Of a stretch of DNA of 64,000 nt, positions 1 to 64,000 are shown piece by piece. The notes below the pieces were generated by a model. The model was not told where the DNA came from. It did not search any database and saw nothing but the letters and a program-made list of their open reading frames with translations. Position numbers and translations under genes: made by a program. The DNA lies in IMG/VR virus record IMGVR_UViG_3300037278_000142, positions 62,001-126,000 of that record; one strand, given 5' to 3'. The stretch is from a virus. Each line of letters opens with the position of its first letter. Position 1 is the first letter of the stretch.

Positions 1-1612
1 CTTCGATTTCGCCTTCGCCTTCGCCTTCCATACCACCAAGTGCCTCTTCCTCACCCTCAAGTTTGGCGAGGTCAAGTTCCTCATCCCCCTCTTCAAGGAT
101 TTCACTTTCGATAGCCTTGATAGCAGCCTGAGCTTCGTCAATCTTCTCTTCGAGAACCTGCTTCTTCTCGTCGGTCAGAATTTCTGTTGCTTCACCCTCT
201 GGGTCGCCGGGAACTTCTTCGGGAAACTCAGCCGGAGCTTCGATTTCACCTTCGACAGGTGCAGCAGCTTCCTCTACAGGAGCGGCCTCTGCGGGAGCAG
301 CGGTCTCTTCAGCAGGAGGGAACTCGCCGTCAGCCTTCTTGGTGGAAGCCTTCTTGCCCTTGCAGTCGGCGTTGGTGCAGCCCTTGCAATCCTTGCCTTC
401 GCAAGCGGTCTTCTTGGCAGCAGCCTTCTCGGTCTTGCCATCGGACAAATTCTGGGTCTGACCCGGCTTCTCGCCAGCGTCGGGACGCTCAGCAGCCTTG
501 GATGCGTCAATCTCCTTCGGCTCAGAGCCGTCGCGACCGTCATCATAGGTGCCTTCCTGAGGTCCGTTTTCTTTACGGTCGTCAGCCTTCTTGACGTTGG
601 CGTTCTTCGCATCACCACTGAGTTCCGAGGACACAGCCGACTTCTCGGACTTGAGAACGGACGGGTCTTCGAGCAAGTCGTTCAACTCGACCTTGTGGAC
701 TTCCTTGAAAGTCTCAGCAAGCTTCTGATAGTGCGCGTTGATAGCGGTCTGACGGAGCATAGCCTTGATGGCTTTTGTGCTGTTGCCCGAAAGAAGAGAA
801 GCCGCGAGAGACTTCTGTACAGAAGTCGGTGCCGTGGGAAGCATAGTCTTGGCGATAGCCCAAGCTGAAGCTACACGGGTCTTTGCTTCCTTCGAAATTG
901 CCTCCCGCTTGTTCTTAACCTCAGCCAGCTTTTCCTTCAGCGAGAGGTTGTTCGTATTTGCCATGTGAGTATCGCCTTTCTTCAAGTGAGAGGAGTCAGC
1001 AGCAGACCCCTTCTTATCAGAAGTTTCATAGTTGTTTTTTTGTTTGGTTTGTGCATTTTTGTTGCTTGCCACAGGTGCTTCGAGTGGTTCAGCCGGTGGA
1101 GCATCCATCGCCGCGTCGGGCATTGGCTCCAAAGCTGTATCACCTTCTGGCGTGGCAACAGATGCATCCGCTGCCGGAACTTCGGGGGTGGGGGGTACTT
1201 CCGGCAAGGCCGGTGCCTCGGGAGCCATCGGAGCAGCGGGAGCCGCGAGGGCATCAGGAGCCATAGGCATGTCGGGGGACATCATGTCCATACCCGCATC
1301 ATCACCATCGGCGATAGTTGCAAACTGTGAGTCGAGAGCGTTTAGCTCAGTCTGTACATCATCAGACCAACCCGAACCTTTGAACTTCTCCCACTCGGAG
1401 ATAAGCTGTACCCGTTCACGCATAGCGCGAATCTCGGTTTCGAGTTCCTCACGTTTATCGGTGAGCAAGCTGAACTGCTCCATACCCTCGCCCTGAGGCA
1501 TAGAGGCATCAAGGTCAGCGAATTCGTTATCGAGCATGTCCAGTTCAGCGAACTTAGCCTTGACGTTCGCGATAACCTTGAGAATTGATTGTGTTGCTTC
1601 TTTGTTTGCCAT
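1..1612 (-). CDS. Probable prohead scaffold/core protein (partial, C-terminus beyond window)
   Basis: An uninterrupted frame of 537 codons starts at the ATG at 1612 and runs off the window edge. The start overlaps the stop of the prohead protease gene (TAATG) and has a GGGAG site upstream. Residues 1-110 are helical and charged, then come a Pro/Ala/Met-rich linker, an internal Met at residue 217 (position 964) preceded by AAGAAAGG, a Cys-rich patch with spaced CxGKDCKGC-type cysteines, and a long Glu/Ala-rich acidic tail. Position directly after the protease and the acidic, low-complexity helical composition are typical of scaffold proteins, which are usually cleaved by the protease during capsid maturation. 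The role is inferred from order and composition, not from a recognised domain. Confidence 0.55.
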   Translation of the reverse strand, partial: MANKEATQSILKVIANVKAKFAELDMLDNEFADLDASMPQGEGMEQFSLLTDKREELETEIRAMRERVQLISEWEKFKGSGWSDDVQTELNALDSQFATIADGDDAGMDMMSPDMPMAPDALAAPAAPMAPEAPALPEVPPTPEVPAADASVATPEGDTALEPMPDAAMDAPPAEPLEAPVASNKNAQTKQKNNYETSDKKGSAADSSHLKKGDTHMANTNNLSLKEKLAEVKNKREAISKEAKTRVASAWAIAKTMLPTAPTSVQKSLAASLLSGNSTKAIKAMLRQTAINAHYQKLAETFKEVHKVELNDLLEDPSVLKSEKSAVSSELSGDAKNANVKKADDRKENGPQEGTYDDGRDGSEPKEIDASKAAERPDAGEKPGQTQNLSDGKTEKAAAKKTACEGKDCKGCTNADCKGKKASTKKADGEFPPAEETAAPAEAAPVEEAAAPVEGEIEAPAEFPEEVPGDPEGEATEILTDEKKQVLEEKIDEAQAAIKAIESEILEEGDEELDLAKLEGEEEALGGMEGEGEGEIE

Positions 1613-2502
1613 TAGCGTATGCTTCTCCCACGAAGGTCATCTTCTTGCATTAAAACCTCGCCTAAATTAGGTGTCCGATATTCACTATCTTCTGACGCTG
1701 CTTTCGTAATCCCATCCAAACTGCTTGATTTGCGGGTGTAGGGAGTCTTAGGGCCGACCCATTCATCAGAAACGATTGACCGCTTAACTGCTCCGGGGAA
1801 GGCCGGGGTACCTACCCACGAGGCTTCCACGAACTTGACTCCACCGTTGGGCAAAGTGTGATGACCACAGAGTTCACCTACACGACGAGAGATGCCGTCA
1901 TCATCTAATAGAAATTGGCCCTTCTGGAAGTTTAAATGAACACAATAAGAACTCTGATCGGTTACATGGGCTCCGCAAAAGGAGCAGATAACAAGGTCAG
2001 TCACGCAGCCCATCGACAGGTAACGAACTTCACCATTGCGAATGTCATTGATGAGCTTCTCGTGAGCAAGGTCGGTAGCAACAAGAATGTCGCAGAAGTA
2101 AACCCAATCTTCAGCTTCTGGGCCAAGATGAATCTTGCGGAGCACCGAGTCAAGAATATGGCCTTTCGCATACTTCGAATTTTGGAAGTGTTCAACGAAG
2201 TTGAAGGCACCAACGAAGGAGCGGTGCGACAGGCGCAAAACCGGGTTGGACCAACCGTCGTCGTTGTTGTTGAAAAGATGAGAGGAGGAGGGGCGCACCA
2301 AATAGTCGAAAGGTGGTGCCTCTGTGGCTAAACTGCTCATAATTGTGCAGTGAGACAAAAGGTATTTACTTTGATCCGCTGCGATTTTATTGAAGGCGGC
2401 GGTTTTCTGCCCAAACGTACGGGTGCCATACAGCTTGCTCCAATCCTGTGTACTCAGGATAGGTTCTTTAAGTTCCGCGTTGGCTATCTTCTCGAATGAC
2501 AT
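1612..2502 (-). CDS. Prohead maturation protease
   Basis: 296 residues. The central part carries the pattern of phage head-maturation proteases: a conserved FVGAFNFVEHFQN stretch and KGHILDSVL (about 100-120), a short strand region WVYFCDILVA, then RYLSMGC (about 160-166) with the likely nucleophile Ser, followed by CSFCGAH and a later Cys/His pair (CVHL) forming a small zinc-binding module. This Ser-plus-zinc-finger arrangement is familiar from prohead core proteases of large myoviruses (T4 gp21-type superfamily). It sits upstream of the scaffold-like gene, the normal order. It would cleave scaffold and capsid N-termini inside the prohead. No strong ribosome site is visible before the ATG. 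Confidence 0.7.
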   Translation of the reverse strand: MSFEKIANAELKEPILSTQDWSKLYGTRTFGQKTAAFNKIAADQSKYLLSHCTIMSSLATEAPPFDYLVRPSSSHLFNNNDDGWSNPVLRLSHRSFVGAFNFVEHFQNSKYAKGHILDSVLRKIHLGPEAEDWVYFCDILVATDLAHEKLINDIRNGEVRYLSMGCVTDLVICSFCGAHVTDQSSYCVHLNFQKGQFLLDDDGISRRVGELCGHHTLPNGGVKFVEASWVGTPAFPGAVKRSIVSDEWVGPKTPYTRKSSSLDGITKAASEDSEYRTPNLGEVLMQEDDLRGRSIR

Positions 2503-2540
2503 ACTACTTAGAGGATACGTAGTTCACTTTCTTTGGGTTC

Positions 2541-4547
2541 TCACATCGCAAAAAAGCATCCGCAATCGACACACTCAACCAAGCTGCCATCTTCTGCGTC
2601 CGAATTTTCAAACTTTTTTACGTTCTGGCTGGAGCACGCCGGACACACTTGGTTGACCCCATCCTCAGTAAGCGGGACAAAGCCCGTTGTGGAAGGAAAC
2701 GAAGTAGCCGTGCTCCCTTTGATTTTCAAAGTATCCATGAACCACTTATCGAACTTGCTGCGGGGGGTGTACTTCTTGGGATTCGAAGGTGAGGGAGTTA
2801 CCGGCTCATCTTCCTCTTCTCCAAACTCGGGAACCCCTGCCGCTTCTAGCAGTTCGTCACCCGGCTCGATATGGTCGGCCAAGTCCTGTAGCTCCATGAG
2901 TTCACCTTGGCTGATAGATTCAGCTTGAAGCTGACTTCTCAGGTACTCCAGACGGTCTTGAATCGAGGGTGTGGTGGTTCCTCCCAGCGGCTTACCATAG
3001 AGAGTACCCATAGACCCCCCTTCATCATCGTCCTCATCATCATCCTCATAGTCCCACTGGATAGCGGTCTTGTCAGTAGCAAGAACCGTGTTCAGAAGCT
3101 GTTGCTCAGCCGTGGGCGGAGCTTGTATCTGTTGCTGGGGTACTGGCGTGGGCGGGGCTTGTATCTGTTGCTGGGGTACTGGCGTAGGAACGTCAGCAAT
3201 GCCTTCCTTGACTTCATCCTTCGCACCCTCGTCAAGGTGACGGCGCATGTCGTTACGGGGCGGGAGACTCTTCGGGCTGGTCTTTTGCTCGATGTCGGCG
3301 GTGCGTACAAAGTAGTCTGGGTTGACTGCACCATTGACACGACGTGCGATGTCCTTAACATCTACCTGCGACCCCTTCTTGTGACCTACAATAAGTGTGA
3401 TACCTTCGCTGGCTCCGAGAGATGAGAGCTTCTGTGTGGCTCTATGAATAGTGTATCCAGCCATCTCCAACGCTTCAGCCGATGCCTTCACAACGGTGCT
3501 TATGGAAGGAGCGAACTCCTTGTCCACTGCACAAGAGAGGCGGAGCTTGACGGATGAAGTTGTCATCTGACGCAACTGTTCGAGAGGGTCAGGTACCATA
3601 CCCGGCTGCATCGGTTGTTGCACAGGCTGACCCGGAGGCGTAGGTTGACCCGGCTGCTGTTGCTGTTGACCCGTCTGTGTCTCCATACCGGTCTGCTGCT
3701 GACCCTGAGGTAGCTGGGGCAGCGTGCCGGGGGGTGGTTGTAGGTCTTTCTGTGCAGGAGCAATGGTAGTGGACTCAGCAGACTGCGAACGCTGCTCTGG
3801 GGTCATGTGTGCGACACCCGGAGTTGCGTTGGGATTGGTAACCGGGGGGGTTACACCATAGGGTGTGCTGGTGCCATAGGACTGGGTAACGGCTATCTTA
3901 CCTCCCACTCGGCTCACAGCGAAGTCCTCATCGCCTTCCTTGAAGAAGGTAGCGTCTTCTATCTCATTCTCTACGGGCTGCACCAACTCATGAACGGGAG
4001 ACGCAGTGTGGATGCCACAGTCACCGGCCCGAGGGTCTTTCCTCTTCTTAGCATCGTAGGATGCATATACAAAATTATTGGGGATTCCAATCATGGATGA
4101 GGCTGGGATTGTAGGAGAATCCAAAGCACCCTGCTCCTGCTCTGTACCCTTCCCCATCATCTTGCCGTTCTGCGTGGTAAAGTCTGGGTCGGAGTGGTGC
4201 TGATGAGTCGCGTAATCTTCATCTGCGATTTGCTCAAGTAGAGCGTCAAGGGCGGTCTTGCTTGAGGCAAGGCGAATACCCAGCTTACTAGCTGACTCAA
4301 TAATCTGCTTGTACTTGTGGTCGCCAAGAAAGTCAGGCTCGTTCAGCTTCTTGCGTACTATCTCTTTGAATTGGGGACGTTCCTTCCACTCATTGAACAC
4401 ACCACCGTTAGAAGGCGTAACGATGCTGAAGCCTTCCCTATTCGGGTTGCCTTCAGGGTCGGTAACTTTGAACGCCTTCCCGTACAACAAGTCGAAGTCG
4501 AGGGGAGTACGTGCGTCTTTTTGGAGAAGGGGATTCTTGGGCTTCAC
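2541..4547 (-). CDS. Large Pro/Gln-rich virion or head-assembly protein with C-terminal zinc ribbon
   Basis: 668 residues starting at a GTG with AAGGACA 7 nt upstream, right after the GIY-YIG stop. The N-terminus (NPLLQK) resembles that of the 846-residue protein at 49 kb (NPLLNK). The middle is Pro/Gln-rich and unstructured with two near-copies of an 11-residue PPTPVPQQQIQ unit. An internal folded part contains a helical region around LRQMTTSSVKLRLSCAVDKEF. The C-terminus ends in a zinc ribbon (CPACSSQN then CVDCGCFF). It lies just upstream of the protease, where a portal or portal-associated protein might be expected, but no portal motif was recognised. Function unknown; virion role inferred from position. 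Confidence 0.6.
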   Translation of the reverse strand: MKPKNPLLQKDARTPLDFDLLYGKAFKVTDPEGNPNREGFSIVTPSNGGVFNEWKERPQFKEIVRKKLNEPDFLGDHKYKQIIESASKLGIRLASSKTALDALLEQIADEDYATHQHHSDPDFTTQNGKMMGKGTEQEQGALDSPTIPASSMIGIPNNFVYASYDAKKRKDPRAGDCGIHTASPVHELVQPVENEIEDATFFKEGDEDFAVSRVGGKIAVTQSYGTSTPYGVTPPVTNPNATPGVAHMTPEQRSQSAESTTIAPAQKDLQPPPGTLPQLPQGQQQTGMETQTGQQQQQPGQPTPPGQPVQQPMQPGMVPDPLEQLRQMTTSSVKLRLSCAVDKEFAPSISTVVKASAEALEMAGYTIHRATQKLSSLGASEGITLIVGHKKGSQVDVKDIARRVNGAVNPDYFVRTADIEQKTSPKSLPPRNDMRRHLDEGAKDEVKEGIADVPTPVPQQQIQAPPTPVPQQQIQAPPTAEQQLLNTVLATDKTAIQWDYEDDDEDDDEGGSMGTLYGKPLGGTTTPSIQDRLEYLRSQLQAESISQGELMELQDLADHIEPGDELLEAAGVPEFGEEEDEPVTPSPSNPKKYTPRSKFDKWFMDTLKIKGSTATSFPSTTGFVPLTEDGVNQVCPACSSQNVKKFENSDAEDGSLVECVDCGCFFAM

Positions 4548-4548
4548 T

Positions 4549-5502
4549 TTATATGTCCTTCACTAGAGGAATAGGTAGTTGGTGTTTCCTCTTTGTTTCT
4601 TGCATCTTCGCCATTACATCAGGGCTAGAGGCCGGAGAGTTGCCGCCATAACGTAGCTGGTTAGTCTTGATACGTTTCTTCTCTATGTCGGGGCGACATG
4701 ATGGGCTTAAGCCGCCAAATCGCTCTAGTATGGTCGCATTCTTCTTAGCTTGTAGTGTCAAATTGAGAATTGGGTTGGTTACCCCATACTTAGCCAGCAT
4801 GGTGGTTTCTGCTTTTTGTTTTAACTCTGGGTCGGCGAAAGTACGTCTGTTTCTCCAGTGTGCCGAGCATTCGTAGAAGGTCTTTGAACAGCACGGCTTC
4901 TCATTATTTCCCAACAAGAACAGAGCTTGAGCACCACAACCATAGCCACAAGCTGCTTCCTTTTCAATCATCTTTACCTTCATGCTCTTCTTATGCTTAC
5001 TGTAGGCTGAGCATGAACCTTGATGGTGTGAACAACAAGGGGTTTCCTTCTTACCTACAAGGAATTTGGCGGGGTTGAAGCAGCCGTACTCACACAGCAG
5101 CCTATCATCAGGAGAAATTGGGTGTACACGGGTCTTTGCCCCCTTGCGCCTACCCGTGTTACCTTTTTCTTTGGCTATACGTCCCGCACGACCGGGGTCA
5201 GAGAGTCCCTTATCATTGATGTATTTGAAACCTCCCTGACCCCCCTCATGGAGGTTGTAGCATAGTTGGTCTTGACAGGCCGATTGGAGGAGTTCTACCT
5301 CTTTAGCATATGCCTCGGATGCAAGGGAGAATTGGGTTATAACTTCTTTGGTAAAGTTATGGCGACCGTACTTCTTAACAGCGCGTTTGATGACAATACC
5401 AGAGCCAAGATAATCATCGTTGGGATTATTAGTCTCGTGAACCCCAAGGTAATACCGAGAGTTGAGAAGGTTGGTAATTTTGTAGACCGTAAAAACACTC
5501 AT
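4549..5502 (-). CDS. GIY-YIG homing endonuclease
   Basis: 317 residues from the ATG at 5502, which has TTGGAGA 7 nt upstream; an in-frame ATG four codons earlier lacks this. The N-terminal GIY-YIG core is clear: TVYKITN, YYLGVHE, then an Arg/Lys helix and the Glu-containing VELLQ with YNLHEGGQGG (residues 5-95). Two Cys/His clusters (about 130-200, CEYGC...C..H and CGYGCG...C) look like zinc fingers, followed by a DNA-binding tail with NUMOD-like repeats (KYGVTNP, RFGG, RYGG). Free-standing mobile endonuclease inserted between the tail-tube-like gene and the 668-residue gene. Closely related in plan to the gene at 53796. Confidence 0.85.
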   Translation of the reverse strand: MSVFTVYKITNLLNSRYYLGVHETNNPNDDYLGSGIVIKRAVKKYGRHNFTKEVITQFSLASEAYAKEVELLQSACQDQLCYNLHEGGQGGFKYINDKGLSDPGRAGRIAKEKGNTGRRKGAKTRVHPISPDDRLLCEYGCFNPAKFLVGKKETPCCSHHQGSCSAYSKHKKSMKVKMIEKEAACGYGCGAQALFLLGNNEKPCCSKTFYECSAHWRNRRTFADPELKQKAETTMLAKYGVTNPILNLTLQAKKNATILERFGGLSPSCRPDIEKKRIKTNQLRYGGNSPASSPDVMAKMQETKRKHQLPIPLVKDI

Positions 5503-5603
5503 GCGACTCTCCAAGTATCAGTTACTTCTAACTAATACCCAGAAAGTCGCAAAGTTGATTCCACTATCAATAAATGGCTGATACCAGAATCAAATAACAG
5601 TAA

Positions 5604-6269
5604 CTAGATTGAATACAGCAGGCTACGCCCGGTTGTATCTGATGTATTTAGGCCCGAATCAATAAATTCTCCGTAAACCGAACCTGCCACGTCAAAGATG
5701 TCTGTGACAAGGATGTTGCAGTTCTCCGTCACCGCCGCCGTCTCAATAGCGTAACCGGTTTGATAGCTCGACATCCAACATCCCTCAAATATCGTAGCTA
5801 CGGCAAACAGGCCGGGGTTGCCAGTATTGTTCAAGCCGCCCTCGTTAGGAATGTCAGCAGTAATAGCCTGACCTACGTTAGGGTCTTCAGAGGCAAGCTG
5901 CGAGAAGACGATTTCCGTCTTGATGTCGAATGGCCACTTGTGATGACGGAGTGAGCGAACAGCACCAGATACCCCAGCCTTGTATCCGAGAACCTGCTGA
6001 AGGTTGGCGAGATACAGACAGGTACGGGTGATGGTCAAGCTCATAGGCTCGGTCACACCGGGCACGAGTTCGGCAACTTGGTCACCATACCCTAGACCAC
6101 GGATAGTCTCGATATTCTTTGATTCCGAAATATCGAACGACGAAGTGACGCCAAGCTTCACGAACTTACCTACGTCTACAACGTCGGTGAAGATTTTAAA
6201 TCGGGATGAAATCACCGATTCCGTTTGCGCTGTCGTTCCTTGCTGGTACACATACCCACCCTGTGCCAT
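5604..6269 (-). CDS. Tail tube-like protein
   Basis: 221 residues, ATG preceded by AAGGAGATAAAAAC. The segment IETIRGLGYGDQVAELVPG followed by a TLTITRT-like strand and a run of alternating hydrophobic strands fits the jelly-roll/beta-barrel tail tube fold of contractile phages, and the gene lies downstream of the sheath. The stop codon is TAG; because the phage carries a CUA-anticodon tRNA, readthrough would add 23 residues to a second TAG. Tail tube assignment is inferred from size, position and the GYGD motif. Confidence 0.55.
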   Translation of the reverse strand: MAQGGYVYQQGTTAQTESVISSRFKIFTDVVDVGKFVKLGVTSSFDISESKNIETIRGLGYGDQVAELVPGVTEPMSLTITRTCLYLANLQQVLGYKAGVSGAVRSLRHHKWPFDIKTEIVFSQLASEDPNVGQAITADIPNEGGLNNTGNPGLFAVATIFEGCWMSSYQTGYAIETAAVTENCNILVTDIFDVAGSVYGEFIDSGLNTSDTTGRSLLYSI

Positions 6270-6419
6270 GTTTTTATCTCCTTAACCTTGTACTGCTTGC
6301 TCATATAAGGCAGCGGGTAGTTGCTTTTGTAAAAATAACCGTCTCCGCGCCCATCCATCTTTAATTGCTTGCCTATGTGTTCCGAATTATGTACACGCCG
6401 CAATCAAACCAAACCATAC

Positions 6420-8000
6420 TTACTCTTCTTCATCTTCCCCTGCAACATTGAGCCCAAAGAGCAGGGAGGAACTCTTGGACGAATGAGGCTTGGTGCTGAA
6501 GAGAATACGCCCACACTCGGAACATTCATCGTTGCCTTTAACTGACTTTGGAGTCACATCCTTCTTGCACTTGGTGCAATACAACTCCTTTGAACTCTTC
6601 TTACCCTTGTTCTTTTCCTTGACTTCCAGTGCCTGCGCTTCGGCTTCTTCCTGCATCTTTTGCTTGTTCAACACCTTGGCAGCTTCGCCAAACATGTCGT
6701 ATGCACGGTAGACCGATTCAACGGCTTCACGCACGGGGCGGGAGTCAAGAGTCTTGGTTACCTTCTTGATTTCGAGGTACAGAGCCTTGAGGTCATCGCC
6801 AGCCTTCTCAACCTTCTTAAGTGCAGTACCTGTGCTCATGTCCTCAGCGAACTTGGTGACAAGTTCAGTCGCGGGAATCTTGATGCCGGTGTTGTCGTCA
6901 ATCTCCGCGTGGGCCTTGGCTACTTCAGGAGTGCGACCCCCGTCTTCAACGATGCTCCCGGTCTCGCCGTCGTTTACGAAAGAACCACCCTGATTGGAAG
7001 CTTCCTTCTTCTTGCCGTCCTCATCCTCTTCCTTCTTCTTACGCTTCATGTCATCGGCGAAAGGATTCTTGCGACGGTCAGCAGCAACATGGCTGTCTGC
7101 TTCCTCCTCTTCTTCCTCAGCACTGGCCAAGTTCAAGCCAGCGAATGAAGCGGCCATCGGCATAGGAGCAGCAGCCGCTGGAGCAGCAGCCGGTTCAGGG
7201 GCTTCCTGTTCAACAGGACGGTCAGCGATAATCTTGGCGATAGCACCAATAAACCGATTCGCTGCCTTGTCGTTCATGAGGTCTTCCGCAGTGGACAGAG
7301 CCTTCAGCATCTTAGCGAGAACATCGCTGGACAACTGCTGGATGTCTGCATCTGGATTAGAGGCGGCTGGTGCAGGAGCCTTGGCAGGTACAGCAACTGG
7401 AGCAGCCTTCTTGCCGTAGAACAACTCAGCCGTAATCTTTGAAGCGAGACGAGGAACTTCAGCCAGTACAGGCTCTTCCGGCTTTCCGTCAACGCGGTCG
7501 GAGACCCAGTTGTCGCTACCAGAAGCTTCCTTTACTTCTTTCGGTTCGCCATCGTTCTCCCTGTCCGTAACCCAGTTGTCACTGCCAGAGGCTGCGCGAG
7601 GAGCGGGAGTGAAAGTTTGCTCATTCTTCATTTCAACATTCCTATCGGGCGAGTTGCCCATGGTTTCTGAAGGTGTCCCGTCGCCTTTGAGCTTGGCAAT
7701 CAAGTTCACATTCTCAGAAATTTTTGTCGCCATCTCTGGCATTACGGTGTCGTCCAAGTAATCTTCCAGAGAGGATGCACCTTCTTGCCGCATATCCAAG
7801 GGAGCCTTGTTCAGCACACTGGTTAGAAAACTGATGGCGTCATCAAGCTGTTCCAAACGCTCATCCTGTACATCGGCCTCCACAAGTTGCGAGACCAGCG
7901 ATTCTGCTTCCTGCACCGCACTCTCCAAAGTCTGCTTGGATACAAGTACAGTTGCTTTCTTCGGCTGCTGCTTGCGACGAACTATCAATTTCGACGCCAT
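6420..8000 (-). CDS. Acidic Ala/Glu-rich protein with C-terminal zinc ribbon, possible tail or packaged virion protein
   Basis: 526 residues. The N-terminal 100 residues are helical; the middle contains two near-identical SGSDNWV(T/S)DR units, Ala/Pro-rich linkers and KKKEEDED-type charged stretches; a helical domain follows (about 380-470), and a zinc ribbon lies near the end (CTKCKKD then CSECGR). The C-terminal zinc ribbon and disordered charged linkers resemble the 668- and 846-residue proteins. Located between tail tube- and sheath-linked genes. Function not recognised; a tail tape-measure role is unlikely given the length and zinc ribbon. Confidence 0.6.
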   Translation of the reverse strand: MASKLIVRRKQQPKKATVLVSKQTLESAVQEAESLVSQLVEADVQDERLEQLDDAISFLTSVLNKAPLDMRQEGASSLEDYLDDTVMPEMATKISENVNLIAKLKGDGTPSETMGNSPDRNVEMKNEQTFTPAPRAASGSDNWVTDRENDGEPKEVKEASGSDNWVSDRVDGKPEEPVLAEVPRLASKITAELFYGKKAAPVAVPAKAPAPAASNPDADIQQLSSDVLAKMLKALSTAEDLMNDKAANRFIGAIAKIIADRPVEQEAPEPAAAPAAAAPMPMAASFAGLNLASAEEEEEEADSHVAADRRKNPFADDMKRKKKEEDEDGKKKEASNQGGSFVNDGETGSIVEDGGRTPEVAKAHAEIDDNTGIKIPATELVTKFAEDMSTGTALKKVEKAGDDLKALYLEIKKVTKTLDSRPVREAVESVYRAYDMFGEAAKVLNKQKMQEEAEAQALEVKEKNKGKKSSKELYCTKCKKDVTPKSVKGNDECSECGRILFSTKPHSSKSSSLLFGLNVAGEDEEE

Positions 8001-8002
8001 GC

Positions 8003-8443
8003 TTACACCGTCACGTCTGGGATAGTGGGAACCAAGGTCTTACCACGGAGTGCAGAGAACGCCGCGATAATACGGCTGGTAACTACGTTCACCCAAGCTG
8101 CCGCTGCTTCACTTGGGTTAGTGGTGATACATGCCATCGGACCTTGAACTGGAGCGAGGTTGTACTGGTTCGGGTTCACTGCCGTTGGGAGTGCCAACAT
8201 GAACTGAGCTTGCTGTGAAGAAAGCTGAGTTGTAACCCCTACATAGTTCTCCGTAGTGGGGAACTGAAAGGTAAAGATCGTGTTGTTGGGATCAGTGAAG
8301 GTACCTGCGATGTTGACCTCAGGGTCACCGAACGCAGCGATCAACGCCTTATCATTCGCGTCAGTCATGTCTCCCACGAAGGAGGCTTGAATGGTGACGC
8401 TAATAATACCGTTTGCTTGTGTGGTGACGGTATGCAGCTTCAT
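8003..8443 (-). CDS. Small tail-associated protein of unknown function
   Basis: 146 residues from the ATG at 8443, which follows GGAGTTATATAGG; an upstream in-frame ATG has no ribosome site. Sequence alternates Thr/Val/Phe strands (VTIQASFVGDMTD, FTFQFPTTENYVGV) and ends in a helix, consistent with a small beta-rich virion protein. It sits between sheath and the 526-residue gene and is probably co-transcribed with them. No family recognised; a tube- or sheath-linked structural role is inferred from place only. Confidence 0.55.
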   Translation of the reverse strand: MKLHTVTTQANGIISVTIQASFVGDMTDANDKALIAAFGDPEVNIAGTFTDPNNTIFTFQFPTTENYVGVTTQLSSQQAQFMLALPTAVNPNQYNLAPVQGPMACITTNPSEAAAAWVNVVTSRIIAAFSALRGKTLVPTIPDVTV

Positions 8444-8494
8444 CCTATATAACTCCAAGTGCATCGGGGGTGGATGAACTCCACCCCCATTTTG

Positions 8495-11400
8495 TTAGTT
8501 AGACGACGTTGCTGAAGTCGTCGTAACCGTGAAGGTGACGCTGATGTAGAGCAACGAGAACACCGGCTGGATGGTCATGGTGATGTTCACCGTGGTCGGA
8601 TCAGACGGGTCAGGTATGACACTCAGGTTCTGGTAGCTTGCGAGAATCTCGTTCGCAACCAAGGAGCGGAGACGTGCGTTGCAGACCGCCGTGATGTCAT
8701 TCACAAGACTGGTAACCAGCTTGCGACCAATGAACTGCTGAAGGTCAGAACGGAACAACTGACGGGTGTAGTCCACGATGGTAGTGCATGTCGGCTCCGA
8801 GTAGATGGGGTTCGACGGGTCGGTGGACTTGTAGTGGCGAATCTGGAGAGCCCCGCTCTGGTTGGTGAGAACCACGAGACCCTGTGACGCCATGTTGTTG
8901 AGCGTTGCATCGTCGTAGGTAACGAGGAGGCGAGTGAACCCAACCAAGTCCTGCAAGGTCAGAGTCGTCGCAACGTCGTTCGCCGGGTTGACTTCAAGAC
9001 CAGCCATAGCAGCCGCCATGAATTCGCCGGAGATGGCGTACTCAAGAGCAACACCGGTCAAACCGTTGGTCACCTGAATACCAGCAACCGGCATACCGAC
9101 GGCAATCATACGGGAGTTCTTCAAACCGGTCGCGTTCGCAATAGCCTGATAGGGCGAGGTGAACTGCGAGTAGCCGACGAAGCCGAGTGCCTCACCCTTG
9201 TAACGGGCAGTGGCCTGAGTGGTAAGCTGACGGCTCAAGAACTGATGAACAGTCGTGCTGGTGGACAGAGGAACAATGACGTTCGCCTTGCTGGTTTGAC
9301 CCGGCAGGTTAGCAGTCAATGTACCAATGGCCGATATGAAGGAAGCGTCCGAAGCCACGGCGAGACCGGTCTGCTTAGGCACCTGAATAGCACCGAAGAC
9401 CTGAGCACCGTTCTGGTTCAGAAGCGAGATACCCAGCGACAGACGGTTGGTGACATTTGGCTGACCATACTGGGTGTAAGCGTCGGCCACATTAGTGAAG
9501 AGTTTGATTGCCATATCTGTCACAGTCTTGTTGACCGTGAACGAAACATAGTAGAACTCTCCCACCGCAGGTTCATTACCCGAAGCATGATTGGTTGTGA
9601 TGATAGCCGTGTCGCCAGTGTTCGCACCAAAGGTTGTGACAACCTCAGTCTGAAGCCCAGAGACGGCAATCAGGCTGTTAGGCTGTGCAGTACCAAACGG
9701 TACATAAGTGGAACCTGTATAGCGGACAGCAGCCTTGCTCACAACGTAGGTGAGAGTGTCGCCGGGGGCGAAGCTGTACTGAGGAGAAGGCAGCGACGTG
9801 TAACCATAGCCGAGAGCATCAGCCGGGTTCACAACGGTGACCTTGAAACCAGTGGCGGCATCAATGTAGGTCTGGTCGAGGTAGCCAACGCCAGCAGAGC
9901 CAGCACTCGCCGAGGAAGTCACGGTGTAACTGTGAGTGTAAGGTTGAGTGATTGCGTTGGCACCGTGGGCGAGATTGGCAGCAGCCGAAGAAGTTCCGAT
10001 GGCATCGGAACCCGTACCAGCGGTCAAAGTTGCGGTGATGACACCAACAGTGACGGTGAGCGGGAACATCGCGACAAGCGAGTTCACATTACCTGTGCTG
10101 TGCAGGGTAATCGCGTTGCCAGAGATAGTCGGAGCAGCGTTGGTCGTGTTGTCGATGGCAATGGTAACCGCATTGCCAACCGACCCCGGAGTCGAAGCCA
10201 AGAAGTGAACGGTCGAAGCCGAGAACGTTTTGTCCAAGTAAGCCTGAATGGCCGGGGTGATAACCGTAGAGCCATCGTTGTTGAAGGTCAAGGTAACCGT
10301 CTCGTCAACCGCGTTTGGTTCGTCCCATGCATCTGAGAAAGAGTGCGGATAGACAATGCCCGTGGTTGCGAAAGCACCCGCAGCAACCGTGTTGGTTCCG
10401 TTGGAAACAACTGGTAGAACCTGACCGAGTTCGTTCTTCAAGGTGTAGGTGCCCTGCCCTGACTGAGCCGGGTTGACAACTGTCACCGTGTAGACGTGGT
10501 CGTTGATGGTGTTGCGGTAGTAGCTGGCATACACCTTCTGACCGGATGCTGGCGGATTGTACAAGGTGATAGTCGCCGAGTCGCCGGAGAGACGGGAAAC
10601 TTGAACTGCGCCAGCCTGATAGGCGGTGAAGGGGTCAACCCCGACATACACGGTAACCTTTGTAGGGTCATCAGTAGGACGAGCCAAACCACTTCCGTCC
10701 GTGGGTACATCCGGGAGGGTGAAGGTGGCAGTGTTACCGTTGCCGTGGCCGGCGAACTGGAGGTACACATGCTCGTCAACCAGCGTGGTGGTAATCTGGG
10801 TCGGGCCGAACGGGGTGTAACCCGTGGTCGAAGTTCCAACCGCAGTCGATGCTGCGGCACCCCATTGGATGACAGGGTTGCCAGCGGCATCCGTGCTAAG
10901 CACGTAGTCCACGTCTTCGATGAAGTCTGCACGGTTAGGACCGAACCCAACCTGAGTGATGGTGGATACAGTGGTGGCCGGAAGCAGGTCGTAGGTGTTC
11001 TGGTAGTTGTTGGTGTAGTAGGTCGCAGTCAGAGTCGAGCCAAACACAACGGGGTTGGCCAGAGTGATGAGGCTATTAGCACCATCAACCGCTGTCACCG
11101 TGGCAGCGGAACCGTTCACGAGGACAGTGACATTGGCCGGATTTGTGGTGACCACTCCGCCGTTGGTACCGTCAACGATGGGGTTGTTCTTTACCTTGAA
11201 GATGGTGTTAGTGTTCGGACCTTCCCCACCAGATAAAGAGGCAGCACCTGTGACCGATAGAGCACCGGTACCGACCGGAGTCGCACCCACCAAGTAACCC
11301 GCCGAGAGGGTGAGAATACCAGCCTCGATGAGATTGTGAAGGTCAACCACCGTACGGATGGTGTTGTCGGACTTGCGGATGTTGATGACAATTGCGTTGG

Positions 11401-12037
11401 TGCCGTAGCCAGAGACCGCCAGAGCATCCACCACGCCCGGAGTCGGGGGCGACAGCAAGGTTGAATCGATAAGCTGGATGCTCACTTCGTTACCAACCGC
11501 ACCCGGAAGGGTTGTGGTAACAACCTCGTGAGCCCCCCCGGCACCGGCAACAGTCAGAGAAGCGAAGGCTGGAATTTGAGCCGACAGATTCTCGTTAGAA
11601 ATGAGGGTGTCCATGCGCTTGAAGTAGTAACTGACGTCAAAATTGGTTCCCGGAAGCACAATATCCTGAGTCTGGAAAGCACCAGTGGAGCCAACCAGCG
11701 AAACAACAGTGACAGGAACGCCATCAGCGGTGACCTGAATGAAGGAGGGGTCATTGGTAACCGTACCACTTCCATCACCCGTAACCACCGGGAAATAGGT
11801 GGTGTTAAAGTTGCTGGTCAAGCCAGTAACTTGGTCAGAAATGTTCTCATCCACAACTTGGTCATCGGCGACGGCTGAAGAGCCGCGATGAATCTCTTGG
11901 TTGTTCTGTGTGAAGTATTCGAGACCTTCACCAATGATTACCGGGATACGAGCGGAACCGAACAGCGGCTGACCACCGTTGTCTATCACCACACTTGTAA
12001 AAACGCCGGGAGCGGCGTAACTGCCAAAAAGTGCCAT
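8495..12037 (-). CDS. Contractile tail sheath protein, greatly enlarged
   Basis: 1180 residues. The N-terminus (YAAPGVFTSVV, then RIPVIIGEG) and the C-terminal 400 residues (VPKQTGLA, SRMIAVGMPVAGI, a helix-rich part with VGFTRLLVTYDD, then CTTIVDYTRQLFRSDLQQFIGRK and the terminal beta strand before the Ser/Thr tail) match phage tail sheath proteins, whose C-terminal domain makes the contractile lattice. Typical sheaths are 400-700 residues; the excess is inserted between the N-terminal strand and C-terminal domain and holds three diverged copies of a beta module near residues 95-142, 298-345 and 455-510 (pattern DPxxVxVxVxG...ITLxxP...YYxN). ATG preceded by TTAAGGAGA. Confidence 0.85.
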   Translation of the reverse strand: MALFGSYAAPGVFTSVVIDNGGQPLFGSARIPVIIGEGLEYFTQNNQEIHRGSSAVADDQVVDENISDQVTGLTSNFNTTYFPVVTGDGSGTVTNDPSFIQVTADGVPVTVVSLVGSTGAFQTQDIVLPGTNFDVSYYFKRMDTLISNENLSAQIPAFASLTVAGAGGAHEVVTTTLPGAVGNEVSIQLIDSTLLSPPTPGVVDALAVSGYGTNAIVINIRKSDNTIRTVVDLHNLIEAGILTLSAGYLVGATPVGTGALSVTGAASLSGGEGPNTNTIFKVKNNPIVDGTNGGVVTTNPANVTVLVNGSAATVTAVDGANSLITLANPVVFGSTLTATYYTNNYQNTYDLLPATTVSTITQVGFGPNRADFIEDVDYVLSTDAAGNPVIQWGAAASTAVGTSTTGYTPFGPTQITTTLVDEHVYLQFAGHGNGNTATFTLPDVPTDGSGLARPTDDPTKVTVYVGVDPFTAYQAGAVQVSRLSGDSATITLYNPPASGQKVYASYYRNTINDHVYTVTVVNPAQSGQGTYTLKNELGQVLPVVSNGTNTVAAGAFATTGIVYPHSFSDAWDEPNAVDETVTLTFNNDGSTVITPAIQAYLDKTFSASTVHFLASTPGSVGNAVTIAIDNTTNAAPTISGNAITLHSTGNVNSLVAMFPLTVTVGVITATLTAGTGSDAIGTSSAAANLAHGANAITQPYTHSYTVTSSASAGSAGVGYLDQTYIDAATGFKVTVVNPADALGYGYTSLPSPQYSFAPGDTLTYVVSKAAVRYTGSTYVPFGTAQPNSLIAVSGLQTEVVTTFGANTGDTAIITTNHASGNEPAVGEFYYVSFTVNKTVTDMAIKLFTNVADAYTQYGQPNVTNRLSLGISLLNQNGAQVFGAIQVPKQTGLAVASDASFISAIGTLTANLPGQTSKANVIVPLSTSTTVHQFLSRQLTTQATARYKGEALGFVGYSQFTSPYQAIANATGLKNSRMIAVGMPVAGIQVTNGLTGVALEYAISGEFMAAAMAGLEVNPANDVATTLTLQDLVGFTRLLVTYDDATLNNMASQGLVVLTNQSGALQIRHYKSTDPSNPIYSEPTCTTIVDYTRQLFRSDLQQFIGRKLVTSLVNDITAVCNARLRSLVANEILASYQNLSVIPDPSDPTTVNITMTIQPVFSLLYISVTFTVTTTSATSSN

Positions 12038-12050
12038 AAAGTAAATCTCC

Positions 12051-12143
12051 TTAAGCTGCTGCTTGTTCCCTACCCAAGATGTCAGTAGTCAATTTTTGTG
12101 CTTGATGTTGAAAAATAGTAGCCATAGAATAAAACCGCCTCAT
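12051..12143 (-). CDS. Small ORF upstream of sheath
   Basis: 30 codons with AAGGAAAG just upstream of the ATG; the stop lies inside the ribosome site of the sheath gene, so translation could be coupled. Predicted peptide is polar/helical (an inner ATG gives 24 residues). Nothing is recognisable; it could be a real small protein or a leader. Confidence 0.4.
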   Translation of the reverse strand: MRRFYSMATIFQHQAQKLTTDILGREQAAA

Positions 12144-12176
12144 GACTTTCCTTTTTTCAAGACACCGCAATAATCG

Positions 12177-12701
12177 CTACTCATCCCGATTTACGGTTCT
12201 TTCAGGGACGGTTACTCCAACCAGCCGCCCTTCCTTAATTGGTCGGTATTCATCTCTTCCAGTGGCTGTCAAAGCCTGAGTGCCGGTTTTCCTGCGGACC
12301 CTATCCCGTGCTGTCTTCCGGTCGTGTATTTTGTTCCACCTTGTGTCCGCATCGCGCCCAATTACAATGTCGATACTTGCGCCCTTGCTCGTGTTTTTCC
12401 CATGAACAATGGCAAAGCTCGACTTCAATTTCGCTGTTACTCCGCACATAGGACAGGCGAACGTATCTGGAGCCTTACCAGTCGGGTGCTCTACGCTGAA
12501 AACTTGTCCACATCCACCCTCACTTTGCCAGCACTGGTAGTTATAGTCTTCGGTACTAATCGGTTCGTCGTATGTCAGTGCTGACATACAGAGAGGACAT
12601 GGAGGAACTGGCTTTTGGAAACTAACCCCGAAGTCCAGATATTCGTACTCGAAATTACAAGGGACGCATTGATACATTTTCTTAGTGGGCACGGATGTCA
12701 T
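12177..12701 (-). CDS. Zinc-finger protein with basic C-terminal motif
   Basis: 174 residues. Four Cys pairs are visible: CVPC (12), CPLC (35), a C...GGCG pair (about 57-64) and CPMC (83), so two zinc ribbons. The C-terminal part has IDIVIGRDADTRW followed by a basic helix (DRKTARDRVRRKTG), a pattern seen in small proteins of large phages next to neck/tail genes. Likely nucleic-acid or protein binding; exact role unknown. Ends in TAG. Confidence 0.6.
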   Translation of the reverse strand: MTSVPTKKMYQCVPCNFEYEYLDFGVSFQKPVPPCPLCMSALTYDEPISTEDYNYQCWQSEGGCGQVFSVEHPTGKAPDTFACPMCGVTAKLKSSFAIVHGKNTSKGASIDIVIGRDADTRWNKIHDRKTARDRVRRKTGTQALTATGRDEYRPIKEGRLVGVTVPERTVNRDE

Positions 12702-12818
12702 CCTTTTAATCGGTTATGCTTACGGACAAACCTCATTCCCGATTGTGTTCTGCTATAACAGCAAGTGAAAGTCCACTTGCATATAGACCTTTGACCTGTG
12801 CTATTTTTCAGCCATGGA

Positions 12819-14444
12819 TCAACTGTAGGACTGCACAAACTGGAACCTCGTGTTGCCAAGAGCCTGAACGCGAGGAGCCATCTGTAATTTCCCCTGAAAG
12901 TCAGGCAGACCCGCAGTGTCGGTGATTATGAAAGAAACAAGACGTGTGACTTTCGGTACGAACACCTTCCAGTCAGCCATGGCCGACACTGAAATGCTGT
13001 AAGTGTAGGTGGGGGCGGTCCCGGAACTATCGCGCTGTGCGCTGCGGAAAGAACGGGGAGCCTCGAAGATAGTAATGCCATCAGCTTCCATGTTCTCGCG
13101 GCGGTAGATAAGAATCTGCTGCTTGATAAGTTCGCTGAGGTCAGAAGATGTTTGAAGGTCGTTGGTGCGAACGTCAATCGTGAAGTTTAGGTTCTCCTTG
13201 GAACCGTACACATCATAAGTCTCAGTAGTCGTGGGGTTTACAATAATAGCCGCTTGGTCTCCTACCACAACAGAATCTCCGATTGCAATAGCCAGTCCGG
13301 GTATAGTATCCGTCCGCAAATTAGTAGTTGGATCAGTGACGAATTGAACCACGTTGCTCTTATCCAAGTAAGTGTCGTAGAAACCATTCAGGGAGAATTT
13401 TTTACCGCGACACGTAGTCTGACCGGAGGCGATGCGGACCTCCCAACGCACCCAGTCTCCCGGCTTCAACAGAGTTGGAAGAGTTACAGTACCATCAGCG
13501 TTAACAATGGCATTGTAATAGTCATTCTCGGTAGTGTGGATGAAGACCTGCCCCGGAGCCAGCGATTCAGTGGGGAGAACACCCACCTGAAGAATATTCT
13601 CGGGATTAGTGCCCACCGTTGTGCTGGGGTCAATCTTGCGGATGACGTTGGCCGTGATGGTGCTGCCCGGAGGAGCCGATGAACTAAGCTGAATGAAGTT
13701 GAGACCGAAGAAATTCCAGTCGATACCCTGACGAAGCTGGTAGCCCGTCTGGTCAACCAGAGTGAATGACACCCATGGCGGGAGTATGTTAGCGACCTCT
13801 GCACCGCCTACTGTGTTCTGAATGATGACCTCAGGTACCAGACGCTGGTACCAATAGTCGGTCATAGGTGTGAGGGGGTTGTTGTTCGAATCGTAGAGTT
13901 CAAGAGTCTGAGTGGGAACAAGCAGATACACATAATTGCTGGAGCCTTCGATGGCAACCGCGTTTCCTGTGGCTCCATCCTTGGCTGTGAGCGTAGTGCC
14001 GTCGATGCCGGGGCGGAGATAAACGAGGGAACCCACCGCGTTCGTGTAGTGCCCCTGCACCCAGCGATACTTTTCCACGGTAATGTCGATGTCGTTGGTT
14101 TCTTCGTTGACTGCATCAATGTTGAGATAGTAAACGCCAGCCTCTGGAGTCACGAGCGTTTTATCGGTCTCAGTAATCCACTCGATGAACGTGCCTTCCT
14201 TACCTTCTACTTTGGCGACCAAGGCTCTGCCGTACTGGTTGCACAGGAAGTAGTCGGGGCTCAAGCGGTTGCCTGATGCGGAGATGTCGCGAAGGGTAAT
14301 CTGCGTGTCGCCGTACTTCAAAAAATTGTTGGATTGAAACGTAACTTGACCGAGTGTGTTATTGAAACGGGGGTTCCGAGAAACGGAATCCCTGATAATT
14401 CTGAGCAAATAGCCTATAAGGTTGGCACCAGTTAAGTCCAGCAT
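12819..14444 (-). CDS. Virion structural protein, neck/tail completion region
   Basis: 541 residues, mainly predicted beta structure with repeated Thr/Val strands and loops rich in Asn/Gly. It begins with a hydrophobic helix (LIGYLLRIIRDSV) and has a C-terminal block RTNDLQTSSDLSELIKQQIL followed by SVSAMADWKVFVPKV. Flanked by the sheath-side zinc protein and by other connector-like genes, so a head-to-tail joining or tail-terminator role is plausible. No family recognised from sequence. Confidence 0.55.
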   Translation of the reverse strand: MLDLTGANLIGYLLRIIRDSVSRNPRFNNTLGQVTFQSNNFLKYGDTQITLRDISASGNRLSPDYFLCNQYGRALVAKVEGKEGTFIEWITETDKTLVTPEAGVYYLNIDAVNEETNDIDITVEKYRWVQGHYTNAVGSLVYLRPGIDGTTLTAKDGATGNAVAIEGSSNYVYLLVPTQTLELYDSNNNPLTPMTDYWYQRLVPEVIIQNTVGGAEVANILPPWVSFTLVDQTGYQLRQGIDWNFFGLNFIQLSSSAPPGSTITANVIRKIDPSTTVGTNPENILQVGVLPTESLAPGQVFIHTTENDYYNAIVNADGTVTLPTLLKPGDWVRWEVRIASGQTTCRGKKFSLNGFYDTYLDKSNVVQFVTDPTTNLRTDTIPGLAIAIGDSVVVGDQAAIIVNPTTTETYDVYGSKENLNFTIDVRTNDLQTSSDLSELIKQQILIYRRENMEADGITIFEAPRSFRSAQRDSSGTAPTYTYSISVSAMADWKVFVPKVTRLVSFIITDTAGLPDFQGKLQMAPRVQALGNTRFQFVQSYS

Positions 14445-14534
14445 AATCAGTTACTTAGCCCTTTCAATGAGTCACCTTGCCGTTTATTTTGTTGGTTACC
14501 TTGTAGATGAACACACACGCCTCTACAATAGGGT

Positions 14535-14903
14535 CTAAAAGTCCCAATCAGGAATCTCAACCGTCTGTCCGGCAAGTTTGTGCGTGGAGTCGTCAAGGAA
14601 TTGAATCTTGCCATCGGTCACGAAGCTGTGGCACACACGGCAAAGGAAGGGATTTTTATCTTCCGGGTGCTCCTCGTTGTAAGTACACCAGCATGAGTCC
14701 GACTGATGACCGGGAGCATAGTGACCTGAGCGAACGAGGATGCTGGGAGTGAAAGTAGGCCGGTCTACATTGCGGTTCCATCCCCACTTGGGGTGTGTGT
14801 CGTCACCGTCTACCTTGATACCATGGTACTCTTCGCAACCCGGACACCAAAAGGAAACAAGACCTCCTTCCAGTGACCGTAACTTGTTGCTAAGAGCACC
14901 CAT
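14535..14903 (-). CDS. DUF6527-like small protein
   Basis: 122 residues with the signature FWCPGCEEYHGI, W.WN...RPTFTPSIL, a central Cys cluster (CWC...C..C HSFV) and the ending KIQFLDDSTHKLAGQTVEIPD. This pattern (CPGC, PTF-PS, CHSFV.DG.I.FL.DS.H.L.G) is that of the DUF6527 family, common in phages and of unknown function, probably zinc binding. Start ATG overlaps the stop region of the 171-residue gene. Stop codon is TAG. Confidence 0.7.
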   Translation of the reverse strand: MGALSNKLRSLEGGLVSFWCPGCEEYHGIKVDGDDTHPKWGWNRNVDRPTFTPSILVRSGHYAPGHQSDSCWCTYNEEHPEDKNPFLCRVCHSFVTDGKIQFLDDSTHKLAGQTVEIPDWDF

Positions 14904-15419
14904 TTACCAACCACCTGTGCCGTCGTCTTTCTGGTAGTCGGTGATAGCGTCAGCCGAACCGACGCTATCCTTATCGACCATACGCACAAGCTGTGCAGAG
15001 TAGTCCACACCCGGAGGCGGTGGTGGTACTGTCTGGGTGATAGGTTCAATCCACTGGTGAATCGAACGGCGGATGTCCCACAGGCTGACGTGAGGCGTAG
15101 AGCGGGGGTACCAGCGGTTCTCAATCTCGATGTCATCATTGCTGGAGTACGACAGGATGTTCCATTCAGAACCTGCGTGGTCTTGGAAGACCGCACCGGG
15201 AATCATGTACGCAAAGAAGATTTCATCGCCTTCAATCGGCGAGAGGGGACTTGGCGACTGCATCGTGCCGGGGTTCGGCTTGAACTGCACGAACGTGGAG
15301 GTACGAGCGTCATTTGGGTCGCCCACAATTCCCTGTAGGGCGGAGTCCGAGTTGACCTCTTCATCCTCGCAGAGGATACGGGCTTGCTTTACTAGGGCGT
15401 CAAACATCGAAGCGTTCAT
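14904..15419 (-). CDS. Hypothetical virion/neck-region protein
   Basis: 171 residues from the ATG at 15419 preceded by AAGGAAAAAAT. Contains a helical start (MFDALVKQARILCEDEEVN), a beta-rich centre and a Pro-rich linker (PPPPPG) before the tail. An earlier in-frame ATG overlaps the 57-residue zinc protein gene and lacks a ribosome site, so was not chosen. Neighbours are connector-like genes; function unknown. Confidence 0.55.
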   Translation of the reverse strand: MNASMFDALVKQARILCEDEEVNSDSALQGIVGDPNDARTSTFVQFKPNPGTMQSPSPLSPIEGDEIFFAYMIPGAVFQDHAGSEWNILSYSSNDDIEIENRWYPRSTPHVSLWDIRRSIHQWIEPITQTVPPPPPGVDYSAQLVRMVDKDSVGSADAITDYQKDDGTGGW

Positions 15420-15589
15420 ATTTTTTCCTTCCAATTTTGAGAGTGTGGGTCTAAACCCACATTTTTCAGTTCCCCCCCAAATACCGAGCAACGAAAGTAG
15501 CCTTCACGGTCGTTCCATTCCCGCCATTCGCATTCGCCACATTGCGTCGGACTGCTGGGGTTGATAATTATCTGGTGTACGAATGACAT
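15416..15589 (-). CDS. Small zinc-binding protein
   Basis: 57 codons, ATG preceded by GAGGGAAGAGCA, stop overlapping the next start (ATGA). The centre reads CGECEWREW then about ten residues later CSVFGGEL, a Cys-pair pattern of small zinc-ribbon phage proteins. Coupled position makes it a likely real gene; function unknown. Confidence 0.6.
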   Translation of the reverse strand: MSFVHQIIINPSSPTQCGECEWREWNDREGYFRCSVFGGELKNVGLDPHSQNWKEKI

Positions 15590-15642
15590 TGCTCTTCCCT
15601 CTAATTCTGTAATCAGGTAGTCGAAAAGTTATTTTCCTGTCA

Positions 15643-16944
15643 TCAAGTTTGGATTCTGCCGAACGTTACCGTCCGACCAATAGGAATCTCCGCCTTGTTC
15701 TCCCATGGAGCCTTACCCGGCTGGGTCAGAGCGTTGAACAGAGGCTCACCGTCACCCTTGAGATTGTTCGGGTCTTCACCCTGAAGGTAGTTCTTGCCGA
15801 CGACTGGATTGAATAGGGTGGGCATACCTGTGTTGATGGGAATGAGGTATCGAGTATCGCCCCAAGGCAGCAGGGACGTGTTGAAGTCCTGCTGTAATAG
15901 AATGCCACGCGGGGACTTATAGGTCACACCACTGATAACCAGACGCTCACCGTTACGACGGACGATGAGGTCACCGTCCTGCACGATGGGCGTGTTGGTA
16001 AGGTAACTACGACTCTCGCGGGTTGCCTTGATGCCACCACCCTCATCCAGTTCACGAGTGATAGCGGAGTCTGGCGGAACGTACGTGATGTCGTAGGGGC
16101 CAAAATATCCTCCGACGATACCAATCTCGAAGCAAATCTTGCAGCCAGTCTTGGCTTGACCTAATCCACCTTCAGACCCTCTGCAACCGCACAACTTACC
16201 CCGCGTTTTGCGAAATAAGATGTAGGCAGGCTCCCCTATCTGTTCGAACAGCCACTCGTTGCGGCGAACCATCTCTGCATACTCCCACGTCATCTGGTCA
16301 ACTTCCTGCGTGTTGACAATCTTGGTGCCGGGGTGACCGGGCTTATGCAGTTCCTCGCCCACCGGTCCCAAAGGAACGATGCAATAGAAGGTGCGGGTCA
16401 TACCGGTGTAGATGTCCACATAGTTGATGAGCTTGTTGTAGACGACCTTGAACTCCTTCACGCCGGAGTAGTCAGCCTTCCACACGACACCATTATTCAC
16501 CGCAGCCAAGTCAGTGACGTAACCGCCCTGCTTCAACTGATTGTCCATGGGGAGCCACACGGTGCGGTCGAGACCTTGAACCTCAGCCGGGGTGAGGGCA
16601 ACATCGTCTACGTACACTGTCACGTCCTGAGGACGAATAGAGACGAAGGGGCGTCCGGTCACGACATCAGCGTATGGAGTGTCGGGGATTCGGAAGCCCC
16701 ACCTTCCCATGATTCCCTTGTCTACCCAGTCGGGCTCCTGAACAATGTACGTGACCTGCTGGAGAGCTACTTGATCCCGGTAGAAATGACCTGACCATGG
16801 ATTAACATTTAGTTTGTGCCAGTTCACCGGGGCATCAAAGGCCCGGTAGATATTGTAGCCATGAGCAGCGTCGGGGTCGTCCTGCCACCAGAGGTCGCGG
16901 GAGCCGACGTAACTGGAGTTCATAACTATTAGGGTTTGAATCAT
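15643..16944 (-). CDS. Virion structural protein, probable head-closure/neck component
   Basis: 433 residues. The start at 16944 lies 1 nt after the stop of the upstream ART-like gene, with GAGGG upstream. N-terminal NSSYVGSRDLWWQDDP and YNIYRAFD resemble a fibronectin-like start; a Cys knot LCGCRG...CKIC (about 262-282) suggests bound zinc; the C-terminal half is beta-rich (DGDLIVRRNGERLVI, SPRGILLQQDF). Position between the 308-residue connector-like gene and sheath genes supports a neck or connector role, not demonstrated. Confidence 0.55.
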   Translation of the reverse strand: MIQTLIVMNSSYVGSRDLWWQDDPDAAHGYNIYRAFDAPVNWHKLNVNPWSGHFYRDQVALQQVTYIVQEPDWVDKGIMGRWGFRIPDTPYADVVTGRPFVSIRPQDVTVYVDDVALTPAEVQGLDRTVWLPMDNQLKQGGYVTDLAAVNNGVVWKADYSGVKEFKVVYNKLINYVDIYTGMTRTFYCIVPLGPVGEELHKPGHPGTKIVNTQEVDQMTWEYAEMVRRNEWLFEQIGEPAYILFRKTRGKLCGCRGSEGGLGQAKTGCKICFEIGIVGGYFGPYDITYVPPDSAITRELDEGGGIKATRESRSYLTNTPIVQDGDLIVRRNGERLVISGVTYKSPRGILLQQDFNTSLLPWGDTRYLIPINTGMPTLFNPVVGKNYLQGEDPNNLKGDGEPLFNALTQPGKAPWENKAEIPIGRTVTFGRIQT

Positions 16945-16945
16945 A

Positions 16946-17299
16946 CTATTTACCCTCGCTGAGGCGGATGACATCAATGGGAGTCACAGGAACTCTGTGC
17001 AAGTACCGCCATATTCGAACATCCTTAGCACTAGACAGGGAACCCGGTAGGAGTCGTTTGACCAAATCGAGGTCTTTCTTTATAAACTGGGTACCATGGA
17101 TGCGGAGAACTATGGGGGCTCCCCCTGTTTTCCCCGCCTTGTTTTTGGCGAACCACTCAGCAACAGGTAGTGTGAAGTAGCTTCTTTCAACCAACCCCTC
17201 TCGAATAATCTCAGGCAGCACACTGTCGTCAGTTCCGTGATACAAGAACTCAGGAACTACGGACACCCCTTGTTTTAGAAACTTACTTTTCCAGTGCAT
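16946..17299 (-). CDS. Small ADP-ribosyltransferase-fold protein (ART-like)
   Basis: 117 residues. FLYHGTDDSVLPEIIREGL at 18-36 matches the first ART strand with its YHGT motif and following helix; SYFTLPVAEWFAKNKAG fits the second (Ser/Tyr) strand and helix; the third strand motif would lie near IVLRIHG, without an obvious catalytic Glu. ART folds bind NAD+ and transfer ADP-ribose or act on RNA phosphates. Placement directly upstream of a neck protein suggests either a small effector or a packaged protein. Substrate unknown; activity doubtful because no Glu is obvious. Confidence 0.5.
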   Translation of the reverse strand: MHWKSKFLKQGVSVVPEFLYHGTDDSVLPEIIREGLVERSYFTLPVAEWFAKNKAGKTGGAPIVLRIHGTQFIKKDLDLVKRLLPGSLSSAKDVRIWRYLHRVPVTPIDVIRLSEGK

Positions 17300-17309
17300 A
17301 TCGCTCCTA

Positions 17310-18038
17310 CTAAGGTACTTGGGTAGTGCAAAAAGAGCAGTTCGGATTAATCAGACCACGATTGGTGTGCCAACGCACATGCTTGGCCTTTATAAGACTG
17401 CCGCTGGCAACACTAGCTGCGGCGGCTCTCTGCTTCGCTTCGCGAGAGCCTGACTTGCCTCCGAGGCTGTGAACTTCACGGGACATGCGGGTACGCATCT
17501 CCTCAGGGTGTTCGTCAGCCCACTTCCTACAAGCCTCGATACGAGTAGATTCATCTTGAAGGGCACGTTTGGTTTTTATTTTCTTCACTGAGTCTTCTGT
17601 GAGAAACGAGCCACCCTGCTCCTGTCTTGCTTGCTCAACAGCAGCTTTACGCTTCTCCTCTTGTTCAGCCGAACGCAGGAACACAGGGTTACCTACTTCC
17701 TTCAATTTGGCCTTGGTCTCTTCAGACATAGTGCCGGTGAACCCTTCTCCACCCCGGCAGATGTTGTAGCCGATTTCTGGATTGCGGGTGTCGTAAAGGG
17801 CGATGAGTAAACGTTCGAGTCGGTCTAGCTCTTCTTTGGTCTCGATACCCTCGAAAAGAGGCTCTATCGACCAAACCTCCTTGGGGTGCTTACGCATGGA
17901 GTTGAAGAGATGGGATGAACCTCTGTTTCGCTTTGCATGAGAAAATTTGTCTTGAAGGTACTTCTTCAAGTTATTGCCCTTATGCTGGCCGATGTAAATC
18001 TTCCCTGTGATTGAGTTAGTGATGGCATAGATGTACAT
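17310..18038 (-). CDS. GIY-YIG homing endonuclease
   Basis: 242 residues from the ATG at 18038 (AGAGGAG, about 10 nt spacing). MYIYAITNSITGKIYIGQH is the GIY-YIG start, with the catalytic-region Arg and the Glu in the DRLERLLIALYDTR helix and YNICRGGEGF. The rest is Lys/Arg/Glu-rich helices with NUMOD-like repeats and a final CSFC. Inserted between connector-like genes as a free-standing mobile gene. Confidence 0.8.
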   Translation of the reverse strand: MYIYAITNSITGKIYIGQHKGNNLKKYLQDKFSHAKRNRGSSHLFNSMRKHPKEVWSIEPLFEGIETKEELDRLERLLIALYDTRNPEIGYNICRGGEGFTGTMSEETKAKLKEVGNPVFLRSAEQEEKRKAAVEQARQEQGGSFLTEDSVKKIKTKRALQDESTRIEACRKWADEHPEEMRTRMSREVHSLGGKSGSREAKQRAAAASVASGSLIKAKHVRWHTNRGLINPNCSFCTTQVP

Positions 18039-18125
18039 GAAAATGGACTCCTCTTGTAGGAGTCCATAGTTGGGTTTCGATTTGTTATAAAACACAAATT
18101 ATTGAAACTAAACAACTTATCGTCG

Positions 18126-19052
18126 TCAACCCAAAAGCCAACGCTGCTGTCTTAATCCTGCACTGAACGGTCTGTTCGCCGTAATCAGTGGAGCCCACTC
18201 ATTGAACTCTTGGGAGTAGGTTTGACCTAGCGACTGGTAGAGGTTGGCCTTGTTGATGTCGAGGGACACACCGTTCAAGCTGTAGCTAAACTCATCCGCA
18301 GCCCAGCGTGCCCCTTCCTTGGTGAGGCAGGAAGACGCAGCACCGATGGCTGCACAACGTCCCCAGTCAATCGGGATGTTGTCCAGCGTCCAGCCGTACA
18401 GGTTCTTCACGTTCCATGTGTTGAGCTTGGAGATGGCAATATCCAGCATCCGAAGGATGGTGGAATCAAGCCAGATGTACCCCACGCGAGTGGTGTACCC
18501 GGCTACCACCTTACCCGGAGTGGGTGGGCGGAAATGGTAATTACGGTCGGGGTTCTCATCGCTAATCAATTCCCTGACGTACATGATGGCCGGAGCATAC
18601 TTGCTGGTGGTCGTCTTCGCCGGGGCAAGAATCTGAGAGGGAGCTTCAAAGGAGTTCGAAGTCGGGTCAATGGTCTGAACCACGAAGTCTTCGGTTACCT
18701 GCTGCTCAGCGTTACCGGGGTACTGTACCATGTACCAGACTAGACGATACACACCCTGCCACGTTGTAGGGATGGTAAGGTTGATCCAGTACATGCCCTG
18801 AGACGCACGTATAGGTATCATGCGCGGCTGACCCACCAGCATAGCCCCTTCCGGGTTGTAGTCTACTGGGAGCGACTGAAGCTGTTGCTGGTCATAGTCA
18901 TAGGCACCCCGAATCTTGATGGGCACCTGTGACGAAATCTGGAAGATGCTGAAGCTTATTTGTGCGGGGTCTACTAGCACACCAGTAGCGTCCCGAACGA
19001 TAATGTTCAGGTTGCCTGTGCCTAAAGCCATCCCTTGCGTTAAAGTTACCAA
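18126..19052 (-). CDS. Virion structural protein, head-tail connector region
   Basis: 308 residues starting at TTG (19052) with a strong GGAGGTG 8 nt upstream; no ATG lies near. N-terminal beta region (LNIIVRDATGVLVDP, MYWINLTIP, YRLVWYMVQYPG) resembles an Ig-like domain, then a helical C-terminal part (LRMLDIAISKLNTWNVKNLYG, CLTKEGARWAADEFSYS). This two-part plan is common in phage neck proteins. Upstream neighbour is an HNH endonuclease inserted 3 nt away. Confidence 0.5.
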   Translation of the reverse strand: MVTLTQGMALGTGNLNIIVRDATGVLVDPAQISFSIFQISSQVPIKIRGAYDYDQQQLQSLPVDYNPEGAMLVGQPRMIPIRASQGMYWINLTIPTTWQGVYRLVWYMVQYPGNAEQQVTEDFVVQTIDPTSNSFEAPSQILAPAKTTTSKYAPAIMYVRELISDENPDRNYHFRPPTPGKVVAGYTTRVGYIWLDSTILRMLDIAISKLNTWNVKNLYGWTLDNIPIDWGRCAAIGAASSCLTKEGARWAADEFSYSLNGVSLDINKANLYQSLGQTYSQEFNEWAPLITANRPFSAGLRQQRWLLG

Positions 19053-19054
19053 AA

Positions 19055-19651
19055 TTACACCTCCTGTAAGTGATGCCCAAACCGTTTTTTCTTGTGTATC
19101 TCAACCCAGTTTTTCTGAGGAAGAATGCGCCTAAGGGTTGGACTCAGTTCCATCATCTCTTCGTAGGAGAGGTAGTTGTTTTTCATTCGATTGCAAATAA
19201 TACATGCAACCACCAAGTTGTCCTCTACGTACCCCTCTTCATTGTTTTTTCGGTCGAGGTTAGTTCGAGCGTGACCTTTACCCAAATTGTGGGCTGTCCA
19301 AGTGACAGGTGAACCGCAGTAGTGACATACACTAACTGTAGTAAAAGTCAAGAATTGTTCGTAGGTAATAGTGAACGCGAGTCCGCGTGACGCCGCTTGC
19401 TGTTTAAGTCGGTGCCAAAGCCACTCATAGGGTCGCTTACGCAACCCTCGATTTCCGGGATAGTTTTTCTGGATTAGGTTTCGACCAGTGCAAGACCTAC
19501 ACTTACCCTGCCGTCTTGATAAACGGCTAGATTCCACCCACAGTTCGTTAGAACAGTTATCGGTCGCACACTTGAACAAGTACATCACCTTATTCTGGCG
19601 ACCTTGGGGGCGTAGCTCTTTTCGTAGTGCGTCTGTGATATTCAAACTCAT
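19055..19651 (-). CDS. HNH homing endonuclease
   Basis: 198 residues. C-terminal HNH module: CHYCGSP (about 112), then the central TNLDRKNNEEGYVEDNL with Asn/Asp, and ACIICNRMKNN giving the second Cys pair. The N-terminal part carries another C..C...C..C zinc knuckle (CATDNC and CRSC). Free-standing mobile endonuclease in the neck gene cluster. Confidence 0.85.
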   Translation of the reverse strand: MSLNITDALRKELRPQGRQNKVMYLFKCATDNCSNELWVESSRLSRRQGKCRSCTGRNLIQKNYPGNRGLRKRPYEWLWHRLKQQAASRGLAFTITYEQFLTFTTVSVCHYCGSPVTWTAHNLGKGHARTNLDRKNNEEGYVEDNLVVACIICNRMKNNYLSYEEMMELSPTLRRILPQKNWVEIHKKKRFGHHLQEV

Positions 19652-19684
19652 GGGAAGTCTCTACCTATGAGTTTGAAAGTTCAC

Positions 19685-20086
19685 TTATTCTTCACCCAAC
19701 TCATCCAAATGGAGCTTATCCCACTGTTCGTAGACAATGCGGTTGTTCTCCTCAATGTCCTCACGAGTGGGGTACTTACCCCCCACCATAAGCAGAGAAG
19801 AACAGTTAATGCAGCGAGGGGCATCAGGCCAGAAATGCTTCTCGAAGCCTTCAACTCCCATCCGGTCATGCCCGTAGATAGTGCAGTTGACCCGATTCCA
19901 GACACGGCATATCAGGTGCTTGACCCATCCGGGAGCCCACAACAAGTAGCCGTGCTCACAGCCGTAGGCCATGGGGTAGCCTTGCTGACCGTCGCGTCGA
20001 GCGACCAGCCCCATGTTCCGTCCGAAGACCTTATTGAATCGTCGCTTCTGCTGAAACTTCTTCCACAATTTCTTCATCGAGTTCAT
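19685..20086 (-). CDS. Hypothetical protein with Cys pairs
   Basis: 133 residues from the ATG at 20086, preceded by TGGAGCC; it overlaps the 3' end of the DUF1599-like gene by 56 nt. Basic N-terminus, aromatic-rich centre (YGCEHGYLLWAPGWVKHLICRVWNRVNC) and a CINC pair. Short acidic end. Not recognised. Confidence 0.5.
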   Translation of the reverse strand: MNSMKKLWKKFQQKRRFNKVFGRNMGLVARRDGQQGYPMAYGCEHGYLLWAPGWVKHLICRVWNRVNCTIYGHDRMGVEGFEKHFWPDAPRCINCSSLLMVGGKYPTREDIEENNRIVYEQWDKLHLDELGEE

Positions 20087-20804
20087 GTATGAGGCTCCAT
20101 GCAATGATGCAGTAACCGAGTAGGTCTTTTGCTGAGTCAAGCTTTGGTTCGTATGTTGCCGTCCGTCCCAAAGCTGAAAGCTGTGCATAGCGTGCAATCT
20201 TATCCCACAGCCGGGGTAGTGTACCTTGAATGCCATGGCGACGGTAGCTTTCACCATACTCTGCACCCTTAGAGTATAGTGTGCTGGTGAGTTCCTTCAC
20301 TGCATCCCTGACATGGGATTCGGTATATAGGAAATTGTCGTTCACCACGAGTGCCTTGAACTTGTTCTGTTCGTACAGGTAGATGAGAGCCGCCACGTAT
20401 GTCATCACATGCATGTGCTCTTCAACCAGAGTAACGAAGGAAGGGTTCCAATGGGGGAGCAGGACGTTGTGCAGATGGTTGGAGACGCCTTCAACGATTA
20501 CGAAGTTGTAAACCCACTGAAGGAAAAGGTTCTCCACGTTGTAGTAGCCGCCGTCAAACAGCACACCGTACTGAATCAGCTTCTCCGGGTCGGGACGGAC
20601 GGTGATGATTTCGTTGCCTACAGTACCGAGGCCGGTCAGGCCGGAGCTAAGAATCTGAGTAGGGGACTGTAGTTTGGAGAGAACTTTTTCTGCGGAGATT
20701 AGGTCGGGTAGTCGTTCGATTACCTTATCCCAAGATTCATTGTGGACGAAGAGACCTTCTCGAACCTCTTGCCAGTATACTGTACCGTTCAGGGCTTCAC
20801 TCAT
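20031..20804 (-). CDS. DUF1599-like (nucleotide-modification-associated/MazG-like) protein
   Basis: 257 residues. The C-terminal half (about 175-245) reads KGAEYGESYRRHGIQGTLPR then LWDKIARYAQL and DSAKDLLGYCIIAWSLI, the pattern of DUF1599 domains (dYG.s, R..DKi.Rl, D.l.Dla.Y), an all-helical family related to nucleotide pyrophosphohydrolases and found near phage DNA-modification genes. The N-terminal half is helical with EEHMHVMTYVAALIYLYEQ. Overlaps the upstream gene by 8 nt. Role in nucleotide handling is inferred. Confidence 0.55.
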   Translation of the reverse strand: MSEALNGTVYWQEVREGLFVHNESWDKVIERLPDLISAEKVLSKLQSPTQILSSGLTGLGTVGNEIITVRPDPEKLIQYGVLFDGGYYNVENLFLQWVYNFVIVEGVSNHLHNVLLPHWNPSFVTLVEEHMHVMTYVAALIYLYEQNKFKALVVNDNFLYTESHVRDAVKELTSTLYSKGAEYGESYRRHGIQGTLPRLWDKIARYAQLSALGRTATYEPKLDSAKDLLGYCIIAWSLIHELDEEIVEEVSAEATIQ

Positions 20805-21450
20805 ATCCCATAATACTGGCTATAGATGAGTTTCCTATCAGGCGATATACCTTTGCTGGTGGCTTTTCTCCAGCGAACTTGGACACACGTGGGGCCTGTA
20901 CGAGTCTCGCGTCCCTCAGAGCCTCCAAGGTGACGCGACCGAAGCCGCGTATCCTGTTTCCCCGTGTATCGAAGATGCCATAGGTGCGTACCCACTCTGG
21001 AACGTGGGAGATACCCTTTGCGACTATTGGTCTCTCATAGTCCACCACGAAGACGCAGCCCTTGCGAAGATAAGCGACCGCCGACTGAGAGAGCCAGCTA
21101 AGCCCCGGTATGCGATGCTTGATGATGAAATCTACGCGAAGCTTAAATGCTTTCTTCTGAAATCTGGTCATGCCTTTTCTCTCGAAGTAGTGCCGCACCC
21201 CTTCTGACGGTGGTTCAGGCTCCGGCTTGTACGCCTTGGCAAAGTCAAGGATACGACGTCGCACTTCTGACTTGGTGGGACCGAGACCCACCTGTGTGAA
21301 GTCCCGCACCATCATCCCAAGGACTTCATCCTGCGAGGGCTGGATGGGCTCGGGGTCGCTGGAGGGATGAGCACTGAACCGTGCCTTCATAGCGGACATA
21401 TGGGCTTCCACTTGTTCCTTGGTCGCGCCTGCTGGTGGGTTAAATGACAT
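20797..21450 (-). CDS. Hypothetical protein
   Basis: 217 residues, ATG preceded by TAGGAGGAAGTC. Helical N-terminus, a Pro/Glu linker, then a mixed domain with HYFERKGMTRFQKKAF, LRKGCVFVVDYER and KVYRLIGN. No family recognised; basic surface may bind nucleic acid. Overlaps the DUF1599-like gene. Confidence 0.5.
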   Translation of the reverse strand: MSFNPPAGATKEQVEAHMSAMKARFSAHPSSDPEPIQPSQDEVLGMMVRDFTQVGLGPTKSEVRRRILDFAKAYKPEPEPPSEGVRHYFERKGMTRFQKKAFKLRVDFIIKHRIPGLSWLSQSAVAYLRKGCVFVVDYERPIVAKGISHVPEWVRTYGIFDTRGNRIRGFGRVTLEALRDARLVQAPRVSKFAGEKPPAKVYRLIGNSSIASIMGYE

Positions 21451-21459
21451 GACTTCCTC

Positions 21460-21537
21460 CTATGTTATCCCTTGCCTCTCGCAGTAGCGAGGAGCGGTCA
21501 GTTCCAACGTGGGGTACATCTGTCCGATGCCAGCCAC
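21460..21537 (-). CDS. Possible 25-residue ORF
   Basis: A GTG start 8 nt after an A/G-rich stretch gives 25 residues ending in TAG, filling the gap between two longer genes. Too short to judge; listed because the gap otherwise holds only the next ribosome site. Confidence 0.2.
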   Translation of the reverse strand: MAGIGQMYPTLELTAPRYCERQGIT

Positions 21538-21541
21538 GACT

Positions 21542-22006
21542 TCATTTCTTCACCTGTTTGAGTTCGGTCTGTACGTAGGCCGCAACCGAATCATCCTCGT
21601 GCTTGACCCAAAACAGGTCTCCGCCAGCACCCGGTACGGTGCCGTAGAAGGTGCCCTTCGTGCCGATGGGCTTACGATTGTCGATGTGCGACTGATGCAC
21701 AAGGAACGCAGACGTGTTGCCGTCGTACTTCCGGTTCGCCACAATCAAATGAATCGGCACAATCAAATGAATCGGCTCAGTGGGGAGTTCATCCCAAGTT
21801 TGCTGCTCTTCCTTCTTCAAGCCGCGATTGAACATGAACATATCGAGAGCGCGTGACTGCTGCACCGCATCGTTCAGCACCAGTCGGTAGAGTTCACCGA
21901 AGGGTTGCGTGGCATCTACAACCTTCTGGTAAGCATCCATCAAGAGTTGCATCTCACTGTCAGTAAGATGCCCACCCTGTTCGTACTTGCGAAGAATATC
22001 TTTCAT
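21542..22006 (-). CDS. Hypothetical protein with internal tandem duplication
   Basis: 154 residues from the ATG at 22006 (AGGGGAAC upstream, ATGA overlap with the preceding small gene). Helical N-terminal half, then a small beta domain (GTFYGTVPGAGGDLFWVKHEDDS). An 18-bp direct tandem repeat at about 21739-21774 duplicates six residues (PIHLIV twice). Function unknown. Confidence 0.5.
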   Translation of the reverse strand: MKDILRKYEQGGHLTDSEMQLLMDAYQKVVDATQPFGELYRLVLNDAVQQSRALDMFMFNRGLKKEEQQTWDELPTEPIHLIVPIHLIVANRKYDGNTSAFLVHQSHIDNRKPIGTKGTFYGTVPGAGGDLFWVKHEDDSVAAYVQTELKQVKK

Positions 22007-22131
22007 AGTTCCCCTGTCCATGCGGTCACAATGGGTTCCGCTATGATTATCAAGACTATCACCTTGTCCATCGGGTACGAAAAGAAGTCAGCGAGGCGGT
22101 CGGCGAGAAGTTCGAGTTTCTTAACGTTCAT
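22003..22131 (-). CDS. Small membrane-type protein
   Basis: 42 codons; ATG preceded by CAGGAAAC, stop overlapping the next start (ATGA). Charged N-terminus then a hydrophobic stretch (VIVLIIIAEPIVTAW) long enough for one membrane segment. Too short for family assignment; the coupled start supports reality. Confidence 0.45.
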   Translation of the reverse strand: MNVKKLELLADRLADFFSYPMDKVIVLIIIAEPIVTAWTGEL

Positions 22132-22143
22132 TTCAGTTTCCTG

Positions 22144-22272
22144 TCACCTTGATAGGTTCATTGGTGAGACGGGTCTGGTCATCCGTGCGACCACACAGAC
22201 TATCTTTTCCGTGGAATTGATAGAAGTGCAGCCGCCCGGTGACCTTCCTCGTCTTGTATGTGTTCCGCTCAT
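22144..22272 (-). CDS. Possible 42-residue ORF after NAMPT
   Basis: ATG 1 nt downstream of the NAMPT stop with GCGGAG 5 nt upstream; basic Arg/Thr/Ser-rich peptide. Position favours translation by coupling, composition is not persuasive. Confidence 0.3.
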   Translation of the reverse strand: MSGTHTRRGRSPGGCTSINSTEKIVCVVARMTRPVSPMNLSR

Positions 22273-22273
22273 G

Positions 22274-23689
22274 TTACTCCGCGTCCTGAAAGTAGTCGAA
22301 GCTGGCTGCGGTACTGCGAACCTCATCCAGCGTGAAATCCTTCTTCAGTTCGCCGTTGAGGAACACGGTCTTGAGGTAGTTGCCGTAGCTGTCCTCTTCC
22401 GTGGTGTCGATAGTACGCCAGCCGCCGTCGCTGTTGAACAGGTTGAAGCGGCCACCGATGGATGCCTTCGAAGAATCCGTCTTCGGGTTCTTGAAGACCG
22501 GACTCCACTGCCCTGCCCGGTTGATGGCCGAGCACTTGATAGCAAAGCGCATCGTGTCGCGGTTCTGCTGCTGCAACAGGGCACCGCCCATGCCGTAGCC
22601 CCAGTTGTCCATCGACCAACCCGACCGGGTGAGGGAGGAGTTGATGCGAAGGATGTTCTGATAGTTCACGCCGTCGCCCTGAATCGCACGAATCTGTGCC
22701 GGGAGAACCTTGTAGCCCTTGGCGTTGGTCTCGAAGCCGAACTTCTCCGCAACTGCGTTGAAGATGTCTTCGAGGACAACCACAGGGTCACCTGAGTCCG
22801 GGCGAAGCACGACAGTACCGTCCCGACGCAGAACCTTCTCACGAAGCTGGTTGCCGAAGATTTCAGCGACCGCGTTGTGCGTGTCGTAGCTGTCAACCAC
22901 GCACGCGAGAAGCGCAGTGGGCGACTTGTCGAGCATGTTCTCGTAGGCATCACGCTCGTTAGCCTGACCCCATGACGTGACCGTGCTGTGTTCCATAGCA
23001 GGGATAGAGAACCCCGGCATATCCTTGGCTCCGTAATAGTCACGTAGCAGTATGGCCGCTTCCATCGTGTCTGAGCCCATGAAGTTGACCAGATGTGCTG
23101 CTCCGCCGATAGCCGCCGATTCTTGCGAGGAGACGCCACGGGCTCCAAAGTCATGCAGCTTGAACGGCAAGCCAGCAGGAGTTCCGGTGCGAACCAAGTC
23201 CTTGCCAATTTCCTGCTTGATGTGCCATGACAGGGTGCCGACCGTGATGGGGTACCATGTTCCTCGGAGGATGATGGTCTCCGCCCAGTTTGTCAGCCAA
23301 GGAAACTCATCATCCGTGTTCTCAATGGTCAGCAGGGCGTTCTTCACAGAAACAACTGTACCCTCCGGCACCGCACGAATCTTGAGGGGAAGGCGACCGT
23401 CGTGCTTCTCCAGCAACCTGAGCCAACCCGTCGTATTGAATACCTTATCGGAGCCAAAGTGAGCCGCCGCAAATGCTTGAGCCTCGTCTACGTCTTCCTT
23501 AGTGAAGACCTTACCGACCAAGTAGGTCTTGAGGGTGTACTGAAGACCGAAGAACATCGTGTCCTTCCAAAAACCTCCGCGAGACATAAGGTGGGAGTAA
23601 ATAGTTCGAGTATCTGGGGGGTACTGAAAATGGTGGGAAAGCTTGTAACTGTCCGTTGTCAGTAGGGGGTTAACTCTCAGTTTTTGCAC
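22274..23689 (-). CDS. nadV: Nicotinamide phosphoribosyltransferase (NAMPT/NadV)
   Basis: 471 residues, GTG start with AAGGAGAAAACAA. Converts nicotinamide and PRPP to NMN in the cytoplasm, the first step of NAD+ salvage. Family marks: TTDSYKLSHHFQYP at the N-terminus, SRGG, the phosphate/ribose region FKLHDFGARGVSS, IPAMEHSTVTSWG with the catalytic His, VLRPDSGDPVVV, IQGDGVNYQN and WGYGMGGALLQQ. Length fits bacterial/phage NadV. Its partner (NMN adenylyltransferase) lies 1.6 kb upstream in the same direction, separated by a homing endonuclease and a PEP-CTERM reading frame. Starts inside the 3' end of that endonuclease gene. Confidence 0.93.
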   Translation of the reverse strand: MQKLRVNPLLTTDSYKLSHHFQYPPDTRTIYSHLMSRGGFWKDTMFFGLQYTLKTYLVGKVFTKEDVDEAQAFAAAHFGSDKVFNTTGWLRLLEKHDGRLPLKIRAVPEGTVVSVKNALLTIENTDDEFPWLTNWAETIILRGTWYPITVGTLSWHIKQEIGKDLVRTGTPAGLPFKLHDFGARGVSSQESAAIGGAAHLVNFMGSDTMEAAILLRDYYGAKDMPGFSIPAMEHSTVTSWGQANERDAYENMLDKSPTALLACVVDSYDTHNAVAEIFGNQLREKVLRRDGTVVLRPDSGDPVVVLEDIFNAVAEKFGFETNAKGYKVLPAQIRAIQGDGVNYQNILRINSSLTRSGWSMDNWGYGMGGALLQQQNRDTMRFAIKCSAINRAGQWSPVFKNPKTDSSKASIGGRFNLFNSDGGWRTIDTTEEDSYGNYLKTVFLNGELKKDFTLDEVRSTAASFDYFQDAE

Positions 23690-24605
23690 TTGTTTTCTCC
23701 TTCAAAAAAGCCTTTACATCATTTATGAAGAACGGGATTCTCACCATTTGGTATCCGTTATCTTCCGCCCACTGGTCTTTCAACTTGTCCAAACTTCGTA
23801 TGCGTTCCAAGTCCTCGGGCTTCTTCCCTGTCAATACCTTGTAATGCTGTGCTCCATCAAATTCAATGAGTAGCTTCATCCCCTCAACACAGAAGTCATA
23901 CCGTAGATGGCGACCTGACTTTGGGTTTATGAGTCCGGGGAAACACTTCTGTGGTTTGTACTTCCAACTCCACGCTTCCAAACACTTTCTAACTTCCTCC
24001 TCGCCCCACGAATAGTACCGTGAAAAGCATTTTGGACAACCTGCACCCCGAAGATGATTACTCGCCAGTTGTTTAAAGTCCCCATGCACCTTACATGTAA
24101 TGGTAACCGATTTCAAAGAGTAGGTGTAACCTAGTCGGTCATAACCATAGCGGTCACCGTGGAGCCTTCGAGCTTCGATGATGAAATCTTCGGGGGACTT
24201 ACGCTTTTTATCGCTCCTCTGTACTATCCCACATTTTGGACAGCCACACCCATTCAAATGGTTATTCGGGGTCATCTCAAACCCCCCGTGAACCGGACAA
24301 AGAATTGTTACTTTGTCCAAAGTTGTGGTTCGGTATACAACGTTGGAATAGTCGTATAGATCACCATGCTTCTTCCTTGCTTTCTCGATGAACTTCTCAG
24401 TCGTTGATGTTGCTTCCTTCCGAGCACATTTAGGACAGTTCTGGCCCACTCTGTGACATGAGGGGAGTTGCCAAAACACACCATGTTCTCGACACACAAT
24501 TTCTACCTTGCTACGTTTGTTTTTGTACACCAACCGGGAGTAATCATACCGCTCTCCGTGTACCTGTTGCACTGCTACCAAATACTCCTGTGTCGTCATA
24601 CCCAC
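23670..24605 (-). CDS. Vsr-like (EDxHD-type) homing endonuclease with three zinc-finger repeats
   Basis: 311 residues. Three tandem repeats of about 65 residues each hold HG.RYDYS-type helices, C..HG and CPKC pairs (residues 10-65, 70-130, 135-195), giving treble-clef DNA-binding fingers. The C-terminal 100 residues form a Vsr/PD-(D/E)XK-like nuclease: SWGEEEV, RYDFCVEGMKLLIEFDGAQHY and a late Asp-rich helix, matching EDxHD homing endonucleases such as the I-Bth0305I type. Mobile gene inserted between the two NAD+ salvage genes; its end overlaps the NAMPT start by 20 nt. Confidence 0.8.
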   Translation of the reverse strand: MGMTTQEYLVAVQQVHGERYDYSRLVYKNKRSKVEIVCREHGVFWQLPSCHRVGQNCPKCARKEATSTTEKFIEKARKKHGDLYDYSNVVYRTTTLDKVTILCPVHGGFEMTPNNHLNGCGCPKCGIVQRSDKKRKSPEDFIIEARRLHGDRYGYDRLGYTYSLKSVTITCKVHGDFKQLASNHLRGAGCPKCFSRYYSWGEEEVRKCLEAWSWKYKPQKCFPGLINPKSGRHLRYDFCVEGMKLLIEFDGAQHYKVLTGKKPEDLERIRSLDKLKDQWAEDNGYQMVRIPFFINDVKAFLKEKTSAKTES

Positions 24606-24639
24606 CTCTAACTAAGGGGTGGGTATTGCAAACAGTAAC

Positions 24640-25217
24640 TTAGTTTATTCTCAAATACCTATTCCTTGACACGTAACCCAGCCCTAGCAGCCCTGTGCCC
24701 AGCAGCAGCAAGGAGGAAGGCTCAGGAGTCGGGGCTGGGATGGGGACAGCGAAGGTGTCCAGTGGCGTGACTGACAGGCTTACGATCCCCCCTTCGGGTG
24801 TGTCCCCACTCATGAATGAAATCCAGTCCAGCCCGTCCGCCTCAAAGCCCTCCGAAGTGCGTGTAAGTCCAGCGTATAGGGAATACTCCAGACCGCGTTG
24901 TAGCCCGTAAATGCAACCCCCGTCGCCGCCTCAAACCACGGGCTGGAAGCAGTCAACACGTTGTTGTTGAATGTCGTACCGGGGGCTGACAACACCATGG
25001 AGGCAGTATGCTGGGCATCCGATATCACACCCGTGAGTCCTGTGATAATTCCGGCTGAATTGGTTGTGAAGGTTCCGCGTCCTGCGAGGGGTAGATAGGG
25101 GATACCGTCAGGCGTGTCGGCTGAATTGAAGAAAAAAGAATACTGACTGGCAGAGGCTGCTGGAGTTCCTAGTACAACCATCAAGGTCAAGGCAAAAGAA
25201 AGTAGGGCGGTTTTCAT
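24640..25217 (-). pseudogene. PEP-CTERM (exosortase-sorted) secreted protein, frameshifted
   Basis: The ATG at 25217 (AAAGG upstream) opens a frame with a Sec signal peptide (MKTALLSFALTLMVVLG... ASA) and a YSFFFNSADTPDGIPYLPL start typical of bacterial PEP-CTERM proteins. It stops at 24810, but the -1 frame entered near 24890 continues (YSLYAGLTRTSEGFEADG) to a textbook sorting tail: PTPEPSS, a Leu/Gly membrane helix, and a basic end (RNRYLR), stopping at 24640. An intact product would be about 190 residues, exported and cleaved by an exosortase in a Gram-negative envelope. One missing base (mutation or sequencing) or programmed -1 frameshifting would explain it. A host-derived cargo gene. 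Confidence 0.75.
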
Positions 25218-25264
25218 TGTTTTATCCCTTTCATTATTTTATTTAGTTCCCAAGAAACCTCTGG

Positions 25265-26266
25265 TTATTTCAATCCTTCCGCTGCGAGTTCCTTGGGCGT
25301 CATGTGCGTGTAGGTGACGTTCATCCGGCCAACCTCGATGGTGTCCCACACGTACAGGCCGAAGTGCTTGTACACGACGGGGAAGACACTCTCCCGGTGC
25401 GTGTCGATGAGCAGTTCTGCCTTCATCTGGTCGATGGGAAACCACTTAACCTCTTCAATGTCATCGCCAGCAATCGCATTGAGCGAGGGTGACTCCGCCG
25501 CGAAGACGAGCGACTTGATTTGGTCGGGCTCCCCTTTCCACCGCCAGTCAGGGATGAGAGCAGAGCCGATGAACTGAGGTTCATTCACCACGAGGCTGGT
25601 CTCCTCCATGGCTTCACGGGCAGCGTCGTACTCGTAGCTGGGGGTGTAGGGCTCAGAGAAGCCACCGATGAACCGCCACTGCGTCTCACCCGGCTTGCGA
25701 CCGAGCAGGAACAGCGTTTTGGTGTCGTCGTTCTCCGGCTTGTGGTAAATCACCACGTCCACCGTCGCCTTCACAGCAGGACGGATGTTGGTCATGGCGT
25801 AGATGACGCCAGCACGGAACTCCGGGGACTCCATGACCGTGTTGGTAATTTTCGCACGGATGGTGGTGCCGCTGATGCCGTCGAGCGTGTTGGGGAGAGT
25901 CAGTTCAATCGGCTTGTACGCCCCATGGTAGTGCGGTACGAAAGAATCGCGAGAGCCGTACAGCGTCACGTCGCCGTAGTCCACTACGTCACGAATAGCC
26001 CTGTCCAAGTTCCGCGACCACGTTGCATCTTCCTTGGTGTCGGTGAGGGGGAAAATCATGAAGTCGGGATACGCAGCCTGAACCATCGCCTTGCGAGTCT
26101 CGAAGTCGAGGGGGTTGTTGTAGGTCGAGCCAATGGACTTCTGACCGAGGAACAGAATGACCTTGCTGTGCCGTGCCCTTACTTCATCGAACAGGGCTCT
26201 GTGTCCAGCGTGAAGAGCATCGACTTGGCAGCGTGCGACAAGAACGCCGTAGTTAGGCTTTTGCAT
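25265..26266 (-). CDS. nadM: Bifunctional NMN adenylyltransferase - Nudix hydrolase
   Basis: 333 residues, GGAGGAAAGTA before the ATG. N-terminal domain (1-170): VARCQVDALHAGH with the nucleotidyltransferase HxGH motif, and the ISGTTIR signature, so it makes NAD+ from NMN and ATP. C-terminal domain (175-320): Nudix fold with a box ending in AAREAMEETSL (catalytic Glu residues kept; the canonical Gly is Ser), which may hydrolyse ADP-ribose or similar. This fusion is a known NadM-Nudix arrangement and pairs with the NAMPT gene. A 69-bp piece of the Nudix part recurs at 42720-42787 in reverse. Confidence 0.9.
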   Translation of the reverse strand: MQKPNYGVLVARCQVDALHAGHRALFDEVRARHSKVILFLGQKSIGSTYNNPLDFETRKAMVQAAYPDFMIFPLTDTKEDATWSRNLDRAIRDVVDYGDVTLYGSRDSFVPHYHGAYKPIELTLPNTLDGISGTTIRAKITNTVMESPEFRAGVIYAMTNIRPAVKATVDVVIYHKPENDDTKTLFLLGRKPGETQWRFIGGFSEPYTPSYEYDAAREAMEETSLVVNEPQFIGSALIPDWRWKGEPDQIKSLVFAAESPSLNAIAGDDIEEVKWFPIDQMKAELLIDTHRESVFPVVYKHFGLYVWDTIEVGRMNVTYTHMTPKELAAEGLK

Positions 26267-26888
26267 TACTTTCCTCCATGTTGAGTTCCAATATCCTTAC
26301 GCCCCGGTTCAATCCGTTGAGCACTCTGCCGAGCCGATAATCAACACCACTTGAGGGCACGTTGAATAGCTTAGCCAGTTCGGTGGTTTTTGTTACCGCT
26401 GGTCGTCCATCCAAACCAAATGCTCTGACTGCGAGGTCGGCAGCGATTGGCTTGTATCCCGCCTTCACAATGCCATACACCTTGGCGAAAATCGCCAGCT
26501 TCTCACTCCGAGTGGGGTTGTAATTTGGTTTGTGCCATGACCGCTCACCCGCCGCACGAAACATAGCATTGAGGCTGGCCGATGAGGGGTTCAAAGAAAT
26601 AGCAACCTGCTCCGCCTCACGTAGCACCCGCTCATACTCCGCCTTCTCAATAGCCTCCGCCCTCTCAGCTTGTTTGCGTTTCTCCTGAACTACCTTTTTA
26701 CGTTCATCCAGTTCATCGAGGATTGTACGTAGAGCTTCCCTTTCCTTTTTCAGAGAGACCACCGATTGGTAGAAGTCGAACAGAGCCGAACATCCCTCGC
26801 ACAGTATCAACTCAGGAGGGGTCTCCGGGTTGAACTCTGGGTGCTTGGGACACGTCGAACTCCATATCGAGACACCAAAGGGTTTCAT
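26253..26888 (-). CDS. Coiled-coil protein with possible DNA-binding C-terminus
   Basis: 211 residues from the second of two adjacent ATGs (GGAG spacing 5). An N-terminal Cys motif (CPKH...CEGC), a coiled coil (residues 45-95: KKEREALRTILDELDERKK and onward), and a C-terminal region with a helix-turn-helix look (VTKTTELAKLFNVPSSGVDYRLGRVL). Overlaps the NadM gene by 14 nt. A regulatory role is possible but not shown. Confidence 0.5.
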   Translation of the reverse strand: MKPFGVSIWSSTCPKHPEFNPETPPELILCEGCSALFDFYQSVVSLKKEREALRTILDELDERKKVVQEKRKQAERAEAIEKAEYERVLREAEQVAISLNPSSASLNAMFRAAGERSWHKPNYNPTRSEKLAIFAKVYGIVKAGYKPIAADLAVRAFGLDGRPAVTKTTELAKLFNVPSSGVDYRLGRVLNGLNRGVRILELNMEESNAKA

Positions 26889-27055
26889 CATTTCTCCGGC
26901 ACTTCAACCGTCCGCAACCGGACGGGTTTGGGGCCGAACTCCTGTTCGACCTCTGCGTGACAAAAGTCACAAGTACCGACGTTGAAGATGGCGTCCGCCG
27001 TCTGAATCATCGGGCCGGTAAATGTGACCTTCGGGTGTTGACACGTGTTGCTCAA
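26888..27055 (-). CDS. Small zinc-binding protein
   Basis: 55 codons from a TTG at 27055 that follows the upstream stop by 1 nt (GGTGG site); stop overlaps the next ATG. Cys..His at residues 5-7 and CDFCH at 29-33 suggest one bound zinc. A common type of tiny phage protein; function unknown. Confidence 0.5.
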   Translation of the reverse strand: MSNTCQHPKVTFTGPMIQTADAIFNVGTCDFCHAEVEQEFGPKPVRLRTVEVPEK

Positions 27056-27056
27056 G

Positions 27057-27254
27057 TTAGAACCACCGTTCGTAAGATAAAAACACCGGCTCGTAATCGC
27101 CGTTGACCAGCCTGTCCAGCATCATGCGACGGAACTTCCGGTGAAGGGCCTTGTTCAACTTGCGAACCTTCCGGGCACCGTTGCGGGTTGACTTGATATG
27201 ACGCTTGTAGCCGTCGCAGATAGGGCAGCAGCCCTTGATGAATGTACGTTGCAT
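27057..27254 (-). CDS. Small basic protein with CPIC motif
   Basis: 65 residues, AAGGAGCC upstream. Starts CCPICDGYKRH then a Lys/Arg-rich helix (KVRKLNKALHRKFRR). Likely nucleic-acid binding; not recognised. Confidence 0.5.
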   Translation of the reverse strand: MQRTFIKGCCPICDGYKRHIKSTRNGARKVRKLNKALHRKFRRMMLDRLVNGDYEPVFLSYERWF

Positions 27255-27311
27255 TAGGTACGGCTCCTTAGGCCGCGCTAATGCATGGTTGACTCCTTCA
27301 TGACTTCCTCC

Positions 27312-27512
27312 CTATGGGAGCTTGAACATCAGTATAACAAAACTTGAGAGTACGGCGATAGTAACACCGATGACACAGAAATCATAGGTGTCGTAGTTGA
27401 AGGTAATCCACCACGGAGCTTCTCCGCCAGCGGCTTCAACCCCCCGAACATAGCCTCGCATCCCACGGAACAACAGACAGTAGACGAGGAAAAAGAAAGC
27501 GAATCGCATCAT
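27312..27512 (-). CDS. Small two-helix membrane protein
   Basis: 66 residues: N-terminal hydrophobic helix (FAFFFLVYCLLF), a polar loop with Gly/Arg/Trp, and a second helix (CVIGVTIAVLSSFVILMF). ATG overlaps the previous stop and has AAGGGGGC upstream. Inner-membrane location predicted; function unknown. Confidence 0.5.
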   Translation of the reverse strand: MMRFAFFFLVYCLLFRGMRGYVRGVEAAGGEAPWWITFNYDTYDFCVIGVTIAVLSSFVILMFKLP

Positions 27513-27877
27513 GCCCCCTTGTGAATCGCGTCATACCGAGCGCGCATTTCCTTGGTGACCGGGTAACCGTCCGGTGCCTGTGCTCCGGGCTTCTTCGCCG
27601 AAAAGGTGACAACATCGTGGTGATGCTGCGAGACTTCCAGCCGCATCAAACGCCAGTCGAACTCCACATGCTCACGAGCCATGACCATAGCAGCATCAAC
27701 GCCCTGAGCCTCATCAAAGGTGCCATGGATGCCGGTCTTCTGCCAGCACTCACCCGAAGCACTGAATCCCGGAGGGGTGCCGAAGCTGTCAAGGCTTGCC
27801 CTGAACCACTTTTTGTCCTTACCAGTGGTGTACCGGGCTTCCAGTACGTAGATAGTGAACTCGCCGTCGCATCTCAT
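27509..27877 (-). CDS. Hypothetical protein on a leaderless transcript
   Basis: 122 residues from the ATG at 27877. The phage promoter (TTGTTC, 19 nt, TATACT) ends 6 nt before this ATG, so transcription should start at the A of ATG; a longer frame to 27934 would place the promoter inside the gene. Content: YTTGKDKKWFRASLDSFGTPPGFS, WRLMRLEVSQHHHDV. No family recognised. Confidence 0.6.
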   Translation of the reverse strand: MRCDGEFTIYVLEARYTTGKDKKWFRASLDSFGTPPGFSASGECWQKTGIHGTFDEAQGVDAAMVMAREHVEFDWRLMRLEVSQHHHDVVTFSAKKPGAQAPDGYPVTKEMRARYDAIHKGA

Positions 27878-27883
27878 ACCCAC

Positions 27884-27914
27884 AGTATACACACGCTGGG
27901 GACGTTTTGAACAA
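27884..27914 (-). promoter_or_regulatory. Phage promoter (TTGTTC-19-TATACT), leaderless start
   Basis: Minus strand -35 TTGTTC (27909-27914) with AAAACG after it, 19 nt spacer, -10 TATACT (27884-27889). Same layout as sites at 40758, 43100, 46091 and 46228. The ATG of the 122-residue gene lies 6 nt after the -10. Confidence 0.65.
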
Positions 27915-27918
27915 ACTT

Positions 27919-28128
27919 TTACTGAGGCGTCCACCTTTTTATAGCCGCTTGACGCGATATTTCAATGAGACAGCCTCTACCACAAGTCTTAGCCCCGCTA
28001 GATTTAGGCGTAAAGGGGGTATAACATACGAGACACGTAGGTTGTACAAACTGTAGACCATATTTGATACATGTTTTAAGTGAAAATAAGGCCCCTTTGG
28101 CTTGCTGAGCCATGAAGGTTTTTGCCAT
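27919..28128 (-). CDS. Small Cys-motif protein
   Basis: 69 residues; CLVCYTPF then KTCGRGC give a possible zinc site, followed by a short basic tail. The ribosome site is weak, and an overlapping frame of similar length exists, so this call is tentative. Confidence 0.4.
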   Translation of the reverse strand: MAKTFMAQQAKGALFSLKTCIKYGLQFVQPTCLVCYTPFTPKSSGAKTCGRGCLIEISRQAAIKRWTPQ

Positions 28129-28169
28129 AGCATCTAGCGATTTTGGTTTGCCCCTGTGGGCTGATTTAA

Positions 28170-30104
28170 CTAATCATCATTAATTAATCCCAATTCCACA
28201 AGGAACCGGCTAGGAGCTACTCTACGTACATCAGCCCCCCGCTGTTCCATAGCATGAGCGCAAATAGTCAACTGGTCTTTAGCTCTAGTACAGGCGACGT
28301 ACCATAGCCTGCGCTCTTCCTCAATTTCCTCGGGAGATTGACAGAAGAGATGAGGTAAACTCCCCTCCACTACATTAGTCACATACACCCTTTGAAACTC
28401 TAGACCTTTAGCACTATGTATTGTGCTCACTGTTACTTGCCCTTCCTTGTCATCCTCGCGTGCCCGTTCAAGTGTAATCTGGAAGACCACATCTTCGGTA
28501 GTCATCTTCTGGTCTTCAGAGAGACCGCGAACAAGTTCCTTGAAGCGTTCGATGTTCTCCAGCTTCGACTTTATCTTGTCCGGTTCCTTCTTGTACTTGT
28601 TGTCGATGTACTTGTTGTAGTCCATCGCCGAGATGATTTTGTCGAGAGCCTGAACCGGATACTCTCGGTACCTCTGGATGTTCTCCATGGCAGACACAAA
28701 CAAGCTGAGCTTGTCGATGATGTTGCAGCCTTGAATCAGGTCGCCATCATATTTCTCATTCGCCGTCTTGCGGATGCGTTCAAGAGCCACATCACCAACA
28801 CCACGTTTCGGTATGCTCACTGCACGAGCGAGAGCGGTGAAGTCTTTCGGGTTGGCGACAAGACGCAAGTAAGAGATAATATCGCGTACCTCTTCTGTCT
28901 GAAGTAAGCCGCGACCACCACGCACCACGTAAGGGATGCGGTAGCGAACGAGGGCGTTCTCAATGTCCATAATCTGACGAGCAGAGCGGACGAGAATCGC
29001 GTTGTCCTTGTATGCGATGTGACCCTTCTTCCGCATATTGTCCTTGTTGATTTCGGATGCGATGAGCAGGGCAATGTCGATGGGCAGAGAGGCTCGTGTT
29101 AGTTCAACCGTTCCCTTGTTCTCCTCGTCTCCACGGAAGGTGGACATACGAAGGGGCACCGTGTCCACCATCTTCGCCTGTATGTGATTGGCGAGGTAAA
29201 CAATGCGAGGAAGACTGCGGTGATTCTTAGCAATCCGGTAGAGAATGGGGGTGCGTCCTCTCCACCCCTCTGAGAACTCCTTGAGGAGATGGGGAGCCGA
29301 GCCGTTGAAGCCCATGATACTCTGAGAAATATCTCCTACCGTCATCAGGTTGGGGTTGTCGGGCGCGAGGAGCCCATTCACGACGCCCCACTGGGGAACA
29401 GATAAATCCTGAGCCTCGTCCACCAGCACAATGGTAAATGCCTTATGCAACTGAGCTAACCACACCGGGTCTTGCTCACATCGGCGATTGAAGAAACACA
29501 ACATATCCGAGAAGTCGAGGTTGTTGGCCCGATGTTTTTCTTCCTCATACAGCTTCCAGATTTGTAAGTCGAAGGGCTCCATCGCATGATAACCTGCGTG
29601 GGCGACAAGAGCCTGTTCATGCACATCATCGGTGTAGTCTACACAAAAGCCGAGGCCACGAGCGCGATGGTAGTTCACCTTCTCTAAAAATTTGTATACA
29701 AATGAGCCAAGGCTAATACCCTTTTCTTTGACGTTGACCGTACGTTCCACAATCCGGCGAATCATCTGGCTCTGGTCGTAGTCATCCAGCGGCGTCACTC
29801 GCTCCTGTAAACCAAAACCAGCAGGGTTCTTACGAATCGCGGAGAGAGCAATGGAGTGGATGGTGGATACCTTAGGGGTGAAAAGTGAGTCAGGGGATAT
29901 GTCCAACCGCTCTAAAAGCTCACCCGCCGCTTTATTGGTGAAGGTCACGCAACAAATTCGTCTAGGTTCCACCCCCTGAGCGATAAGCCACTTCACACGC
30001 TCTGTTAGTACACGGGTCTTCCCGGAACCCGCACCGGCGATGAGACAGGCAGGAGCACCTAGCGGGTGTTCAACCGCTGCCATCTGTTCTTCATTGAGTT
30101 GCAT
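28170..30104 (-). CDS. UvrD/PcrA-type SF1A DNA helicase
   Basis: 644 residues with all superfamily 1A motifs: Walker A GAGSGKTRV (26), Ia CVTFTNKAAGEL, II LVDEAQDLS (about 232), III GDISQSIMGFNG, IV region NHRSLPR, V TVSTIHSAKGLEFQ (about 565) and VI WYVACTRAKDQL. Length fits UvrD/Rep/PcrA. A 3'-5' helicase for phage replication or repair. Start ATG overlaps the stop of a small gene (TAATG). Confidence 0.93.
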   Translation of the reverse strand: MQLNEEQMAAVEHPLGAPACLIAGAGSGKTRVLTERVKWLIAQGVEPRRICCVTFTNKAAGELLERLDISPDSLFTPKVSTIHSIALSAIRKNPAGFGLQERVTPLDDYDQSQMIRRIVERTVNVKEKGISLGSFVYKFLEKVNYHRARGLGFCVDYTDDVHEQALVAHAGYHAMEPFDLQIWKLYEEEKHRANNLDFSDMLCFFNRRCEQDPVWLAQLHKAFTIVLVDEAQDLSVPQWGVVNGLLAPDNPNLMTVGDISQSIMGFNGSAPHLLKEFSEGWRGRTPILYRIAKNHRSLPRIVYLANHIQAKMVDTVPLRMSTFRGDEENKGTVELTRASLPIDIALLIASEINKDNMRKKGHIAYKDNAILVRSARQIMDIENALVRYRIPYVVRGGRGLLQTEEVRDIISYLRLVANPKDFTALARAVSIPKRGVGDVALERIRKTANEKYDGDLIQGCNIIDKLSLFVSAMENIQRYREYPVQALDKIISAMDYNKYIDNKYKKEPDKIKSKLENIERFKELVRGLSEDQKMTTEDVVFQITLERAREDDKEGQVTVSTIHSAKGLEFQRVYVTNVVEGSLPHLFCQSPEEIEEERRLWYVACTRAKDQLTICAHAMEQRGADVRRVAPSRFLVELGLINDD

Positions 30105-30280
30105 TAAACTATGACCCCACCTTCGTGTCTAACAGTAACTTTGTAGATAGCTCCATCCGAGAGAATCACAGTTCTCTCGGTATAGTCTGCACCCATGCGA
30201 TGGAGATGCTCCGCAAAAGCGTTGGCTGTTTGCTCACCGATAGTGAGTTCCTCGTTTAGTTCATCATCTTCACTTGCCAT
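30104..30280 (-). CDS. Small acidic protein coupled to the helicase
   Basis: 58 residues, AAGGAGT upstream, stop overlapping the helicase start. Acidic N-terminus, then TANAFAEHLHRMGAD and a short beta end (GAIYKVTVRHEGGVIV). Not recognised; operon position suggests helicase-related function at most. Confidence 0.55.
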   Translation of the reverse strand: MASEDDELNEELTIGEQTANAFAEHLHRMGADYTERTVILSDGAIYKVTVRHEGGVIV

Positions 30281-30285
30281 CGGTT

Positions 30286-30690
30286 TTACTCCTTGACTCT
30301 ACTTATGGCTGGCTTGTTCTCGTAGGTTCCCCAAAAGGTCTTACCTTCTAGGTAATACTGCCAAGCCGAGTCAAACTGACAGTTATCTGGAGCAGCAACA
30401 AACATCGGAGCCATATCGGCTGCGGTGTACTTCGAGTGCCCGCATCCAATCTGCGTTATTTGGAAAGCCAGTTCAGGGTGGGCGATAGCGTAGGCGATGA
30501 ACTCGTCCACGAATCCCTTGATGCGGTCGATAGGCAGGATAGCCAGCTTGGCATCCTTGGTGGGGATAGCATAACTGTTGCCATGGTGACCATTACCGCG
30601 ACCATACTTGGCCCCGTGTTGTCGAGCGGCGATAAGAGCCGCACCGAGTCCGTGGGCTCCTGCTAGGTTAGAGCCGAAGACAAATATCAT
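30286..30690 (-). CDS. Macro-like phage protein (FGSNLAG family)
   Basis: 134 residues from the ATG at 30690 (GGAGAGA; ATGA overlap with the upstream stop). MIFVFGSNLAGAHGLGAALIAA, then SYAIPTKD, LPIDRIKGFVDEFIAYA and FQITQIGCGHSKYTAADMAPMF match a widespread phage/bacterial family (called A1S_2505-like) whose Gly-rich loops resemble macro domains that bind ADP-ribose. In a phage with NAD+ synthesis and ART-like proteins, ADP-ribose binding would fit, but it is inferred. Confidence 0.6.
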   Translation of the reverse strand: MIFVFGSNLAGAHGLGAALIAARQHGAKYGRGNGHHGNSYAIPTKDAKLAILPIDRIKGFVDEFIAYAIAHPELAFQITQIGCGHSKYTAADMAPMFVAAPDNCQFDSAWQYYLEGKTFWGTYENKPAISRVKE

Positions 30691-31040
30691 TTGTGGTCTT
30701 CTCTCCACTGATCTTCATAGAGCTTCTGCACATCAGGTGAAAGGATGGCCGGATGGCAGTCTGCTGGGGCACCAGTGGACGTGAGCCCTGCACAATAGTA
30801 TGGGGGTGGCGGGGAGTCCTTCTGGCTCTCTTCAGCCCAGTGGGAGATGAGCAGGGGCATACCTACGAACGGGGCGAGGATGATAAACAGCAGCATACCA
30901 CTGAGCCACATCCCTTTCTTGACATCCTCATCAGGCACAGGCTTGTGGCAGTAACATGTACAGCCGCCAGCCTTGCACACCTGAGCGACCGATGGCTTCT
31001 TCTCTTCCTTGCGCTTGTTACGACGAGTCCAGCCGACCAT
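30687..31040 (-). CDS. Single-pass membrane protein
   Basis: 117 residues. Basic N-terminus, a Cys-rich patch (CKAGGCTCYCH), one membrane helix (GMLLFIILAPFVGMPLLI), and a Pro-rich outer tail with two Cys. Function unknown. Confidence 0.5.
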   Translation of the reverse strand: MVGWTRRNKRKEEKKPSVAQVCKAGGCTCYCHKPVPDEDVKKGMWLSGMLLFIILAPFVGMPLLISHWAEESQKDSPPPPYYCAGLTSTGAPADCHPAILSPDVQKLYEDQWREDHK

Positions 31041-31043
31041 GGT

Positions 31044-31547
31044 TCACCTCTCTTTCGCTAACTCACATTCACGACAAATCATCTGTATCATTTCTTTGTC
31101 TGGTTGGAACACGCAATTGCACATAGAGCACTGATACTCTGACACGTTGGAATTGTCTTCTCCATTGAGAGGGAACTTGCGAATCTTCAAATCGTTGTTG
31201 GCGAAATCGCAGAAACTACAGGTGCATTCACCATGCTTGGATGCCACTTCCCTACAATACTTCAGCTTGTCATGATATGACGTGAAGAATCTTGGTAACT
31301 CCCCGGCTCCCTCTGCGGCAAGCAGCCACATACGGATGTTAGGCAGCGAGGCCATCTCTTCGATACGGGCGTGGCAGTGGCAACCACAGTTGCTTAGTAA
31401 ACTATCGTCCTGCCATGTCATGCAACAGGCACAGTCATATGCTTCAGCAAAGGGAGATGAGTCGTTGCCTGTCCAGCACCAGAGCCAACGTGCTTGGTTA
31501 CTTGAGAGAAGCTTTTCGAGGATGAGACCGGCTTTTGTTCTATACAT
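31044..31547 (-). CDS. Cys-rich zinc-binding protein
   Basis: 167 residues with many Cys: CACC, CGCHCH, CTCSFC, and a C-terminal ribbon CSMCNC ... CREC. At least two zinc modules. No family recognised; small multi-ribbon proteins are common in this phage. Confidence 0.5.
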   Translation of the reverse strand: MYRTKAGLILEKLLSSNQARWLWCWTGNDSSPFAEAYDCACCMTWQDDSLLSNCGCHCHARIEEMASLPNIRMWLLAAEGAGELPRFFTSYHDKLKYCREVASKHGECTCSFCDFANNDLKIRKFPLNGEDNSNVSEYQCSMCNCVFQPDKEMIQMICRECELAKER

Positions 31548-31559
31548 GATGGATAATAC

Positions 31560-31955
31560 TCAGTCCTTGGGTTTGTATACGGGGAAGTTCGGGCCGCAGG
31601 GGTAAATGTACCGAGTTGACGCCTCGAACAGAGCATCCCGGTTGATGACCCGACCATCGTTCCGGGTCTCGATGTTTCTCCAACACTGCTCCGGGTCGTT
31701 CTCCCACACCAGCCACTGAATCTGGCACTCGTAGTTCACGCCCTTGAGATAGGCGACGGCATTGTGGCGAACGTCAGGAAAGATGAAACCATAGTCTGAG
31801 AGAACTATAGTACCGCTGCTAAGCAATCTGGTTGGCACCACTCGATACAACTCTCCTGTCTGTGTCACGTCATCGAGGAACGGGTGTCCTGAGTTGTTTC
31901 CAAAATAGGACTTCCCGCTCCCCGGTAACCCGACAAGTAGAATGAACTTTGTCAT
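31560..31955 (-). CDS. P-loop nucleoside/polynucleotide kinase-like protein
   Basis: 131 residues: Walker A FILLVGLPGSGKSYFG (4-19), a lid-like part with Arg residues (ETRNDGRV), and DPEQCWRNI. Fits AAA_33/zeta-toxin-like small kinases that phosphorylate nucleosides, RNA ends or other small molecules. Substrate not predictable; the neighbouring RNA ligase and tRNAs make an RNA-end kinase possible. Confidence 0.6.
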   Translation of the reverse strand: MTKFILLVGLPGSGKSYFGNNSGHPFLDDVTQTGELYRVVPTRLLSSGTIVLSDYGFIFPDVRHNAVAYLKGVNYECQIQWLVWENDPEQCWRNIETRNDGRVINRDALFEASTRYIYPCGPNFPVYKPKD

Positions 31956-32455
31956 TTGGGCTCAGCCTCTCCGATGACCCCAACAGTCACCAACGCAAGG
32001 TAGAGGTTGTAGGGCGTGCATACCTTCCGCACGTAGTTGGATGAGTTCCCGTAGTAGTCGTTGGTACCTGACTCCTCGCTCGTGAGTTCTGCTTCCTTCA
32101 CCAAACGCTTGTACTGAAGGAAGGTAATCTCCGGGCAGAACTTTGCCAAGATGTCGTCAAGGCATTCAATGGTGGGGTCGTCGTGAGCCTCAGTGTAAGC
32201 GTAGTGCGGGTCGCCACCTTCTCCAGTGTCCCAGCAGCTACCGCCAGAGATACCACCTACGTGAACTTCAGAACCTTCGAGACGGGTCTGACGATTGATG
32301 TCAGCAGCATCCTTCACCGTCTCCCACGTAGTGTAGTAACCCCGGCCCCGGTCGTTGTTGGGGTTCTTCAAGGAGCCACGTGCGATGGCGAAGACGCGGA
32401 TGGCAAACTCTCCGAATCCAATGTCGTTTGTCTTTTCCAACTTAGTCTTGGCCAT
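31952..32455 (-). CDS. Hypothetical protein
   Basis: 167 residues, preceded by ACAGGAGGTACACC; last in a transcript group bounded upstream by the hairpin at 32485. Mixed helical sequence with YYTTWETVKDAADINRQTR and TIECLDDILAKFCPEITFLQYKRLV. No family recognised. Confidence 0.5.
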   Translation of the reverse strand: MAKTKLEKTNDIGFGEFAIRVFAIARGSLKNPNNDRGRGYYTTWETVKDAADINRQTRLEGSEVHVGGISGGSCWDTGEGGDPHYAYTEAHDDPTIECLDDILAKFCPEITFLQYKRLVKEAELTSEESGTNDYYGNSSNYVRKVCTPYNLYLALVTVGVIGEAEPK

Positions 32456-32484
32456 GGTGTACCTCCTGTGGCATTATACATGAA

Positions 32485-32512
32485 AACGCCGTGAGTCTCC
32501 TCACGGCGTTTC
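32485..32512 (-). terminator. Rho-independent terminator
   Basis: Perfect 12-bp inverted repeat (AAACGCCGTGAG, GAGA loop on the minus strand, CTCACGGCGTTT) followed by TTTTC in the minus direction. Lies downstream of the TerD-related gene and a small ORF, and just upstream of the 167-residue gene, separating two transcripts; may work both ways. Confidence 0.75.
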
Positions 32513-32566
32513 AACTTTTCTCGGCGGAGAGCAGTAGACCTTATTTTTGAGTTTAAGTCAATGGTT

Positions 32567-32592
32567 TAGAAGGAAGGGTTACAATAGCCGCC
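32567..32592. repeat. 26-28 bp repeat, copy A
   Basis: Plus-strand AGAAGGAAGGG-4-AATAGCC with matching flanks; other copies at 34959-34986 and 35034-35060. Lies downstream of the TerD-related gene. Confidence 0.6.
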
Positions 32593-32677
32593 GATTCTTG
32601 ATTGACGAGGGTGTTTCAGATACACGCCCAGCATATGCCACTGAGGTTGTTAGACCACGCATCTCGCGTAGCACCAT
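32579..32677 (-). CDS. Small ORF after TerD-related gene
   Basis: 32 codons, ATG with GAGGGC upstream, 17 nt after the end of the 729-residue gene; its 3' end overlaps the first copy of the 26-bp repeat. Basic, Ser/Arg-rich peptide. Tentative. Confidence 0.35.
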   Translation of the reverse strand: MVLREMRGLTTSVAYAGRVSETPSSIKNRRLL

Positions 32678-32693
32678 GCCCTCGTCAAAGTTG

Positions 32694-34883
32694 TTAGGCC
32701 GACTTCGCCTTGGACTTTGCCTTCGGCTTCACGACTTCATCAGTCATGAACTCCGACGCAATCTTATCCAGTTCGAAGGGAGTTCCGGCCTTTACCGAGA
32801 ACACCACGTCTGCCTTGGTTTCGTCAGTTACAAGCTTACCACGTCCTGCGGCGTGGAGAGCAAACAAATCGTACAGGTTCGGCTTCTTGATGTTCGTGAA
32901 AGCCCTACCGAGAAGTTCGATGGTACCGCGAGTCGAGGCAACAGTGTTCCCGCCCCAACCGTAGTCACGACGCGAGTTCATCGCAGCGTCGGCCCAGATG
33001 ACCTTGCGGTCAACGAGGTCGATAATCATGGGCACACCTGAGCGTGCAGCCATCGACAGGTCAGCCTTGTCCTCAATGGTACGAGGGTCAAAGACTTCTC
33101 CCGACTGTGCCTTCTCACGCAGCATGAAGCCAGCGAAGCACTCCGGCAGGTCGCAGAAGTTCTGCTCCGTGTATCCGTGAACCGTCATGACAACGTAACG
33201 TACACGCTGCTTGATAGCCTTTGGGATGTCCACGTCGATGAACTCCGCAGCACCGTTCGGTGCCGACGTGATGTCGCCGCTGTGAACCGCGTAGCCTTCA
33301 CGCAGGTTGTAGAACGTGACCGCACCGAGAGCGTTCCAGTTCTCGTCATAGGATGACGCCGACAAGTCTAGGTCTACCCGGTTGCCCCAGTAGGTGTCCG
33401 CCTTGTCCTCCTTCATGTCATGCCACCAGATGAAGAAGCGGAGGGTGTCCTTGTCATTGCCGAAGGCCAGCTTCGAGCCACGCACGAGAGTACGCAGGGA
33501 CTTGCTTGCCGAACGCTGTGAGAAGGGCACGAGGCACTCCCTCAGAGCCGGGTCAATGTAGACCTTGCCCAGCTTCGGCAGAGCGGAGAACCGCTCAGCG
33601 AGAACACGCTTGATGCCATCGACCACGAGCAAGCAGATGCTGGGACGCAGCGTCGGCAGGTCGTTCTCCAGAGCCGTGCAATGAGCCACGTTGCCCTTCG
33701 GGAATACCACACGCAGAACATAACCCTCCGCACGATTCGAGAAGTGCGTCATGACCTGCAACAGTACCGGCGTAGAAACATCCGATGCTACATCCAAGAA
33801 AGACTCCGCGACACGAGTCTGAGTACGAGCCGCCGCATTGCGGAGCACGTGGTCGAGACGACGAGCGAACTCACCCGGACGCTGCTGAAGCAACGTGATG
33901 CTCTTGATGGTCTCGCCAGCACGCACGGACGCTTCTACCTGCGAACGGTAGGTCTCAATGGTCTTGTTGTTACGCAAGTCCTTGAACGCATAGAACGAGG
34001 TAGGGAACTTCTTCTGGAACTCGCCCGGATGCAGACGCTCACCGAGACGAATCCAGCGGGACGGCCAACGGGCCATGTCCTCTGCCTTGTTCTTGATGGG
34101 CTCCAGCAAGCCGAGAATGTAACGACGCTCCGAACGCTTGAACGCCTTGAACTTGGACTTGTCCGTAAGAGACACGTCACCGCCGCTCATCGCCGTAGCG
34201 AGACGAAGTACGTCCGTGGCCGTCTTGAAGTACGGAGTGAGGTCGATGACACCGTTGACCAGCAAGGAACCCACGAAAGCGAGGTTCTCCTTGTTGCTGA
34301 TGAGAGCAAGGGACTCTTCCACGTTGCCGTAGCCAGCCGTGATGAGAGCCTTCAGGTCTTCCTTGTCGGATGCCGACAGAGACGTGTTCGACTTGGCGAG
34401 GTTGTTGGCAATCTCGTCTGCCTCATTTGCCGTGGCAACTTCAATGACACGCAGGTTCACACGCTCATCGAGCGGGGCACGCTTATCCTTCGCGTACTTC
34501 GGCAACCAAATCATGTCCGGGTCGCCGGTCGCGTCTACCAGTCGGAACGAGAAGTAGTGGATGATGGCGTTGAAGTACAACTCCGCCGCGTCGGCCTCGA
34601 TGACCTGCTGAGGGAAATTCGGGTACATGGGCGTGTAGTTGCGGACGCCCTTCTGCTCCTTGAGAACAGCGAGGATGTCATCAAAAATCTTGAACGCGGT
34701 TACGCCGTTCAAGTTCGTCAACGCACGGAAGAGCGTGGGGGAGAGGGTGTAGCCCAATGACTGAAGGTTCAAGTTGAACGTCGATACTGCCGGGACATTC
34801 AAAGTGAACTTGTGAGCAGTCTTCGTCCCTGCCGGGAGAAGAACCTTGTTCTTACGACGCAAAAGAATGGATTGGACGTTCAT
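32694..34883 (-). CDS. TerD-related stress protein (MXAN_6230/SCO0854-like family)
   Basis: 729 residues. The middle (about 270-370) has RWIRLGERLHPGEF, FPTSFYAFKDLRNN, SITLLQQRPGEFARRLDHVLR; the C-terminal part (about 480-660) has RFFIWWHDMKEDKAD, RVDLDLSAS, YAVHSGDITSAPNGAAEFID and CFAGFMLREK, the layout of the bacterial MXAN_6230/SCO0854 proteins, whose end is a TerD-type domain (DLDLS, HSGD). TerD proteins bind calcium and belong to tellurite/phage-resistance and stress loci. No RING finger is present here. Unique upstream repeats and a promoter-like site suggest a separate transcript. Role in the phage unknown; could modulate host stress or defence. Confidence 0.7.
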   Translation of the reverse strand: MNVQSILLRRKNKVLLPAGTKTAHKFTLNVPAVSTFNLNLQSLGYTLSPTLFRALTNLNGVTAFKIFDDILAVLKEQKGVRNYTPMYPNFPQQVIEADAAELYFNAIIHYFSFRLVDATGDPDMIWLPKYAKDKRAPLDERVNLRVIEVATANEADEIANNLAKSNTSLSASDKEDLKALITAGYGNVEESLALISNKENLAFVGSLLVNGVIDLTPYFKTATDVLRLATAMSGGDVSLTDKSKFKAFKRSERRYILGLLEPIKNKAEDMARWPSRWIRLGERLHPGEFQKKFPTSFYAFKDLRNNKTIETYRSQVEASVRAGETIKSITLLQQRPGEFARRLDHVLRNAAARTQTRVAESFLDVASDVSTPVLLQVMTHFSNRAEGYVLRVVFPKGNVAHCTALENDLPTLRPSICLLVVDGIKRVLAERFSALPKLGKVYIDPALRECLVPFSQRSASKSLRTLVRGSKLAFGNDKDTLRFFIWWHDMKEDKADTYWGNRVDLDLSASSYDENWNALGAVTFYNLREGYAVHSGDITSAPNGAAEFIDVDIPKAIKQRVRYVVMTVHGYTEQNFCDLPECFAGFMLREKAQSGEVFDPRTIEDKADLSMAARSGVPMIIDLVDRKVIWADAAMNSRRDYGWGGNTVASTRGTIELLGRAFTNIKKPNLYDLFALHAAGRGKLVTDETKADVVFSVKAGTPFELDKIASEFMTDEVVKPKAKSKAKSA

Positions 34884-34939
34884 TGGACGTTACCTCTTTC
34901 AAGCAAAATAGTCGGGGAGCATCAGACCTAATCGTTGGC

Positions 34940-34955
34940 AAAGCCCGAAGGCTTT
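34940..34955 (-). terminator. UUCG-capped hairpin, possible terminator
   Basis: Minus strand AAAGCC-TTCG-GGCTTT, 6 bp with a stable UUCG loop, followed by only a short T run. Between repeats and the TerD-related start codon; a weak terminator or 5' UTR hairpin. Confidence 0.35.
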
Positions 34956-34958
34956 AAG

Positions 34959-34986
34959 TGAGAAGGAAGGGCTGAAATAGCCGACC
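34959..34986. repeat. 26-28 bp repeat, copy B
   Basis: AGAAGGAAGGG-4-AATAGCCGACC on the plus strand, upstream of the TerD-related gene. Confidence 0.6.
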
Positions 34987-35033
34987 AGTATGGGCTAGGG
35001 AGTAGTGTACCTGAGTCTCATCCAATAGAAGTG

Positions 35034-35060
35034 TAGAAGGAAGGGACACAATAGCCAGCC
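35034..35060. repeat. 26-28 bp repeat, copy C
   Basis: AGAAGGAAGGG-4-AATAGCCAGCC on the plus strand; a TATTAT element with a TTCACA box 19 nt upstream (minus strand) adjoins it, so it may mark a promoter for the TerD-related gene. Confidence 0.6.
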
Positions 35061-35106
35061 CAGTTTCTATAATACGACAGAAATGGAAAAATGTGTGAAG
35101 TATTTT

Positions 35107-35334
35107 TCAGCACATATCCCATGCACGGATTTCGGAGTGTTCGAAGTCTACATCGGCGAGGTTCTCTTCGCCTACCATCTCAGCCGCGAACGCACGGTAA
35201 GTCTCTTCCGTGGAGTCGGAGGGGTGGTGGAACTCGAACTGGAACTTACGAGGGTCTCCGTCTTCGGTCTCGACACGATGGCCGCAGCAACCGGAGTCGC
35301 AACCGTAGTAGCTATGTAGGATTAGAAGTTTCAT
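35107..35334 (-). CDS. Hypothetical small acidic protein
   Basis: 75 residues; GAGG upstream. CDSGCCGHR near the start, then an acidic helix. Overlaps the next upstream gene by 23 nt. Not recognised. Confidence 0.45.
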   Translation of the reverse strand: MKLLILHSYYGCDSGCCGHRVETEDGDPRKFQFEFHHPSDSTEETYRAFAAEMVGEENLADVDFEHSEIRAWDMC

Positions 35335-35629
35335 TCTGTAACCTCACTAATTCTGCGTACCCCGCAGGGTTCCACTCTTTATACACCCGAGGGTTGACGA
35401 ACATGAACGTAGGTGCAAGGTCATACCGTTGGACTTCTGCGAAGGCGTCAGCCATACCCTCAAGGGTAATTGCACCCGGAGTGGGCTGGGGGGTTGGTAC
35501 GTTCCACAAATACCCCATCACGCCACGCTGCTTCAGCAACTCAAGGTCAACAGGAACAGGTGCTGGCGTCGGGAGTACCGCCGCGACCGCTACTGCAACC
35601 ATGGTGCCTAAAAAGTTTCTACGGTTCAA
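35312..35629 (-). CDS. Tat-signal protein, short member of a three-gene family
   Basis: 105 residues from a TTG at 35629 (GGAGG upstream, overlapping the previous stop). NRRNFLGTMVAVAVAA is a twin-arginine signal. The body has VPTPQP, ADAFAEVQ and PTFMFVNPRVYKEW, matching the 203-residue protein at 35862 (VPTPQP, KDAFDKM, EVLYINPDNLLW). Export through Tat to the periplasm is predicted. Lacks the C-terminal half of its paralogue. Confidence 0.6.
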   Translation of the reverse strand: MNRRNFLGTMVAVAVAAVLPTPAPVPVDLELLKQRGVMGYLWNVPTPQPTPGAITLEGMADAFAEVQRYDLAPTFMFVNPRVYKEWNPAGYAELVRLQNETSNPT

Positions 35630-35865
35630 TCTCCTGCCTCCATGAAGTGCGTGATGGGACCATACTTCGGCTGGGCTGCAATCTTCCAGCAGTTTATGAT
35701 TCGGAATGCTCGACCTGTGCCGGTGAGAATACGACCAGTCTGAGTCTTCACTGCGAAGAAGCGTTCCTTCGATTCATCGGTGGGGGCTCCGGGAGTCCAT
35801 GCCTCTGGAGGCAGGGTACCGGCCCAGTCACCAATCGCTTGCAGATGTTTTTCTTTTTCTCTCAT
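35626..35865 (-). CDS. Hypothetical protein
   Basis: 79 residues; ATG overlaps the stop of the 203-residue Tat protein gene (ATGA). Content EKHLQAIGDWAGTLPPEAW and ERFFAVKTQTGRILTGTGRAF. Sits between two Tat-signal genes, so probably one operon with them. Confidence 0.5.
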   Translation of the reverse strand: MREKEKHLQAIGDWAGTLPPEAWTPGAPTDESKERFFAVKTQTGRILTGTGRAFRIINCWKIAAQPKYGPITHFMEAGD

Positions 35866-36473
35866 GCGAAGAACTGCTCCCCAACTTTCTCGTTCACGAA
35901 CAGCACGACGTTCCAATCAGTGGGCTTGCGAGTATAGGTCGCAGTGTGATGGAAGAACCCCTTAGTAGAAAGCTCAACCCAGTCCACAGGTGCGGACGCC
36001 CTGTAACTCTTCGGCCTGTCTCCGACGTACCGGCGTTCGGTACGAACACGAATCTCATCCATGGGGAGGTCGAGGTCACCCACCACGATGGCTCCCCACA
36101 TGTACCCCATGACCGGGCGACCCTCGGTGTAGTGATAACTCGCACAGACCATATCGCCGGGACTACCGTTGAAGTGACGACCCTTACTCCATGACTTCTT
36201 AGCCCCTCTGCTGTATCGAGACTCCCCCATAAAATCCTCCCAACCAATGGTGTCTTCAAGCCAGAGAAGATTGTCGGGGTTGATGTAAAGAACCTCCGCC
36301 CGATCCCCATGAGCTTCCATCTTGTCGAAGGCGTCCTTGATACTTTCAGGAGATAGCCCCGGCGTCAGCTTGATAGGCTGGGGTGTGGGAACGTACTTCG
36401 CCAACGCTGTGAGCGGAGAGACGAGGGCGAGAGCCACCGATGTTTGGAGAAAATTTCGACGCGATACTAACAT
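35862..36473 (-). CDS. Tat-signal protein, full-length family member
   Basis: 203 residues, GAGGAATC before the ATG. SRRNFLQTSVALALVSPL is a clear twin-arginine signal with an ALA cleavage site. The mature part has VPTPQP, SIKDAFDKM, VLYINPDNLLWLED, and VMGYMWGAIVVGDLDLP followed by a strand with Arg/Glu. The (F/Y)xNP...L and GxxWGAxV..LP blocks recall the P-domain of HK97-type capsid folds; this likeness is my inference. Related genes: 35312 and 40853. Confidence 0.65.
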   Translation of the reverse strand: MLVSRRNFLQTSVALALVSPLTALAKYVPTPQPIKLTPGLSPESIKDAFDKMEAHGDRAEVLYINPDNLLWLEDTIGWEDFMGESRYSRGAKKSWSKGRHFNGSPGDMVCASYHYTEGRPVMGYMWGAIVVGDLDLPMDEIRVRTERRYVGDRPKSYRASAPVDWVELSTKGFFHHTATYTRKPTDWNVVLFVNEKVGEQFFA

Positions 36474-36489
36474 GATTCCTCATTTCTAG

Positions 36490-36561
36490 TTCCGGCGCAG
36501 GGAGTCGAACCCCAGTTCAAGGCTTCAAAGACCCGTGTCCTACCCAAAATAGTACCTTCCG
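36490..36561 (-). tRNA. Degenerate tRNA-like sequence (TTG in anticodon loop)
   Basis: Minus strand holds a T-arm (TTCGACT loop), a CTTTGAA anticodon-type loop like that of the tRNA-Gln at 37534, and a D-arm-like GTA...GG, but the 5' acceptor strand does not pair with CGCCGGA. Either a decayed tRNA or one I have not folded correctly. Confidence 0.35.
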
Positions 36562-36691
36562 TTAAGGATGTTCTGTGTCCGGTACACTGTGTAAAACCGG
36601 GTTGTAGCTTTCTTATAGTTTCTCATGAACCTATCAACCTCTCAGATGCTGAGGAGCTAACCTCTACTAAAGAGGTTGATAGTCACGAAAG

Positions 36692-36772
36692 AGCTACGAG
36701 AGGGATTCGAACCCCCGGTGTTTGTATGCCGCATTACAAGTGCGGTGCATTCGACCACTCAGCCATCGTAGC
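36692..36772 (-). tRNA. tRNA-Thr(TGT)
   Basis: Acceptor GCTACGA/TCGTAGC, anticodon stem CCGCA/TGCGG with loop CTTGTAA, T-arm GGGGG/CCCTC. A 12-nt variable region (CATACAAACACC) is longer than usual and nearly identical in the Thr(CGT) gene. No encoded CCA. Confidence 0.8.
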
Positions 36773-36778
36773 ATACCT

Positions 36779-37048
36779 TTACATTTTTACAAAAGAGAGT
36801 ACCGGTACATCTGGGTAGCTCTCCCTGACTTCTTTATTCCAAACCTCGTGCCTTGCATGACATTCTGAACAGTAGAACGCTCCCGCATCGAAGGAGTGGT
36901 CTTGATAATCACTCGACCAACCCCCTGTGCCGGGAGGGCACCAGAACTCAGCCGAGTTTTCACATCTCCCCTTGTAGTTCTCAATGTCCGTGGATACAAA
37001 CCCCACAGACTCCGGTACGCCCATGCATTGAATCTTCAAATCGGTCAT
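36779..37048 (-). CDS. Hypothetical zinc-binding protein
   Basis: 89 residues; Cys at KGRCENSAEFWCPP and AFYCSECHARHEVW make a likely zinc site. Lies between tRNA-Thr(TGT) and the peptidyl-tRNA hydrolase-like gene. Function unknown. Confidence 0.5.
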   Translation of the reverse strand: MTDLKIQCMGVPESVGFVSTDIENYKGRCENSAEFWCPPGTGGWSSDYQDHSFDAGAFYCSECHARHEVWNKEVRESYPDVPVLSFVKM

Positions 37049-37056
37049 GTATCCTC

Positions 37057-37368
37057 TTACTTATACTTCGGGAAGAATCCAAAGTTCTTGGGGTACTCTT
37101 CTCTCGGTATGAAAACGATTGCAACTTCTTGTCCGTTCAACGTGGACTCGGTGATGACTTGATGCTTCGGCACTTCCTTCGCCTTCTCGAACTCCTCGTC
37201 GGTTACCTTGCACACAACCTTGGCGAAGGACGTTTGCAGCCACTTGACCATATCCGGGTCGGTGGGGAAGTTCAGGTAGAGCGACAGAGGCCCGTGTGCT
37301 GCGGCCACGATGGCGTTACCTACCGGGATGGAGCCCTTCACCAAAACGTACATCTTCAATTTCATGCT
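37057..37368 (-). CDS. Peptidyl-tRNA hydrolase II-like protein
   Basis: 103 residues from the ATG at 37368 (CGAGG upstream); a longer frame would run through tRNA genes. MYVLVKGSIPVGNAIVAAAHG matches the start of PTH2 proteins (substrate loop and AQ.aHa-type helix, with Val in place of Gln), then FAKVVCKVTDEEFEKA and GQEVAIVFIP complete the fold. PTH2 recycles stalled peptidyl-tRNA. It lies inside the tRNA cluster. Confidence 0.65.
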   Translation of the reverse strand, partial: SMKLKMYVLVKGSIPVGNAIVAAAHGPLSLYLNFPTDPDMVKWLQTSFAKVVCKVTDEEFEKAKEVPKHQVITESTLNGQEVAIVFIPREEYPKNFGFFPKYK

Positions 37369-37454
37369 GGCCTCGTGTATGAGTCCGATAGGGCTCATTG
37401 GACTCATATATGAAGCACTAAAGCCGTTAGTGCTCCATATATGGGACTTTATCT

Positions 37455-37527
37455 TGGTGGGCACTTCGGGAGTTGAACCCGAATCACCGTTTCCCTTGGC
37501 AGGGTGCCACGGTGAACCAATGTGCCC
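37455..37527 (-). tRNA. tRNA-like gene (GCC in loop, Gly?)
   Basis: Acceptor GGGCAC/GTGCCC with encoded CCA and a good T-arm (TCGGG/CCCGA, TTCAACT). The core cannot be folded as a normal D-arm plus anticodon arm: instead TCACCGT/ACGGTGA can form one long hairpin around CTGCCAA. Either tRNA-Gly(GCC) with a reduced D-arm or a tRNA mimic. Confidence 0.5.
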
Positions 37528-37533
37528 GAATCT

Positions 37534-37620
37534 TGGTTGGGGAGGCAGGATTCGAACCTGCAATGAGCTTACGCTCGGGGGCTTCAAAGGCCCTTGACCT
37601 ACCATTGGTACGACTCCCCA
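37534..37620 (-). tRNA. tRNA-Gln(TTG) with long variable arm
   Basis: Acceptor TGGGGAG/CTCCCCA (U1-A72 as in tRNA-Gln), discriminator A, encoded CCA. Anticodon loop CTTTGAA reads TTG. T-arm GCAGG/CCTGC. A 16-nt variable arm with a GAGC/GCTC stem is unusual for Gln. Confidence 0.7.
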
Positions 37621-37625
37621 ATAAC

Positions 37626-37859
37626 TTATGCTGTGACCAAATCCTTCGGAGGCCACTCAAACTTCCAGTTGCTCCGCTCACGAATCTTGTTATCGCGAAT
37701 GTTGTAGAACCCGGCGTACGCTGCACACGTGATAGAGCAGAACACAGGATGACTCAGGTCGTCCGGCATCTCAACCATCTGAGGCCCACGTGGGGTGTCA
37801 GGGTCTTCGTGATGACGCCGATAATCTGCACAACCGGGTGCTGGACACGCAATCAACAT
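37626..37859 (-). CDS. Small zinc-binding protein
   Basis: 77 residues. CPAPGCADYRRHH and HPVFCSITCAAYAGF give a Cys4 site. Ends next to tRNA-Gln. Function unknown. Confidence 0.5.
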   Translation of the reverse strand: MLIACPAPGCADYRRHHEDPDTPRGPQMVEMPDDLSHPVFCSITCAAYAGFYNIRDNKIRERSNWKFEWPPKDLVTA

Positions 37860-37862
37860 AGC

Positions 37863-38462
37863 TCACTCCCAGTACAGCCTATAGTTCGTTCCGTATACTT
37901 CGTTCAACTTCTTGAAGAAGGCATCGGTCTTTATCTTGACCATGAAATCGTCACCCTTGGCGACGACGCCTTCCCACACTGGATACTTTCCGCTGCGGAC
38001 ATCATCAACGAACTGCTTGTTGAGGTTGCCCTCGTAAACCACTTCAGCCGCGTATGGCAGGTCTCCGTACTGCTTGAGAAACTGCCGGGGCGACATCATC
38101 CCCTTCTTGAACAGGTACACATCGAACAAGCGAAGCTGCTTAGGCTCCCCCGGCGTATGCACACCCGCGAAACTTGAGTCCCCGAAGAACTCTGTGAAGA
38201 CCGTGGTCCTCTGGCAGTTCCGGTCGTAGTCCTTCACCCGGCGAGTCAACTCATCTGCCATGGTATCCATGAAGACCGGAATCGCTTCACCGAAGACCGG
38301 GTTGCTCTTGTCGAACAACTCATGTCGGGTACCAAACTTGAACCAACCCTTCTTGGGGTTCCACTCCCAACGAAGGTTCGAGCCATCGTACTTGTAGAAA
38401 GCGATGCACTGCTTACCTAGAGGGGCTTTGGAACTTCCTTCGATACTTGGGTACTGCTCCAT
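37863..38462 (-). CDS. ATP-dependent RNA ligase
   Basis: 199 residues with covalent nucleotidyltransferase motifs: I KYDGSN (24-29, Lys to be adenylated), III FTEFFG, IV EGVVAKG and V MVKIKT. Small size without extra domains fits Rnl2-type or DraRnl-like RNA ligases. Located among tRNA genes, so repair of tRNAs cut by host anticodon nucleases is a reasonable role. Confidence 0.75.
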   Translation of the reverse strand: MEQYPSIEGSSKAPLGKQCIAFYKYDGSNLRWEWNPKKGWFKFGTRHELFDKSNPVFGEAIPVFMDTMADELTRRVKDYDRNCQRTTVFTEFFGDSSFAGVHTPGEPKQLRLFDVYLFKKGMMSPRQFLKQYGDLPYAAEVVYEGNLNKQFVDDVRSGKYPVWEGVVAKGDDFMVKIKTDAFFKKLNEVYGTNYRLYWE

Positions 38463-38512
38463 ACATCCCTTTCAATTTCTCCAATACCACTTCCATAATC
38501 AGGGAGTGGTTT

Positions 38513-38727
38513 ATGAAATGCCTTCAATGTGATACCGACACGAGTAATCCAAAGTTCTGCTCCAACAAGTGACCATATTGATGGAAATTACATGAACAAC
38601 CATCGTAATAACTTGCGGTGCAACTGCCCAAACTGCGATATACAACTACCTACGTCAAAAGGGGAAGAACCGAGGCAACGGTAGGCATTGGCGTCGAGTT
38701 CGTTATGCGGAGGGTAAGTCCCGCTAA
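38513..38727 (+). pseudogene. Degenerate zinc-finger/HNH endonuclease remnant
   Basis: Only plus-strand coding trace in the window. GGGAG precedes an ATG for MKCLQCDTDTSNPKFCSNK, a start common in HNH homing endonucleases, but TGA follows. Further frames give NCPNCDIQLPTSKG and a basic C-terminal end (NRGNGRHWRRVRY). Several frame changes needed, so a dead gene. Confidence 0.45.
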
Positions 38728-38730
38728 AAA

Positions 38731-38806
38731 TGGAGCCGGTTGAGGGACTCGAACCCTCTGCCTTTTGCTTACCAAGCAAATACACATCCATATATGCTTA
38801 ACCGGC
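38731..38806 (-). tRNA. tRNA-Thr(GGT)
   Basis: Acceptor GCCGGTT/AACCGGC, anticodon stem TTTGC/GCAAA, loop TTGGTAA, T-arm GAGGG/CCCTC, discriminator T, encoded CCA. Confidence 0.85.
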
Positions 38807-38812
38807 CTTTCT

Positions 38813-39010
38813 TTACTTACAACAGCGACTAATCTGCTTATCAAGTTCCTGTGCAGTCTCGTGCGCTTTTTCAAAAAACTCATCAACATCTTCGGAGTAG
38901 GTGACTCCGTGAAGCAGAGCACGTCGCCGCTTGTCCTCTGCTACGTTGTGGCGAAGGTTCTCCAGCATCTGCTGAGCGATTGCTGCTGCGGCCTCATCCA
39001 AGTTTTCCAT
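38813..39010 (-). CDS. Small helical protein
   Basis: 65 residues from the ATG at 39010 (AGGTGAGT upstream). Two charged helices (NLDEAAAAIAQQMLENLRHN and VDEFFEKAHETAQELDKQI). Between two tRNA-Thr genes. Function unknown. Confidence 0.45.
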   Translation of the reverse strand: MENLDEAAAAIAQQMLENLRHNVAEDKRRRALLHGVTYSEDVDEFFEKAHETAQELDKQISRCCK

Positions 39011-39031
39011 ACTCACCTAATACTGCGAAAC

Positions 39032-39114
39032 TGGAGCTAGGTGAGGGACTCGAACCCTCGGTGTTTGTATACCGCTTTACGAAAGCGGTGCCGTCGCCAC
39101 TGAGCCAACCTAGC
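39032..39114 (-). tRNA. tRNA-Thr(CGT)
   Basis: Acceptor GCTAGGT/ACCTAGC, anticodon stem CCGCT/AGCGG, loop TTCGTAA, T-arm GAGGG/CCCTC, discriminator T, encoded CCA. Its 5' end overlaps the TAG stop of the HNH gene. Confidence 0.85.
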
Positions 39115-39631
39115 CTAATGTAAATTCTTCGTCATGGGTTTCAAGATGGCAGTTGGCACAGAGGAGGTCGCACTTATCCAACTCCTTCATCAACCGAGCC
39201 CAAGCCCACGTCATCTTCCCTGCGATGCTAAACTCCTTTTGTTCTGGGTCTCTATGGTGGAAACTTAGAACCCGCATTGACTTACAATATCCGCACGATT
39301 GGCACTTACCCCCTTTGTATTCAACACAACGTCTCTTTACCCGAGTCCGTTGCCTATTAGCAACACAAGAGTTGCATAAAGTCAGGGTGTGACCCTGCTT
39401 CTTGGCGAACACATACACCCTAAAACAACGGGTACAGATTAGTGAAGCACCTTCACGCTTTACACTTACAACGACAAGACTTCCATCGTCATCCCGGCGT
39501 AAAGACCGAGTGTTGTGTGCCCCGAACGGGGAGCAGACTAAGCAATACTTTCGACGTTGGAGGTTCCGTTCAACCCCGTCGATAACCACCGTGAGTGGTA
39601 TGTCTGAGCTACAAAGTGTACAAGTTCTCAT
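39110..39631 (-). CDS. HNH homing endonuclease
   Basis: 173 residues. Three zinc knuckles (CTLC...C..C, CTRC...CNSC, CQSCGYC) then the HNH core: LSFHHRDPEQKEF, and CDLLCANCHLETHDE. A mobile gene inserted immediately before tRNA-Thr(CGT), ending inside that tRNA. Confidence 0.85.
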   Translation of the reverse strand: MRTCTLCSSDIPLTVVIDGVERNLQRRKYCLVCSPFGAHNTRSLRRDDDGSLVVVSVKREGASLICTRCFRVYVFAKKQGHTLTLCNSCVANRQRTRVKRRCVEYKGGKCQSCGYCKSMRVLSFHHRDPEQKEFSIAGKMTWAWARLMKELDKCDLLCANCHLETHDEEFTLG

Positions 39632-39687
39632 GTATCAGAACTCTATAGCTCAATTTTTATACTTACTTTTACTCTAACCCACTAAGC

Positions 39688-39762
39688 TGGTTGGCGAGGG
39701 GAATTTTGAAATCCCAACCTCATTCTTATCAGGAATGCGCTCTTCCTTTGAGCTACTCGCCA
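39688..39762 (-). tRNA. tRNA-Ile(GAT)
   Basis: Acceptor TGGCGAG/CTCGCCA, D-stem GCTC/GAGC, anticodon stem CATTC/GAATG with loop CTGATAA, discriminator A, encoded CCA. T-stem has one mismatch. Confidence 0.8.
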
Positions 39763-39764
39763 TT

Positions 39765-39841
39765 TGGTGTACCCGGAGGGACTCGAACCCCCGTAATGCT
39801 CAGTAATCGGCTGAGTGCCATAGCCACTAGGCGACGGGTAC
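39765..39841 (-). tRNA. tRNA with atypical anticodon loop (GAT by position, C33)
   Basis: Acceptor GTACCCG/CGGGTAC, D-stem GCC/GGC, anticodon stem CTCAG/CTGAG, discriminator A, encoded CCA. The loop CCGATTA has C where U33 is nearly invariant. The body (TCGCCTAGTGG) looks like a tRNA-Glu. Decoding uncertain. Confidence 0.6.
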
Positions 39842-39846
39842 AAACT

Positions 39847-40113
39847 TTACATCTTCTCTAACAAACTCTTTGCTGCTGCATCGTACTGCCATGGGTCCCA
39901 GTACCCGTTGAACCCGGCCCCGACCAACATTCCGAGGCTGTCAACTTTCTGCTCTTTCCAATCTCTGTCCTTCGGGACGAAGCCACAATCCTTGAGGATG
40001 TGAATCGCCGCCGTCGTGCGACCGAGAGGCCCGAACTTCTGCCCCGCTTCCTCTACCCCTCGCCAGTGGTGCCTAGCGAACCGGTGGAGCGCCGAACTTC
40101 TTGAACAGGTCAT
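39847..40113 (-). CDS. Hypothetical protein
   Basis: 88 residues; its ATG lies within the preceding small ORF. GRTTAAIHILKDCGFVPKDRDW and YDAAAKSLLEKM. Start uncertain; function unknown. Confidence 0.4.
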   Translation of the reverse strand: MTCSRSSALHRFARHHWRGVEEAGQKFGPLGRTTAAIHILKDCGFVPKDRDWKEQKVDSLGMLVGAGFNGYWDPWQYDAAAKSLLEKM

Positions 40114-40192
40114 CCATCCACCCGTTCACTGCCTCGCATCTGTTGCCCAAGAGGCGGTCACAATCCCTGCAATGCTCTTCCCATGCTGCCAT
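40073..40192 (-). CDS. Small Cys-containing ORF
   Basis: 39 residues, GGGAGATAAGC before the ATG, ends in TAG. CRDCDRLLGNRCE suggests a metal site. Overlaps the next gene in another frame. Confidence 0.45.
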   Translation of the reverse strand: MAAWEEHCRDCDRLLGNRCEAVNGWMDDLFKKFGAPPVR

Positions 40193-40194
40193 GC

Positions 40195-40425
40195 TTATCT
40201 CCCGTAACGAGCTTGTATCCCATCTATTACTCTGAGACAGCGGACTCTACGGCGGAGCCAGTTGCGTGCTGCGAATTTCTTTCCAGTGTTCTTGGGCAGG
40301 TTCAAGAGAAGAGAATACTCGGAGGGGTCATAGCGGTGATAGCTGACACCGTACCCTCTCCCGCGAAACTCTAAAATTGCCCGGTTGCACCGTTCTGCTA
40401 ACGTCATCTTTGCTGTGACTTTCAT
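40195..40425 (-). CDS. Small basic protein
   Basis: 76 residues from the ATG at 40425 (GGAGAGGGT). KMTLAERCNRAILEFRGRGYGV, then an Arg-rich end (RNWLRRRVRCLRVIDG). Follows a hairpin terminator. Not recognised. Confidence 0.45.
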   Translation of the reverse strand: MKVTAKMTLAERCNRAILEFRGRGYGVSYHRYDPSEYSLLLNLPKNTGKKFAARNWLRRRVRCLRVIDGIQARYGR

Positions 40426-40445
40426 ACCCTCTCCAAAACACCAAA

Positions 40446-40463
40446 GCCGCCCTGTTGGGCGGC
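40446..40463 (-). terminator. Hairpin terminator
   Basis: GCCGCCC-loop-GGGCGGC, 7 bp, followed by TTTGGTGTTTT on the minus strand. Ends the structured RNA transcript that begins near 40752. Confidence 0.6.
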
Positions 40464-40465
40464 TC

Positions 40466-40752
40466 GTATACATCGAAGAATTTTTGACTGGTTAGTCTTC
40501 AATCCCTCCGCACACGAAGCCGCAGACGCTGGTTTGCGTTGTGGTAGTTGTAATTCGTGTTTGAGCGGAAAGACGCATTTTCAGAATCCGGTATTCCTAT
40601 GGTATTTTGGTGCCGGAGGACAGGTTGCCCTATCACTCCGGCTTGGAGCCCTATCCAAGTTTGACCTCAGGTAGGGCATGGCCCGGAAGGTAAATTTTAC
40701 TTTACCTCCCAGATGGTGGCTGAACTAAGGTCTCCCTCAGTCCAACCGTCTA
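40466..40752 (-). ncRNA. Structured RNA candidate with tRNA-acceptor-like minihelix
   Basis: No convincing protein gene lies in 40474-40799. A promoter at 40758-40788 and terminator at 40446 bracket about 290 nt. Reading 5' to 3' (minus): CTGAGG-GAGA-CCTTAG hairpin, a 9-bp GGAGGTAAA/TTTACC(T)TCC hairpin, GCCCTA/TAGGGC, then at 40608-40642 a 7-bp GCCGGAG/CTCCGGC helix capped by GATAGG-GCAA-CCTGTC and followed by ACCA. Two GNRA loops. The minihelix copies a tRNA acceptor/T-arm with a CCA end. A 28-codon ORF with a CGFVCGG end also lies here; real status unknown. Confidence 0.55.
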
Positions 40753-40757
40753 CATAC

Positions 40758-40788
40758 ATAATACACACAAAGTCAGAAAAGTGAACAC
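40758..40788 (-). promoter_or_regulatory. Phage promoter variant (GTGTTC-19-TATTAT)
   Basis: Same 19-nt spacing as the TTGTYC/TATACT sites, with two changed bases in the -10. Points into the structured RNA locus. Confidence 0.5.
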
Positions 40789-40799
40789 TTATTTTTGAA

Positions 40800-40925
40800 T
40801 TATTCGGAAATATTATTCTGGCAGTGCTCCCGGATGATTTTGATGGCATCTTTCACCCGTTGTTTCTCGGCCTCCGTGGTGCAGGTCGGCAGGACTTGCT
40901 GACCGGTCTTACGGATACCCGCCAT
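40800..40925 (-). CDS. Small helical ORF overlapping a Tat-signal gene end
   Basis: 41 codons in a different frame from the overlapping Tat-signal gene: AGIRKTGQQVLP, then KQRVKDAIKIIREHCQNN. It looks more protein-like than the overlapping end of the Tat gene, so either a separate gene or the true C-terminus after a frameshift. Confidence 0.35.
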   Translation of the reverse strand: MAGIRKTGQQVLPTCTTEAEKQRVKDAIKIIREHCQNNISE

Positions 40926-41461
40926 GACGACTGCAAGGTGGTGCTCAGCGTAAGGATGCTGTCACGCACCGTGCTCATGACGTGGGTATCGTTGGCCGCA
41001 TCCGTTGCACGGCTGGAATCAGGGTAGATGAGTCCGGTACCAGTGCGGTCAGTGCGATGACCGACAAGCTTCACGCGACTCTTGTGGTAGTCGCTGCTAA
41101 CCCACACAGTACCACGTTCCTTCAAACCGGGCAGAGTCCATACATGGGCACCCCACAGGAATCCCAAAAATTCCGAAGATTCCTCGCTGGCAGGAGCATA
41201 GTCCCTATAAGTCGCTGCCATCACGTTATTATATGCCGGGGCATCGTCAGGGTGCAGCCACATGTTGGCGACGAGGAGGTTGTCCTTGTGGATTTCTCCG
41301 AAGGCGTTGGCAAGCATAGCAATAGAGAACACCTTAGGCTCCATAGCATCGAGGGGGAAGACATAGCTGTGGTAGCCCCTATCGGAGGCAAGGAGTTTAG
41401 GAGCGACAGCGAGAGTTACCCCTGCGGCACCGGCTGTGAGAAGGAACTTACGACGGTTCAT
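40853..41461 (-). CDS. Tat-signal protein, third family member
   Basis: 202 residues from the ATG at 41461 (GAGGTATCT). MNRRKFLLTAGAAGVTLAVAP is a twin-arginine signal. The body has MLANAFGEI, VANMWLHPDDAPAYNNV and FLGFLWGAHVWTLPGL, in the same order as the 203-residue paralogue. The last 35 residues are Arg/Pro/Ser-rich and look out of frame. Predicted periplasmic export. Confidence 0.6.
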   Translation of the reverse strand: MNRRKFLLTAGAAGVTLAVAPKLLASDRGYHSYVFPLDAMEPKVFSIAMLANAFGEIHKDNLLVANMWLHPDDAPAYNNVMAATYRDYAPASEESSEFLGFLWGAHVWTLPGLKERGTVWVSSDYHKSRVKLVGHRTDRTGTGLIYPDSSRATDAANDTHVMSTVRDSILTLSTTLQSSWRVSVRPVSKSCRPAPRRPRNNG

Positions 41462-41468
41462 AGATACC

Positions 41469-41846
41469 TCAATCCTTGATGCTGTATTGTACACCAGACC
41501 ATAGTCCAGTGCTCACTTCTTCAAGCTCTACTCCACGTACCCGGAGGAGTTCCACCGCTGCCTGTCTGGCAACACGTTCAAACTCACGGGACGCTTCACC
41601 CCGGCTACACACGTTGCAACTCTCGAAGTGTCCGCACAGGCACCCACCGGCATAGTAGTTGGCGACCTTGAGCACTTCCGCATTAGTCGGCCCGGACTTC
41701 GGCTTAGCGATGTGGACGCGGTAGTAAGCAATCGCATCTGCAACTTCATCGCCGTACTTGTCTTCCATCTCAGCGAACTCGGCGGCTGTTACCGTGTGAC
41801 CTCGCATGTGCGACTGGATGATGTCAAGACATCGCTTATGGTTCAC
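41469..41846 (-). CDS. Hypothetical Cys-rich protein
   Basis: 125 residues from a GTG overlapping the previous stop (GTGA) with AGGAG 5 nt upstream. Helical, with CLCGHFESCNVC as a probable zinc site. Function unknown. Confidence 0.5.
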   Translation of the reverse strand: MNHKRCLDIIQSHMRGHTVTAAEFAEMEDKYGDEVADAIAYYRVHIAKPKSGPTNAEVLKVANYYAGGCLCGHFESCNVCSRGEASREFERVARQAAVELLRVRGVELEEVSTGLWSGVQYSIKD

Positions 41847-42103
41847 GCGGTCTCCTGCTCCAACTTCTTTGCGAGGATGTCCATCCACAGCCAATCCATG
41901 GTTGACCGCAACTCAGTATCACCCTCATGGTCAGGGTCGTCGTCCATCATGAACTCATTGTAGACAGGGGCTAGTTCCGCTTGTTCCTCAGGCGTGAACT
42001 TGGCGATGACTTCGCGGGGCATGTCATTGCAGCCATGGTTGCTGTACGTGTCTGCCGCCATGCGAAGCAGCATCGCCGCGAGTTTCTTCTCTGCTGGTTT
42101 CAT
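41843..42103 (-). CDS. Hypothetical protein
   Basis: 86 residues; ATGA overlap with the gene before. KPAEKKLAAMLLRMAADTYSN and FTPEEQAELAPVYNEF, a helical acidic protein. Not recognised. Confidence 0.5.
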   Translation of the reverse strand: MKPAEKKLAAMLLRMAADTYSNHGCNDMPREVIAKFTPEEQAELAPVYNEFMMDDDPDHEGDTELRSTMDWLWMDILAKKLEQETA

Positions 42104-42327
42104 GCGAGTCTCCAATCTTCTCCACGTAGGTGTAGAAGCCACTGAGCTTCCGACAGTTCAGCTTGAATGAGACGGTGGACTTGGGTGGCAGGGCACGCCT
42201 GAGAGTAACCAGAACCAAGGCAGTGGCTCCCGCTGAAACGGGCACCCTCTCTACACTCAGGGCACACGGCCTTCGCCGCTTCCTTCAGGATTTCAATCCG
42301 GGTCTCGTTCCTCTTTTTGAATCTCAT
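42100..42327 (-). CDS. Small zinc-binding protein
   Basis: 75 residues from the ATG at 42327 (ATGA overlap with a 27-codon ORF). KAVCPECREGARFSG, later Cys/His residues, ending in a helical part. Function unknown. Confidence 0.45.
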   Translation of the reverse strand: MRFKKRNETRIEILKEAAKAVCPECREGARFSGSHCLGSGYSQACPATQVHRLIQAELSEAQWLLHLRGEDWRLA

Positions 42328-42407
42328 GACCGCCCCAATCTCTGTTGAAACCACTCCATGAAGTTCCGCCATACGATGACCGGAAGCGGGAGTTGGTCTT
42401 TCTGCAT
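42324..42407 (-). CDS. Possible 27-residue ORF
   Basis: ATG..TGA with exact ATGA overlap to the next gene; LPLPVIVWRNFMEWFQQRLG resembles an amphipathic helix. Ribosome site weak; tentative. Confidence 0.3.
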   Translation of the reverse strand: MQKDQLPLPVIVWRNFMEWFQQRLGRS

Positions 42408-42436
42408 GTGGTTCAGTAAGGCGAAGGGCATAATTT

Positions 42437-42510
42437 TGGTGCTCCCGGCAGGGTTCGAACCCGCGTCTCTTAGGTTAGAGCTAAGGGCACAGCCGCTATA
42501 CCACGGGAGC
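42437..42510 (-). tRNA. Amber suppressor tRNA, anticodon CTA
   Basis: Acceptor GCTCCCG/CGGGAGC, D-stem GGTA/TGCC, perfect 5-bp anticodon stem CTTAG/CTAAG with loop CTCTAAC (anticodon CTA at 42476-42478), T-arm GCGGG with TTCGAAC, discriminator A, encoded CCA. It reads UAG. A single base change from a CTC (Glu) anticodon would produce it; the charged amino acid cannot be read from sequence. A TAG sits in codon 3 of the PTH2 gene at 45128. Confidence 0.85.
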
Positions 42511-42527
42511 TATACAAACAGTATATC

Positions 42528-42707
42528 TTACACTTCTTTGCGTACGTACTCAACTACACGAAAATCAGCACTCTTTGATACCGAGTTGAGCTTAGCTACT
42601 TCTACAGCACGAAGCCGTGCGTCTTCAGACATGCTCGTGAATGGAAGTAGCCGCTGGGGAACCCAATGCGTCCAGTACGGTTCCTTCTCTTCCATGACCA
42701 GAATCAC
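42528..42707 (-). CDS. Hypothetical small protein
   Basis: 59 residues from a GTG at 42707 (AGAGGAAGAA). Content ILVMEEKEPYWTHWVPQ and a helix ARLRAVEVAKLNSV. The longer frame upstream is antisense to a copied Nudix fragment, so it was not used. Confidence 0.45.
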   Translation of the reverse strand: MILVMEEKEPYWTHWVPQRLLPFTSMSEDARLRAVEVAKLNSVSKSADFRVVEYVRKEV

Positions 42708-42719
42708 TTCTTCCTCTTT

Positions 42720-42787
42720 GCTGTTCCTGCTCGGTCGCAAGCCGGTGAGACGCAGTGGCGGTTCATCGGCGGCTTCTCTGAGCCCTA
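42720..42787 (+). repeat. Inverted 68-bp copy of the NadM-Nudix coding segment
   Basis: Plus-strand sequence matches the coding (minus) strand of 25647-25715 at about 67 of 69 positions (one deletion, one substitution). It overlaps the end of the small membrane protein gene. A recombination fossil or remnant of a second Nudix gene. Confidence 0.8.
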
Positions 42788-42957
42788 GCACCCTGAACCA
42801 GAGGCCACAGGATGATGCAGAGGATGAGCATCCCGACACCTTGAAAGAAGTGGTCGGGCAGGTTATCTTCCTTCTCATTGAAGAGTTCGGTGAAGAAGTA
42901 CATCGCACCGGCAAACGCCCAGCAGGTTAAGAAGCCGAAGAAGAAAGGACTGTCCAT
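42763..42957 (-). CDS. Small membrane protein
   Basis: 64 residues from the ATG at 42957 (GAGGATACCA). Two hydrophobic helices (FFFGFLTCWAFAGAMYFF and GVGMLILCIILWPLV) with an acidic loop. Its C-terminal residues come from the copied Nudix fragment. Confidence 0.5.
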   Translation of the reverse strand: MDSPFFFGFLTCWAFAGAMYFFTELFNEKEDNLPDHFFQGVGMLILCIILWPLVQGARAQRSRR

Positions 42958-42981
42958 TGGTATCCTCGTAAACGTGACAAT

Positions 42982-43083
42982 CATAGCGACCTACCGAGTG
43001 CCCCCGGTAAGGGTCGTCCCCCAGATGCACGTGCCCCCACGCTCGGATTTACGGGGCTGCTGTACACACATCAGGTCGCTATG
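42982..43083 (-). ncRNA. Structured leader RNA
   Basis: An 11-bp perfect inverted repeat (CATAGCGACCT at 42982 and AGGTCGCTATG at 43073) closes about 80 nt that holds CGTG-GGGG-CACG, CCGAG/CTCGG and GTGC/GCAC helices. It lies between a phage promoter (43100) and the small membrane protein gene. Regulatory leader or small RNA. Confidence 0.5.
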
Positions 43084-43099
43084 ACTGTGCTCTTCCCAC

Positions 43100-43130
43100 A
43101 GTATACACAGTCGGAAGCGTTTCTGGACAA
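43100..43130 (-). promoter_or_regulatory. Phage promoter (TTGTCC-19-TATACT)
   Basis: TTGTCC with AGAAACG following it, 19 nt spacer, TATACT, then GTGGGA. Drives the structured leader and downstream genes. Confidence 0.65.
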
Positions 43131-43167
43131 CTTTTTTCTTTTATCCCATATAGCGGGTGTTTAGCCG

Positions 43168-43362
43168 CTAATCGTCCCCCATATGGGACATTGCCAGCGG
43201 AACCGGGCACTCGCTGTCATGCTCCATCTTAGATACCGGCTCGTCCCAGTACACCGAGGCCCCGCAGTGGTTGCACTCGTTGTATGTGTTCATGCCGTGA
43301 GTAACGTCGTGAGAGTATGCGGTACGGAGTACCGCTTCTGCGAGTCGCTTAGTTGCTTCCAT
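43168..43362 (-). CDS. Small zinc-binding protein
   Basis: 64 residues from the ATG following a GTG. CNHCGASVYW and HDSECP form a Cys3His site. First gene upstream of the 43100 promoter. Confidence 0.5.
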   Translation of the reverse strand: MEATKRLAEAVLRTAYSHDVTHGMNTYNECNHCGASVYWDEPVSKMEHDSECPVPLAMSHMGDD

Positions 43363-43370
43363 CACCTATG

Positions 43371-43637
43371 TCATAACTGCCTCCATTCAACTACCGGGAT
43401 ACGGTCGATGTGTTGCGTGCCCATCGACTCGTCCCAGTAGAAGGTTCCATCTTCTTCGTCTGGATTCGTGGTAACCATCCAGTAGTTCGGCGGGTCGTAC
43501 TCACTGTGAAAGCTGTACTCAGCCTTACAGATTCGTCCGTCCGCGAGTTTGACTTCCAATACTTCAAAGCCGTAGGTCTCTTGGTAGATGTAGCCGATGA
43601 CCGGGGCTTCGCTGATAGAGTTCCATTCACTCTTCAT
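43371..43637 (-). CDS. DUF551-like small protein
   Basis: 88 residues. EWNSISEAPVIGYIY resembles the W.siseAP.dg opening of DUF551 phage proteins, followed by a beta domain (EVLEVKLADGR, YWMVTTNPDEEDGTFYW). Function of the family unknown. Confidence 0.5.
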   Translation of the reverse strand: MKSEWNSISEAPVIGYIYQETYGFEVLEVKLADGRICKAEYSFHSEYDPPNYWMVTTNPDEEDGTFYWDESMGTQHIDRIPVVEWRQL

Positions 43638-44085
43638 ACTTCGCCTTCAGACGCTCGTACTCGTTACGGTCATGCTCTTCCCTCGCCGCTACAGCACGGG
43701 CAGCTTCTGCTTCCTTCCTAAGCTTCTCAGCAGCAGCCGCAGCCGCCTTGGCTTCCGCTTCGGTGCGGTTGGCGATGGTCTTAGCCTCATCCAGAATTGC
43801 CTGAGCATGTTCCTGAACTGACTCGTCCCAGTACCCGCCTTCCTTGCCGTCCTGTTCGACCCAAACCCCAGCGGGTTCCTTACCGTCAATGAGAAGGGTG
43901 ATGTCGTAGTCGGCTTCACGGGACTCATGCTTCTCGTTGGCCTTGTGCTTGTCTACGATAAACTGGACAGCCTCGCCCCGGTCATCGGTGCAAAGCATGT
44001 CGAATTCGGATGAGTAGGAAGCCATAAAGCATCCACGGCAGTAGTCGGTGTTGCTCGGCTTGTAAGCGATAATCGTGTAGTTCAT
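43627..44085 (-). CDS. Protein with C-terminal coiled coil
   Basis: 152 residues. Globular N-terminal part with CRGCFMASY, then an Ala/Glu/Lys coiled coil ending NEYERLKAKYEE, matching the end of the next gene (DKYEELKAKFE). The pair may be paralogous. Function unknown. Confidence 0.5.
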   Translation of the reverse strand: MNYTIIAYKPSNTDYCRGCFMASYSSEFDMLCTDDRGEAVQFIVDKHKANEKHESREADYDITLLIDGKEPAGVWVEQDGKEGGYWDESVQEHAQAILDEAKTIANRTEAEAKAAAAAAEKLRKEAEAARAVAAREEHDRNEYERLKAKYEE

Positions 44086-44510
44086 TTTTGGTCTCCTTCA
44101 AACTTCGCCTTCAGTTCCTCGTACTTGTCGCGTTCCCACTGAGCCTGACGTTCGGTCTCAGCAGCTTCCTCAGCCATCCGTGCAGCACGACGCTGACGCT
44201 GGGCCTCAGCACGTTCCTCCTGCTTCTCGCGGATGAACTCGTCTAAGTTGTCGATACGGTCGAGCGGGATGTCGATGGAGACGTAGTAATACTCTCCACC
44301 ACCGACGTACTGAGAGCCACTGAGACGGATGCCCGTCTTGGTCATCTCAAACCCGGTGTACTCGTAATCCTTGGCCGGGTTGAAGCCCTCCCTGCGGGTG
44401 TTGTCATCGTGGATGACGTGTGCATCCTGAAGCTTCAAGAACATCGCCTTGGCTACGTGGTAGCACTGGTTGTCGATTGCCTCATGCTGTTGGAAAAGTG
44501 ACTTGCTCAT
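44082..44510 (-). CDS. Protein with C-terminal coiled coil
   Basis: 142 residues. N-terminal domain (YEYTGFEMTKTGIRLSG, YYVSIDIPLDRID) and Arg/Glu/Ala coiled coil. Overlaps its neighbour by 4 nt. Function unknown. Confidence 0.5.
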   Translation of the reverse strand: MSKSLFQQHEAIDNQCYHVAKAMFLKLQDAHVIHDDNTRREGFNPAKDYEYTGFEMTKTGIRLSGSQYVGGGEYYYVSIDIPLDRIDNLDEFIREKQEERAEAQRQRRAARMAEEAAETERQAQWERDKYEELKAKFEGDQK

Positions 44511-44788
44511 ATGCCCTCGCCTTCTGTGTTGGTCTGAAACGGGTAGGTTGCGTCCGTGCCCATGAGAGCACCATTAGCGTCTTCGCAGGAGACCCACTTC
44601 GCCCACGTGGATGGGAGACTGTAGTCCTCAGGATTAGCGTCGGGGTAGCGTTTGAGGAGCTTGGCAATTGCCTCGTTCCGCACAACCACCTTAGACGGGC
44701 GGTTGCCTTCGTGAGACCATACCTTGTAGCCCCACGAGTAGTAGATGGGCAGGTTGCAGTGCATACAAGCGAGGTTAGGCTGCGACAT
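44507..44788 (-). CDS. Hypothetical protein
   Basis: 93 residues from the ATG at 44788 (GGAGG, 6 nt). ACMHCNLPIYYSWG gives a Cys pair; the remainder is mixed. Overlaps the PTH2 gene end by 14 nt. Confidence 0.5.
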   Translation of the reverse strand: MSQPNLACMHCNLPIYYSWGYKVWSHEGNRPSKVVVRNEAIAKLLKRYPDANPEDYSLPSTWAKWVSCEDANGALMGTDATYPFQTNTEGEGI

Positions 44789-45128
44789 CGGAGACCTCCA
44801 GAGTTTCCTGAGGCGTCCAAAGGCGGTAGACTCCCATGGCTCCACGAAGCTTCTTATTGGTAATGGGGTACGTCGCGACTGCGGTCAGGCCGAGGTCGAA
44901 GTCAGGCTCATAGAAAGCCTCACATTCAATGCCATAACGCTGGAGTCGTGCGATGACGGCTTCAAGAGCGTCCTTGTCAGGAACTCCGATGAGCACGAGC
45001 GAAGGGGTTTCGCTGCACCCGTCAAGCCGGGATGCCATCTCGTAGGTGGCGTGGTTAGACTGAACAATAGTTTGGGCAAGGCTGAGGTCCTGCCGGACGA
45101 AGAGGTAGTAGTGATTGACCTAGTGCAT
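44775..45128 (-). CDS. Peptidyl-tRNA hydrolase II-like protein with in-frame amber codon 3
   Basis: The conserved frame begins HYYLFVRQDLSLAQTIVQSN, the PTH2 start (RQDL, Q..., HA), and continues PSLVLIGVPDKDAL to GVYRLW. No ATG, GTG or TTG lies between the amber codon at 45120-45122 and this conserved part. Upstream, in frame, are ATG at 45128, CAC and TAG, with AGGAGA 7 nt before the ATG and a promoter at 45149. A CUA tRNA at 42437 could read the TAG. Otherwise only an internal ATG at 45038, which loses the domain start, remains. Product 117 residues if suppressed. PTH2 frees peptides from stalled tRNAs. Confidence 0.75.
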
Positions 45129-45148
45129 ATGTATTCTCCTAATTGGTT

Positions 45149-45177
45149 ATTGTAGCGTGAAACTTCTATTTATGCAA
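45149..45177 (-). promoter_or_regulatory. Sigma70-like promoter
   Basis: TTGCAT (45172-45177), 17 nt, TACAAT (45149-45154), followed about 20 nt later by AGGAGA and the ATG of the amber-containing PTH2 gene. Confidence 0.6.
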
Positions 45178-45194
45178 CCAAATTCTTTGCATCT

Positions 45195-46085
45195 TCTATG
45201 ACCTTGTACCGTGATTCCGACCCAATGCTCACAGACCACGGGGCTGTCTCTGCCGGTGTGATGCTGCGGCTCGAAAAGGAGGTTCCCGAGCGATGTAATA
45301 TTTGTTCTCATTACGAGAACAATTGTACTTAATATGACAACACAGCGCTGGGGCCGGCTTTTTGAATGCAAAGGGCTGTGTCGCCCAGTTTGATTCCTCT
45401 CGTTCGACCGGGCCATTGGCGTGGCGCAAACCCCCTGCGATTGAGATTCCGGGCAGTAAAAGAACCGGCGTTATATTTGGTTTGAGGAGAACCAAAACCC
45501 GCCCGGAATGTGGTGCGAAGCCGCAAGGTTTCCCTTGTCCCTGAACACCGTTGTCCATGGCCGGTGCCAGTGCAGCGTCTATGCTGCTCGTTCGCATAAC
45601 TTGTGCTGGCGGCTGTCGGACTTGACCCTTATTCCAATCTTCCCTGTCGGGCTCCATGGGGGCGGTTCCTATCATGACCAGCAACTTCGGCTGTGGACGT
45701 TCGATACAGGCTCCCGGACGCGACCGGGACGACCGTTGGCAAACCCTTACGTCCGCTACCCACAGCTAAACATTGGAGCAAAGTGAATTTCTTCACTGAG
45801 GAGTCCCTGCCTCCGCCGACTAATGGCGGGTGTGTCAACTATCACCGCCGAACATTGGGCACCATGCTCTCGCACAGTAGGACTCTTACCCGCCGCTTAT
45901 AAACTCCCAAGGCTATGTGCAACATTGACAGTCCTACGCAAGAGCGGTAGGCTAACGATTCCGCCGACTTACTGCCAGACTAGCATCAAAGCCGAAGTGA
46001 ACTCCGGGTATATGAATGCTAGACCACGGCTTGTAGGTTACCCTACTGGTCATTGCCTTTCGTGCGGGTCAGTCTCCCGCTCATG
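45195..46085 (-). ncRNA. Large structured noncoding RNA (about 0.9 kb)
   Basis: This stretch has a promoter at 46091-46121 and no convincing protein gene. It has many paired elements (minus strand, high to low): GCGGG/CCCGC at 46064-46080; GTAGG-GTAA-CCTAC at 46033; CTAGCAT/ATGCTAG (46016 with 45980); a 15-bp helix with a 3-nt bulge (45930-45944 with 45867-45884); AGTGAA-GAAA-TTCACT at 45782; CTGTGG/CCACAG with GGACG/CGTCC (45760 with 45691); CCCGG/CCGGG at 45713; CAAGG-GAAA-CCTTG at 45524; ATTCCGGGC/GCCCGGAAT (45501 with 45446) enclosing TTTGGTT/AACCAAA; and an 8-bp palindrome at 45302. Several GNRA loops. Size and tRNA/tmRNA context recall the giant phage RNAs GOLLD and ROOL, without identity being shown. 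Confidence 0.7.
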
Positions 46086-46090
46086 TACAT

Positions 46091-46121
46091 AGTATACTGT
46101 AGTCTTTCCGTTTCTGAACAA
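46091..46121 (-). promoter_or_regulatory. Phage promoter for the large RNA (TTGTTC-19-TATACT)
   Basis: TTGTTC (46116-46121) with AGAAACG, 19 nt spacer, TATACT (46091-46096). Transcription would start near 46085-46084. Confidence 0.7.
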
Positions 46122-46128
46122 CTATTTT

Positions 46129-46221
46129 TCACAATCCCACTTTTTTCTTTCGTGGATACTTCCGTCCTATGGTTCTTGTGCCGGGAGGTCTTGCCACGGG
46201 CACTTCATCAAGCTGAGCCAT
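46129..46221 (-). CDS. Small basic peptide on a leaderless transcript
   Basis: 30 codons; the ATG lies 6 nt after a TATACT -10, as in the gene at 27877, so it may be a leaderless message. Peptide ends in a Lys/Arg cluster (RKYPRKKKVG). Short but the promoter-ATG geometry is repeated. Confidence 0.45.
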   Translation of the reverse strand: MAQLDEVPVARPPGTRTIGRKYPRKKKVGL

Positions 46222-46227
46222 ACCCTT

Positions 46228-46258
46228 AGTATACCAGCCGGTACACGTTTCTGGACAA
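46228..46258 (-). promoter_or_regulatory. Phage promoter (TTGTCC-19-TATACT), leaderless start
   Basis: TTGTCC (46253-46258), AGAAACG, 19 nt spacer, TATACT (46228-46233), ATG after 6 nt. Confidence 0.65.
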
Positions 46259-46259
46259 C

Positions 46260-46478
46260 CTATTTAGTTGTATTTTTGTAGGATGCCGGGGAGCAGTCCG
46301 CGTGGAAGCACCAGCCGGTGAGACAGGCCCCGTAAACAATGGGGATGAGAGCCCACAGCTTATGGTCGAACACACCGATTAACAAGCCAGCCACGAGGAC
46401 TAACTCTCCGAAAAGCATAAGAAACATGACAGTTACGCCGAGGGGCGAAAGCGGGGCTTGGTCGTCAGGGATGTCCAT
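46260..46478 (-). CDS. Two-helix membrane protein
   Basis: 72 residues; AAGGAGACCGT before the ATG. Helices VTVMFLMLFGELVLVAGLLIG and LWALIPIVYGACLTGWCF with two Cys near the end. Directly downstream of the tmRNA locus. Function unknown. Confidence 0.5.
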   Translation of the reverse strand: MDIPDDQAPLSPLGVTVMFLMLFGELVLVAGLLIGVFDHKLWALIPIVYGACLTGWCFHADCSPASYKNTTK

Positions 46479-46499
46479 ACGGTCTCCTTAAATTCGGTA

Positions 46500-46522
46500 G
46501 GGGTGAGCCAGTGACTCACCCC
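46500..46522 (-). terminator. Hairpin after tmRNA coding piece
   Basis: GGGGTGAG-7-CTCACCCC, 8 bp, with only a weak T run. It follows the 3' end of the tmRNA coding piece and may be a processing or termination hairpin. Confidence 0.4.
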
Positions 46523-46539
46523 ATCCTCAGATACCTATT

Positions 46540-46895
46540 GATTTACAAGGGAGGTACCCAACCTCGCCTTACGCTGGGTTAAGCAGCGATGGGGAGTGCA
46601 ACATTGCTGTTGGCAGTTATATTGAACACTTTCCCCGTATAACGAACAGGTTTGTGCGAAAGTAAACGAGTTGTAGACCGCATCTCCAGCGTATCCCGTC
46701 GAAGCCGTGACATCCCCACAATTCAGCACACTATTCAGTGACCATCCCTCGTTCTAGCCCGAGATTACAAATGGCCCTTACTCCTATGTGCTGAATGGTG
46801 GAGATGGTGGGAGTCGAACCCACGTCCGAAACATCCTTTGACCGCCTTCATCCCCTTGCGGGGAAAACAACCATGTACTAATAGTACCACGAAGT
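46540..46895 (-). ncRNA. ssrA: Permuted two-piece tmRNA
   Basis: The acceptor piece comes first (46796 to about 46890): it ends GGACGTGGG-TTCGACT-CCCACC with CATCTCC and encoded ACCA at 46796. After a 78-nt gap, the coding piece starts at 46717 with GGGGATG, which pairs with CATCTCC (one G-U), then TCACGGCTTCGACGGGA, the conserved tmRNA 5' region. The tag frame at 46579-46614 reads ANSNVALPIAA followed by TAA, with a GCC resume codon. This order (3' half before 5' half) is that of circularly permuted tmRNAs, whose transcript is cut into two RNAs. It would tag stalled peptides and release ribosomes. Confidence 0.88.
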
Positions 46896-46897
46896 TT

Positions 46898-47401
46898 CTA
46901 AAATGCAACAATCATATTTTTCTCGATGTACGCTGTCCCGAAGACTTCCATGACCTCTGGGAGGTATGTCTTCAGAGGGCGGTTCTCCTGCCAGCCGTTG
47001 CAGGTCTGACCGGGCTCGTCGCCCCGGCCCCGATAGCAGGAGATGAACACGTGAGGAGCATACTCCCGATTGAACCGGGTGAGCGTGCGGACATTGCGGA
47101 GCACGTTGTTGCGGATGTCCGCTTCCTTGATGACGTTCAGGACGTTGCAGAGAGTCGCGGAGTCCACACTAATCCTACCCGTCATGATGTCTTTGATAAG
47201 CCAGATGTTGTGATGAGTGGGGCGATTGAAGGGGTCATACACCAGATTGGTGACGCCCTGTGTGGCGAGGAACCCCGTAGCAGTGTCGTACTTGCCTCCG
47301 CCGAAGTCTAGGTTAGTTGTTCCTCGCTGCCAGACTATAGTCCGCATCGCAGCCGGTACCTGATTCACGCACGTCTTCGCCGATGAGTATTCTTGCTTCA
47401 C
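46898..47401 (-). CDS. SAM-dependent methyltransferase-like protein
   Basis: 167 residues, GTG start. TTNLDFGGGKYDTATGFLA is a motif-I-like Gly-rich loop, VYDPFNRP follows strand 2, and SVDSATLCNVLNVIKEADIRNN fits the motif-IV region; FISCYRGRG then closes a strand. Plausible class I methyltransferase, target unknown. It lies just upstream of the tmRNA acceptor piece. Confidence 0.5.
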   Translation of the reverse strand: MKQEYSSAKTCVNQVPAAMRTIVWQRGTTNLDFGGGKYDTATGFLATQGVTNLVYDPFNRPTHHNIWLIKDIMTGRISVDSATLCNVLNVIKEADIRNNVLRNVRTLTRFNREYAPHVFISCYRGRGDEPGQTCNGWQENRPLKTYLPEVMEVFGTAYIEKNMIVAF

Positions 47402-47417
47402 ACAGGATAATACTGGG

Positions 47418-48191
47418 TTAGAGGAATTCTATGTCGGAGTCGTAGACGTTGGAATCCCTGCCACCCTTTTCCCATTTCACGACGAGGAACCGGGGGTTGC
47501 CGCCGTGGTAGTGGCGATAGGGTTCTTCAATGTCCCGCACGCCGAGGATGGCTCCCTTCATACCGTCCGCCTTGCGTTTAACCTTGGAGCCCAGTTCACC
47601 GGGCTTGGACATCTTCTTGTCAATCTCGTATACCCGCGATGGGTCGTACACGCATACTTGGTCGCCATCCAGCACCTTACGAATGGTCTTACCCTTGAAC
47701 CAGACCGCATCGAACTGTGACTTGAGATTGTCCGTCAACAGCTTAGTTGCCACTACACGGTCTCGCTTCGCCACGTCAGGGTTGTAGCCCATCTTCACCC
47801 ACCACTTCATCATGGTGTTGGGTGCCGCGAAATTGATGGTCTCCAACCGAGGCACATCAAGAAAGTAAGTACGAAGGCCCTTCGTGGTGCCTCCATTAAA
47901 CATCTTGGCGATGGTGGGGGAGGTTGTGAAATATACGCCGTACCCTAGATGGTGGACGGGGGCGGGGACGCCTTGTGCATACGGGGAGGTACCGGTGTAG
48001 CCGTTACTCATACCCTCGCTGCCTTCTTCGCCTTCGGTGAACTTGAATCCTTCAGCATCAATCTTCGCCCAGTTCTCCGCAGTCGTTCCATGGTAGACAG
48101 GCCCGAACAGCTTGCGGTCTTTTGCTTCCTGCAAGCTGATGGTGTGCGTCTTGGGGTACGCCTTATGAAGGAACTTCGCTTTGAATATCAT
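47418..48191 (-). CDS. ADP-ribosyltransferase-fold protein
   Basis: 257 residues from the ATG at 48191 (ATGA overlap). GPVYHGTTAENWAKIDAEGF is the first ART motif, LGYGVYFTTSPTIAKMF the second strand/helix, and GDQVCVYDPSRVYEID the third strand with the usual catalytic Glu/Gln position occupied by Gln. A small C-terminal beta domain follows (KGAILGVRD, FLVVKWEKGGRDSN). May transfer ADP-ribose to host or phage targets, using NAD+ the phage also makes. Confidence 0.6.
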   Translation of the reverse strand: MIFKAKFLHKAYPKTHTISLQEAKDRKLFGPVYHGTTAENWAKIDAEGFKFTEGEEGSEGMSNGYTGTSPYAQGVPAPVHHLGYGVYFTTSPTIAKMFNGGTTKGLRTYFLDVPRLETINFAAPNTMMKWWVKMGYNPDVAKRDRVVATKLLTDNLKSQFDAVWFKGKTIRKVLDGDQVCVYDPSRVYEIDKKMSKPGELGSKVKRKADGMKGAILGVRDIEEPYRHYHGGNPRFLVVKWEKGGRDSNVYDSDIEFL

Positions 48192-48844
48192 TTCTTCACC
48201 CACACGAATTCAATAGTAGACCATCGGATGTACAAGCACGACTGGCCGCGATACTTGCTCTTGTAGAAGTGAGCCGCGTAGTCGTTGCGGAGAGTGAGAC
48301 CCTTCCGGCCATCTCTGTTGTAGCTACGCTCTGCTTCCCATGAACGGAGGCCCTCACAGTGCTGCTTGATGAGGTTGTAGGATACCTCTCTCGCTATGTC
48401 CACCATATCTGTAATGGAATCACCGTCCGAGCTTACGCAGTCTGTCTCGTACCTATAGTCTCCGATGCACTGAGTGTAGTCTTCAACTTCAACTTCTTCG
48501 TAGTTTCGGTTGCCTGAGTAGCCGTACCCAGCGACCGTGGGCTTCTTCGCACGCGGTTTGGCTGGCTTCTTGGTCGGGTTGATAATGTTCTTCATCAGAA
48601 ACGTCGGGGTCTCATTGAACATGACCTTCCACGTCTCCTCTGGAGAGAGCACAGTGACTTTGAACTCCTGCCCAGTGCGTAGAGCCTTCTTCGCACGGTG
48701 GTTGCCGTCGATGAGGATATAGGTGGGCTTAACCGTTGGATATTGCTTCGTCGCTTTATAACTGAACGTTGCTACGATGCCGGGACGGGTAATGTCTACT
48801 TTGTCAATGTGCTCTTTGTTCAACCCTACCTGCATAAGGTTCAT
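48188..48844 (-). CDS. ParB/sulfiredoxin-like protein
   Basis: 218 residues. N-terminal part (YILIDGNHRAKKALRTG) has the DGNHR signature of the ParB/Srx nuclease-like fold, with LSPEETWKVMF after it. A Lys/Pro-rich linker and a C-terminal domain (REVSYNLIKQHCEGLRSW, DYAAHFYKSKY) follow. Possibly nuclease or partition-type; target unknown. Confidence 0.5.
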   Translation of the reverse strand: MNLMQVGLNKEHIDKVDITRPGIVATFSYKATKQYPTVKPTYILIDGNHRAKKALRTGQEFKVTVLSPEETWKVMFNETPTFLMKNIINPTKKPAKPRAKKPTVAGYGYSGNRNYEEVEVEDYTQCIGDYRYETDCVSSDGDSITDMVDIAREVSYNLIKQHCEGLRSWEAERSYNRDGRKGLTLRNDYAAHFYKSKYRGQSCLYIRWSTIEFVWVKK

Positions 48845-49008
48845 ATGAAACGTGCCTTCTGCGCTGCATCATCATCTTCCTGAGTACCAACGAATGCCTC
48901 CAGAAATGCCTTAGGAGCAACCTGAGTATCGTGAGGAGATGCGGCAATAATCTGCTCCGCCTTGTGGATGTCGAAGCCGAGACCGACGTAACGGAATACC
49001 TCGTCCAT
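48841..49008 (-). CDS. Small helical protein
   Basis: 55 residues; TAATG overlap upstream and ATGA overlap downstream. DEVFRYVGLGFDIHKAEQII and an acidic end. Translationally coupled between two longer genes. Confidence 0.55.
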   Translation of the reverse strand: MDEVFRYVGLGFDIHKAEQIIAASPHDTQVAPKAFLEAFVGTQEDDDAAQKARFI

Positions 49009-51548
49009 TACTCATCCTTCACTTTCTTCATACCTTGAATCGCCTTGAAATAAATAGAGGCTACCGAGGCTTTCATATGGTCACCACGGGTCTTGCCATC
49101 GAGCAGGTCTGCCTTGTTCGGGCACTTGCAACCCTCTGCATCCTTGTTACACTGAGGGCAGAATTCCTCAGCGATGCACGCCGTTATGTGCATACCCGCA
49201 AGCCAGTCTGTATCCATCTGACTGAACTCCTTGTTGTGAACGACCAAGGACTTGAATGGGTTCTCGACCCCCTCAAGGCGGTAGCCACCGGGCAGGTCTT
49301 TTCCGCGTACTATCTGACCTTCACCCAACACCATCTTTTCAGCAAGGACATCGCCAACAACCTCCTTGAGACGACCGGCTGGGACGTTCACATTGAACAG
49401 ACCCTCACCATCCTTGAAACCGACGACGGTATAGTAATCATTATCGCCTTCATCTCCGGGAGACGGGCCGTAGTATACATAGTGAATCTCATCAACCTCT
49501 GGGAGATTGTCACCGGGCTCTACGTCTTCTGAGTAGCGGACGGGAAGGTCAGGCGTAGCGATAGCGGCTGTCTTGGGACAGCTAGGGCACTCGTCAACGA
49601 AGGTTGCTGTCTTCTTCGCCGAACAGCGGCACGTGCGAATGTTGCCACACTTACGGCACTCTACACGCTCGTGATGATGAGCGGCGGCCTTCGAGGCGAC
49701 ACGTTCGGCTCCCGCACCTTCAGGGGCTCCATGCCAGTGACCGTCCGAGTGTTCGTAGCAACAGTAATCCCCGTTATTGCGGTTGGCATAGAACTGTTCA
49801 CCACAACCGGCGCATGTCTTGACTTCCAGATGGTCATCCCGTCGCACGTTCATCGCGTGCTCATCCTTCAATTTCTGCATCCACTGACGATGGTGCTCAG
49901 CCTCTTCCTTTTCGGTCATACCTCCAGCAGCGGTCTTGCTATCGCTGGGGTCATTGACGCCCTTGACGATTCCGTGATTCCAATTCTTACCGCACTTATC
50001 ACACTTCGCTGTTTCGAAGTCGGTGGGCATGAGGCTGTATTCAGTTGAGCCGCACTCCGGGCACTTCTGCTTCTTGGCTCCGGTGATGCCCATGGACTTC
50101 AACATACCGTCCTTGTCTTCCTGAGAGAACGGTTCATCGAGTGTCGGCTTCTTCGGCATGGAATTCAGACCAGCCGCATTTAGCAACGCCTTGATGATGG
50201 TCTTCTGGGAAGGGATGCTCTGCCAGTTCTCTACCGTGTTGCCCTCTTGGTCAGTGACCTTACCGGAGCGAGGCACAGTCGGGTCAACCGCGATGCACGC
50301 TTGCCACAGGGTACCCATCCTCATGCTCTTCGGGTTGATGATAATAGAGTAGGCGTTCTCCCAGTTCTTCTCGTTCGGGTTGTTGATGACACGGCTGAGA
50401 CGCTCGCGAATGTCTGGGGGGAGGTTGGCGTGCAGCATGTTGCTGAAGTGGTCGAGCAGGTAGTTGATGTCGTCCGGCGAATACTTCATGTTGCGAACAG
50501 GCGTAGGACGACCGTACCACGCCGGGAGACGACGTGTGGCAGTAACTTCCTTGTAGACCCGCTCCATGTTCTTGTTGTTAGCGATGACCGTCTTGGCGAT
50601 GACCTTGATAGCAGCCTCGTGAGCAGCAGCATTCTTCGGAACGTGGAGCCGAGCCAGCTTAGCATTGACGAGACGCACAGCCGGAGACAAGATTTTACGA
50701 GTGCCTGCACTCGCATCCTTGCTGATGCTGTAACGGTTGTCCTCGAATTTGAGAATGCCAACTTGACGTGCCTTGTCCCACGCAGACCTCATGGTGATAC
50801 CCATACTCTTGAGTAGCTTCTGGTCTTCCTTAGTCATCACTGGAGTGTGGTCTTCGGGAAGCTGCTTGGTGGGCAGGTTGAGCTTGACAGCGGGGTCTTT
50901 GTAGTAGGTTCCTACCGCCTCTTCAATACCCTTGTGCTGTTCTTTCTTCTGCTTTTCACGCTGCGGCTTGGTCATCCTCGCTTGTTCCGGACTTTGTAGT
51001 TTACCGTAGCTGAGATTCTCCTGACCCCACTCGCGTGCGGCTGGGGACTCTTCCATGAGAGTCCTAATTTCATTGTAGAACTTCTCATACAATTTCCAGT
51101 TCTTTGTCCACTGAGCACTTCGCAGTTTGCGAACCGCGTCCCGGATGTTGTCGAGGTACACCTGATTCAACTCTTCTTCACCTTTGCTCTGGTGATATGC
51201 TTCCTCATCGAATGCCGTCTTCTTGGAAGCACGACGCTTGATGCCTAGTTCATTTTCAATGTAGTCCTTGAGCAGGGGATTCACTTCATCCTTGTCAAAC
51301 AAACCGCCGTGGCTGTATTGACGTGCATAGGCGGCGTCCAAAACCGTTGGCTTACGCTTGTCAACGTGACCGGGACGGGCCATCGAGTAGTATGCGTTCT
51401 TCGGCTTCGGCGTGGGGTCGTCAACAGCATTGCCGTTCGCTTCAGGGTAGAACGGGTCGATATGCTTGGGGGGCATACCTACCGTATCACTGTTGAACCC
51501 TTTTTCTTCTGGTGTTTCTTTTGGTTTGTTGAGAAGCGGGTTATCCAT
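49008..51548 (-). CDS. Large multi-zinc-ribbon protein, possibly virion-packaged
   Basis: 846 residues. N-terminus NPLLNKP resembles the 668-residue head-region protein. A helical central region (about 100-480) precedes at least four zinc ribbons (CPECGS..CDKCGK, CAGCG..CCYEH, CRKCGN..CRCS, CPQCNKD..CKCP). Short S/A-K-(K)-T-A tracts (ASKKTAF, DSKTAAGG, SAKKTATF, CPKTAAI) sit at the linker borders and could be protease sites. Between the accessory region and fibre/Dps genes. Function unknown. Confidence 0.55.
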   Translation of the reverse strand: MDNPLLNKPKETPEEKGFNSDTVGMPPKHIDPFYPEANGNAVDDPTPKPKNAYYSMARPGHVDKRKPTVLDAAYARQYSHGGLFDKDEVNPLLKDYIENELGIKRRASKKTAFDEEAYHQSKGEEELNQVYLDNIRDAVRKLRSAQWTKNWKLYEKFYNEIRTLMEESPAAREWGQENLSYGKLQSPEQARMTKPQREKQKKEQHKGIEEAVGTYYKDPAVKLNLPTKQLPEDHTPVMTKEDQKLLKSMGITMRSAWDKARQVGILKFEDNRYSISKDASAGTRKILSPAVRLVNAKLARLHVPKNAAAHEAAIKVIAKTVIANNKNMERVYKEVTATRRLPAWYGRPTPVRNMKYSPDDINYLLDHFSNMLHANLPPDIRERLSRVINNPNEKNWENAYSIIINPKSMRMGTLWQACIAVDPTVPRSGKVTDQEGNTVENWQSIPSQKTIIKALLNAAGLNSMPKKPTLDEPFSQEDKDGMLKSMGITGAKKQKCPECGSTEYSLMPTDFETAKCDKCGKNWNHGIVKGVNDPSDSKTAAGGMTEKEEAEHHRQWMQKLKDEHAMNVRRDDHLEVKTCAGCGEQFYANRNNGDYCCYEHSDGHWHGAPEGAGAERVASKAAAHHHERVECRKCGNIRTCRCSAKKTATFVDECPSCPKTAAIATPDLPVRYSEDVEPGDNLPEVDEIHYVYYGPSPGDEGDNDYYTVVGFKDGEGLFNVNVPAGRLKEVVGDVLAEKMVLGEGQIVRGKDLPGGYRLEGVENPFKSLVVHNKEFSQMDTDWLAGMHITACIAEEFCPQCNKDAEGCKCPNKADLLDGKTRGDHMKASVASIYFKAIQGMKKVKDE

Positions 51549-51562
51549 TCAAAAGAACTCCG

Positions 51563-52159
51563 TTAAACCTTTATTGACCAAGAGGTTCCGTCTGCATAGC
51601 TGATATGCCCGTCCTGCGAGAAGGCCCAGCCGGTGAATCCTCCTGAAGAACCTGATGGAGCCACAGGCGGACCTGTAACTAGGGTAGTGCCTAAATCTCC
51701 TGTTAGTGTACCCCCTGTTAGGAGCAAGGCTTCCCCACTGCCCAACGCGAGGATGTCCCAGTCAGGAGGAGAGGAGAGATTGGGAGCTATACCAATCTCT
51801 CCATTGGCGATGCAGATGTAAGAATTGCCGCTATATGACACACAGTCATAGGCATTGTACGTGAGGGTGTCCGACCACGCATTACGCCACGTGAAGCCCT
51901 GACCCGTGGCACCAGTTGCCCCTGTAGCACCTGTGGCTCCGGTTGATCCTGTGGCACCATCCTCTCCAATAGCCCCCATGGGTCCTTGAGAACCGGGGGT
52001 GCCCACAGCGAAGGTTGTCCATGTGGTGCCGAGGTAATACTGAGTTGGGGGCACACCCGTGTTGATAGTCAAGGCTACGTATGACGCCGTAAGATAAAAC
52101 ACGACATCATTTACCTGATAGGTTACTCCTGCGCTCCATGCGCCTTGCCAGTTCAACAT
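51563..52159 (-). CDS. Collagen-like tail fibre protein
   Basis: 198 residues. Starts with a carbohydrate-binding-like unit (WSAGVTYQVNDVVFYLTASYVAL), a Gly-X-Y collagen stretch (TPGSQGPMGAIGEDGATG and repeated ATG triplets), then a second copy of the W..TLTYNAYDCVSYSGNSYICI unit and a Gly/Ser-rich end. Short trimeric fibre or baseplate appendage. Confidence 0.7.
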   Translation of the reverse strand: MLNWQGAWSAGVTYQVNDVVFYLTASYVALTINTGVPPTQYYLGTTWTTFAVGTPGSQGPMGAIGEDGATGSTGATGATGATGATGQGFTWRNAWSDTLTYNAYDCVSYSGNSYICIANGEIGIAPNLSSPPDWDILALGSGEALLLTGGTLTGDLGTTLVTGPPVAPSGSSGGFTGWAFSQDGHISYADGTSWSIKV

Positions 52160-52201
52160 AATTCACCCCTATAATAAATGGGGGTAGTCAACAAATTTCA
52201 C

Positions 52202-52678
52202 TTATACCTGTAAGTGAGCCTGAAGGAACCAGACATCCTTGTCGGCCTGTCGAACCAGTTCAATGAAGACATCCGCAGAGCCTTGGTCGCCACACCCCAG
52301 ACACTCTTCAATAGCTGTCCGCATGGAGTTAGCCGCCTGCCCTATGCGGACAGAGAGGGCGAGAATGTGGTCAGAGCCCTTCACCGTGTCCACCGGGTAC
52401 TCGGGGATGGTGGAGTTTACAGCAACCATGCGTGCCGTGCCATAAGCCACACCGCCCAAAGCCGTGATACGTTCTGCGATAATGTCACTAGCCGTTTCCA
52501 GATGCTCTGCTACTGAGTCGAAAAGGAGGTGCAACTCGTAGAAAGCCATACCCTTTACGTTCCAGTGAGCCTGCTTGGCTTGCGTTTTCAGGTCGAGGGT
52601 GTCGGCCAGACGTGCGTTCAGGATAGCCACCACTGTGGTTCGTTGCAGTTCCGGGATGTTGACGGACGTGGGGAACAT
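52202..52678 (-). CDS. dps: Dps/ferritin-like protein
   Basis: 158 residues, all helical. KQAHWNVKGMAFYELHLLFD (about 36-55) and HLETASDIIAERITALGG carry the Dps ferroxidase His, Asp and Glu residues. The end (ADKDVWFLQAHLQ) matches the last Dps helix. Dps assemble 12-subunit shells that oxidise iron and protect DNA. Between fibre and baseplate genes, so may be a virion part or a stress protein. Confidence 0.85.
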   Translation of the reverse strand: MFPTSVNIPELQRTTVVAILNARLADTLDLKTQAKQAHWNVKGMAFYELHLLFDSVAEHLETASDIIAERITALGGVAYGTARMVAVNSTIPEYPVDTVKGSDHILALSVRIGQAANSMRTAIEECLGCGDQGSADVFIELVRQADKDVWFLQAHLQV

Positions 52679-53164
52679 TTATCCAATCCTTATCTGGTAG
52701 TTTGGTGTCTTTCGTCTCACCATACAGTGACCTTCCCTTTTGAAAAGAGGGATGGATAAGTCAAAGTTTCCTTGGAACGTAAGATAGTAGTTGAGCAGCG
52801 GGTCGTACCCCGAGTCAATCAGCGTCATCATTCCATTCGCAATAGGAGGTGGTGGAGGAGGCTGAGCTATCAAGTAAATCTGTGACGAGGCCAGCAGCGG
52901 GTTAGGGGGTGGTGCCGGGAGTTGATACCATGGCAAACTCAAATTGTAAAATTGCTTACAGAAAAATGAGAAGGCTTCGAAGCAACTCAACTGACCCACG
53001 TCGTAGTGAATCATGTAAAGAGAGTTGCCATAGAAGGTGGTGGTCTGAACATCTGCGGAGATGCTGGTGACAGCAAGAACCGCACGCTGACCAGTGTCTA
53101 CGGCACCGTTAGCCCACGTCTGTTCCTCACCAATCTGAATCGCTAGTATATTCTCAACACTCAT
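52679..53164 (-). CDS. Hypothetical tail/baseplate protein
   Basis: 161 residues. Beta-rich with Pro-rich loops (PAPPPNPLL, PPPPPPIANG) and YLTFQGNFDLSIPLF. Sits with baseplate genes; no family recognised. Confidence 0.5.
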   Translation of the reverse strand: MSVENILAIQIGEEQTWANGAVDTGQRAVLAVTSISADVQTTTFYGNSLYMIHYDVGQLSCFEAFSFFCKQFYNLSLPWYQLPAPPPNPLLASSQIYLIAQPPPPPPIANGMMTLIDSGYDPLLNYYLTFQGNFDLSIPLFKREGHCMVRRKTPNYQIRIG

Positions 53165-53173
53165 AATTTAGGG

Positions 53174-53806
53174 TCAGAAACTTACAATCCAAGAAAAAAT
53201 AACGGGAACGCCCGGAGGGAGGAGTAAGGGAGGAAGTGTCTTGTAGTTTATTAATGTAACTGTGTTCGTCGCCGCAGCCACATTGGCATAAGTCGTGGGA
53301 TCACCTGAAAAGTAAGGAGCCGTCTGCATGTTGGTGCTTTGGCTGGCTGAGCCGCCGCCAATAAGCCCCATCTCACGGATGCCCTGCGTGAGGTTGTCAG
53401 TCGTAGCGTTCACCGTACATTGGAAATTTACATAGGTGGATAGGGTATTAGCCGTCCAGCCACCAGATGGGTCAGGCTGAACAAAGTTGATGCGAGATAG
53501 AGGCTTGCGAATCAACTCCTGAATGAGGGAGGTCTGAACTGGAGTCTCCTGAGGTTGAGTCTCGGGAGCCCACGTGGGAGAACCGGCACCGAGAGCCAAG
53601 CCCCACACCGAGTACAGAGGCTCGTGACCAAGCGGGTAGGGGGGATTGGGGTCGGTGGGATTGACGTTGGCCATCAAACGGGAGAACAGCCATTTAGTTA
53701 CATTCACAATGGTATTGTGTGTTTCAAATAGTATCTCTCCAGTGTCCTCGCGAGATACTCGGATGTTAGTGGAGGGAGAATATTTCTTGAAATCTTCAAG
53801 CTGCAT
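53174..53806 (-). CDS. Tail fibre or baseplate appendage protein
   Basis: 210 residues from the ATG at 53806 (GGAGCAGTCAA). VSREDTGEILFETHNTIVN, NVTKWLFSRLM, and a beta domain ending NYKTLPPLLLPPGVPVIFSW, like small attachment proteins of baseplates. Overlaps the preceding GIY-YIG gene by 11 nt. Confidence 0.5.
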   Translation of the reverse strand: MQLEDFKKYSPSTNIRVSREDTGEILFETHNTIVNVTKWLFSRLMANVNPTDPNPPYPLGHEPLYSVWGLALGAGSPTWAPETQPQETPVQTSLIQELIRKPLSRINFVQPDPSGGWTANTLSTYVNFQCTVNATTDNLTQGIREMGLIGGGSASQSTNMQTAPYFSGDPTTYANVAAATNTVTLINYKTLPPLLLPPGVPVIFSWIVSF

Positions 53807-54536
53807 TTGACTGCTCCAAGTACACTTGGGGTTTTGGCTCACTAAATGGGACGCCCTTAGTCGCCGCCCAACGCTTCCTCACACACCAAGAGTTAAATTC
53901 AGGGCTACGTTCCCTGTTACGTGCAGACCGCTTTTGCCTTGTTTCTTCAGAGACAGGTCTACCAATTGCCTTCTGTCGAATCTTTTCTATTGCAGAATCT
54001 GAGGGTCTGCCGGGGCGGAGGTGCCCCTGTAGTAGGGATGTATAGCCATTACGTTGCAATTGACTTAAACACTCAGGTCGTTTAGCACGCTGCTTAGCTG
54101 AAACCGACATCCGAGCCTTGGCTTGTTCTGATTTTGCTACACCTTTCAAAGCAGTCGATAGTTTGGGGAACTTTTTGCCTAACTTAGCTGCGGATATACG
54201 CCGACCGGTTTCTACTGGTCGTTTCTGACTTCGCCACTCACCCGGTAGTCTGTTCGCCCCTTCCCAGCCGCCAGCACCCCCATCAATCAGGTTGTAACAA
54301 AAGGGGTCGCCCTTTAGTACGGTAAGGAGTTCAAACTCCTTACCATAGGCCGAGGTAGAATCTGGGTAGATAAACAAAATGGACTTCTGAAACTCATGGA
54401 CGCCATACTTAGCTATCGCCTTTTTCAGGATAGAACCGGAACCCAGATACCTGTCATATGGGTCTTTAGTCTTATGGACGCCGATGTAATAACGGCCATT
54501 CACAAGGTTGGTCGTCTTGTATACCGTATAAACCAT
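53796..54536 (-). CDS. GIY-YIG homing endonuclease
   Basis: 246 residues. YTVYKTTNLVNGRYYIGVHK, LGSGSILKKAIAKYG, FELLTVLKG and YNLIDGGAGGW carry the GIY-YIG, Arg and Glu motifs. A C-terminal NUMOD-like helical tail follows. Related to the gene at 4549. Inserted between baseplate genes. Confidence 0.85.
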   Translation of the reverse strand: MVYTVYKTTNLVNGRYYIGVHKTKDPYDRYLGSGSILKKAIAKYGVHEFQKSILFIYPDSTSAYGKEFELLTVLKGDPFCYNLIDGGAGGWEGANRLPGEWRSQKRPVETGRRISAAKLGKKFPKLSTALKGVAKSEQAKARMSVSAKQRAKRPECLSQLQRNGYTSLLQGHLRPGRPSDSAIEKIRQKAIGRPVSEETRQKRSARNRERSPEFNSWCVRKRWAATKGVPFSEPKPQVYLEQSNAA

Positions 54537-54757
54537 CAGTTCAATTCAACAATCGTGCCGACGTTGGACTTCACAGGCAAGTCCTTGCGGTTGTTCAGCG
54601 TGGTGAAAACCCGCCTGATGCGAAAGTACGGATTCTCTTCCAAAATCTTTACACCACGGCCCACGGCGATGTGGACGTTGAGTGAGTTGTGCCCGTGCTC
54701 TAGCCAGTAGACGCGGACTTCGTTATTCTGAGAAACAAGTTCGACCTGAGTAAACAT
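54536..54757 (-). CDS. Small virion-region protein
   Basis: 73 residues, GAGG upstream. Beta-rich (EVRVYWLEHGHNSLNVHIAVG). Not recognised. Confidence 0.5.
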   Translation of the reverse strand: MFTQVELVSQNNEVRVYWLEHGHNSLNVHIAVGRGVKILEENPYFRIRRVFTTLNNRKDLPVKSNVGTIVELN

Positions 54758-54767
54758 AGTTAGACCT

Positions 54768-56453
54768 CTATCCCTTATTACTCACGGCGTCGATAATCTG
54801 ACGGATGATTGCTCCCGAATTCTCAAACAAAGCGAGTAGGCCGGGGTGGAAATGACCGGGGTGCTCCTCAACCTCATACTTAAGGTCTTCCAAAGAGAAC
54901 CATTTAATCTCATCGGTCTCGTCCGCGAAGTCCAAGTTGGCCGAGCCACCCGGCATCGGGTTCAGGCCGAACTCAGTGGGCACGAGGCCGAGGAAGTTGA
55001 AATACCTGAATGACCCATCGGTGAAGACGAAGGCAGGAATGAGACGAATACCGCCCTTGTAACCAACCTCTTCCATCATCTCGTGTCGAGCACTCTCAGC
55101 CGGGGACTTGCCCTTCTGGATACCGCCCCCGATGGTTCCCCAGCAGTCCCCACCATTCATCTCAGCGTTACGCCAAGCCAAACAGATGCGACCCGTGGTC
55201 GTGCAGATAGGGAGAATACCTGAAGCTGCACCCCCGGCACCAACCCAGTAGCCGTTCTCATCTTCGTAACCCTTTTTCACAGTCGATGTCTTAGACTGGG
55301 CCTCGTTACCGTCTGGGGTGTTGTCTTCGCCTTCTTCAAGCTGCTCGTTCTTCTCGTCGTCCGGCGTGAGGTCGGTGGTCGGGTTGACTTCGGTTTCAGA
55401 TGGTTCGATAACCTCATTGCCCTGCTCGTCCACAGCTTCCGCCGCGTCAGAGGATTCAGGGATGTCTTCCTTGTCGAGAATTGTCCAGTCGATGTAGTAA
55501 GTCGGAACCGGGTAGTTGCCTTCCTTCAGTTCTTCAATCGAAGGGAAGTCAGAGAAGGACACGCAGCGGCCATCGGTGAACTTCACGACCCACTCTTGCT
55601 TCTCATCCTTCTCGTTGATGTAGATAGCCATGTCATCGCTGAGGGTGCCGTATGGAGTGAAGTGCTCGTCACCCACGTAGATGCTCTTGGGGATGCCCTT
55701 AACGTTGGTTGTCTTCATCTCAACGTCGTTGTCAAACTTTACCGTAGGAGTGTACTCTGGTCTCGTTGAACCTCGCTTGCCTCTACCTTTGGGGTAGATG
55801 GTGTTGAGCAATTCATTCTTGAAGCTACCACCCCCCAGAGGAATCGTGGCGGTGGGCTTGCCCCACTGGTCGTACACAATGAGGTACATTGGACGCGGCT
55901 GATTCTTGATGGTGCGGCTGCGGAAGTTCTGAATGATCTTACGTGCATCCTGCACCGTAGTCTTGGACGGCTTGTCGTAAGTCAACTCCAAGTGACGAAC
56001 CGTCGGTGGACGCTTGAGTGTCTTTCCTGAAGAAGCGGTGACCACCTTGTCATAGGTTTCATTGACAAAGGACATGGGCAGTTTGAACGTACCTTCGAAG
56101 CTCTTCACGGTCGGGTCTTTGCTGATAGGAGACATGGACTTGTTAGTATCCGCTTCGCCCGTCATACCCTTGAAACAATTCAGCGTGGCAGCATAGACCT
56201 GCACGATGATGGCTTGCTCGTACCCAGCCGTAATCATGAAGGACGACATCTCGTCAAGCAGCACGTGGATGGCTTCGGCAACAAGACCACTCATCGAGTT
56301 TGGTTTGTCTTCCACCAGCGGGAACTTCATAGAAAACACAGTAAAATTGGGAATTCCGAGGTCAAGGGAGATGAGGGCATAGGGCCGCGCATCTCGTATG
56401 ATTGAAATGTCAAGGTTTCCGGTCGCTGGACTTAAGTAAGAGTTCTTATCCAT
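54768..56453 (-). CDS. Virion-region protein with C-terminal Nudix domain
   Basis: 561 residues. Residues 1-320 form a mixed alpha/beta unit, 320-400 an acidic linker, 410-545 a Nudix hydrolase domain with ICLAWRNAEMN, GGGIQKGKSPAESARHEMMEEVG (box variant, Lys and His replacing Glu and Arg, three Glu kept) and DEIKWFSLEDL. It may hydrolyse nucleotide diphosphates such as ADP-ribose or caps, carried by a structural or packaged protein. Confidence 0.65.
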   Translation of the reverse strand: MDKNSYLSPATGNLDISIIRDARPYALISLDLGIPNFTVFSMKFPLVEDKPNSMSGLVAEAIHVLLDEMSSFMITAGYEQAIIVQVYAATLNCFKGMTGEADTNKSMSPISKDPTVKSFEGTFKLPMSFVNETYDKVVTASSGKTLKRPPTVRHLELTYDKPSKTTVQDARKIIQNFRSRTIKNQPRPMYLIVYDQWGKPTATIPLGGGSFKNELLNTIYPKGRGKRGSTRPEYTPTVKFDNDVEMKTTNVKGIPKSIYVGDEHFTPYGTLSDDMAIYINEKDEKQEWVVKFTDGRCVSFSDFPSIEELKEGNYPVPTYYIDWTILDKEDIPESSDAAEAVDEQGNEVIEPSETEVNPTTDLTPDDEKNEQLEEGEDNTPDGNEAQSKTSTVKKGYEDENGYWVGAGGAASGILPICTTTGRICLAWRNAEMNGGDCWGTIGGGIQKGKSPAESARHEMMEEVGYKGGIRLIPAFVFTDGSFRYFNFLGLVPTEFGLNPMPGGSANLDFADETDEIKWFSLEDLKYEVEEHPGHFHPGLLALFENSGAIIRQIIDAVSNKG

Positions 56454-56545
56454 ACACTAAGCTATTTAATAGTTCACTAATGGGTGGTCAGAGCTTTGTT
56501 TACACGGACACGATTTGATGTATTATTGGGGGTCACAGGATGAGG

Positions 56546-59254
56546 CTACTCCTCGTAAGAGGAGAAGAAGTCGCCACCAGAAATTTCCCAACAGAGGTCA
56601 GTTCTGGGCGCAAGCAACCCCATGGGGTGTGTGACATCCCAGTTCGCCACTTCACCCGTGACATTGTTAGTCGAGTCCACCACCGCAATCCATTTGCTGG
56701 GGTCGGTGTAAGGGTTTGAACCGAAGCACTGCCAGACAATCGTGCCATCGTAAGTCGGCACAGTCTTGGACTGGCTGAAGCCGATGCGTGCTGTTGCCGA
56801 ACCTTCCAACTGTGTCTCTGAATTGTAGTCAGCGTGAACCAAAGTCATGATAATGCTGGAGCCACTGAATGCAACTACGGGCAGCGTGAGTCCATTGAGA
56901 AACGTGGCGAACGAGAATCCGAGCAAGGTGATGAGACTGACATCATTTACCAAACCCATTCCCGCTGTGCTGTTCACAACCAACGTGAGCAGGTTGTTAG
57001 AAATACTGACAGCATCAAACGTTGTCGCAACTGTCGCAACCGGTGATGTGAGACCCGGAGACGGAGGAGACTGAGGGGGCGACTGCGGCGATGAGCCCGA
57101 GTTTGCAATCTGGAGACTGCCGTTATTGTCAATCATCAACTGTCCTGTGTAAAAGTTAGTGCTAGGTGCCCACTGGCGAATGCCAGCAACGTAGAGACCG
57201 TTCTGTGCGAGGTAGTAAGCCTGATAGATTGATGGGGACGACAGCGGTGTCCAGTAGGTCTGGTTGGTGTCCCCAATAGGGTCTTGCCCTGTGCTCTTTT
57301 TCTTGGCACGATACAACTGCCAACCACCCGGTGTCCATACCCCCGCGTTGAAACTACCATCCTCTCCCCAGTACCGGCCACGCACGAGCGTGCCCTTGGG
57401 GTACGTGACAGTGGTGTCCCATACAGTAGGAGACGCATTCAACTGCTGCCAACTTGAGACCATGATAGGCGTGAGCACACGACGACCATATGCAGCCAAC
57501 GTTGTGGTTGGGTTAGCCGGGTCGAATGTAGGAGCCTGATACAGCATCGGGTCGAACGGAGGCTCTTCCACTTGCTGAATAAGGATTTCCAACGTGTCGT
57601 CAATGCCAGTTCCCACGCAATTCAGGTTCTGATAGTAGCTCTGATAGTACGGCTGCTGTGAAATTGGTAGAGCAGCATAGGCCGCAATCGTAATCTCGGG
57701 CGTACCGATGTTTATCCACACCAAATATGATGGGGGGCTAGTTGGAGGGCTCGATAGACCATCCTCAGTTGTCCCTTGTAGGGTAGGGTTCCAAGTGGGC
57801 TTGATGGTACCAGAGACCCCGCCTACAAGGGTCAGTTGAACGTTACCGTTCGAGTCCTGAATGATAGTGCCAGCCGGGAAGTTGGTTGTGGCAATCCAGC
57901 CCTGATAAATCTGCGTGGTAAGCGTGTAAGCGATGAGGGAGTAGTACGCTGCCTGTGCTGCTGGTAAGGTAGCTAACTGATACTGGGTCAGATACCGTGG
58001 GCTGATGAAGCAGTTCACGTTCTCATCACCAAATGCACCAAATACTGTGGTGAACTCAAGACCAACGTGGGCTGGCTTGGCGAGGTCAATGGCAGTGTAG
58101 AGAGAGTTGGTAATTTGCTGCAACTCAGCGAGGCTTTGGATGTCTGTAAGAGGGTCGTCTCCACCAACGTTTACGCTAACTGCGATGGCGTTCCGGTCGC
58201 TCTGGTCATAAAACCCACCAGTCGTAATTTGCTTGTACAGTTCCTCCACGATGATGTTCTTGCCCGTGTAGGCGTAGATAACATCCTGAACAGACTTAGC
58301 TGTCGCACCTTCCTGATATGCGCTCAGGAGGTCAACCAACATATCACGATAGCCCACTGGGTATGCCAGCGGAGAAGGGGCTTGACCGTAATTTGTCCAG
58401 ACAACCGAACCATCGGTTGTAATCCCACCGAGTTCAAGAGACCATGAAGGCTGAGATGATGCCGTTGCGCCCGGAGTTGTCGCTACCTGCAAGTTGCCAT
58501 TGCTGTCAACAATCACCGCGTTGGCGATGAAGCCGGTGTTTCCTGCCCATACCAAGAACCCTGCACCCTCAGCGCCAAAATCACCCATGTCAAACTGAGT
58601 CTGCTGTTGGAACGTGCCGGTAACAAACAGAGGATCAGCATACTCACGCTTGATGTCCGGGGGAGTAAGATACACCGGGTTCTTGGCTACAATGTCGTAC
58701 GAGTACATGTACTCGATACGAGCCAGTTCCATTGCGATGGCACGGATGAATGCACCCCAAAGGCTCTGGTCGTTTCGCGTAGTGTAGAAGTTGGCGACTG
58801 CACTGATGAGGGAACGATACCGTGCGTCCTCCAACTGAATGAGGTCTTCGCGAGAGCGAAGGTAGTATTGGTCTTCCTGAGTAACAACAGGAACCATCAC
58901 CCACACAGTGGTGCCCGGCAGGGACGGCTGATGCTGTGGTTCAGCGCGACGGTGGTGGTGATGGTGCTGATGCTGTTTGCGCGGCTGCCATGGCTGGAGA
59001 GGGCGTTTATGCCGACGATCCCGGTGGTCCGCGCCCAGGAACACGTCCTTGAACTGGTTCATCCCCGCGTGCTGCACGGACCCGGCGGGAATTGCCGTCG
59101 ATCCAGCAGGCAACGTGTGGGTGGCGGGATTCTGATTGAATGATCCACCCCTGCTCGTACAGATGTACGATTGGCTACTATACTGTACTGAGTCAAGGTA
59201 ACTATACTCTGTGGTAGCAGACCAAGTTCCTCGCGGGTTGTAAATTGGCGTCAT
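56546..59254 (-). CDS. Large baseplate wedge protein
   Basis: 902 residues (GGGAGC upstream). N-terminal WSATTEYSYLDSVQY is a carbohydrate-binding-like unit; residues about 63-112 are a His/Arg/Gln-rich low-complexity segment that breaks the pattern. The rest contains helical (YLRSREDLIQLEDARY) and repeated beta units (DSNGN-LQ...DGSVVWTNYG at about 240-290; DSNGNVQ...VWINIG at about 450-515; MIDNNGSLQ near 720). Follows the baseplate J gene, so the gp6-like wedge region. Function inferred from position. Confidence 0.6.
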   Translation of the reverse strand: MTPIYNPRGTWSATTEYSYLDSVQYSSQSYICTSRGGSFNQNPATHTLPAGSTAIPAGSVQHAGMNQFKDVFLGADHRDRRHKRPLQPWQPRKQHQHHHHHRRAEPQHQPSLPGTTVWVMVPVVTQEDQYYLRSREDLIQLEDARYRSLISAVANFYTTRNDQSLWGAFIRAIAMELARIEYMYSYDIVAKNPVYLTPPDIKREYADPLFVTGTFQQQTQFDMGDFGAEGAGFLVWAGNTGFIANAVIVDSNGNLQVATTPGATASSQPSWSLELGGITTDGSVVWTNYGQAPSPLAYPVGYRDMLVDLLSAYQEGATAKSVQDVIYAYTGKNIIVEELYKQITTGGFYDQSDRNAIAVSVNVGGDDPLTDIQSLAELQQITNSLYTAIDLAKPAHVGLEFTTVFGAFGDENVNCFISPRYLTQYQLATLPAAQAAYYSLIAYTLTTQIYQGWIATTNFPAGTIIQDSNGNVQLTLVGGVSGTIKPTWNPTLQGTTEDGLSSPPTSPPSYLVWINIGTPEITIAAYAALPISQQPYYQSYYQNLNCVGTGIDDTLEILIQQVEEPPFDPMLYQAPTFDPANPTTTLAAYGRRVLTPIMVSSWQQLNASPTVWDTTVTYPKGTLVRGRYWGEDGSFNAGVWTPGGWQLYRAKKKSTGQDPIGDTNQTYWTPLSSPSIYQAYYLAQNGLYVAGIRQWAPSTNFYTGQLMIDNNGSLQIANSGSSPQSPPQSPPSPGLTSPVATVATTFDAVSISNNLLTLVVNSTAGMGLVNDVSLITLLGFSFATFLNGLTLPVVAFSGSSIIMTLVHADYNSETQLEGSATARIGFSQSKTVPTYDGTIVWQCFGSNPYTDPSKWIAVVDSTNNVTGEVANWDVTHPMGLLAPRTDLCWEISGGDFFSSYEE

Positions 59255-59257
59255 GCT

Positions 59258-62200
59258 TTAGCTCCCAGTCAGATAGCTCAGAGTGATTTTTCCGGGAACA
59301 ATGTACTCGGTGGACGACATGGTTATGTCAGTTGCAGAGCCTGATCCAAACACTTGATAAGTGCAGAAGAACGAGTACAGGGATGGGTTGATGGTCTTGC
59401 TTGGAAGGGTAATGATGACCCTCTGAGCGTAGGTCGAAGGTAGCGGGTTCGTCGGTGTGATGGAGTCTCCAGTACCGATGATGTAGAAGGAGCCAGACAC
59501 CGACATTGGAGGCAGACCCACCGCAGCCGCCGGAGTTACCGCAGTCGAGAGGAAGCTCTGAATCGAGGTTGTACGTGCGTACGCCTGACCTTGATAGAGG
59601 AAGCCAACGAACGCATCAACTTCGCCTCCCGAAGGAATCGTGCTGTCGGGAAGAACCGCACTCTGCGTGATGAAGCTATTGGCCGGAGTGGCCAAGCCAG
59701 CGAATGCGGGGTCGGAGGACAAAGGAATCCATGTTGTGTTGGTTGGGATGACTACACCTATGTCATAGGAGCCGTCGCTCTTGGCACACTTCACCAACGG
59801 TAGGTTGACATTCTGCACACCAGTCACGCCCATGACCTGCTGAACAAGTTCAGACTGGTACAACGTCGTAGTGGCGTTGTCCATAACAAGATCAATGGTG
59901 GAGCGGATAATAGGATCAAGCGTGTCCGATGAGGCGTTAGGAGACAAGATCACTGTCATCGTAACGTCCACAGGGGTAGCAACCATGGACTTCACCAGAA
60001 CATCTGCCGCCGCGTGCTTGAAGGTGGTAACTTGATTTGCGAGAATTTCTACAAAAGCCGGGTACTCAGTCGCAAAGGTGAACGCTTCTGTGATGAAGTA
60101 CTCGACTGTAACCTGTCCACCATCCGGGATGCGGGTGGTTTCAATGTTAGCTGCCGAGCGTGCAATTGCAGCCGTGCCAGAAAGGGGGTCTACAGTGAGA
60201 ACAAAGTCGGTGTTCTCCTTCATAATTGTGCCGTTGTAAGTTACCTTGATGTACCGGCTGTCATGCGGTATCAGAGCCCCGATAAGACCCGTTGAAAGCG
60301 ACAGGTTGATGGTGCCGTCCGAGTTGTACACCGCACCATCCAAGGTGAGCGTGGTGTTGCCATAACTCTCCGGGAGCCACGTGTTGTAGACGAAACCTTG
60401 ATTGTCCAGCACTGAGTAGGAAGTCCCGGTCAACGTCTGCGTCTCCCCTGAAATGAGAGACACCTTCTCATTTATGGTGAACTTGTTATACGTTACCGAA
60501 ATCTTCTGGTTGTTCTGAATCGTGCTACCTGTTAATGGTTGTATTCCATACGTATGGTATGAACCTGTGGCTAGGATAGTATAGTCTGTGCCGAAGCCGT
60601 ACAGAGTTGACAAGTCGCTCGAACGAACCGACACCACGTTCCCCGGTGTGCCACTGGTGTTGGACACATCCATCGCTGAGTCAATCGTGACCGGCTGACC
60701 CAGAAGTGCTGTGATGGTTGCTGTTAGGGGAGCACTCGCTGCGGTCGAAACCTGCACAACATCCCCTGCCTGATTGGAACCGCCGTTGAGTAGGAAGTCT
60801 GATGTGTGAACAAGGTTGATGAGAGCCGTAGGAACGGCAGCAGTCTGAGTTGGCTGACCGATAACCGAGTTCACTGACACAATTGGCTGAAGGGCTGGGG
60901 TGTCAGACAGGGGGGACTGGTAACGTGCCAGTAACTGTAACGTCGTGTTACCCCCCTGAGATAGGTTGGATACCGCCGCCGCGTTGGTGGCCGGGACGCC
61001 GTTGAGCAGCAACGGCACCGACACCTGAGTGAACTGGTCACCGACAATCTGGTATGCCATGTCATTCGGGTTGAGGATGATGTAGCCATTCACATTGTCA
61101 AATTGAGCACGCTCCAAGCCGAGGTAGAAACTACCTGTGAGACGAGTTACAAGGAGAGTCACACCCTGATAGAGAGGGAAGGACAGTGTGGAGAAATTTG
61201 GAATCTGGAAACGCAAAGTACTTGCGTTGAAAGAGCCCAACGTGAGGTATGACGTAGGTGTGCCGAAAGTGCCGGTGTTCTGGTACTGGAATGCTACAAC
61301 TTCATCCTGCTCCGAGAAATTGATGCCACGGGTGTAGATGTCAACGCAGCCGTACACGTGCTTCTGACGGAGGTAGTCCCAATCCCGCAGCATCTCAGTG
61401 TCTCCCGCTGCCACAACAGTTGCCGCCACGATTCCGGGAGTTGCGAGAGCGGTATTAAGGTACCCATTGCGAGTACCAGAGTCAACACCAGTGATGAGAC
61501 GGTTCTCGATACGAGCCGCGTACTTAGAGTTCAACTCATCGTCCAAACCAAAGGCGGCAGAATCTGGGTTGGTGCAGTACCAGCCTGATGGAGCCCCCGA
61601 GCCAATGGTTCTTATGGTTCCCGCACCAGCGTTGGTATTGATGCCAGCCGACTGACAGGAAGCCGGTACGCTAATTGACCACCACTGATTGATGGGGTCG
61701 TAGAAAGTGCTTGCTGAGTTTGCTGTGATGGTTGCGGAGCCAGTTGTGGTGAAGGTGAGCGAGGGGGTCTGCGCATCTGGCACTGTCTGAACTGTAAGTC
61801 CAATGGGGAAAGCTACTGTTCCTGTGGGCTTGGTGTATGTATAAAACGTGAGTTGAACAACAGAGCTTGTTGCCCCGAGACGAGGGATACCCGCTCGTTC
61901 CCCCAGAATGTTAAACTGTTGGTCGATGAGTGTTTGAGTGTCGGCGGGATTCAACCCATAAGCACGGGCAAGCTGCTGCTTGATGGGAGACGAGGTGTAT
62001 GGGTCGCTATAGCCATTCCCGCTCACATTATCCACTTGCGACAAGGCGGAGACCGACTGGCTCACACGAGAGAACCACTCACGTACACTCAAGTTGGCAA
62101 GCTCGATGGATACAGGGTCAATCATCAAATCGCGTAGCTCAGAGCGTGGCGATAAGTCAAGGTTCGGGTAGTTTCTCGTAACTTGCTGAATCAAACGAGA

Positions 62201-63229
62201 GGCGATGTCTTCCTTACGCTGGAGAGCGAGGAAGTCAGTGGGGGATACTAACTTGAGGTTGACAAAGCCACATGTAATAGGTCCGTTCTGCTGCGACTCA
62301 AACACGTTCTGAGTGTTCGGGTCTTGGACTACTGTGGACAACATCGCGTAGAATATATCGGCGTTATTCACCACCGTCTGTGGGATGTCAACGTAGTTGA
62401 AGTTGGTCGTCTGAATCGTATCTACAGTGGTGGTTGTCTGAGTGCCCCCCGTTCCGTTGTAGGAAGTCGTAACCACTGAATCAAGAACTGACACACCTGA
62501 ACGGCTCAACTGCGTTGGGGTTACAAGATCACCATACTGAACGAAGGGAGGGTTTATACCAGCCGGGTCAGTGGACAGCAGGATACGAGTACCTACGGTA
62601 CCCGCATATGTAGGCTGAGACCACTCTAGGCGGCATACGTTCTGAGCCTTGTAGGACTTGACGCCAGAGGGGGGTCCAATCAAGGTGGCACCATTGCTCA
62701 CGAAGGGGATGAGTGTGAACTGGATGGTAGTCTGAGTGATGGCAATGAAACCGAGATTCTCCCACACCACACCGTTGTCCGTAGTGGGGGTTCCAGTGAC
62801 TGTGCTGAACGCTGGAATGGTTGTACCTGATGTCCCAGCAGTGGTAACAATCTGCACGTAGCCATTGGGGTCAACGATACGATAACCCAAGGCATACGAT
62901 ATGCTGGCCGTCCATGGGGCGGCGAGAGGGTCGTAATTACGACCAACGATTTGAACTGTGGCGTCACCTTGGTTGGAGTCGATAGCTAGGGAGCCTGAGA
63001 AACTATTCCTGTTGCCGTTAATCAGCAGCGGATTACGGTTGTAATTGGTCTGGTTGTAAAGCGAGATTTCAACTTGGCTAGTGTTGGTGTCCGCCAGCAA
63101 AATGTACGCCAGCACTGTCGTGTCAACGGAGATGGCAACGGACTGACCCTGCTGCGCCACGGGGAGGACAGGGGAGACAAGTATAAGCGGGGTTAGTGTA
63201 GTCTTTGGTGTAGTCTTTGGTGTTGGCAT
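59258..63229 (-). CDS. Baseplate J/gp47-like wedge protein
   Basis: 1323 residues. The centre (about 330-560) has LTFYTYTKPTGTVAFPIG, QTVPDAQTPSLTFTTTG, INTNAGAGTI and RIENRLITGVDSGTRNGYL, typical of baseplate assembly protein J. The C-terminal part (LVKSMVATPVDVTMTVIL, TLYQSELVQQVMGV) matches J/Mu gp47 end domains. N-terminal extra domains include a W.s.sYALGYRI.D.NGYVQ unit also found in the 902-residue protein. Longer than usual (300-600). Confidence 0.8.
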   Translation of the reverse strand: MPTPKTTPKTTLTPLILVSPVLPVAQQGQSVAISVDTTVLAYILLADTNTSQVEISLYNQTNYNRNPLLINGNRNSFSGSLAIDSNQGDATVQIVGRNYDPLAAPWTASISYALGYRIVDPNGYVQIVTTAGTSGTTIPAFSTVTGTPTTDNGVVWENLGFIAITQTTIQFTLIPFVSNGATLIGPPSGVKSYKAQNVCRLEWSQPTYAGTVGTRILLSTDPAGINPPFVQYGDLVTPTQLSRSGVSVLDSVVTTSYNGTGGTQTTTTVDTIQTTNFNYVDIPQTVVNNADIFYAMLSTVVQDPNTQNVFESQQNGPITCGFVNLKLVSPTDFLALQRKEDIASRLIQQVTRNYPNLDLSPRSELRDLMIDPVSIELANLSVREWFSRVSQSVSALSQVDNVSGNGYSDPYTSSPIKQQLARAYGLNPADTQTLIDQQFNILGERAGIPRLGATSSVVQLTFYTYTKPTGTVAFPIGLTVQTVPDAQTPSLTFTTTGSATITANSASTFYDPINQWWSISVPASCQSAGINTNAGAGTIRTIGSGAPSGWYCTNPDSAAFGLDDELNSKYAARIENRLITGVDSGTRNGYLNTALATPGIVAATVVAAGDTEMLRDWDYLRQKHVYGCVDIYTRGINFSEQDEVVAFQYQNTGTFGTPTSYLTLGSFNASTLRFQIPNFSTLSFPLYQGVTLLVTRLTGSFYLGLERAQFDNVNGYIILNPNDMAYQIVGDQFTQVSVPLLLNGVPATNAAAVSNLSQGGNTTLQLLARYQSPLSDTPALQPIVSVNSVIGQPTQTAAVPTALINLVHTSDFLLNGGSNQAGDVVQVSTAASAPLTATITALLGQPVTIDSAMDVSNTSGTPGNVVSVRSSDLSTLYGFGTDYTILATGSYHTYGIQPLTGSTIQNNQKISVTYNKFTINEKVSLISGETQTLTGTSYSVLDNQGFVYNTWLPESYGNTTLTLDGAVYNSDGTINLSLSTGLIGALIPHDSRYIKVTYNGTIMKENTDFVLTVDPLSGTAAIARSAANIETTRIPDGGQVTVEYFITEAFTFATEYPAFVEILANQVTTFKHAAADVLVKSMVATPVDVTMTVILSPNASSDTLDPIIRSTIDLVMDNATTTLYQSELVQQVMGVTGVQNVNLPLVKCAKSDGSYDIGVVIPTNTTWIPLSSDPAFAGLATPANSFITQSAVLPDSTIPSGGEVDAFVGFLYQGQAYARTTSIQSFLSTAVTPAAAVGLPPMSVSGSFYIIGTGDSITPTNPLPSTYAQRVIITLPSKTINPSLYSFFCTYQVFGSGSATDITMSSTEYIVPGKITLSYLTGS

Positions 63230-63999
63230 TAGTTACCTACTAACTGAGAGGCGGTCGTTAAAGAGAAACTTACAGGCACACCATTGGGAGCCCCGTAAGA
63301 TACTAATACGCCGGAGACAGCGACAGAGTTAGGGTCAATTTGAATCGTCTGCAAGTTATTTATATCCTTGAGCATCTCCTGCGGGTCAAGAGCCTGAACC
63401 GTACGCTGAGCCGACTGAACCTGCTTAAGATTTTGTAGTGCTGTCATGACCTCGTTGGAGATGTCGGTGTCAGTTATAGCGAACCCAAACTTCCTTCCGA
63501 TGAAGGTCTTCAATCGGGAAGTGTACTGTGGGTAAAAGGCGCATACGGAAGTAAGTACATACTTCAGAACCTTCTGCACCAGCTTGTTAGTCCCCACGAT
63601 ATGCAGGACGGAGCCGTTACTAACCTGCGTGAGATTGTTTAGCTGACCCATGGTGCCACACTTCAGACAGAAATCCATGAGTGTGATGTAAGAGACCTCA
63701 ATTAACGGAATGTATGACCTAACGGGTAGGTTAAACTGAATCTTGTAGAACTGGTCTGAAGTCTGAACCCGGTTTACGTCCGGTGAAATGGTGTACCCAT
63801 ATACGGGGTCGGACGGAGAGACTAGCTGCCCCCGGATATACACCTCAACCAAGGCTGCACCATTGATAGGAGCACGCATGTTTAACCCTACATTAGCGGC
63901 AACGTGTAGAGTCCTAAAGTCCCCCACATCAACCACATAACGTTCAAAACTCTGAAAATGATCGCAGTTAGCCAACTGTACATCGAGGTCATAGCTCAT
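63229..63999 (-). CDS. Baseplate wedge protein, gp25-like region
   Basis: 256 residues. Two halves: a beta domain (LHVAANVGLNMRAPINGAALVEVYI, KIQFNLPVRSYIPLIEVSY) and a helical part (KLVQKVLKYVLTSVCAFYPQYTSR, SNEVMTALQNLKQVQSAQ). Stop overlaps the J gene start. First gene of the visible wedge cluster; its upstream ribosome site lies past the window end. Baseplate role inferred from position. Confidence 0.6.
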   Translation of the reverse strand: MSYDLDVQLANCDHFQSFERYVVDVGDFRTLHVAANVGLNMRAPINGAALVEVYIRGQLVSPSDPVYGYTISPDVNRVQTSDQFYKIQFNLPVRSYIPLIEVSYITLMDFCLKCGTMGQLNNLTQVSNGSVLHIVGTNKLVQKVLKYVLTSVCAFYPQYTSRLKTFIGRKFGFAITDTDISNEVMTALQNLKQVQSAQRTVQALDPQEMLKDINNLQTIQIDPNSVAVSGVLVSYGAPNGVPVSFSLTTASQLVGN

Positions 64000-64000
64000 T

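Follow-up and report, generated by a model that had tools for sequence, protein, structure and literature searches.

How can a phage gene be expressed when its reading frame meets a TAG stop at the third codon, and is a tRNA with the anticodon CUA encoded in the same genome the key to it? These questions are raised by a peptidyl-tRNA hydrolase (PTH2) gene within the window, that is, the whole 64,000-nucleotide stretch of DNA analyzed here (positions 62001-126000 of the 183,684-bp virus record IMGVR_UViG_3300037278_000142). No similar phage DNA was found in the INPHARED collection.

The PTH2 gene of the window and its leader

The gene is encoded on the minus strand. Its Shine-Dalgarno sequence, AGGAGA (45135..45140), lies 6 nt 5' of the ATG and is followed by the motif ATG CAC TAG (45120..45128; ATG at 45128-45126, TAG at 45122-45120), hereafter the gate, which is conserved in relatives. 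The stop is followed by G, and the frame goes on with GTC AAT CAC TAC TAC CTC. Past the gate it encodes 114 aa (44775..45119), beginning with VNHYYLFVRQDL and terminated by a TAA at 44777-44775. No ATG, GTG or TTG is present between the TAG and the conserved PTH2 domain, and the first in-frame ATG past the stop is residue 28, already within the domain (ORF 44775..45038). The preliminary description of this locus was therefore right about the in-frame TAG, the lack of another start before the domain and the well-spaced AGGAGA. It had also placed a promoter ahead of the gene, which was not borne out: promoter-like sites were no more frequent than in shuffled sequences and none preceded PTH2.

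The product was confirmed as PTH2 by its modelled fold. Specifically, the AF2 model of the protein encoded after the TAG reached a pLDDT of 89.7, the best 13 matches of this model in a PDB fold search were all Pth2 chains (TM 0.60-0.75), and the family profile matched Pth2 chains in the PDB (E about 6e-5). A Pfam search gave no match for the window protein, which did not reach the PF01981 cut-off, and placed the homologue from phage XacN1 above it (25.3 bits). Hydrolase activity is predicted from the fold and from the homologues. A second PTH2-like ORF of about 102 aa (MKLKMYVLVKGS) is located on the minus strand at 37057-37365; it is ungated and its Pfam PTH2 match is weak and below the cut-off. 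Between PTH2 and the next gene, about 1.1 kb (45150-46260) contains no convincing ORF and has no Rfam match.

Two mechanisms that would carry ribosomes past the stop by other means were rejected. Structure-driven programmed readthrough was discarded because the window lacks a stable RNA element 3' of the gate stop (folding energy versus shuffles z = +1.1, calculated for the window only), and a ribosomal hop between the two CAC codons of the window gene (2 and 6) because the repeat is missing in relatives.

Conservation of the gate among PTH2 relatives

Two IMG/VR contigs contain this gene, TAG included, and on a third contig a homologue with 71% identity starts with ATG ACC TAG and is accompanied by two CUA tRNAs. 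Gates were also found in GenBank genomes, namely those of Salmonella phage Arash (ATG CTG TAG), Acinetobacter phage ME3 (ATG ACT TAG), Serratia phage BF (ATG ACG CAC TAG) and Pectobacterium phage CBB (ATG GCA CAA TAG), and the PTH2 genes of Xanthomonas phage XbC2 and of the 595-kb LR756511 are likewise gated. In several of the gated GenBank phage records the PTH2 start is placed too late or the gene is omitted altogether. In XacN1 and RAS14 an HD-domain protein is fused to PTH2, which is C-terminal, and the TAG is the third codon of the entire fused gene (ATG AAG TAG in XacN1). Since the gate lies at codon 3-4 even in these fusions, the position of the stop is tied to the start codon rather than to the fold.

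A total of 120 PTH2 loci were grouped into 85 clusters at 80% identity, each counted through one representative and with kinship between clusters not corrected for. Among them, 57 carried an early TAG (at codons 2-9, mostly 3-4), one an early TGA and four an internal TAG only; the remaining 23 had no recognised gate, a class that contains fragments and cases missed by the gate rule. This rule takes in leaders without a Shine-Dalgarno sequence (Bacteroidota-like). Three of the 57 had a second, internal TAG as well. Double gates were observed in L054, L055 and L063, where the internal TAG follows about 33-35 codons after the early one, and the PTH2 genes of L059, L062 and L064 have the internal TAG only. 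No convincing gate was found in DLP_5, a close relative of Summit. PHROG families 34073 and 26054, with profile lengths of 77 and 46, are apparently pieces of PTH2 and of the HD protein split at the in-frame TAG.

A gene with a stop at its third codon would normally be taken as dead, and a point mutation or sequencing error had been named at the outset as the rival explanation. This was refuted by the relatives: the stop is seen at the same place in other contigs, in the 71%-identical homologue and in dozens of divergent homologues sequenced in separate projects, with the conserved protein after it; among these are the complete isolate genomes of ME3, Arash, BF, CBB, XacN1 and RAS14. The chance that the TAG is an artefact or a sign of decay is accordingly negligible. 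Relatives with a sense codon in place of the TAG and no suppressor tRNA were looked for as well, and the opposite was seen. On the basis of these comparisons, the putative TAG lock recurs in dozens of unrelated large phages, usually together with a matching tRNA.

A second gated gene, coding for an HD-domain protein

A scan for gated genes (Shine-Dalgarno, ATG, few codons, stop, long frame) revealed a second recurrent TAG-gated gene, which codes for the HD-domain protein phrog_14850, the partner fused to PTH2 in XacN1 and RAS14. Its best PDB match was the HD region of the A-adding 'Poly A polymerase' 3wfp (E=1e-3), and this match to a tRNA A-adding enzyme suggests that the HD protein may act on tRNA ends. 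The 104 HD loci formed 69 clusters, of which 53 had an early TAG, 3 an early TGA, 3 an internal TAG only and 10 no gate. BF and CBB relatives carry an internal TAG roughly 45 codons into the HD gene, whose annotation is split into two ORFs. As a rule, unfused PTH2 and HD genes are gated separately. At least one gate was present in 78 of 78 loci with both genes, and both were gated in 61 of the 78. An HD partner was not detected in the window's own genome. The preliminary description had envisaged a small regulatory circuit; a circuit is supported by the sequence comparison, and with the HD gene gated too, it would be larger and more general than proposed.

In three bacterial-bin contigs (L327, L329 and L331) the HD gene is likewise gated, and a CUA tRNA lies shortly downstream of it. 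A third gene type, of 157 aa and starting with ATG ACA TAG, lies directly ahead of three CUA tRNAs in another contig (L024:11960-12442).

Suppressor tRNAs, tmRNA and stop usage

The presumed reader of the gate in the window is a tRNA gene with the anticodon CUA and an encoded CCA end (42437..42510, minus strand), identified by ARAGORN, by the Rfam tRNA model (52.1 bits) and from the sequence itself. As previously described, it has a clean anticodon loop and lies 2.3 kb downstream of PTH2; the loop reads CUCUAAC and the strand is that of PTH2. It is the only CUA tRNA among the 16 tRNAs of the record. Its 'Pyl' label derives from the anticodon alone and the standard Rfam tRNA model fits, so that we regard it as a canonical tRNA with a CUA anticodon and a predicted amber suppressor. 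An early stop and its predicted cognate suppressor tRNA are thus found in the same genome.

The genetic code of this phage is not reassigned. The 84 non-overlapping ORFs of at least 200 aa in the record of the window end in TAA (40), TGA (27) and TAG (17, about 20%), and since TAG still terminates 17 of them, a global code change of the type of code-15 recoded phages was rejected. A phage release factor was likewise rejected as a general part of the circuit, because a protein of this family occurred in only 2 of 10 records, and none in G000. A permuted tmRNA (46488..46888, minus strand; ARAGORN and Rfam tmRNA_permuted, 85 bits), with the tag ANSNVALPIAA, is encoded upstream of PTH2 in the same direction. 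A tmRNA is close to PTH2 in several relatives too, and this ribosome-rescue neighbour is possibly linked in function to the gated PTH2.

Among the 57 TAG-gated PTH2 clusters, a CUA tRNA was detected within the fetched locus for 43. All 90 CUA tRNAs are on the PTH2 strand, at a median distance of 1.1 kb, as are nearly all tRNAs of these loci. Discriminator bases of the suppressor tRNAs differ from phage to phage. Three TGA-gated lineages carry UCA tRNAs instead, and no CUA tRNA was detected in any of them: L073/L136 has two UCA tRNAs and TGA gates in both PTH2 and HD, L153 has two and, in a contig with 49 tRNAs, no CUA, and L155 has one. This covariation between stop and anticodon was significant (p=2e-4). 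LR756500, examined late, is gated and has a CUA tRNA, and no suppressor was found among the tRNAs scanned in the ungated RaK2, PX29 and S-CBWM1. The earlier suggestion that PTH2 production depends on the suppressor is supported by this comparison, in which most PTH2 homologues keep the TAG and cognate suppressors are usually encoded nearby on the same strand.

Exceptions were also observed. In 14 of the 57 TAG-gated clusters the CUA tRNA was absent from the fetched locus, which is not the full record, and four of these (RAS14, XacN1, LR756511 and L041) have one elsewhere in the record. No suppressor was found in 180 and 332 kb of the TAG-gated L025 (G003) and L060 (G009), respectively, and only a UCA tRNA, with no CUA tRNA, was detected in the contig of the TAG-gated L142 (G022). 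Such cases may reflect incomplete contigs, missed tRNAs, or a suppressor supplied by the host or another phage. Conversely, some PTH2 genes adjoining a CUA tRNA are ungated. Ochre (UUA) anticodon tRNAs were found in L038 (L038:8755-8830), whose PTH2 is ungated, and in RAS14 (L216:2428-2502). In Agrobacterium phage Atu_ph07, for which a UCA suppressor has been published, neither the PTH2 nor the HD profile had a match.

Position and sequence context of the gate

Applied to control ORFs from the same loci, the gate rule fired in 45 of 1185 cases (3.8%; TAA 21, TGA 15, TAG 9), and an early TAA gate was found in none of the 85 PTH2 and 69 HD clusters. The gate pattern is therefore far from chance, and the controls show no preference for TAG. 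Of the 114 gated clusters, 57 have the stop at codon 3 and 29 have it at codon 4, while the internal gates lie at codons 30-108. The base 3' of the gate stop was A in 73, G in 34 and C in 7 of these 114 clusters, and never T, whereas a T is found in that place for 45 of 142 terminal TAGs (p=1e-13). Suppression of an amber codon is favoured by a following purine, and termination by a following U; the A/G-rich and T-free context of the gate agrees with this effect. TAG-gated genes themselves end in TAG in only 2 of 110 cases.

These patterns bear on three alternatives. The first is that a start codon 3' of the stop is in use (e.g., an ATT or GTT right after the TAG), leaving the TAG outside the gene. 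The codon after the gate is indeed often ATT, GTT or AAC, and ATT does occur, if rarely, as a start codon. By contrast, GTT, GTC and AAC are not start codons. Moreover, the Shine-Dalgarno spacing suits the upstream ATG, TGA gates pair with UCA tRNAs, and internal gates are far from any start, all of which makes this alternative highly improbable.

The second is that the suppressor merely renders in-frame TAGs tolerable, and that they drift in with no regulatory role, much as suppressor tRNAs permit the spread of TAG in code-15 phages. Drift would hardly gather the TAGs at codons 3-4 of two gene families in genomes where TAG otherwise keeps its role as a stop, and the T-free context together with conservation across divergent homologues argues for selection on the gate. 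We therefore deem neutral recoding very unlikely.

The third rests on the shortness of the leader. AUG-NNN-UAG would constitute a minigene of two or three codons shedding short peptidyl-tRNAs, the substrate of PTH2, which would thereby feed back on its own translation. Minigenes of such length cause peptidyl-tRNA drop-off, and the stop at codon 3-4 in 86 of 114 gated clusters fits them. Against it, the HD gene shares the gate and is not a hydrolase of that kind, internal gates lie much further downstream and codon 2 is variable. As the sole explanation, autoregulation of this type is unlikely; a minigene effect could act in addition to suppression, not in its place.

A proposed suppressor-gated switch for rescue enzymes

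We propose that the codon-3 TAG serves as a conserved gate on translation, through which a dedicated suppressor tRNA controls the expression of a rescue module, a reading to which we assign a probability of roughly 0.85. The gate, the type of stop, its position and its cognate tRNA are strongly supported by the comparison of homologues, and from them we infer readthrough at the gate, insertion of a residue there, and the timing and reason of the gating. Ribosomes would initiate at the ATG, reach the UAG after one further sense codon, and normally terminate. Only once the phage CUA tRNA has been transcribed, processed and charged would the UAG be decoded as an amino acid and PTH2 be made, and in many relatives the HD protein would be under its own gate of the same kind. 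With the tRNA and the gated genes on one strand and usually about 1 kb apart, this arrangement would amount to a coherent feed-forward (AND) switch, in which protein is produced when both the mRNA and a working suppressor tRNA are present. The gated proteins resemble enzymes of tRNA and ribosome rescue. The switch may keep them silent until the tRNA supply of the phage is functional, and their level would then track the strength of suppression relative to release factor 1.

The same gate could instead serve as a homeostatic sensor of readthrough, its UAG reporting how abundant the suppressor tRNA is relative to release factor 1. Whenever suppression harms termination at UAG, PTH2 and HD would increase and remove dropped peptidyl-tRNAs as well as damaged tRNAs, which would be feedback and not a readiness check. 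The effectors are indeed rescue-type enzymes, tmRNAs lie near PTH2 in the window and in several relatives, suppression should cause readthrough given that TAG ends 17 of 84 long ORFs, and the logic is akin to the autoregulation of prfB. On the other hand, no sign was seen of another need of the phage for the suppressor, and the sensor and the readiness switch are not separable by sequence alone. We regard the sensor as possible, with the balance somewhat against it.

More broadly, many large-phage lineages probably share a suppressor-tRNA regulon, in which a stop at codon 3-4 of the rescue genes for PTH2 and HD would be opened only by the charged suppressor of the phage itself; the tRNA would be there mainly for this switch, and natural circuits of this kind would not have been described before.

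Relation to known systems and implications

The proposed switch resembles the autoregulation of bacterial prfB (RF2), which proceeds through a frameshift at an early UGA, in that a translation factor is controlled by an early in-frame stop that also reports the efficiency of termination. Unlike prfB, the phage gate involves no frameshift and would be opened by a dedicated suppressor tRNA. With code-15 phages (crAss-like, Lak and others) it shares a phage CUA suppressor tRNA for in-frame TAG; TAG is reassigned in many genes there, whereas here it still serves as a stop, and its decoding would be confined to one site, in one or two genes. Functionally, the closest parallel is a synthetic suppressor-tRNA feed-forward 'leak dampener' in E. 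coli (Ho et al. 2020, PMC7969014), in which a gene with a nonsense codon is on only with a co-expressed suppressor tRNA, and for which amber and opal both work. That device was engineered, whereas the present one would be a natural phage circuit with the stop at codon 3-4 of two families.

A jumbo-phage review (PMC7824862) recognises PTH2 and ties it to the recycling of cloven tRNAs and to ribosome rescue; its passages on PTH2 that were retrieved, unlike the present analysis, mention neither a stop-codon gate nor a link to suppressors. The authors of XacN1 (PMC5852040) and Summit (PMC9022506) found no target for the suppressor tRNAs of these phages, which, like the phage of the window, have a CUA tRNA without reassignment of TAG; in departure from the published account, the HD-PTH2 gene of XacN1 is now seen to be gated. 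A search of the full-text literature, with preprints and most subscription papers outside its scope, returned no published description of such a gate. Since nonsense suppression by phage tRNAs is already known, what appears to be new is the gene-specific natural switch.

The gate accounts for public phage records in which PTH2 or HD is truncated or lacks an annotation. It also offers a specific and testable target for the suppressor tRNAs of non-recoding phages such as XacN1 and Summit, and one that is present in the genomes of isolates. If the proposed reading is true, nonsense suppression, as a gene-specific switch so far known mainly from the laboratory, would be put to that use in nature as well.
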